Positions 1 to 41,952 of a stretch of 41,952 bases of DNA are shown piece by piece. The position numbers were made by a program, and so were the translations under genes. This DNA comes from Tissierellia bacterium (GTDB taxonomy: Bacteria > Bacillota > Clostridia > Tissierellales > Tepidimicrobiaceae): NCBI GenBank assembly GCA_012728595.1, contig JAAYEU010000035.1, forward strand, positions 1 through 41,952. The letters are read 5' to 3'. Below the pieces are notes generated by a model that saw only the letters and a list, made by a program, of their open reading frames with translations, did no database searches and was not told the DNA's origin. Every line of letters starts with the position of its first letter. Positions within the stretch are counted from its first letter, which is position 1.

Positions 1-291
1 ACCACCTGCTATAAGGCCTGATAAGGTCCCAACAAAAGGACCACCTAATAGTCCACCTACAAAAACTCCAATTACTCTAGCATTGGCAATAGCCCCTCTA
101 ATGGGTATTCCCGTATAGGTTCCTATAATTCCATAGATGCCGAATATTATGGATAGAAATATTTTATCCTTAAAATCTATCTTCTGTTTAGTGACCAAAC
201 TCCTAAAAGGCTTTATTCTGGTCATTATAAAGGACAATAGCATAATTAGTCCTACACGGCTGAGTAAATTTTCAAATACTATTACTAACAG
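1..291 (-). CDS. LytS-type sensor histidine kinase, N-terminal part only (cut by window edge)
   Basis: Reading leftwards from 291, the frame encodes a hydrophobic stretch (FENLLSRVGLIMLLSFIMTR) followed by IFGIYGIIGTYTGIP, GAIANARVIGVFVGGLLGGP and GTLSGLIAGG. These are hallmark motifs of the 5TMR-LYT membrane sensor domain of LytS/YpdA/BtsS histidine kinases, which usually work with LytTR response regulators and sense envelope state or small carboxylates. The kinase domains lie beyond the left edge. The start is odd: no ATG lies near the RBS. AGGGAGG at 306-300 has ideal 8-nt spacing to a CTG at 291-289, whereas the in-frame GTG at 300 overlaps the Shine-Dalgarno itself. A good promoter places the transcript start near 312, which supports the CTG. 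The domain call is secure; the start codon is inferred. Confidence 0.8.
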   Translation of the reverse strand, partial: MLVIVFENLLSRVGLIMLLSFIMTRIKPFRSLVTKQKIDFKDKIFLSIIFGIYGIIGTYTGIPIRGAIANARVIGVFVGGLLGGPFVGTLSGLIAGG

Positions 292-318
292 AGGAAACAC
301 CTCCCTTATGTTAACTCT

Positions 319-347
319 ATTATATTCCACCACTGAAATATTTACAA
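319..347 (-). promoter_or_regulatory. Promoter of the lytS-like gene
   Basis: On the minus strand TTGTAA (347-342) is followed after exactly 17 bases by TATAAT (324-319), a near-consensus housekeeping promoter. Transcription would begin near 312 and give a leader of about 20 nt containing the AGGGAGG site. Confidence 0.65.
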
Positions 348-368
348 TATGCTATTCTATGGATATTA

Positions 369-404
369 AAAAATCAGCAACTAACTACTTAGTTGCTGAT
401 TTCC
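369..404 (-). terminator. Rho-independent terminator after the lipoprotein gene
   Basis: On the minus strand AAATCAGCAACTAA pairs with TTAGTTGCTGATTT around a short loop, followed by a T-run. The stop codon of the lipoprotein gene (391-389) lies inside the 5' arm. Confidence 0.85.
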
Positions 405-1885
405 TTTAAGAACTCATCTTCCCATAGCTGAGGATATCTGCCAACAGCCCATTCAGCCATTATTACCCTCTCAGCTGGTTTTAGTCTTATATTAGCTATG
501 GGGCTACCGCCTATACCCCCTTCTTCTTCCATGGGATAAATGAATATGTCGTTTTGGGTTAATACTATTAGAACATCTCCATTAGGTGAGGTAAAAAGGT
601 CTAAGGCTTCAGGAATTTTTGCCTTTACCTTATTCCAGGGAATGGTAAGCTCATCATAGTAGATTACTTCTTTAGGTGGTATTGCCCTAACGGGGAAATT
701 TCTGTAACTATAAACCCCATTTTCTACAAAATTAACCCTTCCATTAATAGTCCAATAACCATTCCTTCTAAATAGCCCAAAACTCTCCTCATTTGGCTTT
801 AAATCTATCAAGCTATTTTTATATTCTTCATTGCTGGATAAGACTTCCCTGTTAAATCCTTCATAAAAGGCTTCCCTACCCATTTCCCCTAAAACATCTG
901 AAATCAATAGGGGCTTAGACTTTCCAATGCTGTCTATGGGATAAAATTCTAACAGCCTCTCACCCTTGCTCCTATAATGGATGTTCTCAATGGATATATA
1001 GTCGTTTCCAATATATAGTATATTCTTAATGGTATGGGCTTTGGATTCTTCACTTACTAACCGATTATTATCCTCAGCCTCCTTAGACTTACTTAAGGGA
1101 TATGCAATGATACTATCGTTTATCTTACCATCATCTTCCTCCCTATGGACTTCCACCTTCCAAAATCCTGTCCTTCTAGGAAGCAATATATCATCCATTT
1201 CATATATGCTAACTATCTCCCTGTTGACAGCCCTAATAAATAGGGTCCTGTAGTTCCATTTCTCTATACCTTTTTGGCTATTTTCCAAGTCTAAGGATTT
1301 CAAGCCTAATAAGACTCCGGTCATTATAGTTTCCTCATCGGTGGATTGGGCTGTATCCATTAGAATATCCGCCTCAAATTCTACAGCCTCCATCATTTGA
1401 GATTCTACATCATCAGAAACCTTATTCAATAGGAAGAATACTCCATCCATACTGACCATTATGGTATCATCGGATATCTTCAAAAACTCATAAAAGAACT
1501 GCTCTATGCCTCTAACGGATATTACTTCTATTTCATCTAACTCTAAATCTAATATTTCTGGAGTAATCTTATAATGGTATCTTAAATACTCTTCTGTGTT
1601 TACCCTTTTCATCCTAAAGGAGGGCTCGGTACAATTTTCATCTCCTAAGGTGATGAATTCATTATGGAAGATAGCCTCTCTGCCTATATAGGATTTTGCC
1701 TCCTCCTCATCCATGGTACTCATGGCATTTAGTTTGTAATCGGTAAAAACATACTTTCCAGAAATAGGTATATTTATATTGCTTGGAGATTCTATGTTGT
1801 CGTATAGTTCTATGCTGTCCATACTGCATGAAGTAATCAATAAAGCTATTATTATAAATAGGGTTAAAATCAATACCTTTTTCAT
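389..1885 (-). CDS. Lipoprotein of unknown function, last gene of a two-component operon
   Basis: A 498-aa protein starts with a short lipoprotein signal peptide whose lipobox is LITSC (Cys about residue 20), so it should be a lipid-anchored protein on the outer face of the membrane. I recognise no catalytic domain; the rest is acidic and soluble-looking, and the C-terminal part (SPNGDVLIVLTQNDIFIYPM) has the alternating pattern of a beta-rich fold. Its ATG overlaps the TGA of the upstream histidine kinase (ATGA), so the two are translationally coupled, and a terminator follows at once. Position suggests an accessory or sensory partner of the kinase, as YycH/YycI are for WalK, but I see no sequence resemblance to those proteins. 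Function is inferred from context only. RBS AGGAGAG precedes the start. Confidence 0.8.
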   Translation of the reverse strand: MKKVLILTLFIIIALLITSCSMDSIELYDNIESPSNINIPISGKYVFTDYKLNAMSTMDEEEAKSYIGREAIFHNEFITLGDENCTEPSFRMKRVNTEEYLRYHYKITPEILDLELDEIEVISVRGIEQFFYEFLKISDDTIMVSMDGVFFLLNKVSDDVESQMMEAVEFEADILMDTAQSTDEETIMTGVLLGLKSLDLENSQKGIEKWNYRTLFIRAVNREIVSIYEMDDILLPRRTGFWKVEVHREEDDGKINDSIIAYPLSKSKEAEDNNRLVSEESKAHTIKNILYIGNDYISIENIHYRSKGERLLEFYPIDSIGKSKPLLISDVLGEMGREAFYEGFNREVLSSNEEYKNSLIDLKPNEESFGLFRRNGYWTINGRVNFVENGVYSYRNFPVRAIPPKEVIYYDELTIPWNKVKAKIPEALDLFTSPNGDVLIVLTQNDIFIYPMEEEGGIGGSPIANIRLKPAERVIMAEWAVGRYPQLWEDEFLKEISN

Positions 1886-3288
1886 TGGTCTTTCTCTCCT
1901 TCTATGGGGATGGCAACAGTTACCCTGGTGCCTTGGTTTAATTTGCTTTCTATTTCTAGGCTTCCCTGGTGGAGTTTCACAATTTCATCGCATATGGCCA
2001 GGCCTAGTCCACTATTAGATTTGCTATTCTTCCCTTTATAGAATTTTTCCTTTATATAGGGCAAATCTTCTTCATCGATACCGTAGCCATTATCTATGAC
2101 CTCTATTATTATGTCCTCCCCTTCTCTTCTTGCATTTAATTCAACCCTTCCCCCTTCAGGAGTAAATTTAAAGGCATTGTCCAATAAATTGATCAACACC
2201 TGTTTTATTCTGTTTTCATCGGCATAAATATGGGGTAGATTGGGTTTATATTGGATAATAAATTCTATGTTTTTGTCTTTGGCAGTAAATTGGAATTGTT
2301 TGCCGACCTGCTCTATGGATTCCATTAAATCTATTTGGCTCTTCTCCAAGCTAATCCTTCCCGAAACGAAGCGAGAAAAATCCAGTAATTCTTCCACCAT
2401 ATTGGATAATCTGTCGCTTTCCTTTTCGATTATATCTAATCCATCCAATAAAAGTTCCTTATCCCTCGCATCACCAGATTTTAAAGTTATGGCCCAGCCC
2501 TTGATGGATGTTAAGGGAGTTCTTAATTCATGGGATATGGAAGAAATGAAATCATTTTTTAGCTCTTCCCTTCTTATCAGTTCTTCAGCCATATAGTTTA
2601 GGGTGTCTGACAGCTTGCCTATTTCATCATCAGCCCTTTTCTTAGACCTGATCTTCAAGTTGCCAGCCGCCATTTCTTCGGCTACCCCCGTCACTTCCTT
2701 TAGGGGGTGGACTATGGTATTGGCAAGAAACAGGCTAATGATTCCGGATATTATAACTACTATTAGGCCAACTATTATAAACACCTGGGTAATATTTTTT
2801 ATTATATTGTTAACATTTTTAAGGGTTGAAACAAACCTTAATATTCCTATGATTTCACCATCCACTATCAAGGGATAAGCTACTGCCATTACCGGTGAGG
2901 TATCATAGTCCACATTCCCTATCCAAGTGCCCTTAACGCCTTCCAGGGCCCTTATAACATCTGTGGTGTTTATTACATCCGAAGAGCTTAAGGCCCCTAT
3001 GGAATCCATTAAAATTTTTCCATCTCTATCCAATATCTGTACCTGGGCCTTGGTTTGACGCCAAAAAACATCGATATCATCCATGATTATCTCTTCCAGT
3101 GGATTAGAAGAAAAGTATCTATGATAAAAGTCTGCCGACAGGATTACTTGATTGGAGAGGATTTCCTCAAAACCCTTGTAATAATATTGTTTTACTGCAT
3201 TGGCTAAAAAAACCTCCAATATCAATACCGTCATAATGATTACCAACATGAAGTTTCCAACCAATCTTTTCTTTATGCTAGTTTTCAT
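1882..3288 (-). CDS. Membrane sensor histidine kinase with HAMP domain
   Basis: A 468-aa sensor kinase. TM1 spans about residues 12-32, an extracytoplasmic sensor region about 33-165 (with QVQILDRDGKILMDS, typical of dCache/PDC-like folds), TM2 about 166-190, HAMP about 190-240, then HisKA with the H-box SSISHELRTP (phospho-acceptor His253). The HATPase_c domain shows the N-box NLLDNAFKFTP, G1 DNGYGID and G2 GLGLAI, all intact. There is no PAS domain between HAMP and HisKA, unlike classical WalK. It lies 15 nt downstream of its response regulator gene and overlaps the lipoprotein gene by 4 nt. RBS GGGAGG precedes the ATG. It should autophosphorylate and pass phosphate to the adjacent OmpR-family regulator; the signal is unknown, probably at the envelope. 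Confidence 0.95.
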   Translation of the reverse strand: MKTSIKKRLVGNFMLVIIMTVLILEVFLANAVKQYYYKGFEEILSNQVILSADFYHRYFSSNPLEEIIMDDIDVFWRQTKAQVQILDRDGKILMDSIGALSSSDVINTTDVIRALEGVKGTWIGNVDYDTSPVMAVAYPLIVDGEIIGILRFVSTLKNVNNIIKNITQVFIIVGLIVVIISGIISLFLANTIVHPLKEVTGVAEEMAAGNLKIRSKKRADDEIGKLSDTLNYMAEELIRREELKNDFISSISHELRTPLTSIKGWAITLKSGDARDKELLLDGLDIIEKESDRLSNMVEELLDFSRFVSGRISLEKSQIDLMESIEQVGKQFQFTAKDKNIEFIIQYKPNLPHIYADENRIKQVLINLLDNAFKFTPEGGRVELNARREGEDIIIEVIDNGYGIDEEDLPYIKEKFYKGKNSKSNSGLGLAICDEIVKLHQGSLEIESKLNQGTRVTVAIPIEGEKDQ

Positions 3289-3303
3289 CTTTTCCTCCCA
3301 GGA

Positions 3304-4002
3304 TTAATTTTTGTCCCTCCATCTGTATCCTACACCCCAAACCGTCTCTATATATTGAGGGTTGCTGGCGTCCTCTTCTATTTTAGACCTTAGCCGCCTC
3401 ACATTTACATCTACAATTTTAGAATCCCCCATAAAATCATATCCCCATACCATATTGAGTATTTCATCCCTACTAAAGGCCTTACCAGGGTTTTCAATGA
3501 AAAGCTTGATTATGGAGTATTCCGTTGGAGTTAGCTCGATTTCCTTTCCATCCTTATAGAACTTTCTGGAGTACTTATCCATCTTAAAGGGTCCCTCTAT
3601 TATGGTGTTTTCATCCTCATCCTTGTTATAATATATCCTTCTTAGGAGAGATTTTACCCTTAGGACTAGTTCAATGGGATTGAAGGGTTTTACCATGTAA
3701 TCATCGGTGCCATATTCTAATCCCATTATCTTATCAATATCTTGTGATTTTGCTGTCAGCATAATTATCCCAATAGTAGGATAATTCTTTCTAAGTATTT
3801 TACATACTTCGAATCCGTCTATTCCGGGTAACATTATATCTAGTACTACCACATCTATCTTTTTGTTTTCCGCTATACTCAAACCTTCTTCACCACTTGC
3901 AGCCTCTTCTACTAGGAATCCTTCTCTCTCTAAATTGATTTTAACAAATTTTCTAATATGTTCTTCATCTTCCACTATAAGAATCCTTTTTTCACTTGCC
4001 AT
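3304..4002 (-). CDS. OmpR/PhoB-family response regulator (WalR/PhoP type)
   Basis: A 232-aa two-domain regulator. The receiver domain has the acidic pair in ILIVEDEEH, the phosphorylation site Asp55 (VVVLDIMLPG), the Thr of MLTAKS and the Lys of YMVKPF. The winged-helix domain contains ELTPTEYSIIKLF and a recognition helix IVDVNVRRLRSKIEE, close to WalR (VRRLR) and less like PhoP. It is phosphorylated by the histidine kinase encoded immediately downstream. It starts 28 nt after the deacetylase gene with no terminator between, so one transcript probably carries deacetylase, regulator, kinase and lipoprotein. A WalR-type direct repeat lies upstream of that transcript, consistent with autoregulation (inference). 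RBS TGGAGG precedes the ATG. Confidence 0.95.
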   Translation of the reverse strand: MASEKRILIVEDEEHIRKFVKINLEREGFLVEEAASGEEGLSIAENKKIDVVVLDIMLPGIDGFEVCKILRKNYPTIGIIMLTAKSQDIDKIMGLEYGTDDYMVKPFNPIELVLRVKSLLRRIYYNKDEDENTIIEGPFKMDKYSRKFYKDGKEIELTPTEYSIIKLFIENPGKAFSRDEILNMVWGYDFMGDSKIVDVNVRRLRSKIEEDASNPQYIETVWGVGYRWRDKN

Positions 4003-4030
4003 TTTTATACCTCCAGATAAAAATTAAGAA

Positions 4031-5026
4031 TTATTCTAGCATGTGGAATTCATAGCCCTTTTCTTGTAAGTATTCTATAATATAGGGTAACGATTCAACT
4101 GTTGTATATTTTGCATCTGTATCATGCATTAAAACTATAAGTTCTTCCTGCCCTCTAAAAGTAGATTTAAATCTTTGAAACAGCCTATCTTTAGGTATAT
4201 AATGGCCCTCAGCATCTCCATTTAGGGAGTTCCAATCATAATAGGTGTATCCCCTTTCTACTACCGCTTCTCTAAAGGGGGCCCTTTCCTCTCCAAAGGA
4301 ACCTCCAGGAAATCTAAATAATTTGGTTTCAAAATCCTCGCCTAAGACATTTTTTAAAAGCCTATCGGTTATTTCGATTTCCTTTAACAGATTGGAAATA
4401 TTCCTATAAACGTATTCATATCTGTGGCTATAGGTATGATTCCCTATAGCATGTCCTTCTTCATAAATCCTTCTTAGTATATCTGGATTCTTTTCAGCTG
4501 CATGGCCTACCACAAAAAAGGTAGCCTTTATGTTGTATTCCTTCAGTACATCTAACACTCTTGGAGTAACCTGGGCAGATGGTCCATCATCGAAGGTTAA
4601 GTAGGCCCTTTTTACTCCACTATTATCTATATTTTGCTCAAGCTTATTATCTTTGTTATCATTAGCCTTATGGTCTACAGCCGCCTGGCCTTTATCCGCC
4701 CTATCATCAGCTATTTTTTCTCCAGCCATCTCAGCTTTTTTAGCCTTCTCTTCCTTTAGTCTTTCTTCTTCCAATCTTTTAATCCTCTCTTCTTCAGCTT
4801 CCTTTATCTTTCTTTCGTGCTGTAGGGCTAAATTAATGGCAGATTTATCCGACATTAAAGAGATGCTTTCTTCTAGGTTCCCTGCTAATACCACATCAGA
4901 GGCTGTCCTTTTATAGCGGTTGTAGGAGGTCCCTAGACCGAGGAATAATAAAATGAATATAATGGAAAGTATCATAGCAAATCTAATTAACTTTATCTTT
5001 TTACTAGTTTGCAGACTTTTTTTCAT
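4031..5026 (-). CDS. Membrane-anchored polysaccharide (peptidoglycan) deacetylase, NodB/CE4 family
   Basis: 331 aa: an N-terminal membrane anchor (about 14-34), a highly charged Glu/Lys/Arg coiled-coil linker (about 68-105), a low-complexity Asp/Asn/Lys spacer, and a complete NodB homology domain from about residue 140. The CE4 motifs are intact: TFDDGP (144-149, catalytic base and metal Asp), NHTYSH (196-201, metal His pair), RFPGG, DWNS and LMHD. Such enzymes remove N-acetyl groups from peptidoglycan GlcNAc or MurNAc outside the cell and confer lysozyme resistance; the exact substrate cannot be read from sequence. It leads the two-component operon, suggesting wall-stress control. RBS GAGG lies before the ATG. 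Confidence 0.93.
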   Translation of the reverse strand: MKKSLQTSKKIKLIRFAMILSIIFILLFLGLGTSYNRYKRTASDVVLAGNLEESISLMSDKSAINLALQHERKIKEAEEERIKRLEEERLKEEKAKKAEMAGEKIADDRADKGQAAVDHKANDNKDNKLEQNIDNSGVKRAYLTFDDGPSAQVTPRVLDVLKEYNIKATFFVVGHAAEKNPDILRRIYEEGHAIGNHTYSHRYEYVYRNISNLLKEIEITDRLLKNVLGEDFETKLFRFPGGSFGEERAPFREAVVERGYTYYDWNSLNGDAEGHYIPKDRLFQRFKSTFRGQEELIVLMHDTDAKYTTVESLPYIIEYLQEKGYEFHMLE

Positions 5027-5095
5027 GTATATTCCTCATTCCTTTGCATATTTTTTGTCTCTATATATAGAATACTACATATTGACATAATTTTC

Positions 5096-5112
5096 ATTAC
5101 AAAATAGTTACA
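5096..5112 (-). promoter_or_regulatory. WalR-type direct repeat upstream of the deacetylase operon
   Basis: The minus strand reads TGTAAC-TATTT-TGTAAT, which fits the WalR (YycF) consensus TGTWAH-N5-TGTWAH exactly. It lies about 70-85 bp upstream of the deacetylase ATG, with AT-rich candidate -10 sequences (TAGTAT, TATTCT) downstream. The operon encodes an OmpR-family regulator with a WalR-like recognition helix, so autoregulation is a reasonable inference. Confidence 0.5.
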
Positions 5113-5119
5113 AAGAACT

Positions 5120-5143
5120 AAATAGGCTTAATAAGCCTATTTA
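5120..5143 (-). terminator. Terminator after the 103-aa gene
   Basis: AAATAGGCTTA and TAAGCCTATTT form a perfect 11-bp stem with almost no loop, just after the stop of the small gene. The following T-rich tract on the minus strand is interrupted, so termination may be partial. Confidence 0.6.
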
Positions 5144-5156
5144 TTGAGTATCCTAA

Positions 5157-5468
5157 TTAGTAGAAGACATATGGATTTATTCGCCTAATTAACTCCGATA
5201 TGAGAATTATGGATATGATATCCCTAACCAGCCTTCTTCTGCCATAGAAGGGCCTTTGGGTCACTCTGTATCTGCCCCTTCTTTCTATGGGGTCTTCATC
5301 TATTTCTGGACATTCATAGGCCATCTTTTCATAGACTTGGTCAATCATAGCCTCCATATCCTCTTTTGGGATACTTCTAATTTCCTTTTTCTTCTCCATG
5401 TACTTATCTATGGATTCCATGACTTTAGGATATATCCTGTAATAGAGTTCTGGATAGTTGTAATCCAT
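5157..5468 (-). CDS. Small conserved-looking protein, function unknown
   Basis: 103 aa, opening MDYNYPELYYRIYPKVM; charged middle (EKKKEIRSIPKEDMEAM) and a basic region (RRGRYRVTQRP) before a hydrophobic C-terminal helix (DIISIILISELIRRI). It may associate with the membrane through its C-terminus. I do not recognise a named family. It is accepted as real because it has a well-placed RBS (GGGGAGG, 7 nt before the ATG), a plausible own promoter and a terminator. The RBS is unusual because it lies in the 3' arm of a 15-bp hairpin that also looks like the terminator of the upstream ABC transporter gene (see 5475-5516). Confidence 0.75.
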   Translation of the reverse strand: MDYNYPELYYRIYPKVMESIDKYMEKKKEIRSIPKEDMEAMIDQVYEKMAYECPEIDEDPIERRGRYRVTQRPFYGRRRLVRDIISIILISELIRRINPYVFY

Positions 5469-5474
5469 AAAAAA

Positions 5475-5516
5475 ACCTCCCCATGCATAGTTAGTATATA
5501 ATATGCATGGGGAGGT
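5475..5516 (-). terminator. 15-bp inverted repeat: terminator that contains the RBS of the next gene
   Basis: ACCTCCCCATGCATA (5475-5489) is perfectly inverted at 5502-5516 around a 12-nt loop. On the minus strand it is followed by seven T residues, so it looks like the intrinsic terminator of the MarR-ABC operon. Its 3' arm carries GGGGAGG, the only RBS of the 103-aa gene, whose ATG follows the T-run directly. In readthrough RNA the RBS would be paired. Confidence 0.8.
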
Positions 5517-5520
5517 CCAA
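5493..5520 (-). promoter_or_regulatory. Candidate promoter inside the hairpin for the 103-aa gene
   Basis: On the minus strand TTGGAC (5520-5515), a 16-nt spacer and TATACT (5498-5493) form a reasonable promoter whose -10 lies in the hairpin loop. A transcript starting near 5486 would lack the 5' arm and leave the RBS free. Confidence 0.45.
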
Positions 5521-5532
5521 TTGATACTCCTT

Positions 5533-7260
5533 TTAGGAAACTAATCCTCTAAATTGAGACCTGTATAGATTTGCATATATATAGCCTCTTCGCAGTAGTT
5601 CCTCGTGGCTGCCCCTTTCTTCAATTCCTTCATTGGTTAGCACTACAATTTCATCTGCATTCTTTATGGTTGATAACCTATGAGCTATTATTAGAGTGGT
5701 TCTACCCTCTGCTAACTCCTCCAGTGATTCTTGAATCAGCAATTCAGTTTGATTGTCTAAGGCGGAGGTAGCTTCGTCAAGGATTAAGATTGGAGGATCC
5801 TTCAAAAATAGTCTAGCTATTGAAATCCTCTGCTTCTGCCCTCCCGATAGTTTAACTCCCTTTTCCCCTATATAGGTGTCATAGCCATCAGGCAGGGTCA
5901 TGATAAAGTCATGGATTCTTGCCTTTTTAGCTGCCTTAATTACTTCTTCTTCAGATTTTGTAGGGTCTCCATAGGAGATATTATCCATTATGGTGCCAGT
6001 AAATAGGAATACATCCTGTTGAACTAGGCCTATATTCTTTCTTAGAGATTTAAGGGTAATATCCTGTATATTCTTGCCGTCAATTAAAATCTCACCTTCA
6101 TTTATATCATAAAAGCGTGGAATTAAATGGCATAGTGTGGTCTTTCCTGCTCCCGAAGGTCCTACAATTGCAACAGTCTTTCCTGCTTCAATCTTTAGAT
6201 TTAAATTGGATAATACTCTATTTTCCCCATTGGTATAGCTGAAGGATACATTCCTAAATTCAATGTCCCCTTTAACATCGGTTAGTTCAATAGCATCTTC
6301 CTTATCCTTTATATCTGGTTCAATATTCATTATTTCTACAAACCTTTCAAAGCCAGTCATCCCATCCTGATACTGCTGCATGAAATCGGCTAGTCTTCTG
6401 ATGGGTTGCATGAAATAGTTGACGTATAGGGTATAGGCCAGCAGATCTCCGATGGTTAGATAAGCTCTGTAAACTAAATATCCTCCTAGGCTTATGACTA
6501 CTAGGTTCAAAACATTGGTCATAATCCCCATGCCTGCTACGAATTCTGCCATGGCCTTAAAAGAGCCCTTTCTTGCCTCCTTATACTGGCTATTGTTATA
6601 TTGGAACTTTTCTATTTCATAATCCTCATTGGTAAAAGACTTAGCCACCCTAATACCCGATATGCTGTTTTCCAGCTGGGCATTTACATTGGCAATTTTT
6701 TGCCTAACCAGCCTAAAAGAATCCCTCATCTTGATTCTCTTCTTCATGGCAAATAGTATCAACAAGGGTACAAAGGCAAATATAATTAGGGTTAGCCTCC
6801 ATTCAATCCTTATCAATAGGATGAAAGAGCCTATTAACATTACTGATGATATGAATAAATCTTCAGGTCCATGGTGAGCCAATTCTGTTATGTCCCTTAG
6901 GTCATTTACTATCCTAGACATTATATGGCCAGTTTTGTTGTTGTCGTAGTAGCTAAAGGGTAAAGTTTGTAAATGGGTAAATAGATCTCTTCTCATATCG
7001 TGTTCGATATAAACTCCTAAAACATGTCCCCAATAGGATACGATGTAGTAACTGATATATCTGAATATAAACAAAATTATCATTATAATAGTCCATCTGA
7101 GCAATAAATCCATTCTGCCAGCTGGTATTATTTCATTGACTATTTCCCTTGAAACCATTGGAAATACCAAATCGAAGGCAGATATTAAAAAAGCACAGAA
7201 CATATCCAAGAAGAACAATTTTTTATGGGGTTTATAATAGGAAATAAACCGCTTTAGCAT
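5533..7260 (-). CDS. ABC exporter half-transporter (multidrug/lipid type)
   Basis: 575 aa, the usual size for MsbA/LmrA/BmrA-type half-transporters. The N-terminal ABC_membrane domain has six predicted helices (residues about 15-310), followed by the ATPase with Walker A GPSGAGKTT, Q-loop (VQQDVFLF), signature LSGGQKQRISIARL, Walker B ILILDEATSALD and the switch His in IIAHRLSTI. All catalytic residues are present, so a homodimer could be active, pumping lipids, drugs or peptides outward. It starts one base after the stop of the marR gene (RBS GGGAGG at the marR end), so the two are co-transcribed and probably repressed by MarR until an inducing compound binds. The substrate cannot be inferred. 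Confidence 0.95.
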   Translation of the reverse strand: MLKRFISYYKPHKKLFFLDMFCAFLISAFDLVFPMVSREIVNEIIPAGRMDLLLRWTIIMIILFIFRYISYYIVSYWGHVLGVYIEHDMRRDLFTHLQTLPFSYYDNNKTGHIMSRIVNDLRDITELAHHGPEDLFISSVMLIGSFILLIRIEWRLTLIIFAFVPLLILFAMKKRIKMRDSFRLVRQKIANVNAQLENSISGIRVAKSFTNEDYEIEKFQYNNSQYKEARKGSFKAMAEFVAGMGIMTNVLNLVVISLGGYLVYRAYLTIGDLLAYTLYVNYFMQPIRRLADFMQQYQDGMTGFERFVEIMNIEPDIKDKEDAIELTDVKGDIEFRNVSFSYTNGENRVLSNLNLKIEAGKTVAIVGPSGAGKTTLCHLIPRFYDINEGEILIDGKNIQDITLKSLRKNIGLVQQDVFLFTGTIMDNISYGDPTKSEEEVIKAAKKARIHDFIMTLPDGYDTYIGEKGVKLSGGQKQRISIARLFLKDPPILILDEATSALDNQTELLIQESLEELAEGRTTLIIAHRLSTIKNADEIVVLTNEGIEERGSHEELLRRGYIYANLYRSQFRGLVS

Positions 7261-7261
7261 A

Positions 7262-7702
7262 TTAAACCTCCTCCCTTAAAAGCTTATACAGCTTGCCTAA
7301 ATTGGTTAATAAATTCTCTACTTCTTCCTCCTCCATATTCATTAAGGCCGTATGGGTAACTCTAGTGCTCCTTTCCCTTTTAATGGTTTTAATTAGGTCT
7401 AATCCTTTTTCCGTTAATATGACTCTAGTAATCCTCCTATCATTTGGGTCTCCCACTCTTTCCACCAGCCCCTTTTCCTCCAGGCGGGATATCTTTTCCG
7501 AAATGGTATTTTGTGCTCTGCTAAATTTGTTGGATATTTCATTGATGGTAGGGGAGGTTTTTTTTCTTAAAAATATCAGTATATGAAACTGGTCAAAGGT
7601 TAAACCATATTCTTGTGCTATTTTATGTCCCCTTCTATGAATGATATCGTGACAGCCTTTGATATAATCCGAAATCATTTCCGATGCTTCTTTTAATTCC
7701 AT
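7262..7702 (-). CDS. MarR-family transcriptional regulator
   Basis: 146 aa with the complete MarR winged-helix fold: GLTFDQFHILIFLR, the HTH TINEISNKFSRAQNTISEKISRLEEKGLV, and the wing DPNDRRITRVILTEKG, including the conserved D-x-R-R signature. N- and C-terminal helices form the dimer interface. It is the first gene of an operon with an ABC exporter, the classical arrangement of a ligand-responsive repressor of its own efflux pump. A perfect inverted repeat overlapping the -10 region of its promoter is the likely operator. The ligand is unknown; there is only one Cys (CHDI), so thiol sensing is not suggested strongly. Confidence 0.93.
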   Translation of the reverse strand: MELKEASEMISDYIKGCHDIIHRRGHKIAQEYGLTFDQFHILIFLRKKTSPTINEISNKFSRAQNTISEKISRLEEKGLVERVGDPNDRRITRVILTEKGLDLIKTIKRERSTRVTHTALMNMEEEEVENLLTNLGKLYKLLREEV

Positions 7703-7732
7703 CTTCTCAACTCCAAGTTTAGATTAGCTAAT

Positions 7733-7749
7733 ATATCGTATAGCGATAT
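7733..7749 (-). promoter_or_regulatory. Palindromic candidate MarR operator
   Basis: ATATCG and CGATAT are inverted around 5 bp (minus strand CTATA). The palindrome begins in the -10 hexamer and covers the expected transcription start, where a bound repressor would block initiation. Assignment to MarR is from position. Confidence 0.6.
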
Positions 7750-7776
7750 TATAGCACCTTTAATATGGCATTTCAA
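7748..7776 (-). promoter_or_regulatory. Promoter of the marR-ABC operon
   Basis: Minus strand TTGAAA (7776-7771), a 17-nt spacer, then a perfect TATAAT (7753-7748). It lies about 46 bp upstream of the MarR ATG. Confidence 0.75.
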
Positions 7777-7796
7777 GCCTTAAAATAAATACTGTA

Positions 7797-7825
7797 AAAT
7801 CCCTTCTAGTAGCTAGAAGGGATTT
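7797..7825 (-). terminator. Terminator of the nagZ-addBA operon
   Basis: AAATCCCTTCTAG and CTAGAAGGGATTT form a perfect 13-bp stem around a 3-nt loop, with a short T-run on the minus strand. The stop codon of the 630-aa membrane protein lies within the stem. Confidence 0.8.
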
Positions 7826-9698
7826 CTTCATAATGGATTATGAAGGATATTAAATAGTAAATCATATATATGAAGGTAATATTGCCAGTATCGTTTAGTA
7901 TAAAAGCAATAATACTTGTAATGAGTATTATGTAGGCCTCATCCTTGACCTTCCTAAGCTTAGGTAATAAAATTCTAAGGGCCACAAGCTGTGAGATTAT
8001 TACTATACTAAAAGGGGGTAAAATGGTCAACTTAATCAGTTCCTTAGCCTTTACAACCAGCATATCTATAAATTCTCTTACCCCATAAGTCCTTATTCTA
8101 ATAAAGAAATTTATTGCGTGGCTCTTTTCATAGCTAAGATAGTCAAAATACATATTTATACTAAATAGTATGATGGCAGCTATTATAAAAGTAGCCACCC
8201 TTTTTGCATTCCACTTTTCCCTAAACACATTGAAATATAAGGCTATTAAAAATAGGGCTGATGCAGCTATAAATCCCCCCGTATTTGCACCATAATCGGC
8301 AGACAGGACTATTATATTTATAAATAAGAATATAAAGGGGATTAAATCCCTTATAGGCTTTTTCTTGATAAGTTCCATAATAAAACGGCTGCTTATGACG
8401 GAAGTTACCAATAGGACTCCCATTATGCCATTGTTAAAGCCATAGTATCTAGCCCCATAAAAGAGGTTGTTAAATCCTATGTAAGAGTTATAGAGTATTT
8501 CAGGATTAAAAAAGCCTCCATAAAGGATTAGCCCATAGCTTAGGGTAGCGAATAGCCCTATGGTATTTATGCCCTTTTCCGTTACAAATATGGTGATTAT
8601 ATAGGATACAAGTAGATTTATTACAAGATAGAGAACAATATTTATATGGAAGTTGGATAAACCCATTAGAAGTCCAATAAATAGATTTATGATGGCAAAA
8701 TTGGAAGGTAATTTTATGCTGTCAAGCTTATCCTTCCTGCCCTTATATAGACAATAGGCTATGTAAAACTGTACAGCATATATAAGGCCATGGAATAGAT
8801 AGGCCAGTAATATTAGATTGAGGCTTTTATTAAATAGACCCTTAACATATTCCACATTGTCCTTTTCCCTTATTATTTCTATCCTATTGCCTATTATGGA
8901 ACTGTCTTCCCTCCCATAGATGGATAGGACTTCTCCGTATATATCTTCCAAACTTATAAAGCCATTCCTCTTGGTAGACAGGCTAGTTATTATCCCATTA
9001 TTCCTTCCACTTATATAGGTAATAGGGACTAGAGTCCTATTAATTACATACTTAATGCTTTCAGGTACATTCTGTGGAAGCATTAAAATATTAAAATCCT
9101 TATATTCTTCTATTAAATCCTGTAGAAGCTCTATTCTTTCATTTTTTCCTTCCACTTGGAAGGATAATATTAATAGATTGGAGTTAGAAAGATTGCTATC
9201 AAGCTTTTCAAAGAGCCATTCCCTATCGTATACTATTTCTATTTCTCCACTTTTTATATGGCCAGTTTTGTCTGCAGCTATTAGGGCAGAGGAATTATCT
9301 CCTATATAAGATATTCCTATGTCCTTTAGCCTTTCTCCTAATAGACAATCCTCTACTTGGTCCACCAGAGTATTTAAATTATCCAACATGTCCTGAAAGC
9401 CAGATATGGCGATGGAACCATCTGGGGCTTTTTCTAGACCCTTATAGTATTTTTCATCTAGCCCTACCTTTCTACCAAGGGCTATTGAAAAAAAGAGGCT
9501 TTCATCCCCTTGCGGCCTTCTGGTTTTTATATTAACAAAACCAGCCCCAAAATCGATTCCATCAGTAATTTCTTCCATCATGTTAAAATCCAATTGGTCT
9601 AACAATACTAAAATTGTCTTTTCCCCTTGGGCAACAGAGCTATTGCTAAATAAGAATATGAAAATTATAGCCATAATTATTACATTATATCTTTTCAT
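7806..9698 (-). CDS. Large membrane protein: signal peptide, extracytoplasmic domain and C-terminal multi-span region; function unknown
   Basis: 630 aa. A signal peptide ends near VAQG (about residue 24). Residues about 28-290 form a soluble extracytoplasmic domain beginning TILVLLDQLDF, which recalls the first strand of alkaline-phosphatase-fold enzymes, but I cannot trace the full metal-binding set. About ten hydrophobic helices follow (about 295-625) with conserved-looking polar motifs between them: GARYYGFNNGIMGV, SADYGANTGGF and AFILNDTGN. My recollection is that other Firmicutes have membrane proteins with similar motifs and no assigned role. It is last in a long operon, 10 nt after a small membrane protein. 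An envelope enzyme or transporter is a guess. RBS AAGGG precedes the ATG. Confidence 0.8.
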   Translation of the reverse strand: MKRYNVIIMAIIFIFLFSNSSVAQGEKTILVLLDQLDFNMMEEITDGIDFGAGFVNIKTRRPQGDESLFFSIALGRKVGLDEKYYKGLEKAPDGSIAISGFQDMLDNLNTLVDQVEDCLLGERLKDIGISYIGDNSSALIAADKTGHIKSGEIEIVYDREWLFEKLDSNLSNSNLLILSFQVEGKNERIELLQDLIEEYKDFNILMLPQNVPESIKYVINRTLVPITYISGRNNGIITSLSTKRNGFISLEDIYGEVLSIYGREDSSIIGNRIEIIREKDNVEYVKGLFNKSLNLILLAYLFHGLIYAVQFYIAYCLYKGRKDKLDSIKLPSNFAIINLFIGLLMGLSNFHINIVLYLVINLLVSYIITIFVTEKGINTIGLFATLSYGLILYGGFFNPEILYNSYIGFNNLFYGARYYGFNNGIMGVLLVTSVISSRFIMELIKKKPIRDLIPFIFLFINIIVLSADYGANTGGFIAASALFLIALYFNVFREKWNAKRVATFIIAAIILFSINMYFDYLSYEKSHAINFFIRIRTYGVREFIDMLVVKAKELIKLTILPPFSIVIISQLVALRILLPKLRKVKDEAYIILITSIIAFILNDTGNITFIYMIYYLISFIIHYEEIPSSY

Positions 9699-9708
9699 AT
9701 CTTCACCC

Positions 9709-9915
9709 TTAAAAAATGATATAGTTTATAATACTAAATATCCCCAATGTTATGGAAAAAACGCCTAGTAATACCTTATATCTGAAAAAAGGAGTATCTT
9801 TATCCATTGGTTTTTCTACTATATTCCTTCCACTTTCTACTTTCACTATTATATATCTTTCGCTTAATATCAAATACAAGCCTAATATCAAGAATAATAT
9901 AGCTGTTACTAACAT
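9709..9915 (-). CDS. Small two-span membrane protein, function unknown
   Basis: 68 aa with a hydrophobic helix at each end (about 2-18 and 48-67) and a short charged, probably cytoplasmic, middle (KVESGRNIVEKPMDKDTPFFRYK). It fits tightly between the Xre-TPR gene (13 nt) and the 630-aa membrane protein (10 nt), with a weak GAGG-type RBS before the ATG. Its size and position suggest a partner of the larger membrane protein, but no family is recognised. Confidence 0.65.
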   Translation of the reverse strand: MLVTAILFLILGLYLILSERYIIVKVESGRNIVEKPMDKDTPFFRYKVLLGVFSITLGIFSIINYIIF

Positions 9916-9928
9916 TTCATCGCCTCAT

Positions 9929-10666
9929 TTATATGATATTTGAAATTTTCTTTTCCAATTCCAATACCCTTTCATCCTTAAATATGATTTTGTCTATAAG
10001 TCCTTTGGCAACTTCATATTGTTCCTTTTTGTAGTAGCAAAGGGCCTTAAAATAGAGCATGTTGTCCTCATTGCCATATTTACTTGCCAAGTTGAAGTAT
10101 ACAATTGCCATATGGTAGTTTTGGTCCATGAAATAGGATTTACCTATGGCTACATAAGAATTATATACGCCTTTATTATCTCCTTCCTTGAAATAATATA
10201 GAAGGCTTTTTTGCAAATGGGTTATGGCACAGAAGTACAGACCATTCTTATAAAGGACCTTTCCTTTTAATTTCAGAGATTTTGCCAATAGATCTGTAAA
10301 GGCATACTTTTCTGCTAAATATATTGCCTTATATAATTCCCTATACTTATTATATTTATTTAGCTTATTGTTATTAGAAACCCTCTCAAGGCTCTTATCA
10401 CACAGTTCCTTGGCAATATCCCTTTCAGTCTTTATAAAATATGATGGTGTAATATTGATATCTATATTCTTTTCCTTTGCCTTATTATTGATTGTATCAG
10501 CCAGGTAGGTTGCATTTATCATACTTATAGGCCTTTTCCCATTTTCAAACATGGAGATATAATTTTTCGATATGTTGTTGCTGGCCAGTTCTGCTTGAGT
10601 TAGTCCCAGTTTTTTTCTTAACTTCCTTAGCCGTTGCCCTGGGCTTAATATCTTTAATTCTTCCAT
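9929..10666 (-). CDS. Xre-family HTH regulator with C-terminal TPR repeats
   Basis: 245 aa from the ATG at 10666, chosen because AGGAGG sits 6 nt upstream; an in-frame start nine codons earlier has no RBS. Residues about 8-60 form a Cro/C1-type HTH (GQRLRKLRKKLGLTQAELASNNISKNYISMFENGKRPIS). The remainder is helical with TPR-like repeats (AITHLQKSLLYYFKEGDNKGVYNSYVAIGKSYFMDQNYHMAIVYFNLASKYG in shape: paired helices with small residues at TPR positions). HTH-TPR proteins of Firmicutes often respond to peptides or partner proteins (PlcR/Rgg/Rap-like logic), but no close assignment is possible. Targets unknown; it may control the two membrane protein genes behind it. Confidence 0.85.
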   Translation of the reverse strand: MEELKILSPGQRLRKLRKKLGLTQAELASNNISKNYISMFENGKRPISMINATYLADTINNKAKEKNIDINITPSYFIKTERDIAKELCDKSLERVSNNNKLNKYNKYRELYKAIYLAEKYAFTDLLAKSLKLKGKVLYKNGLYFCAITHLQKSLLYYFKEGDNKGVYNSYVAIGKSYFMDQNYHMAIVYFNLASKYGNEDNMLYFKALCYYKKEQYEVAKGLIDKIIFKDERVLELEKKISNII

Positions 10667-10698
10667 GTTTATCCTCCTACTTCTAATCAACAATTTCT

Positions 10699-11523
10699 TT
10701 AATCTAACCTATCGTAAACCCAGTTTATTATATCCAGTAAAATTTTATCCTTTTCTTCTTCATTCAATATCTCGTGATAAATATCGTCATAGATTTTAAT
10801 CTCCTTATCCATGGACTTAATATTGTTATAGAGGAAGATAGATGCTTCCCTTGGAACGATTTTATCTTTTTCTCCATGAAGGATTAAGCAAGGATAAGCA
10901 TATTTAGAAATATTTTTGCCTATCCAGCTTGTGCCCTTGACTAGGAATTCAACATAGAACTTCAATGTTGCCTCCTTTAAAACTAAGGGGTCCTTTTCAT
11001 AATCATCTACCACTTTAGCTACACTGCAAATATCTTTAGAAACAGGGTTTTTGATTTTTAACTTAGGTAATATTAAACTCAAGAAGTTACAAATATCCCC
11101 CTTTATACCCTCTAGCTGAGGAGTTCTCCTTACAGCTGCTCCAGAGAAAATCTGCCCCCTTAGTTTGTTTGGATATTTTAATCCATATAAGCATGTAATA
11201 AAGCCTCCCATGCTGTGGCCTAACATGAATAAGGGCAGATGGGAGTGCTCTTCACTTGCAAGATTAACCATTACATCTGCATCTTCGGCAAATTCCATAA
11301 AGTCATCTATGTGCCCCTTTGGACTTTCCGTCCTTCCATGTCCTCTTAGGTCGTATCTATAGACTCCAATTTTAGCCTCATTCAATTTCTCTGTCACATA
11401 GTCATACCTATTTAGATGTTCTGCAAAACCATGATTGATAATTATATTTGCTTTTACATCCTTTGGTATATCCTTTCTAATATAGAGTTTAGTGTTATCC
11501 TTGCTGTAGATATAAGTTTCCAT
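10699..11523 (-). CDS. Alpha/beta hydrolase, monoacylglycerol lipase/lysophospholipase type (Hydrolase_4)
   Basis: 274 aa. The family pattern is complete: oxyanion-hole region INHGFAEHLNRY, YDLRGHGRTESPKG, nucleophile elbow GHSMGG, acid LILHGEKDKIVP and catalytic His in YHEILNE. There is no signal peptide, so it is cytoplasmic. This family hydrolyses monoacylglycerols, lysophospholipids or related esters; the real substrate is unknown. It sits 12 nt after addA and 32 nt before the Xre gene in the same orientation. RBS GGGGG lies upstream of the ATG. Confidence 0.9.
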   Translation of the reverse strand: METYIYSKDNTKLYIRKDIPKDVKANIIINHGFAEHLNRYDYVTEKLNEAKIGVYRYDLRGHGRTESPKGHIDDFMEFAEDADVMVNLASEEHSHLPLFMLGHSMGGFITCLYGLKYPNKLRGQIFSGAAVRRTPQLEGIKGDICNFLSLILPKLKIKNPVSKDICSVAKVVDDYEKDPLVLKEATLKFYVEFLVKGTSWIGKNISKYAYPCLILHGEKDKIVPREASIFLYNNIKSMDKEIKIYDDIYHEILNEEEKDKILLDIINWVYDRLD

Positions 11524-11535
11524 TCCAATATCCCC

Positions 11536-14500
11536 CTAATTCATATTACATAGTTTTTTATACCTACAATATATCTGGCAATCTTTAGCCATTTCGTACT
11601 CTTCTATAGCATCCTTTGAGTTTATAAATCTTATAAATTCTACCAAATCCCTATAATTTTTTTGTAAACTGCCTTCATCGGTAGGGATTTCAACCATTTC
11701 TCCCGTCTCTAAAAAGAGAATGGCTGCCCTTTTTATTTCCATATTGGTAATTCTCTTGAAGGCATTGGCATAAAGTTGTAGTTGCGGTTCATAGACTTTA
11801 ACCAATTGGGATAGATTTTTAACCCTATTGGTTTTAAAGTCTAAGATTTCAGCCTTCCCATCTTTGATATTTATTCTATCTATTATACCATTTAGATAAA
11901 CATCCTCTACCTTCAAATAAAATTCCTTTTCGGAATAAATATGGTCGTAATCCTCGTCATAATATTTCAGATAATTTTCCATATATATTTTAAGTTCTTT
12001 CCCTATTCCCTCATTATAGTCTAATCCAAAGGAGTGAACTACCCTTTTCATTAGCTCTTCTGCTTCCATGCCCATTTTATAATACTGGCAAAACTTATGC
12101 ATTATATCCCCTTTTAAGGTGGGCTCCAAAATAGAACCTTCTCCCCCTTGATGGCTAGATTCTAATTCTAATGGAAGCCTACTATAATAACTTAGGAAAA
12201 ACCTTCTCCTGCACTGTTTAAAGTCAATATATTGGGATGGGCTTATCCTGGTAAAAGCCCTCTTATTATATCCTTCTAGACTTGCTATCAATGGGAAATC
12301 CTTATGCCTGGAGGAGTCAAGCTTAATCCCTCTTCCCAGCCCCTTTATAGTTTGCCTGCTAGAGGGCTGCTTTTTTACACTATCTATTAGGGTTATCCTA
12401 TCATAATCTAATAGGTCTTTAATCATCTTCTTAAATCCACTATCCTTGCCCTGATTCCCGATTATCAACCTTTTTTGTGCCCTGGTCATGGCTACATATA
12501 ATAATCGCTTGTACTCCTCATCTTCTAAAAGTTTCCTATTCCCTTTTATTTTATCATAAAAAGGGGAGACTTTATCATATTTAAAAGCAATTCCCCTATC
12601 TTTATCCAATAAAATATAGGGTCTGTTGTAATTAAAAGCTCTGGCCATCTGTGGAATTATGACTACTGGAAATTGTAATCCCTTGGATTTATGGATGGTC
12701 ATAAGCTTAACTACATCTGCATCTTCTGAATAGATCTTGGCTTGGGATTCATCGGAATCCTTTATCCTTTCGATATAATCTATAAAATCTTCCAATGACC
12801 CTGAGCTATTTCTGTCGAAGTCGAGGGCTAGGCTTAAGAACTTATATACATTGGAAACCAATTGCCTTCCTGAAGGGTATAGCATAAGGCTTTCTAGGTA
12901 ATGGGTAGAATCAATTAACTCCTCTAACAGATGATTTATTCCATAAAGGTCCTTCTTTATCATAAGCTTATGAATCAATGCTCTTGCCTTGTCAAGCTTC
13001 TTTCTTTCCACTTCATCTATATATTCTATATCCTTATCCATGGTATCTAATAAAGAGCCTTGTCTGTACCTTAAAAGCCAATAAAGGGTTTTATCCGAGA
13101 CCCCAACCATGGGGCTTCTTAAAAAACCTATAGTTGAAATGGTATCAAATCTATTGCTGATAGCCTTTAATCCATTGATTAAATCTACAACCTCCTGCCT
13201 ATGATAAAATCCCTTGCCTCCAGCATTATAATAGGGTATGCCATACTCAACTAGGCTGTCTTCATATATATAGTCTAAAGTTGTAGCCCTAAAAAGAAGG
13301 GCAAAATCTCCATACTTAAATTCACCCGCATCCACCAATTCCTTTATTCTACTAGCAATTAACCGGCTTTCATAAAAGGCATTATACTCTGTTGCATCAA
13401 CATTGGCAGGTGGCTTTAAATCCTCTTTTTCTAAAATCTCTACATCTATCTGATTGCTGGATTTATGGTAACTTTTTAAGCCTATATAGCTTTCCTCCAT
13501 CAACTTATGGAATAAGGAGTTTACAAAGTCCAATATGGTATCTACAGTTCTAAAGTTTATATCCAGCTTTATGGGTTCTACACTGGAATATTCTTTAATA
13601 TCCTCCATTACATCATAAAAAACCTCTAAATCCGCCCCTCTAAAACCATATATGGACTGCTTTGGGTCTCCTACTATGAATAGGTTGTTCCTATCTAAGG
13701 TATTTTTTTTAGAACAGAGCTTATAAAATATCTTTTTCTGCAATTCATTAGTATCTTGGAATTCATCTATCATGAAATATCTAAACTTTTTCTGATATTT
13801 TTCCCTGATACCTTCATCCTCTAATAATTGTAGAGCCAATAGCTGTAAATCGTCATAATCAAGGCTTCCAAGCTTATCCTTTTCTTCCCTGTACCTACTG
13901 TCTATTTCCAGTAATAGTTTAAAAATCCCTTGGTAAGCCCATAGATTTTCCTTCTCCTTTATAAAGAGACCCCTTAAGATAGCCTCCTTTAGGCTTTCTA
14001 TCCTTTCTGCTTCCTTTGAATTAGTCCCTATATTTTCATATAGATATTCTAATATATTGGCTAAATCCTTCCTTTCATACTTTCCTTCATAGAAAGCTAT
14101 CCAAATCGGATGGGTCTTAAGCTTATAGATTTTAGCATTCTTCCTAGCCTTATCCATCAGATACAGGAAACTATCCTTGATAAATTGTAAATCCTCCTCA
14201 TCTATTTGGATATTGGAAATATAAGATAGGGTCATATCCCTTACCCTTTCAATGGAATAGCCTACGGTCCTTATCTTATGATAGATGGACTTTAATTCCT
14301 CAGCCACTTTATCTAGATGGTCCCTTTTAAATAGCTTAACTAGCTTATATATGTCTTCATCCTCTTCTATAAATTCTAGTAGGACTTCTAATATGGTCTC
14401 TTCTAGTAAAAGGTCTGCCTCCTCCTGTTCTAGCACGTTAAACATGGGATCAATTCCTAGGCTTAAGGGGTTCTCCCTTATTAGATTCCCGCAGAAGCTG

Positions 14501-14802
14501 TGGATGGTGGAGATATTGGCCTTCTCCATATCCCTATAGAATCTAATCCATTTTTCCCCTTGAGGAAATCTTTTCTTTATTTCCTCCCTTATCCTTTCCT
14601 TCATCTCCTGGGTAGCCTTTTTGGTAAAGGTTATGGCTACTATGGATTCGACCTCCTTGTTCTCCTCTAATTCCCCATGTTCAAGTATATGGACATATCT
14701 TTCAGTAAGGACCTTAGTTTTCCCTGTACCTGCACCTGCATTCACTGCTAGATTTCTATCTATGGTAGTAATGGCTAGCTTTTGTTCTTTGGTCTTGTCC
14801 AT
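11536..14802 (-). CDS. addA: AddA: ATP-dependent helicase/nuclease subunit A
   Basis: About 1088 aa, slightly shorter than B. subtilis AddA. UvrD/RecB-type helicase motifs: Walker A AGAGTGKTK, motif II DEFQDTN, GDPKQSIYGFRGAD, LDINFRT, TIHKSKGLQFPVV and YVAMTRAQKR. The C-terminal PD-(D/E)XK nuclease has GDIMHKF, EILDFKTNR and QLQLYA. With AddB it resects double-strand breaks until Chi and loads RecA. The start is ATG at 14802 (7 nt from GGGAGG), with ATG 14805 as alternative; both overlap the addB TGA, so translation is coupled. Oddity: the nuclease carries cysteines in FKQCRRRFF and CQIYCRYKKLC near its end, the same pattern as the Fe-S cluster of AddB. Confidence 0.95.
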   Translation of the reverse strand: MDKTKEQKLAITTIDRNLAVNAGAGTGKTKVLTERYVHILEHGELEENKEVESIVAITFTKKATQEMKERIREEIKKRFPQGEKWIRFYRDMEKANISTIHSFCGNLIRENPLSLGIDPMFNVLEQEEADLLLEETILEVLLEFIEEDEDIYKLVKLFKRDHLDKVAEELKSIYHKIRTVGYSIERVRDMTLSYISNIQIDEEDLQFIKDSFLYLMDKARKNAKIYKLKTHPIWIAFYEGKYERKDLANILEYLYENIGTNSKEAERIESLKEAILRGLFIKEKENLWAYQGIFKLLLEIDSRYREEKDKLGSLDYDDLQLLALQLLEDEGIREKYQKKFRYFMIDEFQDTNELQKKIFYKLCSKKNTLDRNNLFIVGDPKQSIYGFRGADLEVFYDVMEDIKEYSSVEPIKLDINFRTVDTILDFVNSLFHKLMEESYIGLKSYHKSSNQIDVEILEKEDLKPPANVDATEYNAFYESRLIASRIKELVDAGEFKYGDFALLFRATTLDYIYEDSLVEYGIPYYNAGGKGFYHRQEVVDLINGLKAISNRFDTISTIGFLRSPMVGVSDKTLYWLLRYRQGSLLDTMDKDIEYIDEVERKKLDKARALIHKLMIKKDLYGINHLLEELIDSTHYLESLMLYPSGRQLVSNVYKFLSLALDFDRNSSGSLEDFIDYIERIKDSDESQAKIYSEDADVVKLMTIHKSKGLQFPVVIIPQMARAFNYNRPYILLDKDRGIAFKYDKVSPFYDKIKGNRKLLEDEEYKRLLYVAMTRAQKRLIIGNQGKDSGFKKMIKDLLDYDRITLIDSVKKQPSSRQTIKGLGRGIKLDSSRHKDFPLIASLEGYNKRAFTRISPSQYIDFKQCRRRFFLSYYSRLPLELESSHQGGEGSILEPTLKGDIMHKFCQYYKMGMEAEELMKRVVHSFGLDYNEGIGKELKIYMENYLKYYDEDYDHIYSEKEFYLKVEDVYLNGIIDRINIKDGKAEILDFKTNRVKNLSQLVKVYEPQLQLYANAFKRITNMEIKRAAILFLETGEMVEIPTDEGSLQKNYRDLVEFIRFINSKDAIEEYEMAKDCQIYCRYKKLCNMN

Positions 14803-17800
14803 CATTCTACCTCCCAAGTTTGCTTATATCTACAGATTTGCCTATATATACAATAGGAAGAACACTCTAGTGGATTGACTGAAAAGTTACCAGCAAGGAT
14901 AGATTCAATAAAGAACTTAATATGTTGCTTGGTGGTATTTAACAATTCCTCCAGCTCTTCTTCAGTTAGTGCCCCCCTGTTTGTCTTACTGATCAAATTC
15001 TTTTCATCTACATGACCAAGTTTTGCCTGGAATTCACCAGTAGAAATTATACCATAAAAGGCTGCTACCACCTGTCTTTCCTGTGACATTATATAGATGG
15101 GTAGCTGTAGGGACAGGCCAGCTTTCATATGGCCTATATCCCTTATATTGGAGCTAGAGTTTTTGTAATCTATTATTATATACTTATCTTCATCTACATA
15201 CTTGTCAATCCTATCTATAACGCCGGCAAAGGGTATTTTCATACCATCTATTTCTATTTGGAAGGGCTTTGTTCTTCCAAAGGATATTTCATAGCCTACT
15301 GGTACTATTTTCTTCTTCATCCTGCTGAGCCTATTTAAATCGGATTGTATGAATTCCAGTATTCTACTTGCATTGTTTTCTATTCTAAGCTGCCAGAGTT
15401 TAGAATCTAAATCTATGTTAAGCAAGTTCATATTATCCCTTATCTTACTGACTATAAAATCGTAGGTTTCTTCTGGATTAAAGTCCTTCTCCCCCATAAT
15501 ATGTGCCCTTATCTCCTCTTGGTAAGCATTGTAATATTCTTTTAACACCTGATGATTCACCTGTCCCCTATCCAAGGGAGTAAAATCTTGAAACTGCCTC
15601 TCCATCTCCTCCACATTTAAAAGATTGTTCAAGAGGAAGTAATAAGGACACCTTCCATAGGATTCTAAGTAGCTGATGGAATATACCTTCTTCTTATGGA
15701 TATTCCTTATATCCTCTGCTATATATTCATCCTCTATATTGCCGCTGTATTGGTTAAATTCCCTTTTATCCCTTTCTGCCTCACATTTAATCCTTTCATC
15801 TATTTCCAGTAGAATATCTTCCTCTATACAGCCGTAGATTGGAATTTGCTCCTCTTCATTAGAATTCAAAGTGTAAGTTTCCAATAAATACTGGTATAAT
15901 TCTCTCCTGGTGGTCAGCTGATCGGCCTCTTCCTTGATTATATAATCCATGTCTACTTCTATTAGATTAAGCTTTTCTTTAACATCCTTCCCATTAATGG
16001 AGTTTAAAAGCTCATCTAAAAAGATGGAGGGTATATCCTTTTCATCCTCCGTAGCATTTTCCGAATAGGATAGGTATAGTTTTTCCTTACAGCTGGCAAT
16101 GGCAGTTGAAAATAGGATTGCCTCCTTATCCAATTTTTCATAGTAGTTCTTTACATCCAATCCCATATCCTTTAATGTATGATAATTTTCCTCCCTAAAG
16201 AAAAAGTTTTCTTCCATTAGGTTAGGATAATTTCCCTGGGATAGGCCCGTTATAAAGACTATCCTATATTTTTTCCCCCGGGCCGTTACCGGAGTTAGGA
16301 TGTTTACTCCATTGAAATTGCCCAAAACCTCCACTATGCTTTCCTTCTCAAAATAGGATGATAATAGGTTTATATAGTCCTTATAGCTAATCTCATCCTG
16401 GATTATATGATAGAGCTTTGAAACCCTATTTAATATATCTCTCAATTTATTTAAAGCCGACATATCCCTATGGAAGAGTTGATAATCTTTAATTTGCTCA
16501 CAGATATTAAAGATTTTTTCTTCTATTTCATAGCCTTCCAAAAAATTCATAAGGATGGTAGTATAGTCCTTTATACTAGCCTTATGGGGGATCATATTAA
16601 ACTCCTCTTCTAGGCTAAGCAATAAGGCCTCTATTTCCGAATCATAGGGAGTAGGGTTAAAACTAAGGTCTTTTATCAGTTCTTCTATGGACTTGAAGGG
16701 TATCTTTCTTAGATGGTATTCTATGGCTTCCCTATCCTCTATATTTATTAGATTAAAGTAACTGCTCTTTATTCTATTTATGATGGATTCTTTGGTATTT
16801 TCTTTAAGCTGTAAAATATGTAACAATTCCCTTATCAGGGGAAGTTCAATCAGCTTTATCTCCTTATTTAAAGATGTTGGTATCCCTTCTTCCTTAAACA
16901 CTTGGAATAGCCTGTCCTTATAGTCGGCAGAATCTACCAATACTATTGCCATATCCTTTAAACTAATGCCCTCTAGCTTATGCCTCTTTATTAATTCGGC
17001 AATCTTTTTCAATTCTAGATGAGTATTGGCTGCCTTTATAAGATAGGTATTCGAATTAGGCTCTAATTTTTTGGTCCCCCCACTAAATATGTGGTTGGCC
17101 AACTCTTCATAATAGCTTAAGCCTCCCCTTTCCTCCTTTTCTACCCTATAACCTAGCTTTTCAAGTAAGCCTAGAGTTTCTATAAGGGTGTTAAAATTAT
17201 TCTTCCTATTAAAGGGCATATTGATAAATATTGGACAATTAGTCTTGCTTATCTCCTTCAACAGCTCCAGTTCCTGAGGCCTGAAATCGAAGAAGCCGTC
17301 TATTATTATATAGTCTAAACCGTTGAAAAAGCTATTGTCCTCCCTTAATAAGCTTAATGCTTTAAAGAAGCTTCCTTCCCTATCAATTAAATTGTGAAAA
17401 CTTAGCTGTCTTTCATATTCCTCATAGATTAAACCTATTTCGGTAAAGAAGGGCTCCTTTGGACAACTTTCGAAATAGTCTTCTACGCTTATTAAGGACC
17501 TCTTTATTTGGCCGATTATATAGATTAAGCTGGAGATGAAGCCCTTTTTGCTGGAAATACTCCTATAATAATTTAGTTTACCTTCTTCCATTAATCTATT
17601 GACTATTTGATAGAGTATAATTTCTTTGGCATTTGAATCAACTAGGGTATAAAACCTGTCTTCCAGCAGTCTATCAACTATGTCATCAAAGGTAAAAAGG
17701 TTAATGTCAAAGGCCCCTCCTACCTCTTCTATCATCCTTTGCCTATAATCCTCCAACAGAATTCCATTAGGCAGTATATAATAAAATCTATCTCCTCTAC

Positions 17801-17888
17801 CTTCTATTAAATAATTTATAGCCTTCTTAAACAATTCTTCTTTTTTATAGTTGTTATAAAGGCCCAAGTAGACTATTCTATCTACCAT
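14802..17888 (-). CDS. addB: AddB: ATP-dependent nuclease subunit B
   Basis: 1028 aa, somewhat shorter than B. subtilis AddB (about 1166). The N-terminal helicase-like region has lost Walker A (YYILPNGILLEDYRQR where GxGKT would be), as expected for AddB, which recognises Chi rather than unwinding. Remnant motifs include ILTPVTARGKKYRIVFITGLSQGNYP. The C-terminal nuclease has GQVNHQVL, GVIDRID and YIIIDYKNSS, flanked by the four Fe-S cysteines: YGRCPYYF and, near the end, CSSYCIYRQIC. It lies 10 nt downstream of the ROK kinase gene (RBS TAGGAGGAG overlapping that stop) and overlaps addA. Strong call from neighbours and the nuclease/Fe-S pattern. Confidence 0.93.
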   Translation of the reverse strand: MVDRIVYLGLYNNYKKEELFKKAINYLIEGRGDRFYYILPNGILLEDYRQRMIEEVGGAFDINLFTFDDIVDRLLEDRFYTLVDSNAKEIILYQIVNRLMEEGKLNYYRSISSKKGFISSLIYIIGQIKRSLISVEDYFESCPKEPFFTEIGLIYEEYERQLSFHNLIDREGSFFKALSLLREDNSFFNGLDYIIIDGFFDFRPQELELLKEISKTNCPIFINMPFNRKNNFNTLIETLGLLEKLGYRVEKEERGGLSYYEELANHIFSGGTKKLEPNSNTYLIKAANTHLELKKIAELIKRHKLEGISLKDMAIVLVDSADYKDRLFQVFKEEGIPTSLNKEIKLIELPLIRELLHILQLKENTKESIINRIKSSYFNLINIEDREAIEYHLRKIPFKSIEELIKDLSFNPTPYDSEIEALLLSLEEEFNMIPHKASIKDYTTILMNFLEGYEIEEKIFNICEQIKDYQLFHRDMSALNKLRDILNRVSKLYHIIQDEISYKDYINLLSSYFEKESIVEVLGNFNGVNILTPVTARGKKYRIVFITGLSQGNYPNLMEENFFFREENYHTLKDMGLDVKNYYEKLDKEAILFSTAIASCKEKLYLSYSENATEDEKDIPSIFLDELLNSINGKDVKEKLNLIEVDMDYIIKEEADQLTTRRELYQYLLETYTLNSNEEEQIPIYGCIEEDILLEIDERIKCEAERDKREFNQYSGNIEDEYIAEDIRNIHKKKVYSISYLESYGRCPYYFLLNNLLNVEEMERQFQDFTPLDRGQVNHQVLKEYYNAYQEEIRAHIMGEKDFNPEETYDFIVSKIRDNMNLLNIDLDSKLWQLRIENNASRILEFIQSDLNRLSRMKKKIVPVGYEISFGRTKPFQIEIDGMKIPFAGVIDRIDKYVDEDKYIIIDYKNSSSNIRDIGHMKAGLSLQLPIYIMSQERQVVAAFYGIISTGEFQAKLGHVDEKNLISKTNRGALTEEELEELLNTTKQHIKFFIESILAGNFSVNPLECSSYCIYRQICRYKQTWEVE

Positions 17889-17898
17889 TTTACTCCTC

Positions 17899-18795
17899 CT
17901 AAATATTATCTAAAGCTATTTTAGCAGCCCCAATCATTCCTGCATTATTTAAAAATTGGGCAGGCAAAATCTCCGTCCCCTTGGGGCTATTGCAATTCTT
18001 ATTATAATAATCAATTACCCTATCCCACCAAACTTCCCTAGAGTTAATGACTCCTCCCCCTATTATGATGGCTTCCGGATCGAATATATTCTTTATGGAT
18101 ATCAGATAAATACCTAAATCGCCTATGAATCTATCGATAGCCTCCTTGGCCTTTTCATCTAGCTGATAGTTACTAAAAATCATCTCTCCCTTAAGCCTTT
18201 GGCCTGATAGCTCAAGATAGTTCTTTTCAATGGCCCTTCCAGCCAAGTATTGTTCAGCACAGCCCTTCTGCCCGCAGCCACATTCCCTGCCATGGGGATA
18301 TAGTATAATATGGCCTAGTTCGGCTCCCTGATAATTTTTCCCATGCCAAATTCCCGACTCCCTGGTAAAGATGGCTCCTCCAACTCCTGTCCCCAAGGTT
18401 ATCATGATGAAGCTGTCTAAATTTTTCCCTGCACCTAGCCAGCTTTCACAGATAGCAGCCACATTGGCATCATTTTCTATGAAGATTGGAATATCCCTAA
18501 ATTCTTTAGACAATTCCCCCCTAATATTGGTACCAGCCCAACCGCTTATATTCCCGCCTACTTCTAATACTTGTCCCCTTTCGGTATGAATAAAACCCGG
18601 TGAGCCCAAGCCAATGCCAACTACTCCTTCCTCCAACAGTTCATCTATCACTTCCTTAATATTGTGAAGGACTTGCTCCCTACCGCCAGAAGAACCTGTT
18701 GGCCTCATACTCCTTTTTAATATATTGCCTTCTTGGTCAATTAATCCTCCATAGATGCTGGTTCCACCTAAATCTATCCCTATAACTTTTTTCAT
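17899..18795 (-). CDS. ROK-family sugar kinase (glucokinase or amino-sugar kinase)
   Basis: 298 aa, typical ROK length. ATP-binding motif IGIDLGGTSIYGGLID, catalytic Asp in FIENDANVAAICE, TLGTGVGGAI, and the zinc motif GHIILYPHGRECGCGQKGCAEQYLAG with one His and three Cys ligands. ROK kinases phosphorylate glucose, N-acetylglucosamine, N-acetylmannosamine or related sugars; the ExGH-type substrate loop (GAELGH) does not decide. It begins 22 nt after nagZ, which releases GlcNAc/MurNAc residues from wall fragments, so an N-acetylglucosamine kinase role in wall recycling is a good contextual guess. RBS AGGAGGG precedes the ATG. Confidence 0.9.
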   Translation of the reverse strand: MKKVIGIDLGGTSIYGGLIDQEGNILKRSMRPTGSSGGREQVLHNIKEVIDELLEEGVVGIGLGSPGFIHTERGQVLEVGGNISGWAGTNIRGELSKEFRDIPIFIENDANVAAICESWLGAGKNLDSFIMITLGTGVGGAIFTRESGIWHGKNYQGAELGHIILYPHGRECGCGQKGCAEQYLAGRAIEKNYLELSGQRLKGEMIFSNYQLDEKAKEAIDRFIGDLGIYLISIKNIFDPEAIIIGGGVINSREVWWDRVIDYYNKNCNSPKGTEILPAQFLNNAGMIGAAKIALDNI

Positions 18796-18817
18796 CTTTA
18801 TTCCCTCCTATATCATT

Positions 18818-20074
18818 CTAAGGATTAACCTTCTTATCTATCCTATCCAGCAATTTCTTGCTTTTAGAGTTTAATAGTTCTAAATCAATTTTATCTATGA
18901 TATTGTCTTCAAATCCATACTTTTTCTTTGTTTTAATAATTCTATATGTTTTTTCATCTATTTCTTCTTCTGTAAGCCTCCCCTCTAATATTTCTTCCTT
19001 AATCCTTTCAATTACCTTCAAATGGTTTTCATAGCCATGGCATATTAATAGTACATCACCACCAGCCTTTAAAAATTTAACTGCTGCCTCTTCTATGCTA
19101 AGGTTTTCAACAATGGCTCCCATGGTCATATCGTCTGAAAAAATCAATCCTTCAAATCCTAATTCATTCCTTAACAAACCCTCTATAATTTTATTCGATA
19201 AGGTAGAAGGATATTCACTATCTAGCTTTGGAAATAGGATGTGGGCAACCATTATGCCGTCTACTCCCTTTTTTATGGCCTCCTTAAAGGGAGTAAGCTC
19301 TAATTCCTTCAATTCATCCAATTCCTTTTCTATAATGGGAAGCTCTATATGGGAGTCTATGTGGGTGTCTCCGTGGCCTGGGAAGTGCTTGACTACCGCT
19401 AATATGCCTTCTTCCTTTATCCCTTCCATTACCCTTAAACCATGGGTTATGACTTTAGATTTATCTGAACCAAAAGCCCTATCCCCTATAACTGGATTAT
19501 TGGGATTGGAATTTACATCTAGAACTGGGGCAAAGTTCACATTAAAGCCCAAGGCCTTTACCCTCTTTCCTATTATTGTACCATATTCAAGGGAAATGGC
19601 TTTATCTCCCCTTCTTCATACCTTCTCAGCTGGGGGCAATTTTGTAAAGGAATTGGGTAGCCTTGATACCCTGCCCCCTTCTTCATCTATGGATAAGAAA
19701 AGGGGTATGGGGTTTTGTGAGTTAAGGCTTTTTAGAGAATTTAGAAGGCTTAAGGCTTGTTCCTCATCTACTATATTATGCTTAAATAAGATGAATCCTC
19801 CTATTTTATAATCCTTAACCATCCTTTCAATATGTTCATCTACTTTAGGTCCATCTAAGCCTATGATTAACAATTGACCTATTTTCTCATCTAGGGTCAT
19901 ATTATCTATCATCTTTTTGATATCATCCAGCTCTTCTTCCTCCACTAAATGCTCCTCATCTAGCCTTGGAATCTCTTTATTATCCTCATCACCATTATTA
20001 TCTATATTCTTATCAGTCTTTGAACAAGCTGTAATAAGGGTAGCTATAATCAGTAGAAGACAAATCCTTTTCAT
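18818..20074 (-). pseudogene. nagZ: nagZ: lipoprotein beta-N-acetylhexosaminidase (GH3), interrupted by an in-frame TGA
   Basis: A GH3 beta-N-acetylglucosaminidase gene of 418 sense codons plus one internal stop. A lipoprotein signal (lipobox LITAC, Cys17) precedes MTLDEKIGQLLIIG and SIDEEGGRVSRLP. After KLPPAEKV the frame meets TGA (19618-19616, codon 153) and continues in the same frame as RRGDKAISLEYGTIIGKRVKALGFNVNFAPVLDVN. The dyad motif KHFPGHG and nucleophile motif FSDDMTMG are intact downstream. Family members usually have Gly at the stop, and GGA to TGA is a single change. No frameshift or other decay is visible, so this is a recent mutation, a read error or readthrough. I see no RBS for restart; the possible TTG at 19552 has none. 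If functional it would cleave GlcNAc-MurNAc outside the membrane, like B. subtilis NagZ. Confidence 0.88.
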
Positions 20075-20105
20075 ACTTATCCCTTTCTCCTAACATATTA
20101 ATTCA

Positions 20106-20134
20106 ATTTTAATATAGTGTTCCCCCTTTTTCAA
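20106..20134 (-). promoter_or_regulatory. Promoter of the nagZ-ROK-addBA operon
   Basis: Minus strand TTGAAA (20134-20129), a 17-nt spacer and TAAAAT (20111-20106), about 32 bp before the nagZ ATG and downstream of the preceding terminator. Confidence 0.65.
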
Positions 20135-20149
20135 CATTAACTCATTTTT

Positions 20150-20175
20150 AAAACCTGCTTAAGAAAGCAGGTTTT
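20150..20175 (-). terminator. Terminator of the opp-ykfC operon
   Basis: AAAACCTGCTT and AAGCAGGTTTT form an 11-bp stem with a 4-nt loop; its edge coincides with the stop codon of the NlpC/P60 gene. T residues inside the 3' arm end the structure. Confidence 0.75.
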
Positions 20176-20987
20176 TAAAATAAAGTGGCTATTTCCTTAA
20201 CGTCTGCTAAATCCTCCCTATAGTCGTCATGGTCTGGATTTAGACTGTTTAGTACCACACCTCCTGATGCTCCCGTTGAATGGATGTACCTACCACCGCC
20301 AATATAGATGGCTACATGCCCAGGCCAATATAGTAGATCAGCTTTTTTAATCTCATCCATGCTAATTCTCTTCATATTGAACTCCTCTTTGATTTGGGAG
20401 TCCCTAAAAATTACTATCCCATTAATTAAATAGGATACGGATGCTAAGCCTGAACAGTCGATGCCTAGAGGGGTCTTTCCGCCCCATCTGTACTGGGTGC
20501 CTAAGTAGCTTAAGGCTGTTTCTACCACCCTTTGGCGGAATAATTCCTCATCTATTTCACTTCCAGGCCTAATCCTTTCCCCTATAAACTCCTTTCTAAC
20601 CCATCCCTTTTCTTGGTTAGGAAATGCAACTTCTACCCAATCTTTTTCTTCCTTGCCAGTCAGTTTTATTACTGCCCCCCTAGTTAAGAGCTTGATGCTA
20701 TAGCTCTGATATCTTGGCTCCTTCATCACATCTACAATACCCCAAGTTATTATGTGATCTGCCTCCTCATCCCACTTCTTGGCCAGCTGACTATCTATTA
20801 ATAGATAGTCCCCATGGATATACCCTCTATATCTATAGTCGGTTTCTACATAATACCAGTTATCCTTTTCTTCCCTTAATATGGTTACCAACCTTCCAAA
20901 GATGGATTCATCAGCTGCTTCCTTGTCAAAGCCCATTTCCTGCTTTAAGGGACCTATAGTATCGGTTATAACTGCTAGTTTATCCAT
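20175..20987 (-). CDS. Cytoplasmic NlpC/P60 endopeptidase with SH3b domains, YkfC type
   Basis: 270 aa without signal peptide, so it should act in the cytoplasm. Two bacterial SH3-like segments (about 1-65 and 80-140) precede an NlpC/P60 domain with the catalytic triad Cys178 (GIDCSGL), His224 ([10 protein letters not shown]) and His236 (YIHSTG). This is the architecture of B. subtilis YkfC, a gamma-D-glutamyl-L-amino acid endopeptidase (dipeptidyl-peptidase VI) that cuts imported murein tripeptide into L-Ala-D-Glu and a diamino acid. Its ATG overlaps the end of oppF by 8 bases, coupling it to the peptide importer. The product would be the substrate of the epimerase encoded at 29007. RBS GGTGGAGGG lies upstream. 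Confidence 0.92.
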
Positions 20988-21948
20988 TTAATCCCTCCAC
21001 CTTTCCTTTTTCTAATCTCTTTTTATACTCCTCTATTTCTTCATCATTAGCTAGAACGAAATGTTCTGGTTCTATTTCCACCCACCTTGGTGGGTCCTTT
21101 TCATAATTGTGGCAGCTTGGGTCATAGACCTCCAATAACTTTTGCTTCTCCAAGATTGGATCTGGTATGGGTATGGCTGAAAGTAGTGCTCTGGTATAGG
21201 GGTGTAGTGGGTTATTAAATAGTTTTTCCGTTTCTGCTAATTCTACTATTTTCCCCTTATGTATTACTGCTAATCTATCGGTAATAAAGCGAACTACCGA
21301 CAAGTCGTGGGCTATGAATAGGTAGGTCAGTCCCTTTTCCCTTTGAAGTTTAGAAAGTAAATTTAAAACCTGAGCCCGGATAGAAACGTCTAAGGCAGAA
21401 ATGGGCTCATCTGCAATTATAAATTCTGGCTCCATTATTAGGGCTCTAGCAATTCCAATCCTCTGCCTTTGTCCCCCTGAGAATTCATGGGGAAAACGGC
21501 TAGCAAATTCAGGCAATAAACCAACGTCTAACAAGGCTTTTTCAACTTTTGTCTTCCTATCTTCTTCATCCTTATAGTTTTTAATATTATATAAGCCTTC
21601 GGAAACTATATAATCCACCTTTGCCCTTTCATTTAAGGATGCCATTGGGTCTTGGAATATCATTTGGATTTTTCTGGTCAATTCCTTGTCCAGTTCCTTG
21701 CTAATTTTTCCATTTATCCTCTGGCCCTTAAATAATATGTCCCCACCAGCAGTTTCCACCAGCCTACAGATGGCCCTTCCTATAGTGGTCTTCCCTGAGC
21801 CCGATTCCCCTACCAGCCCAAAGGTTTCCCCCTTGTAGATGTGAAAACTTACATCATCTACTGCCACAAATTTATCCTTTCTTTTCTTTCCAAATTCCAC
21901 CCGTAAATTTTTGACTTCCAGTATAACTTCTTTATTCGGATCTTTCAT
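20980..21948 (-). CDS. oppF: Oligopeptide ABC transporter ATPase, OppF/AmiF type
   Basis: 322 aa ATPase with Walker [10 protein letters not shown]-loop [10 protein letters not shown], signature [15 protein letters not shown], Walker [13 protein letters not shown] and the OppF C-terminal extension after [16 protein letters not shown]. The tail ([24 protein letters not shown]) is that of the Gram-positive AmiF/OppF subfamily, which lacks the Fe-S cysteines of some relatives. It forms the ATPase pair with OppD. Its ATG overlaps the oppD end by 17 bases. Confidence 0.95.
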
Positions 21949-22990
21949 TTGCTTTCACCTTCCATTTTCTTCGTAGAAATTTTATGGATTCTGGTGGCTC
22001 TACCTTGGGCGCCCTAGGATCTAATAGCCAAGTTTTAGCCTTGTGGGTAGGGCTGACTTCAAAATATGGGGGCCTTTTAATAAAGTCAATCTTTAGGGCT
22101 TTATCATTTCTTGGGGCAAAGGCATCTCCTTTTATTTCATTAAATAGATTGGGCGGAGTACCCTTAATGGAATATAGATCCTGCCCTTTGACTCCCAATT
22201 GGGGCAAGGAGGACAATAAAGCCCAAGTATAGGGATGTTGTGCATTATAAAATACCTCTTCGCTGGTTCCTATTTCTATTATATCCCCTGCATACATTAC
22301 TGCAATCCTATCCGCTACATTTGCTACCACCCCTAAGTCATGGGTAATATATATGATGGTCAAATTGTATTTTTTCTGCAATTCCTTAAGCAGGTTTAAA
22401 ATCTGAGCCTGTATGGTAACATCTAGGGCTGTAGTCGGTTCATCACAGATTAGAATTCTTGGATTACAAGCTACTGCAATGGCTATAACAACCCTCTGCC
22501 TCATACCACCTGAAAATTCATGAGGATACTGATAATACCTTCTTTCTGGGTCCTGTATGCCCACATCATCCAGTATTTCAATTACCTTTTGTTTTGCTTC
22601 TTCTCCTGTAAGGCCCTGATGGAGTACTACGGCTTCCTCCACCTGACTACCTATGGTCCTCAATGGGTTTAGGGAAGTCATAGGTTCTTGAAATACCATG
22701 GCAAATTCTTTGCCCCTGATCTTTATCCAGTCGTCTTCCGTCTTATATTTGGCCAGGTCCTCTCCCTTATATAGGATGCTGCCCGAGTCTATCCATCCAT
22801 TGGCGTCTAATAATCCCATGAAGGTTTTGGTAAAGACCGATTTACCAGCCCCAGACTCCCCTACAATTGCCAAGCTTTCACCTTCATAAAGGTCTAGGGA
22901 AGCTCCTCTAATAGCGGTTAGAATCTTCCCCCTTAAATTAAACTTTACAACTAAATCCTTCACCGATAATATCACATTTGAATTATCCAT
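21932..22990 (-). CDS. oppD: Oligopeptide ABC transporter ATPase, OppD/AmiE type
   Basis: 352 aa ATPase with Walker [20 protein letters not shown], signature [14 protein letters not shown], Walker [17 protein letters not shown], and a C-terminal oligopeptide domain ([15 protein letters not shown]). The extreme C-terminus ([34 protein letters not shown]) matches the AmiE-like subfamily known from Streptococcus and Lactococcus. It sits 12 nt after oppC with RBS AGGAGG. It powers peptide import with OppF. Confidence 0.95.
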
Positions 22991-23002
22991 CTAAGCCACC
23001 TC

Positions 23003-23959
23003 CTATACGTGATTTCTTGGATCGGAAGCATCAGCAAATACATTTCCTATTACATAGAAGGATATAGTTATTATGGATAGTACTGTTGCTGGGAATATCA
23101 ATTGATAGCGTAAAGTTGGTACTCCCATCACCCTTCTGCCTTCGTTAATTAAGTTTCCTAAGGATGGAATGCTTATAGGAAGGCCTAGTCCTATATAGGT
23201 TAGGAATACTTCATAGCCTATGGCAGCCGGAATGGCTAAGGCCATTCTTAACATTATTACGGAAACCAGATAGGGCAGGAGGTTTTTGGTGATAATCCTT
23301 CTGGTAGGAGTCCCCAAACATCTGGATGCTAGATTATACTCCCTATCCCTGATGATAACTATTAAATTCCTTACGAAACGGGCCATATTTAACCAACCTG
23401 TCATACACATGGCAAATATCATAGTAAATACGCTGGGTTTCATTATGTAGGTTAAAAGAATCAATAGTATAGTGGTTGGAATATTATTGAGGACGTTGTA
23501 TATTCCTGTAATAGTAGATTCTAACCTTCTAACGTAACCCCATAGGGCTCCAACTATAATACCTATTATGGCCTCCCAAAGGCCTACAAAAAATCCTATC
23601 AACAAGGATGTCCTAGTACCACTCCAGATCCGAGCCCATAAATCCTGACCAATGGAGTTGGTTCCAAACCAGAATTCCTTATCTGGTGGATGGTTTCTTA
23701 ACTGCATGCCAGTATTTTCATCTATATGAATCTCAGTGGGAGATTTTTGTCCTGGTAAAAAGGGTTGAATCATGGTAAAGGCTAATAATCCTATCATCAA
23801 GAAGAGAAGAAATACTGCTACTCTGTTCTTCATAAACACTTGGATTGTGGACCTCCAGTAGGAATAATTGGAGTATCCAGTCATTTCGGCTTGTTGCTCG
23901 TCATAGGTGGCAAATTCAAATAATGATTCATCTATGGATTTATCTATGGAGTTAGCCAT
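23003..23959 (-). CDS. oppC: Oligopeptide ABC transporter permease, OppC/AmiD type
   Basis: 318 aa integral membrane permease. It has the N-terminal OppC helix after SYWRSTIQVFMKNRVAV, the motif FWFGTNSIGQDLWARIWSGTRTSL that marks DppC/OppC proteins, and the EAA-type loop GTPTRRIITKNLLPYLVS that contacts the ATPases. About six membrane spans are visible. It starts at the last base of oppB, so translation is coupled. Confidence 0.95.
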   Translation of the reverse strand: MANSIDKSIDESLFEFATYDEQQAEMTGYSNYSYWRSTIQVFMKNRVAVFLLFLMIGLLAFTMIQPFLPGQKSPTEIHIDENTGMQLRNHPPDKEFWFGTNSIGQDLWARIWSGTRTSLLIGFFVGLWEAIIGIIVGALWGYVRRLESTITGIYNVLNNIPTTILLILLTYIMKPSVFTMIFAMCMTGWLNMARFVRNLIVIIRDREYNLASRCLGTPTRRIITKNLLPYLVSVIMLRMALAIPAAIGYEVFLTYIGLGLPISIPSLGNLINEGRRVMGVPTLRYQLIFPATVLSIITISFYVIGNVFADASDPRNHV

Positions 23960-24903
23960 TATCTAGCACCTTCCTTTCTGTCCAGCTTAATTCGTGGGTC
24001 TAGACTAGCCATCAGGATATCTCCTAAAAATAGCCCGATAATACCTATGGAAGAATAGATGAGTACCAAGGCTTGAACTAGGGTATTATCCTGCCTTTGA
24101 ATGGCATCAACTAAAAGTCCTCCCATTCCCGGAATGGAATATAGGGATTCTATATATATAGACCCCGATACGGTATATAGAAGGGAGGTTGGAAGATACT
24201 GAACCATTGGAACGATAGCATTTTTTAATACATGCCTTACCATTATGCTTTTTTCCCTCAATCCCTTAGCCCTTGCCAGCTTAACATAATCCTTATTTAG
24301 TTCATCCACCATATAGCGTCTCATCCACATGGCATAGGAGGCCGTTCCTCCTAAAGACATGGATATGGCTGGCAGTATCCAGCTTGATGGCCTATCGGGG
24401 TTATATAAAATTGGCAGTTTAAAGATATCCGTCACATATAGCTGTAGTAATAGGTAGTAAACTGCGGCTGGAACTGCATTTATAAATACTATATAACCCG
24501 TTCCCAGCTTGTCCCACAGCTGGTTTTTACTTCTAGCCATTAATATTCCCAAGGGTATACCAACTACTAAGGAGATTGCCATGGCAGCAACCCCGAACTT
24601 AACGGAATAGGGGATCTTAGATTTTAATATTTCAGCAATAGCCACCTTGGGCCTGTAGATTATAGACTCTCCCAAATCTCCTTTAAAAAGATCTGAGTAG
24701 AAGTTTTTCAATTGGATATGTATAGGATCTCTTAACCCCATACTAGCCAGTATTGCTTCTCTCTGTGCTTCGTCTAGTTTCTCATATCCTTCCCCAAAAT
24801 AGCCTTCTTCCGGCATAAGTCTCATGAGAAGAAATACTATGGTTACTACCAGAAATAATGTTACTACAGATTGAAGTAGTCTTTTTGCCGAATATTTTAG
24901 CAT
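23959..24903 (-). CDS. oppB: Oligopeptide ABC transporter permease, OppB type
   Basis: 314 aa from the ATG at 24903, chosen because GGAGGAGGAG lies directly upstream; an in-frame codon 11 positions earlier falls inside a stable hairpin and has no RBS. The sequence opens MLKYSAKRLLQSVVTLFLVV, the standard OppB/DppB first helix, and contains the EAA loop DYVKLARAKGLREKSIMVRHVLKNAIVPMV and SIPGMGGLLVDAI. It forms the peptide channel with OppC. Confidence 0.94.
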   Translation of the reverse strand: MLKYSAKRLLQSVVTLFLVVTIVFLLMRLMPEEGYFGEGYEKLDEAQREAILASMGLRDPIHIQLKNFYSDLFKGDLGESIIYRPKVAIAEILKSKIPYSVKFGVAAMAISLVVGIPLGILMARSKNQLWDKLGTGYIVFINAVPAAVYYLLLQLYVTDIFKLPILYNPDRPSSWILPAISMSLGGTASYAMWMRRYMVDELNKDYVKLARAKGLREKSIMVRHVLKNAIVPMVQYLPTSLLYTVSGSIYIESLYSIPGMGGLLVDAIQRQDNTLVQALVLIYSSIGIIGLFLGDILMASLDPRIKLDRKEGAR

Positions 24904-24924
24904 ACTCCTCCTCCTTCCTAGTTG

Positions 24925-24947
24925 ATAGGCGGCCAAAGGCCGCCTAT
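24925..24947 (-). promoter_or_regulatory. GC-rich intercistronic stem-loop between oppA and oppB
   Basis: ATAGGCGGCC and GGCCGCCTAT are perfectly inverted around AAA, a 10-bp very stable stem in AT-rich DNA. No T-run follows on either strand, so it is not a standard terminator. It lies 13 nt after the oppA stop and ends 21 nt before the oppB ATG. It probably protects the oppA message from 3' decay and lowers permease expression relative to the binding protein. Confidence 0.75.
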
Positions 24948-24959
24948 AACAAATATTAT

Positions 24960-26807
24960 CTAATTATCAGCTGCTTTCTTTAAAGCTTCTGCCCTCTCTT
25001 TCTCCCATATTTCAAGGGCTTCGCTAAATTCTTCAGAATTCATCGGTTTTGCCATAACCTTTTGTCCCTTGAATCTTTCTGCAGATACACCAAATGGTGA
25101 ATATAGGGATTCGAATGGATTTAGTCTGGATGCTGAGTATCCACCTCCACCCACTGCATAAGGAATTACAAAGGCTTCCTCTATGAAGAAGGCTTCTGCT
25201 TCTGCAAATAGCTTATATCTCTTTTCAATATCCAGTCTTTCGGCCTTTGCTTCATTTACCATATTCTCGTAGGTATTCTTTCCATTGGCTTCCTTGTATC
25301 CTTCTGCTAGATGAGGCCAGTTGTAAGTTCCGTCTGGACTGAATGGGTCAGTATAGGTTTCAGGATCAGCATAGTCTGGACCCCAGTTACATTCTAAGAA
25401 GGCATAGTTTCCAGACCTTCTAACCTCTTGTAAGAATCCTGTTGGTGGTTTTGGATCGATTATAATATCTATATAATCTGTACCTAATAGGTTTTCCATT
25501 TGCTGTTCAATTACCTGAGCCCTATTAGCCCAATCACTTACTGACGTATTATAGGGCATCAATACCTTAACTGGGAATTTAGCTTTTCCTTCCAGCTCTT
25601 GTAAGGCCTTTTCCTTATATTCTAAGGCCAATTTTTCATTGAAGGAATCCCTGTTGGAAATATCAGCTAGACTTCCTAACTGGGTATAGTCTACTCCGTC
25701 TAAATCCACAAAGTTCTTTGGTGTTATGGTATTGCTAATTCTCTTTTCTGGATCGTAGGGTTCAGCCGTTAACATAGCAGCCTTCCTATCCAGAGCATGG
25801 AAGAGCGATTTACGGAAGTTTCTGTTATTAACTACTATCTTCCAGTTGTCTGGTTCATATTCTTCTGGGAATTGAGGATCAAAGTTGAAGCAATAGAAGT
25901 ATGAATAGAAACTAGTCCTATTTGGTCTTATCATAGCTTCTTTTTCTGGATCTGACATCCACTCATCCAGTATGTCAGATGAAATGGTAGCATAGTCAAC
26001 TTCCCCTCTTAAGAATAATTCTGGTGCTAGTGTAGCCGCTTCCTTATTATAGGTATGGACTATCTTCTTAATATGAACATTTTCCTTATCCCAGTAATCC
26101 TCATTAGCAACTAATACCCTTCTGTTTTGTGGTTCGAAGGTTTCTAGTATGTAGGCTCCGTTGTATAGTAGGTTTAAGTTATCAGTACCAAATTTATCTC
26201 CTACTTCTTCTAAGAATTGACCATTAACTGGGAAGAAACATACATAAGTAAGCATGGATAAGAAGTATGGTGTTGGCTCTTTTAAGGTATATTCAAGAGT
26301 ATATTTATCTATTGCCTTTACTCCTACTTGTTCAAAGTCTCTTATTTCCCCATTGTAATATTCTTCAGCATTTTTTAGTACACTATAAGCAATATTGGCA
26401 GTTCTAGATTCATTGGCAGGATTTAATATATATTTCATTGCATCTACAAAATCCTGTGCTGTAACTTCAGCATATTCTTCCCCTTCGTGGGTTAACCATT
26501 TTACACCCTCTCTTAACTTAAAGGTCCACACTAAACCATCATCTGATACACTCCACTCTGTAGCAAGGCATGGTTGAACTACTCCGTATCTATCGTAATC
26601 TATTAGGGTATCTACCAAATTTGCTGCAATAGCGAATTCATTAGTAGAAGATGTCACAAGATAGTTTAAAGTTGTTACTTCTCCAGAATAAACTATCCTA
26701 TATTCCTGTACTTCTGCTACATTGTCCCCCGAGGTTTCAGTCCCACCGGAAGAGCAAGCGGTAATAAGCATCATCATTGCCAACATCAAAGCAAATAACC
26801 TCTTCAT
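24960..26807 (-). CDS. oppA: Oligopeptide-binding lipoprotein, OppA type (SBP_bac_5)
   Basis: 615 aa from the ATG at 26807 (RBS GAGGAGGG 6 nt upstream); an in-frame TTG five codons earlier is inside the RBS. A lipoprotein signal MKRLFALMLAMMMLITACSS anchors it outside. The mature protein shows family-5 solute-binding features: TTLNYL, VVQPCLATEWSVSDDGLVWTFKLREGVKW, TAQDFVDAMKYILNP and YNGAYILETFEP. It captures peptides for OppBCDF. Together with the neighbouring YkfC peptidase and epimerase, murein peptides are the likely cargo, though family members often bind general oligopeptides. The transcript should start from the sigma-54 promoter about 100 bp upstream. Confidence 0.94.
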   Translation of the reverse strand: MKRLFALMLAMMMLITACSSGGTETSGDNVAEVQEYRIVYSGEVTTLNYLVTSSTNEFAIAANLVDTLIDYDRYGVVQPCLATEWSVSDDGLVWTFKLREGVKWLTHEGEEYAEVTAQDFVDAMKYILNPANESRTANIAYSVLKNAEEYYNGEIRDFEQVGVKAIDKYTLEYTLKEPTPYFLSMLTYVCFFPVNGQFLEEVGDKFGTDNLNLLYNGAYILETFEPQNRRVLVANEDYWDKENVHIKKIVHTYNKEAATLAPELFLRGEVDYATISSDILDEWMSDPEKEAMIRPNRTSFYSYFYCFNFDPQFPEEYEPDNWKIVVNNRNFRKSLFHALDRKAAMLTAEPYDPEKRISNTITPKNFVDLDGVDYTQLGSLADISNRDSFNEKLALEYKEKALQELEGKAKFPVKVLMPYNTSVSDWANRAQVIEQQMENLLGTDYIDIIIDPKPPTGFLQEVRRSGNYAFLECNWGPDYADPETYTDPFSPDGTYNWPHLAEGYKEANGKNTYENMVNEAKAERLDIEKRYKLFAEAEAFFIEEAFVIPYAVGGGGYSASRLNPFESLYSPFGVSAERFKGQKVMAKPMNSEEFSEALEIWEKERAEALKKAADN

Positions 26808-26917
26808 TATTTCCCTCCTCAAATTTAATATTTATAGAGAATGAGAATAATTTCCTCTAGATCCCTCCTCCCCTTACTTTATTAAGAATGATTAAATAAT
26901 GTTGTATATTAGTTATC

Positions 26918-26932
26918 GCAAAATACATGCCA
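26918..26932 (-). promoter_or_regulatory. Sigma-54 (-24/-12) promoter of oppABCDF-ykfC
   Basis: The minus strand reads TGGCAT-GTATT-TTGC, matching the TGGCAC-N5-TTGC consensus with one mismatch and exact spacing, including the essential GG and GC. It lies upstream of oppA and downstream of a gene for a sigma-54 activator. The start would be near 26907. Confidence 0.75.
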
Positions 26933-27016
26933 TATTCTATTATCCGCAAAATTATTAATTCCTACGGTTTTATCTGCCCTTTTAACCACTCAAACTATTC
27001 TTAAAATTTAAAAATA

Positions 27017-27031
27017 TTCCAAATATTGGAA
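27017..27031. promoter_or_regulatory. Palindrome, candidate enhancer site for the sigma-54 activator
   Basis: TTCCAA-ATA-TTGGAA is a perfect 15-bp inverted repeat about 90-100 bp upstream of the -24/-12 promoter, the usual distance for binding by a Fis-type HTH activator. Assignment is by position. Confidence 0.5.
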
Positions 27032-27040
27032 CTAGAAACT

Positions 27041-27093
27041 GGCTTTGTTGCATGCCCTGTTTCTCTTGTTTATCTATCCTAAAGGCTTTGTTG
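27041..27093 (+). repeat. Two direct copies of GGCTTTGTTG
   Basis: GGCTTTGTTG occurs at 27041-27050 and 27084-27093, 43 bp apart (about four helical turns), beside the palindrome in the upstream activating region. It may be a second class of binding site or chance. Confidence 0.4.
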
Positions 27094-27119
27094 TTCTGCT
27101 TTCCTGATTTTCGGAAAAT

Positions 27120-27133
27120 TCCCGCAAACGGGA
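27120..27133 (-). terminator. Weak terminator after the activator gene
   Basis: TCCCG-TTTG-CGGGA on the minus strand, a 5-bp GC stem followed by a short T-run (ATTTT), 8 nt past the stop codon. Confidence 0.45.
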
Positions 27134-27141
27134 TTAGTTTC

Positions 27142-28995
27142 TTAAAACCCATATCTTTTTAATTTTTCGTAAAAAGTGGTTTTGCTAATGCCTAAGGCCT
27201 TCATCGCCTTTTTCTTATCCCCCTTATAATATTCCAATGCCCTTTTTATTGCCTCCCTTTCACAATTTTTCACAACTTCCCTTAAGGGTATTATATGATG
27301 GATTTGATTATTTTCTTCCTTTACATCTATCATAATATGTTTTGAAAGTATTGTATTGCTTTCAGATAGGTTAACTGCCCTTTCTAATATATTTTCTAGT
27401 TCCCTGACATTTCCTGGCCAAGTGTATCTAGTAAGTAATTGCATGGCTTCTGCTGAAATCCGCTTTCTTTCAACTCCAATTTCCTTGCAAATTTTGGGTA
27501 ACAGCATATCCACCAAGGAATAGATATCCTCTATTCTTTCCCTAAGGGGTGGTATCCAGATAGGAAATACGTTTATCCTATAATACAGGTCCTCCCTAAA
27601 TCTGCCCTCCAACATCTCCTGTTCTAAATTCTTGTTGGTAGCAGCGATTATCCTTACATTTACATTGACCCTTTCCGTCCCACCAACCCTATAGAAGCTC
27701 TTGTCCTGAAGAACTTGTAACAATTTCACTTGTAAGTTTAATGGAATATCTCCTAATTCATCTAAGAAGATGGTTCCCCCATTGGCCTTTTCGAAAAATC
27801 CAATTTTCCCTTCCTTCTTGGCTCCGGTAAAGGCACCCTTCTCATAGCCGAATAGTTCAGATTCCAACAGGGTTGCTGGAATGGAGCCACAATTTACATG
27901 GATGAAGGGCTTATCTTTAAACTTGCTATTTTCATGAATAGCCTTAGCTAGTAAGGTTTTTCCAGTACCACTTTCACCAAGGATAAGAACCGTGGAATTG
28001 GTTTTAGAGGCTCTCATGGCCAGCCTTTTCACCTGATTTATTTCCTTGCTTTCTCCTACGAAGTTTGGAAAGGTCTTTTTAAATACCCTCTCCTCATTAA
28101 GCTGTTTTTCTACCCTATCCAGCTCCGATAGAGCCTTATCCCTTTCCTTGATGATCCTCCTGATTTCAGTAATATCCTCTACCTTTAAGGCAGCACCAAT
28201 CCTCTTTCCATCCTTATCTACAGGCAGTAGAGTGCAGATGGTAGGTATTCCATTTATTTCCTTGAATTCTTCTTCATAGCTTATATCTTCTCCCTTAGCT
28301 ACCCGATAAAACTCCTCTATAGTAGGACTTCCCTTATGGATTTCAAATATATCCTTTCCTATAACATCTAGTATATTATGATTATCTCCTTTAGCCCTAA
28401 AATGACCACCCTTTAATAGTTCATTTATGCTTTCTCCCCGAGCAGTATAGCCTTGGGCTTGATAAAACTTCATCTTCTTAGTTTTTCCGTCTAATACTAC
28501 CATGTGGCCAATGGCGTTTATATAGGCCATGGAGTATTTTTCTCCGTCTACCTCAATGGTGATAATCTTATTAACAAAGTCGATTACAGCCCTTATATTT
28601 AATCCTAAGAAGTTGCTCTCTAACTTTAAGGTATCTTCCATATTGTCGGGTTTTACGTACTTATATACAGCTGGTGGTTCCTTCTGTTTAAAGATTCCTA
28701 TTGCTAGTATTCCATCTCCCTCTTCTATGTTATCATCCTTCACTCCAATGCATTCTAAGGATTTGCTATCTAAATTTCCATCATCTCGCCCTAGGGAATT
28801 ATCTCCTATAATAACAATATCCCCTCTATTGATTTTACCCTTGTCGTGGCTTATCTGCTGATTAGTTACTATACCGAATATTTCCTTGGCTTTATTGTTA
28901 TATATTTGGATTTTCCCTTTATTATCGATTACAATCAGGCCTTCAGACATGATATCGGTAAATATCCTTACATAGTCGTCAGAGTTAACAAGCAT
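27142..28995 (-). CDS. Sigma-54-dependent transcriptional activator with PAS-type sensor region
   Basis: 617 aa. The N-terminal sensor starts as a PAS domain ([26 protein letters not shown]) but then has an insert of more than 100 residues ([31 protein letters not shown]) before further PAS-like sequence ending [10 protein letters not shown] and a short coiled coil. The AAA+ domain (about 310-540) has Walker A GESGTGKT, the sigma-54-contact loop GAFTGA, Walker [10 protein letters not shown] and arginine fingers in [13 protein letters not shown] Fis-type HTH ends the protein ([23 protein letters not shown]). It lies 11 nt after the epimerase gene, and a -24/-12 promoter sits between it and oppA. 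It most probably activates opp-ykfC in response to a murein-derived or metabolic ligand (inference). Confidence 0.95.
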
Positions 28996-29006
28996 TATAC
29001 CACCCT

Positions 29007-30095
29007 TTAATCGAAGACAATATTCCCTATATCAACAAATCCTAGACCAGCTTTGTTGGATAGCTTTATTTGATGCTCATTATACTGGGCACCACCGATA
29101 ATGGGATCTTCTGCTAGGAGGTTTGGACTATCTAGGTCATACTTGCTTATAATCTTTTTAGCTGCTGCTAAATGGCAAGCGGCTGTTAGGCCAATTTTAC
29201 TCTCCATCATACAGCCAATCATGCATTCCACTCCAAAGCTTTCAGCAATGCTTGCTATCTTCAAGGCCTTATATATTCCACCGGCCTTCATTAGCTTTAT
29301 ATTGACCATATCGGCTGCCCTAGTCTGGATGATTTTTACTGCATCTAATGGTGAGAAGCAGCTTTCATCTGCCAAGATTGGAGTGTACACATTTTCAGTT
29401 ACAAATTTAAGGCCTTCAATATCATGGGCTTTAACAGGCTGTTCAATAAGCTCCATATCAAGGCCTAAATCCTCCATCTTTCGTATAACCATTACTGCTT
29501 CCTTAGGGGTCCAACCCTGATTTGCATCGGCCCTAATTTTTATATCATATCCTATAGCCTCCCTAATGGCCTTAATCCTCTCTATATCCTTTTTCCAATC
29601 CTTTCCTACCTTTATCTTCAAGGTCTTATAGCCCTTTTCTACCGCCTTTATGCTATCCTCTACCATTTCCTCTGGTTCATTAACGCTGATGGTTATATCG
29701 GTGGTAATTTCATCTTTATATCCACCCAGCAGCTTATAAACAGGGGCATTATACAGCTGACCATATAGATCGTATAAGGCCATATCTATTGCAGCTTTAG
29801 GGCTTGTATTATTTACCAAAGAGCTATGAAGTATGTCCATTAAGTTTTCAAAATCCTCTATGTACCTTCCTATTAGTTTAGGACCTATTTCCTCGGAAAT
29901 AGCCCCTTTAATTGAGCTCATAAAGTCTCCTGTAATTACCTGAGTAATTGCAGCTTCCCCATATCCTACATTGCCGGTGTCCGTAGTAATCTTTACAACT
30001 ACATTTTCCAAAACCCTTACTTCTCTCAGGGCTGTTTTAAAGGGTTTCTTCAAAGGAATCCTTATTTTACCCACTTGGACATCAGTAATCTTCAT
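29007..30095 (-). CDS. L-Ala-D/L-Glu epimerase (enolase superfamily, YkfB/YcjG type)
   Basis: 362 aa from the ATG at 30095 (RBS AAGGTGG); an in-frame TTG two codons earlier is too close to the RBS. Enolase-superfamily residues are all visible: the KxK base (TLKIKVG), metal ligands in [13 protein letters not shown] and LADES, the second-face Lys in NIKLMKAGG, and GCMMES. The C-terminal DLDSP is the Asp-x-Asp that binds the dipeptide amino group in L-Ala-D/L-Glu epimerases and separates them from muconate enzymes. It converts L-Ala-D-Glu to L-Ala-L-Glu, so that ordinary dipeptidases can finish the breakdown. It is co-oriented with and 11 nt from the sigma-54 activator gene. Confidence 0.9.
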
Positions 30096-30128
30096 AGTCA
30101 ATTCCCACCTTCTATATATATTATTAAG

Positions 30129-30137
30129 ATTATACCA
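30129..30137 (-). promoter_or_regulatory. Extended -10 promoter of the epimerase-activator pair
   Basis: Minus strand TGG-TATAAT (30137-30129) is a perfect extended -10; the -35 position is poor. It lies 34 bp before the epimerase ATG. No clear terminator is visible between the upstream peptidase gene and this site. Confidence 0.6.
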
Positions 30138-30229
30138 TTATATTCATTTTTATCCTAGTCTATTTTTCCGCAAATTAAGTAAGTATCCCTTCCATATCCA
30201 TCAATTATTGTTAAAATCTTTATCAACCA

Positions 30230-31546
30230 CTAATTTGTAACGAATTCCTTACATGTTACTACACTTTCCAGATAGCTCCTCCCGCTAGAGGTCCTTATGG
30301 TTAAGGGTGTTACTACCGTCTTCATAACATCTATATATTCCAAGCCATTTTCCCCTTCTTCATAATAGGCAGCAGCTTGGTGTATTATATAGCCTATTCC
30401 TTCCTCTTCTCCCAGGTACAGCATAATATGACCTGGCATATATAAAACACTTGCTGATGGCATATCATCCTTAGCGTAAAGTTTTCCTATGGAATCCAAG
30501 CCCTGTTGGATTGAGTTTCTCGGTAGCTTTAATCCAAAAGTTCTGTGGATATCCATTATAAAGGCAGAACAGTCCCTAGTATTGTTCATTCCTCCCCATC
30601 CATATTCCTCTCCTAGGAATTTAAAGGCCTGCTTGATAATATTCCCCTTAGTATAGGGAAGATAGCCTTTATTAAAGGAGTTTGAAAGAGGGAGTTCCCT
30701 TTCTACAAGTTCCAAATAGCCTTCCTGCTTTCTTTTAGGCATTAAAACCCTATAGCCTTCCTCTTCCTCTATTAAGGGAAGTCTAACTCCCATATCTAGA
30801 ATGACCCCTTCCAAGTCCACCTGTCTGTCGATGACGACTAAGAAGGGCTCCCAATTTATACAGTCAAAAATTTCCCCCTTATCCCCAATCGCCACATCTT
30901 CCTTGGGTATCCACCCCAGGTAGTTGTACATCCTTCCGAAATACCATTCTCCATCAGCAGATTCGGAATATATGGCCAATGGCTCCCAAGGATAGATAGC
31001 CGTCTCCAGGAATCTGTCGAAGTTTTTATCTTCCTTCTCCCTATAGGATGGTTCCCTGGTAGGAAAAGTCTTAAGGACAGTCCTGTTAACGGCTATGGCA
31101 TATTTTACCTCTATCCTTTGAGGAAGGGATTTAAGATTTAGATTATCTATTAGGCTATTATAATAAGCTTCATCCATTACATTCCCCTGACTATCGTATC
31201 TTAACTCTATGGGAATTTGGCTGACGGATTTTATCAGCTCTTCCAATTGGGACCTTTCTAGAATATCCTGATGATGTTCTATATCCGCCAGATAATCCAA
31301 TTGATAGAAATTGCGCCTATTATAGTCTTCAATCTGTGAAGTATCCATTAGGAGCAAATCCTTATTCCCTATTTTTTCTAGCCAAAACTCCGGGTCTTCT
31401 ATGGCATATGATTGGACTTCCACATAGGTTTTTTCATAAGGATCTTCAAGATCCCCATTTCTGTTTAACCACTCATTTAATCTAAATAGGAAAAAAGCGA
31501 TCATAGCTAATAATATAATGATTAATATCCTCTTTCTATCTTCCAC
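30230..31546 (-). CDS. Membrane-anchored NlpC/P60 peptidase with SH3 domains
   Basis: 438 aa. An N-terminal uncleaved membrane anchor (about 7-21) places the rest outside. An N_NLPC_P60-like helical region and two SH3b-like segments (about 150-290; WYFGRMYNYLGWIPKEDV) precede the NlpC/P60 domain with Cys326 (TRDCSAF), His373 (MPGHIMLYLG) and His389 (YIIHQAA). The layout resembles secreted gamma-D-glutamyl-L-diamino acid endopeptidases. It would cut peptidoglycan stem peptides at D-Glu-diamino acid bonds outside the cell and supply peptides to the neighbouring Opp system (inference). It is 27 nt from the glutaminase gene. Confidence 0.9.
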   Translation of the reverse strand: MEDRKRILIIILLAMIAFFLFRLNEWLNRNGDLEDPYEKTYVEVQSYAIEDPEFWLEKIGNKDLLLMDTSQIEDYNRRNFYQLDYLADIEHHQDILERSQLEELIKSVSQIPIELRYDSQGNVMDEAYYNSLIDNLNLKSLPQRIEVKYAIAVNRTVLKTFPTREPSYREKEDKNFDRFLETAIYPWEPLAIYSESADGEWYFGRMYNYLGWIPKEDVAIGDKGEIFDCINWEPFLVVIDRQVDLEGVILDMGVRLPLIEEEEGYRVLMPKRKQEGYLELVERELPLSNSFNKGYLPYTKGNIIKQAFKFLGEEYGWGGMNNTRDCSAFIMDIHRTFGLKLPRNSIQQGLDSIGKLYAKDDMPSASVLYMPGHIMLYLGEEEGIGYIIHQAAAYYEEGENGLEYIDVMKTVVTPLTIRTSSGRSYLESVVTCKEFVTN

Positions 31547-31573
31547 CCAAATACCCCCATAAATTAGAATCCA

Positions 31574-32488
31574 TCAGCTAAAAATACTCAATTTTAGCTC
31601 TTTGGATAAATCCTTTAATAGTTCCAATCCTGCCAAGGAATTTCCATATTGGTCCAAGGCAGGAGCATAAACTCCTATGCCAAATCTATTGGGTACAACG
31701 GCTAAAACTCCTCCGGCAACCCCACTTTTTGCAGGAATTCCCACCTGCGCCAAATATTCACCACTATAATCATACATACCACAGCTGGTCATGATGGCTA
31801 GGCTTGTATTTATTATCTCTTCATCTACTAACTTTTCATCACTTCCCAGAGGCCTACCCTTACTAGCTAAAAATATACCTATTCTGGCAAGATCAATACA
31901 ATCCACCTCAATAGAGCACTGTTTGAAATAGGCATTAAGAATTTCTTCAACATCCCCTTCTAAAAGGCCCTTGTTTTTCAAAAGATATGCAATTGCCCTG
32001 TTTTTATCGGCTGTTGCCTTTTCTGATAGATAAACCTCTTCATTATATTTAATATGTTGGTTGGAACTAATTTCCCTTAATAGCTTTAAAAGCCTATCAA
32101 ATTTTTCTTCTCCCTCCCCTTTTATTAAGGAGGTAGTTACTATTGCTCCAGCGTTTATCATTGGATTGGCTGGCTTATCCCCATGGGGTAGGTCTAATTT
32201 ATAAAGGGAATTAAAGGCATAGTCTGCTGGTTTCATGCCTACCCTTTCAAAAACCCTTTCTCCATTATCCATTAGAGCCAATATTAAGGCCATGACCTTG
32301 GATATGCTCTGCATGGTAAATTTCCTATCATAATCACCAGCACAATAAAGATTTCCCTCTATATCCAGTATACATATGCCTAAATCCTTAGGATTTGCTT
32401 TTTTTAAAGCTGGGATATAGCTTGCAACCTGCCCCTTATCTGTCAGAGGCTTGTTTTTTTCAATCAGTCTATCTAATAATTCCTTCAT
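31574..32488 (-). CDS. glsA: Glutaminase A
   Basis: 304 aa, the standard length of bacterial glutaminase (beta-lactamase-like fold). Catalytic SxxK is Ser61-Ile-Ser-Lys64 in FTMQSISKVMAL; NPMINAGAI, and YDYSGEYLAQVGIPAKSGVAGGVLAVVP complete the family pattern. It hydrolyses glutamine to glutamate and ammonia in the cytoplasm. It lies 14 nt after the kinase gene (RBS GGGGG) and before the NlpC/P60 gene, in a closely spaced co-oriented group. Confidence 0.96.
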   Translation of the reverse strand: MKELLDRLIEKNKPLTDKGQVASYIPALKKANPKDLGICILDIEGNLYCAGDYDRKFTMQSISKVMALILALMDNGERVFERVGMKPADYAFNSLYKLDLPHGDKPANPMINAGAIVTTSLIKGEGEEKFDRLLKLLREISSNQHIKYNEEVYLSEKATADKNRAIAYLLKNKGLLEGDVEEILNAYFKQCSIEVDCIDLARIGIFLASKGRPLGSDEKLVDEEIINTSLAIMTSCGMYDYSGEYLAQVGIPAKSGVAGGVLAVVPNRFGIGVYAPALDQYGNSLAGLELLKDLSKELKLSIFS

Positions 32489-32502
32489 TTTAATTCCCCC
32501 AT

Positions 32503-34167
32503 TTAATGGACATTGATATCTGCCCCACCTATAAACTCCCTTAAAATAGAATTAGGTGGAATTATATTTTCTTCTTCAATATCTATGAAATACTTTAAGA
32601 ACTGTAATAGCCTCCTAGCCTCAGAATAATATATGCTGCTATTATCCACTTGCCTTAGTAGAGGTATGGCATGTTTTTTAAGAACTGATAGTTCATATAC
32701 TAAAGCGGAATCGAACATGATATCTGCCTCTTCCTGGTAGGGAAATATATTTTTTTCCTCCCCTTCAATTACCCCCTGCCAGAGTTCAAAGGTTCTAAAT
32801 ACATCGTTGCCCCTAAATTTATTGTCCCTTACAAGCCTTCTGATGAATCTTGTATCAGTTGTAGAAATCCTCTTATGGGCATCTATATTAAGTTGGGTTA
32901 AGGCAGATATATATATCTTGAATTTATTCTTTTCTGGGATGTGTTCCGTCAATCTTGGGTTTAGTCCATGGATACCCTCTACTATGATGGGATGATCCTT
33001 GTCTACTCTAATTCTTACACCAGAATTTTCGCTCTTACCGGTGATGAAATTGTATTTGGGTAGTTCTATCTCTTCCCCTTCCAATAGCTTTACTAAATCT
33101 CCATTTAACCTTTCCAAATCTATAGCTTCGATGGATTCAAAGTCATATTCCCCTTTTTCGTTTAAAGGGGTTTTGTCCCTATCTACAAAATAATCGTCTA
33201 CCGAGATGGCAATGGGCCTTTTTCCATTGACCTTTAAATGGATTGCCAACCTTTGAGCAAAGGTGGTTTTACCCGAAGAAGAAGGTCCAGCAATTAAGAT
33301 TATATTTATATCATCGTCTTTACAGATTTCATCGGCTATATGCCCTATCTTTTTTTCGTGTAAGGCTTCCGATATACGAATTACTTCCCCAATTTCTCCA
33401 TTGAGCACCTTTTCATTTAAGGAGCCTAGAAAGGCTAAATCTAATATGCTGGCCCATTCATTGGCTTCCTTAAATACCTTTGCTAATTTTTTGCGCTCTC
33501 TGAATTTAGGTATCTTGTCTACGGAAGCGGTAGTTGGAAATAGGATTATGGCTCCGGGATAATAGTATTTTAGGTCGAATAGTTTTACATAGCCAGTAGA
33601 AGGGGCTAAATAACCATGAAAACCATCAACATGGTCTCCAATTCTATAAATTTGTATTTCTTCCCTATCAAGGGTATTGTGAAGCCTGACCTTATCCTCA
33701 TATCCCTGTTTTTTAAACAGCTCTATCCCTTCTTCTGCTGGAACCTTTTCCCTAATGATAGGGATATCCTTCTCTATAATCTCCTCCATCTTCTCCTTTA
33801 TCATCCTTATTTCACTAAAACTTATGGATTTTCCCCCTTCTAATTCAGCATAAATTCCTTCTCCTATGGAATGTTCAATCTTTACTGTACACTGGGGAAA
33901 AAGACTTTCACAAGCCATTATGAAAACAGCGGAAATGGTCCTAGCATAAATTCTATTTCCGTCGTCATCTCTTATGGAAAGAAAGCGGATGTTCATTCCC
34001 TCTTTAACACTTTTTTGAAGGTGGTATATTTGGTTATTGATTCTGGCTCCTAGATACTTTTTATACTCTTTACCAAAGGCCATCTTTGATAGGTCCTCCA
34101 ATGTACTTCCCTTTTCTACGGTAAATTCTCCTTTCCCTTCCACATTTACCCTTATCGTTTCCCTCAC
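32503..34167 (-). CDS. Nucleoside (uridine-type) kinase fused to TGS and ThrRS second additional domains
   Basis: 554 aa. Residues about 1-65 resemble a TGS domain (TIRVNVEGKGEFTVEKGSTLEDLS), about 70-220 a threonyl-tRNA synthetase second additional domain (TSAD) (CTVKIEHSIGEGIYAEL, with GDHVDGFHGYLAPSTGYVKLF), and the C-terminal half a PRK/uridine-kinase domain with Walker A AGPSSSGKTTFAQ, SVDDYFVD and IIVEGIHGLNP. The fusion is common in Clostridia and is annotated as a nucleoside kinase. It carries no synthetase core. The start is a GTG with GGGAGG 8 nt upstream. Phosphorylation of uridine or cytidine is likely; what the TGS/TSAD part binds is unknown. Confidence 0.9.
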   Translation of the reverse strand: MRETIRVNVEGKGEFTVEKGSTLEDLSKMAFGKEYKKYLGARINNQIYHLQKSVKEGMNIRFLSIRDDDGNRIYARTISAVFIMACESLFPQCTVKIEHSIGEGIYAELEGGKSISFSEIRMIKEKMEEIIEKDIPIIREKVPAEEGIELFKKQGYEDKVRLHNTLDREEIQIYRIGDHVDGFHGYLAPSTGYVKLFDLKYYYPGAIILFPTTASVDKIPKFRERKKLAKVFKEANEWASILDLAFLGSLNEKVLNGEIGEVIRISEALHEKKIGHIADEICKDDDINIILIAGPSSSGKTTFAQRLAIHLKVNGKRPIAISVDDYFVDRDKTPLNEKGEYDFESIEAIDLERLNGDLVKLLEGEEIELPKYNFITGKSENSGVRIRVDKDHPIIVEGIHGLNPRLTEHIPEKNKFKIYISALTQLNIDAHKRISTTDTRFIRRLVRDNKFRGNDVFRTFELWQGVIEGEEKNIFPYQEEADIMFDSALVYELSVLKKHAIPLLRQVDNSSIYYSEARRLLQFLKYFIDIEEENIIPPNSILREFIGGADINVH

Positions 34168-34172
34168 TGTAT

Positions 34173-35159
34173 CTACCTCCCTTTTTCCTTGTGGTTAAAC
34201 AATTCCCTTTCTATCTCCACAAACTTCCTATTTACTTCTGCTGTAAATTCCTTGCCCCTTAGATAATCTAATGGTTGATCTATTTGGTCAATTACTATCC
34301 TATAGCTATGGAGTAGTTGGTTGTGTAATCCAAATTTATCCTTAAAATAACGGTTTGTTTTCTTATCTCCATACTTTGCATCACCAACTATTGGATGACC
34401 TATATCGGCTAGATGGGCCCTAATTTGATGGGTCCTGCCCGTTATGAGTTCAACTTCCAGCAGGGTATATTGACCAGATGACTTAATAACCCTTATATAA
34501 GTTTCTATTTCCTTTGAATCATCCTTTTTGCTCTGGCTTATTTCTACCCTATTTAATTCTACATCCTTAGATAAAAATCCTTTTATTCTTCCATCCTTTT
34601 TTACATCCCCTTTTACTATGGTTTTATAATACCTATTGATATATCTATTCTTAATTGCCTGATTAATGACCCTTAAAGCCTCATAATTTTTTGCTCCAAT
34701 GATTATTCCACTAGTATTCCTATCAAGTCTATTGCATATGGCTGGCTTAAAGGTCTTTTCAAATCTTGGATTATACTCCCCCTTCTTATATAGATAATAG
34801 ACCAGGGCATCTACTATATTCTTGCCATAGTCCTTATCAACTGAGTGGGATAGTAAACCAGCGGGTTTGTTAATTAAAATTATATTGTCATCTTCATAGA
34901 TTACATTAAGGTCTAATAAGCTTTTTTCTACCTTTTCCTTTTCCCTAAATTTTTCTATAGTCTCATCTGCTAGATAGAGTTGTATGGTATCCCCTTCATG
35001 GATTATGGTGTCTGGAGTAGCTTTCTTGTGATTTAATTTTATGTTTTTCTTTCTAAGCATCTTATATATAAAGCTATTTGGGGCCTTGGATAGGTATTTT
35101 TTCAAAAATCTATCTATTCTTTGTCCGCTATCATTTTTTCTAATATTTAACTCTTTCAA
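34173..35159 (-). CDS. RluA-family pseudouridine synthase
   Basis: 328 aa. An N-terminal S4 RNA-binding domain (RIDRFLKKYLSKAPNSFIYKMLRKKNIKLN) precedes the RluA catalytic domain. The catalytic Asp lies in CNRLDRNTSGII, the Asn-Arg-Leu-Asp variant of the usual HRLD motif, followed by ELITGRTHQIRAHLADIGHPIVGDAKYG. It isomerises uridine in 23S rRNA or tRNA. The start is TTG with AGGTG upstream; the earlier ATG is out of frame. It heads the co-oriented group that ends with the NlpC/P60 gene. Confidence 0.93.
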   Translation of the reverse strand: MKELNIRKNDSGQRIDRFLKKYLSKAPNSFIYKMLRKKNIKLNHKKATPDTIIHEGDTIQLYLADETIEKFREKEKVEKSLLDLNVIYEDDNIILINKPAGLLSHSVDKDYGKNIVDALVYYLYKKGEYNPRFEKTFKPAICNRLDRNTSGIIIGAKNYEALRVINQAIKNRYINRYYKTIVKGDVKKDGRIKGFLSKDVELNRVEISQSKKDDSKEIETYIRVIKSSGQYTLLEVELITGRTHQIRAHLADIGHPIVGDAKYGDKKTNRYFKDKFGLHNQLLHSYRIVIDQIDQPLDYLRGKEFTAEVNRKFVEIERELFNHKEKGR

Positions 35160-35186
35160 ACTTTCATCACCTTTTCCCTATACTTA

Positions 35187-35195
35187 TGCTATAAT
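35187..35195 (+). promoter_or_regulatory. Extended -10 promoter of the MltG-like gene
   Basis: TGC-TATAAT on the plus strand is a perfect extended -10, about 67 bp before the GTG start. The -35 region is poor. A TATAAT also occurs on the minus strand (35204-35199), so the divergent rluA promoter probably overlaps. Confidence 0.5.
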
Positions 35196-35261
35196 TATAT
35201 TATACATGAAGAAATAAGAAAACTTATTCCCTTATCAAACTTATTAAAAGAGGTGAACACC

Positions 35262-35765
35262 GTGAAGGACTTTATAGAAAAACTCAAAGATATAATATAC
35301 GATGGTATAGACTACATAATAATGGCTCTAGTAATTGCAGCTGTAGTATTGGTGATCAATTGGAGATTAGGTGGATTGTTTGCAAAGGATGCTACCGATA
35401 TTATTGCCGATAATACTCATGAAATTATTGAAGAAAATAATGATAATGATGATATAGATGAAAGCTCTACAAATGGCGAGCAAGTTTTAGAGAAGGATTC
35501 AGAAACTGCCCAAGATGAAGAGACGGATGAAAATCAAAAGGATGATATAAATAAGGAAGAAGAAGTGGTTCATATAAATATTCCACCCGGCTCATTACCA
35601 GCCAAAATTGGGGATATTCTAGTGGAAAGTGGATTAATCCAAGATAGAAATGAGTTCGTAAATAAGGTTGTGGAACTAAGGATGGAAACTAGATTAAAGT
35701 CTGGTGAATATGAAATAGCTAAAAATAGCTCATTAGAGGAGATAATACAAGTTCTTACAAAATAA
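35262..35765 (+). CDS. Membrane-anchored MltG-like protein with only the LysM-like domain
   Basis: 167 aa from the GTG at 35262 (RBS AGAGGTG 6 nt upstream; an earlier in-frame GTG overlaps the RBS). One membrane helix (about 17-36) is followed by a long, very acidic Asp/Glu/Asn-rich linker (about 48-105) and a C-terminal domain with IPPGSLPAKIGDILVESGLI and LKSGEYEIAKNSSLEEIIQVL. These are the LysM-like motifs of YceG/MltG endolytic transglycosylases, but the protein stops before the catalytic glutamate domain. It therefore cannot be a transglycosylase as such and may bind peptidoglycan or partner with MltG. It is one of the few plus-strand genes here. Confidence 0.82.
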   Translation: MKDFIEKLKDIIYDGIDYIIMALVIAAVVLVINWRLGGLFAKDATDIIADNTHEIIEENNDNDDIDESSTNGEQVLEKDSETAQDEETDENQKDDINKEEEVVHINIPPGSLPAKIGDILVESGLIQDRNEFVNKVVELRMETRLKSGEYEIAKNSSLEEIIQVLTK

Positions 35766-35789
35766 GGATGAAGGCATGCCTTCATCCTT
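35764..35789. terminator. Bidirectional terminator between convergent genes
   Basis: AAGGATGAAGGC and GCCTTCATCCTT are 12-bp perfect arms around AT. T-rich tracts follow on both strands, serving the MltG-like gene (plus) and the symporter gene (minus). Confidence 0.88.
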
Positions 35790-35800
35790 TTATTATGAAC

Positions 35801-37048
35801 TTATTCATCTTTGGTTAACTTTTTAGCTAACCAATCCTTCCCTTCAAGTATCCTTGTTACCATCATGGCTGCTACCGTGTCCCCAGTTACATTTATCATA
35901 GTAGCTGGTGGGTCTACCAGATAGCCAATAGTTGCAACTATTGGGAAGGCTTCCGGTGGAAAACCGTATAGGTTTACTATTAGCATTTCACCGATTAAGC
36001 CACCACCAGGAACTCCTGACATAACCACTCCACTTAATACTGAGATTATTATGGCAGTTACATAAGTTCCCAGGCCTTTAAAGGGTATATCGAATATACC
36101 AAATAAGAAAGATATCTTTAGTATGGCGCTTAAGCAGGAACCATCCATATGGGCTGTAGCCCCAATGGGGATTACAATATCCCTAATGTCCTTAGGAACT
36201 CCTATCCTCTTTGCCGAACTTAAATTAACGGGTATTGTAGCAATACTGCTTTGGGTAGCCAAGGAAGTAATTGCCACTGGGAATATATTTTTGAAAAAGA
36301 CCTTTACTCCTGCCATTCCGCTGGCAAAGTAGGAATAAAAGAAAAAGGCTATAAAAAAGTATAAAATGCAAAGTGGATAATATACAGCCATGGCCCTTGC
36401 ATAGGAACCCAATAACTCTGGTCCAAAGTTTCCAATCAAGGACGCAAAGTAGGCTCCTAAACCAATGGGTGCATAGTACATGATTAGGGATACCATTTTC
36501 AAGAATACATCGGATAAAAGATTTAGTAAATCAGTAATGGGCTTTGCTTTTTCTCCCAACAGGCTAACGCAAATTCCAAAGAAGATAGAAAATATTATCA
36601 ATGGGAGCATGTTCTTCCTGGATATCAGTTCTGGAAAATCGCTTACCGTTACGGCTTTAACAATTTGTTCCCCAGTCTTTAGGGGTGCAATTTCCTCCGC
36701 TACTTCCATAGCTATATTTACTCCCTTAGCTGGAGGATAGACATTTACCACAATTATCATTAATACGGAAGCTATAATTCCGGTGACTACAAATACTAAA
36801 AGCATACTTCCTATGATTTTTCCAAGCCTTTTCATGTCCACTATGCTGGATACGGCGCTGGAAATGGTCACAAATACCAAAGGTACTACTATTGTAAACA
36901 TGATATTTAGGAATATGTCTCCTAAAGGTTGAAAGATAGTAGCTTTTTCTCCCATTACAAGGCCTATTATGCTACCTAAAAGAATGGAAGACAATAGTAT
37001 AATGGGAAATCTGTAATAGGTCCAAAAACTCTTTTTATTTTCCGCCAT
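35801..37048 (-). CDS. Dicarboxylate/amino acid:cation symporter (DAACS family)
   Basis: 415 aa with eight or so membrane spans and two re-entrant loops. Diagnostic motifs: the serine-rich loop SLATQSSIATIPV, GATAHMDGS (the NMDGT cation site of GltPh with His and Ser substitutions), and SGVPGGG in the second hairpin loop. The fold takes up glutamate, aspartate, dicarboxylates or small neutral amino acids with H+ or Na+; the HMDGS variant makes me avoid naming a substrate. RBS TGGAGG precedes the ATG, and a strong promoter lies just upstream. Confidence 0.92.
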   Translation of the reverse strand: MAENKKSFWTYYRFPIILLSSILLGSIIGLVMGEKATIFQPLGDIFLNIMFTIVVPLVFVTISSAVSSIVDMKRLGKIIGSMLLVFVVTGIIASVLMIIVVNVYPPAKGVNIAMEVAEEIAPLKTGEQIVKAVTVSDFPELISRKNMLPLIIFSIFFGICVSLLGEKAKPITDLLNLLSDVFLKMVSLIMYYAPIGLGAYFASLIGNFGPELLGSYARAMAVYYPLCILYFFIAFFFYSYFASGMAGVKVFFKNIFPVAITSLATQSSIATIPVNLSSAKRIGVPKDIRDIVIPIGATAHMDGSCLSAILKISFLFGIFDIPFKGLGTYVTAIIISVLSGVVMSGVPGGGLIGEMLIVNLYGFPPEAFPIVATIGYLVDPPATMINVTGDTVAAMMVTRILEGKDWLAKKLTKDE

Positions 37049-37071
37049 AAATATACCTCCAATTCCTATAG

Positions 37072-37100
37072 ATAATAGATACTCAATTATCCCTAATCAA
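37072..37100 (-). promoter_or_regulatory. Promoter of the DAACS symporter gene
   Basis: Minus strand TTGATT (37100-37095), a 17-nt spacer, TATTAT (37077-37072), 24 bp before the ATG. Confidence 0.65.
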
Positions 37101-37159
37101 TCAGCCTAAATATTGTAAGAAGTTTTCAGCCTGACCAAATACATTATATATTATTCCTA

Positions 37160-37993
37160 CTAAAATGAAAATATGCCATCACAAATTCTAGTAGCATCAC
37201 CTTTCATATATACCTCTCCGTCCTTCCCTAATTCTACCTCCAGCTTTCCACCTTCAGTTTTTACAAGGACCCTTTCATCCAATTTCCCTAAGTAATTTCC
37301 TATGACAACACTGGCACAGGAACCAGTACCACAGCCTAGAGTTCTGCCTGCACCCCTTTCCCAGGTGTAGATATTGATTTTATCCCTATCTATTAGTTTT
37401 ACAAAGTTTACATTGATTTTAGCTGGAAATAAAGGATGGTTTTCCAACTTCCTCCCTATTCCATTTATGTCTATTCCATCTATATGATCTACGAATATTA
37501 CCAAATGGGGAACCCCCATCAATACTGCTGAATATATAAACTCTTCTCCATCTATCTCAATAGTCTCTTCTATTGCTTTATCCTTTTCTATATCTACGGG
37601 AATGTCCTTGGGGTTAAAATTAGGCTTTCCCATATTGACCTTGATACTCTTTACCAGCCCTTCATCATTGCTTTCCAGCCAAATAGTCTTAATACCTGCC
37701 AGAGTTTCCACCTGGAATATATCCTTATCGACTAATCCCTCTTCATAGACATATTTAGAAAAACACCTTATTCCATTACCGCACATTTCCCCTTCTGAAC
37801 CATCGGAGTTATAATAAACCATTTTAATATCTGCTACATCCGACTTTTCACAGACCAGTATCCCGTCTGCCCCTACGGAAAAATGCCTATGGCAATAGCG
37901 TTTTGCAAGAGTTCCATAATCCTCTATATGGTATTTTAATCCATTAAATACGACAAAATCATTGCCTGCAGCTACCATCTTGGTAAATTTCAT
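37160..37993 (-). CDS. dapF: Diaminopimelate epimerase
   Basis: 277 aa, standard length. The two catalytic cysteines are in place: Cys71 in NSDGSEGEMCGNGIRC and Cys221 in ERGAGRTLGCGTGSCA. The N-terminus MVAAGNDFVVFN fits the family. It converts LL- to meso-diaminopimelate, the lysine precursor and peptidoglycan cross-linking residue. This implies a meso-DAP wall, which agrees with the murein peptidases in this window. RBS GGGGGG is 6 nt before the ATG. Confidence 0.97.
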   Translation of the reverse strand: MKFTKMVAAGNDFVVFNGLKYHIEDYGTLAKRYCHRHFSVGADGILVCEKSDVADIKMVYYNSDGSEGEMCGNGIRCFSKYVYEEGLVDKDIFQVETLAGIKTIWLESNDEGLVKSIKVNMGKPNFNPKDIPVDIEKDKAIEETIEIDGEEFIYSAVLMGVPHLVIFVDHIDGIDINGIGRKLENHPLFPAKINVNFVKLIDRDKINIYTWERGAGRTLGCGTGSCASVVIGNYLGKLDERVLVKTEGGKLEVELGKDGEVYMKGDATRICDGIFSF

Positions 37994-38060
37994 TGTAATC
38001 CCCCCTTAATAAGAAATTAAATTTAAATTATCAAAATATTTATACTTGCCCCACAACCTC

Positions 38061-38087
38061 AAAATAGTAGCCTTTAGCTGCTATTTT
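38061..38087 (-). terminator. Terminator after the 183-aa gene
   Basis: AAAATAGTAGC and GCTGCTATTTT form an 11-bp stem with one G-T type mismatch and a 5-nt loop, ending in TTTT on the minus strand. The gene's stop codon overlaps its edge. Confidence 0.7.
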
Positions 38088-38637
38088 AATACCTTTCATT
38101 GATATATTCATCTATTAAAGATTTTTTCATCCTGTCAATAAATACTCCTTCTTCCTTCAATATATCCAGTAGCCAAGGACTGGTAGAGTGAAATATAGCG
38201 TCTTTATAATCTAATAGAACTATTTCATATAATTTATCCTGTAAATATTTTGACTCTACCTGTATGAAATAAGCTTCTACATTCTTGAATTCTAGGAAAC
38301 GTAATAGTTGCAGAGTTGCCCTATCCTTTAAATGGTAGTATTCATGTCCCATATTTTTATAGTGGATATAGTATTTATCATGTTTCCTAGACCTTCTTAC
38401 GTCCTTAGATAGCATCATATAATACTTTGCTAGTACATTATAGTACTGATAGTTATACATCCCCTTTTCAAAACTATCAATTTTTGAAAAGGGCTTGATG
38501 TTCATAGCTTGAACAAAGTTAAAATTGTATTCTAAAAATTCCTTTTTGGTAATATCACCATTTGTATATTGAATTATTAGGGAAGATCTGTTTTGAAAAA
38601 AAGTTTCAAATAATCCTTTTCTCTTAAACTGCGCCAA
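38086..38637 (-). CDS. Conserved-looking hypothetical protein, rich in aromatic residues
   Basis: 183 aa, start TTG with GGGTG 6 nt upstream. The sequence is helical and rich in Tyr, Phe and Lys (FETFFQNRSSLIIQYTNGDITKKEFLEYNF, and YYIHYKNMGHEYYHLKDRATLQLL in character), with no signal peptide, membrane span or metal motif. I recall a Clostridia-wide uncharacterised family of this appearance (possibly DUF6648) but cannot confirm it. It follows the rsuA-like gene and has its own extended -10 promoter and terminator. No function can be given. Confidence 0.75.
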   Translation of the reverse strand: MAQFKRKGLFETFFQNRSSLIIQYTNGDITKKEFLEYNFNFVQAMNIKPFSKIDSFEKGMYNYQYYNVLAKYYMMLSKDVRRSRKHDKYYIHYKNMGHEYYHLKDRATLQLLRFLEFKNVEAYFIQVESKYLQDKLYEIVLLDYKDAIFHSTSPWLLDILKEEGVFIDRMKKSLIDEYINERY

Positions 38638-38671
38638 TTATAACACCCTATCTAATATTAACTCTTAATTG

Positions 38672-38680
38672 ATTATACCA
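38672..38680 (-). promoter_or_regulatory. Extended -10 promoter of the 183-aa gene
   Basis: Minus strand TGG-TATAAT (38680-38672), 35 bp before the TTG start; no convincing -35. It lies between the rsuA-like stop and this gene. Confidence 0.5.
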
Positions 38681-38685
38681 TACTT

Positions 38686-39402
38686 TTATCTTTTTTCCTT
38701 TAATAATTGGATTTCTTCCTTTGTTAATTCTCTATACTGGCCTAATTCCAGCCTATCATCCAATTCTAATGGACCAAATCTAATCCTCTTAAGGTAAACC
38801 ACCTCCATCCCAAGTGCTTTAAACATCCTCTTTACTTGATGGAATTTACCCTCCTTCAAAGTCAGCTTAACCCTTGAAATATAATCAGGCTCAATTATTT
38901 CCAATTTTGAAGGCAAGGTTTTGTAACCATCGTCTAATATTATCCCCTCTTTAAATTTAAGTATATATTTTTCATCTACATATCCATCTACTTCAACGTA
39001 GTAGGTCTTATCGACTCCTTTTTTAGGTGACAATAGTTCATGGGCTAATTTACCATCATTAGTCAATATCAATAATCCTTCAGTATCCTTATCCAGCCTT
39101 CCTGCTGGAAAGGGGTTAAAAATTAAATATTCTTGGTCAATTAAGTCCAAGACAGTCCTGTTTACTGGGTCAAAGGTGGAAGAAACTACTCCCTTTGGTT
39201 TATTCAGCATAATATAGATATATTTCCTATACTCCACTTCTATTCCATCGACTACTATATTATCATTATATGGATCGATTTTATAGTCATTCTTTACTAT
39301 AAGCTCTCCATTCACCAATACCCTACCCTCTTTTATGAGCTTTTTTACATCTTTACGGCTACCATAACCCATGTTAGATAAAATTTTATCTAATCTTTCC
39401 AT
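38686..39402 (-). CDS. RsuA/RluB-family pseudouridine synthase
   Basis: 238 aa. S4 domain (RLDKILSNMGYGSRKDVKKLIKEGRVLVNG) and catalytic domain with MLNKPKGVVSS, the catalytic Asp in PAGRLDKDTEGLLILTNDG, and EGKFHQVKRMFKALG. This subfamily modifies one uridine in 16S (RsuA, U516) or 23S rRNA (RluB/E/F). The length and short S4 linker fit RsuA best. RBS GAGGAG precedes the ATG; the promoter overlaps that of the divergent DUF1540 gene. Confidence 0.93.
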   Translation of the reverse strand: MERLDKILSNMGYGSRKDVKKLIKEGRVLVNGELIVKNDYKIDPYNDNIVVDGIEVEYRKYIYIMLNKPKGVVSSTFDPVNRTVLDLIDQEYLIFNPFPAGRLDKDTEGLLILTNDGKLAHELLSPKKGVDKTYYVEVDGYVDEKYILKFKEGIILDDGYKTLPSKLEIIEPDYISRVKLTLKEGKFHQVKRMFKALGMEVVYLKRIRFGPLELDDRLELGQYRELTKEEIQLLKEKR

Positions 39403-39433
39403 CTTTTACAACTCTCCTCATTTTTTCTATAAG

Positions 39434-39471
39434 ATAATATAATTGATAATAAATCCATTCAATAGTATTTA
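39434..39471. promoter_or_regulatory. Interleaved divergent promoters (rsuA-like minus, DUF1540 plus)
   Basis: Minus: TTGAAT (39462-39457), 17 nt, TATTAT (39439-39434). Plus: TTGATA (39443-39448), 17 nt, TATTTA (39466-39471). The two promoters share about 20 bp, so polymerase could occupy only one at a time. The DUF1540 leader would be about 110 nt, AT-rich, with no recognisable riboswitch. Confidence 0.5.
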
Positions 39472-39588
39472 TAAAGCCAAAAATCCATTAACAAAATTAC
39501 CTAAAATCTATAAGTATAAATCATTTATAAAATCACAAACTAATGGTAGTCAAAAAATTTTGTATCTAATAAAGGAGAGAAGGATATT

Positions 39589-39780
39589 ATGCGTGTAGAA
39601 AAAACTAACCAACCTCTACCAGGTGTAAAATGTGTTGTAAATACTTGCCATTATTATGTTTCCGGTGACCAATGTAGTGCTGCAAAAATAGAAATTCAGC
39701 CTAGAAATGCAGGAACAACTGAGGATACCGACTGTGCTACCTTTAGGCCTGAAAACACTACTAATCAATCTATGCACTGA
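39589..39780 (+). CDS. DUF1540 small cysteine-rich protein
   Basis: 63 aa with four cysteines (15, 20, 29, 49) in the DUF1540 pattern: VKCVVNTCHYY, DQCSAAKIEIQP, DTDCATF. The spacing suggests a metal-binding knuckle, probably zinc, but the role of the family is unknown. RBS GGAGAGAAGG precedes the ATG, and a strong terminator follows. It is transcribed alone, divergent from the rsuA-like gene. Confidence 0.92.
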   Translation: MRVEKTNQPLPGVKCVVNTCHYYVSGDQCSAAKIEIQPRNAGTTEDTDCATFRPENTTNQSMH

Positions 39781-39781
39781 T

Positions 39782-39816
39782 AAGTATTAAGGCAGGAGCT
39801 TCCTGCCTTAATACTT
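39782..39816. terminator. Strong bidirectional terminator
   Basis: AAGTATTAAGGCAGGA and TCCTGCCTTAATACTT are 16-bp perfect arms around GCT. T-rich DNA follows on the plus strand. It lies between the convergent DUF1540 and radical SAM genes. Confidence 0.9.
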
Positions 39817-39819
39817 TTA

Positions 39820-40776
39820 TTATTTTCCTTTTAAGGCTTTTCCATTTAAATAATTACACTTAATTCCTTGTTTGCTATTCCTTTTTTCCATTTCTTCCAC
39901 TATTTCATCCCTTATCTTCCACCAGCTTTCGTTCCAGTTAACAAATAAGGTATTTTCTTCTGGAGCCCTTCCTATAATCCTTTGAACTATAATGTTTTGG
40001 TCTAAATACTCCAAAAATGTAATTACCCTTTCCTTATACTCCTCCTTGGATATTAATTCTACTTGTCCTTCTTCATACATTTCTCCCAATTTAGTGTTTT
40101 TTACTATATACAAGGCGTGAAGTTTAACCTCATCTACAGCTAGGGCAGATAAGACTTTTGCATTTTCAATTACATCCTCCATATTATCCCAAGGAAGATT
40201 TAATATTAAGTGAACACAGGACCTAATTCCATATCTTTTACATCTAATTACAGCATCTATGAATTCGGCTAAGGAATGACCCCTATTGATTTTCTTTAGG
40301 GTATGGTAGTTTACAGTCTGCAAACCCAATTCTAAGGTTATTTCCAAATCCCTTTCCTCTTTGAGCTTGGCTAGGTATTCAAGATAATCATCGCTTATAC
40401 AATCGGGCCTAGTGGATATGGAGATTCCCACTACTCCTTCTACTATGGCTTCCTCAACATATCTTTTGAAGTCCTCCAAGGGCAGGTAGGTGTTTGTAAA
40501 GTTTTGAAAATAGGAAATGAATTTCTTAGCCTTATATCTTTTACTAATATAGTCCTTATTTTTTTCCACCTGCTCCTTAACGGAAAGGATATTGGGAAGA
40601 TTTTCAAAGGAACCTCCCTCTTCCCCACAGAATATGCAGCCTCCCTTCCCTACGCATCCGTCCCTATTTGGGCAGGTAAGGGGAAGGCTTATGGGGAGTT
40701 TATAAACCTTTTCACCAAATCTCTCCCTTAAATATTTTGAATAGACTCTGTATACTGTTATTTCCAATTCTTCCAC
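39820..40776 (-). CDS. Radical SAM protein, TIGR01212/YhcC family
   Basis: 318 aa. The N-terminus (YRVYSKYLRERFGEKVYKLPISLPLTCPNRDG) and the Fe-S cysteines in CPNRDGCVGKGGCIFC match the YhcC-type family; the spacing is longer than the common CxxxCxxC. ISISTRPDCI and LELGLQTVNYHTLKKINRGH are typical elongator-like radical SAM motifs. The reaction is not established for the family; tRNA or rRNA modification is often suspected. The start is uncertain: GTG at 40776 is weak, while TTG at 40767 has AGGTGG 5 nt upstream. It is 30 nt after bcp. Confidence 0.9.
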   Translation of the reverse strand: MEELEITVYRVYSKYLRERFGEKVYKLPISLPLTCPNRDGCVGKGGCIFCGEEGGSFENLPNILSVKEQVEKNKDYISKRYKAKKFISYFQNFTNTYLPLEDFKRYVEEAIVEGVVGISISTRPDCISDDYLEYLAKLKEERDLEITLELGLQTVNYHTLKKINRGHSLAEFIDAVIRCKRYGIRSCVHLILNLPWDNMEDVIENAKVLSALAVDEVKLHALYIVKNTKLGEMYEEGQVELISKEEYKERVITFLEYLDQNIIVQRIIGRAPEENTLFVNWNESWWKIRDEIVEEMEKRNSKQGIKCNYLNGKALKGK

Positions 40777-40806
40777 CTTTTCTAAAAAAATATTTATTAA
40801 TCCCCA

Positions 40807-41262
40807 TCAAGATTCCAATTCATCCCTTATGAAAGTTAAGACCTTTTCCGCATGGCCCTTTGCCCTTATATTTCTAAATTCCTTCACCAATTTGCCATCT
40901 TTATCAAATATGAAGGTAGACCTTTCTACCCCCATGTATTCCCTTCCAAACATCTTCTTTAATTTCATAACTCCAAATAGCTTATGGACTTCTTCGGTTG
41001 GATCGCTTAAAAGCAGGAAGGGTAGCTTGTGCTTGTCTCTAAATTTAGCATGGGATTCTAGACTGTCCCTACTTATTCCAAGGATAACCGTATTAAGTTT
41101 TTTAAATTCATCATATAAATCCCTAAACTCAGTGGCTTCGGTAGTACAACCTGCAGTATTATCCCTAGGATAAAAATATAATACCACATTTTGACCTTTA
41201 AAATCCTCTAGGGAAACATCCCTTCCATCGGTTTCCTTTAAAGTAAAATTGTACTTAGACAT
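40807..41262 (-). CDS. bcp: Thiol peroxidase of the Bcp/PrxQ family, 1-Cys form
   Basis: 151 aa, full length. The peroxidatic Cys39 is in YPRDNTAGCTTEA, with the conserved Arg in VERSTFIFDKDG. There is no other cysteine in the protein, so the resolving Cys found five residues later in E. coli Bcp is absent and an external thiol must resolve the sulfenate. It reduces peroxides and organic hydroperoxides in the cytoplasm. It lies 10 nt after the HAD gene with RBS AGGAGGGGG. Confidence 0.95.
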   Translation of the reverse strand: MSKYNFTLKETDGRDVSLEDFKGQNVVLYFYPRDNTAGCTTEATEFRDLYDEFKKLNTVILGISRDSLESHAKFRDKHKLPFLLLSDPTEEVHKLFGVMKLKKMFGREYMGVERSTFIFDKDGKLVKEFRNIRAKGHAEKVLTFIRDELES

Positions 41263-41272
41263 ACTCCCCCTC

Positions 41273-41952
41273 CTATAGTTTTAAGATTTTCCTCAATTCA
41301 AAGGCTACTCCCGCTTGGTTGTTGTCCTTTTCTGTAATGATATCGGCTACCTTTTTAGCCCCCTTGCTGGCATTTTTCATGGCTATGCCACAGCCGGCTT
41401 TCTTTATCATCTGTATGTCGTTATTATCATCTCCAATAGCGATAATTTCCTCTTCAGCTACTCCCTTTTCTTTAGCATATTCCGATAAGCTTAACCACTT
41501 ATTGCCTAAGGGATTCATTACCTCCAATAAAGCCTCTGCTATTACAATGTTTTCCATCACATGGGAGCTATATCTGTTGGGATATCTTTTACTTATATCC
41601 AAATGGAAATTTACTAACTCCTCCCTATTACCAGCATAAACCACTGCTAATATCCTATCCTCATCCATTTCCAAATAGCTTTCTACTTCTCTATATCTTT
41701 TTTCCCCCTTGGATATATAGTTATTGTTCCCCTTATCCAATTCAATAATAAGGTCTATCCCTTCTTCAAATCCGTCTATATGGACTATCGGCTGTAACCC
41801 CCTTTTTTTCCCTTCTTTAATTAGGGTTTTAAAATCCTTTATATCCAAATATTTCTTGATTATTATTCCATCATCAGCAGTACTTCTTACTATATTGCCG
41901 TTGTTGGCAAGGATTACCAAGGGCTTTCTTACATCCTTTAATAACTGTTTTG
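41273..41952 (-). CDS. HAD-superfamily Cof-type phosphatase, N-terminus beyond window
   Basis: The open frame runs from 41273 to the right edge without a start, so about the first 40 residues, including the nucleophile DxD motif, are missing. The visible part has KPLVILANNGNIV (motif II, with Asn-Asn-Gly where Ser/Thr-Asn-Gly is common), the C2 cap, and IAIGDDNNDIQMIKKAGCGIAMKNA with motif III/IV acidic residues. Cof-type HAD enzymes dephosphorylate sugar phosphates, FMN or similar metabolites. Co-transcribed with bcp. Confidence 0.9.
   Translation of the reverse strand, partial: KQLLKDVRKPLVILANNGNIVRSTADDGIIIKKYLDIKDFKTLIKEGKKRGLQPIVHIDGFEEGIDLIIELDKGNNNYISKGEKRYREVESYLEMDEDRILAVVYAGNREELVNFHLDISKRYPNRYSSHVMENIVIAEALLEVMNPLGNKWLSLSEYAKEKGVAEEEIIAIGDDNNDIQMIKKAGCGIAMKNASKGAKKVADIITEKDNNQAGVAFELRKILKL

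Follow-up and report, generated by a model that had tools for sequence, protein, structure and literature searches.

Within the 41,952-nucleotide stretch of Tissierellia bacterium DNA analysed here (the window), we found a nagZ-like gene, of the cell-wall recycling pathway, that is broken by a single in-frame TGA. The most likely reading, to which we give a probability of roughly 55%, is that the consensus base is wrong at this point and that the gene is intact in the organism. The TGA would then stem either from a sequencing or assembly error or from the inclusion of a minority strain's base in the consensus, and the organism itself would have a normal, uninterrupted nagZ that encodes an N-acetylglucosaminidase and heads a nagZ-ROK-addBA cluster. 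A base error gains support from the further single stops that the assembly holds, one of which lies in the sole copy of ribF; these isolated stops may share a technical cause. The interruption of nagZ has an ordinary cause, and it matters little in itself.

The frame of this gene runs on the minus strand from an ATG at 20074 to a stop codon ending at 18818 and spans 418 codons, just one of which is an internal stop (Table 1), so that the claim of the sequence-only reading, a single TGA with the same frame on both sides, is borne out. Since a homologous frame of 400 codons with one stop is unlike chance, the assembly, as it stands, truly contains this interruption. Profile searches placed positions 1–88 of the PF00933 model before the TGA and positions 102–315 after it in the same frame. 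Each part matches the model on its own as well, and the whole gene, when read through, yields a single match of about 292–293 bits (cut-off 27) with one TGA inside. No damage is seen in the motifs DEEGGRVSRL, KHFPGHGDT.SH and SDDMTMGAI, in keeping with the earlier assignment of both halves to a GH3 NagZ with undamaged catalytic motifs; the catalytic loop and the SDD nucleophile motif lie after the TGA. Judged by the full match to the N-terminal domain and by the shared KHFPGHG(D)T and SDDMTMGAI motifs, the gene is predicted to specify a NagZ beta-N-acetylglucosaminidase of the GH3 family (PF00933). Its N-terminus is of the lipoprotein type (MKRICLLLIIATLITAC...), which is common to it and the NagZ homologues of Gram-positive bacteria, whereas the in-frame TGA at codon 153 sets it apart from the NagZ GH3 enzymes. 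The uninterrupted open frame present in the relatives is absent here, and the longest ORF with a start codon in the C-terminal fragment begins with the TTG at 19552. No other GH3 match was found across the 2.19 Mb of this genome.

Table 1. Features of the interrupted nagZ gene and its neighbours in the window, and the other single in-frame stops detected in the assembly
Feature	Location	Strand	Basis
nagZ-like GH3 gene, lipoprotein-type N-terminal signal, interrupted once	18818..20074	-	frame, family match
In-frame TGA, nagZ codon 153	19616..19618	-	frame reading, homologue alignment
nagZ N-terminal fragment, 152 aa, GH3 profile positions 1-88, without the catalytic His/Asp motifs	19619..20074	-	
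nagZ C-terminal fragment, KHFPGHG and SDDMTMGAI motifs, GH3 profile positions 102-315	18818..19615	-	
9-bp hairpin right after the TGA, -10.2 kcal/mol	19589..19612	-	folding
NlpC/P60 SH3-domain peptidase gene, intact, upstream of nagZ	20175..20987	-	
ROK-family kinase gene, intact, own ribosome-binding site (aggaggg) before the ATG	17899..18795	-	
addB, intact	14802..17888	-	
addA, intact	11536..14817	-	
ribF, single in-frame TGA, Gly in congener	contig 117 position 24818		reference-based stop scan
Metallophosphoesterase-like gene, single TAA, Ser in congener	contig 117 position 38984		reference-based stop scan
Nitroreductase-like gene, single TAA, Leu in congener	contig 51 position 1941		reference-based stop scan

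A match to nagZ was present in 40 of the 60 related genomes searched, and the gene is retained in nearly the whole family, adjoining the addB region. The nearest homologue belongs to a member of the same genus (henceforth the congener) and shows 66% identity; at the DNA level the congener and this genome are 73% identical. We aligned 109 homologues having a residue at the site of the TGA, with the window's own copies excluded, and glycine was found in 104 of them, which agrees with the earlier claim that Gly is usual there. The rest have alanine (3), serine (1) and isoleucine (1, in a gap-shifted row), and cysteine or a stop occurs at this site in none of the 109. The changed base had been placed at plus-strand position 19618, the first position of the codon, and this was confirmed. 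Stops flagged inside the nagZ genes of two relatives were rejected, as these are their normal 3' ends, and no exact match was found among the viral contigs searched.

The signs of an old pseudogene, namely extra stops, frameshifts or faster change, were not seen in nagZ. Averaged over 18 homologues, the unique changes before the TGA number 12.4 in this copy and 11.0 in the intact copy of the congener, and those after it 19.9 and 19.7, respectively. Among 91 columns that are invariant in the relatives, two differ here: the TGA itself and one change from Tyr to Leu. nagZ has been normally constrained until very recently, or still is; as the relative-rate tests were equal, a null mutation here could only be very recent.

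When a gene in a draft assembly is found interrupted, the rate at which other genes of that assembly are interrupted should be taken into account; the present assembly is a draft of 191 contigs with 93% completeness and 2% contamination. Our stop scan took in approximately 1.04 Mb of this genome and 0.8 Mb of the congener, with about 301 kb comparable against congener ORFs; the resulting lists were read by hand, and stops upstream of the true start as well as antisense ORFs were discounted in both genomes. In these ~301 kb, four single in-frame stops, nagZ included, fall within otherwise intact genes, whereas the reverse comparison, covering 302 kb of the congener, recovered no comparable internal single stop; with numbers as small as four versus zero, the difference is no more than suggestive. 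The metallophosphoesterase-like and nitroreductase-like genes, named from sequence resemblance without a family search, are both intact in the congener. Frameshifts amounted to one possible case in the same scan, which makes the damage one of substitution type. The ribF case carries most weight among the stops: one copy of the gene was found in this genome, and unless a second lies in the 7% of the genome that is missing, its TGA is probably a consensus error, because a cell should not be able to do without its sole riboflavin kinase/FAD synthetase. Interruption by a single base, several instances per assembly and substitution-type damage are features that nagZ shares with the nonsense-interrupted (pseudo)genes and consensus errors of draft and metagenome-derived assemblies, and its case shows nothing beyond the ordinary for these. 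Published work on stops in metagenome-assembled genomes did not turn up in a literature search.

The chief competitor to a wrong base, and in our estimate the second likeliest reading at somewhat under even odds, is a real and very recent nonsense mutation by which the strain lost NagZ. Translation would then end at 152 residues, with neither the catalytic loop nor the motifs, and the later half would at best be a non-functional restart product; a restart at TTG 19552 would miss the first barrel strands. Such a loss would leave the strain without its sole NagZ, as the genome showed no second GH3 match. It accords with the sense codon that relatives have at the site, with an otherwise intact and normally evolving gene, as expected of a fresh null, and with the fact that cells in laboratory culture can usually do without muropeptide recycling. 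Two further points tell against a base error: four stops per 300 kb are many for a polished short-read consensus, and for nagZ, the nitroreductase and the phosphoesterase, real recent nonsense mutations of dispensable genes would look identical. Against a true null, however, stands the retention of nagZ beside the addB region across nearly the whole family, and the like stop in ribF, present as a sole copy, probably does not reflect a true loss of the gene, which renders a technical cause likelier for all of them. Alternatively, the stop might be read through usefully often, by a near-cognate tRNA or by a Gly-inserting UGA suppressor, with some full-length NagZ as the outcome. Both of the internal TGAs found outside selenoprotein genes, those of nagZ and ribF, fall at a Gly of the relatives, and Firmicutes are known to read through UGA at a low level; however, two Gly cases are weak evidence, the other two interruptions are TAA, and TGA is a normal gene end here, terminating 46 of 293 long ORFs. 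Moreover, the base following the TGA of nagZ is A, generally a context for efficient termination. In the half of the genome that was read, no tRNA apart from tRNA-Sec has a UCA (TCA) anticodon, several of the 27 tRNAs lying outside that half. We regard such readthrough as improbable. An occasional use of UGA as a sense codon (Sec or Gly-like) at non-canonical sites in this lineage, which would make both nagZ and ribF full length, appears more improbable still; a change of the genetic code was rejected, as TGA terminates ordinary genes in this genome.

A fresh null, a base error and readthrough had been named by the sequence-only reading as the possible causes. This list was right but lacked selenocysteine, and among its three members the base error is now favoured by the other stops and the sole ribF, while readthrough has gained no positive support. 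The source organism is a Sec-decoding anaerobe: genes for tRNA-Sec (74 bits), selB (374 bits) and selA (624 bits) are all found on one contig (C175; L130, L131). GrdA-like and GrdB-like glycine reductase genes with an in-frame Sec TGA were likewise observed (L154:963, minus strand; L140:2251, plus strand). Given selA, selB, tRNA-Sec and grdA/grdB with their TGAs, a reading of the nagZ TGA as selenocysteine, which would make nagZ a selenoprotein gene in this species, needed testing; in general, Cys pairing and a SECIS model should be checked whenever a genome with Sec machinery shows an isolated in-frame TGA. As in bacterial selenoproteins with a bSECIS element, such as GrdA and GrdB, a stable hairpin lies close behind the TGA of nagZ, starting six bases from its T. 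The published bSECIS model has a stem of 4–16 bp, a loop of 3–9 nt with a G in the first two positions, a spacing of 16–37 nt and an energy of at most -7.5 kcal/mol (PMC13188914). The nagZ hairpin fits in stem and energy but fails two of the four criteria, with a spacing of 12 nt from TGA to loop and the loop AAAGCC, and the alternatives among the suboptimal folds of the site had stems of just 3 pairs. In contrast, grdB of the same genome satisfies all four criteria, with the loop GGT at 18 nt; grdA folds poorly in this simple test, which is hence not perfectly sensitive. When 3000 in-frame coding 49-mers were drawn at random from the same genome, 259 (~9%) gave an equally or more stable fold, and the hairpin is regarded as a chance occurrence. 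A published selenoprotein screen also demanded Cys homologues (PMC1088965). In nagZ the site is Gly in the relatives, with Cys in 0 of 109, and the chemistry of GH3 enzymes is without a redox step; nagZ thereby differs from bacterial selenoproteins in Cys/Sec pairing, in a fitting hairpin and in redox function. Selenocysteine in nagZ was rejected on the lack of Cys pairing, the misfit in SECIS spacing and apical G, and the background of folding; it is the least probable of all the readings considered and has been largely excluded.

Any polar effect of the nagZ stop on the expression of the ROK and addBA genes is probably weak, because the ROK gene, which starts 22 bases past the end of nagZ, is served by a separate strong ribosome-binding site. 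Terminator-like sites within nagZ did not rise above the shuffled background. The order nagZ-(ROK)-addB recurs widely in the family. A ROK kinase gene between nagZ and addB is seen here and in several family members, whereas in the congener it is absent and nagZ abuts addB. On the other side, the NlpC/P60 peptidase gene adjoins nagZ in several relatives too.
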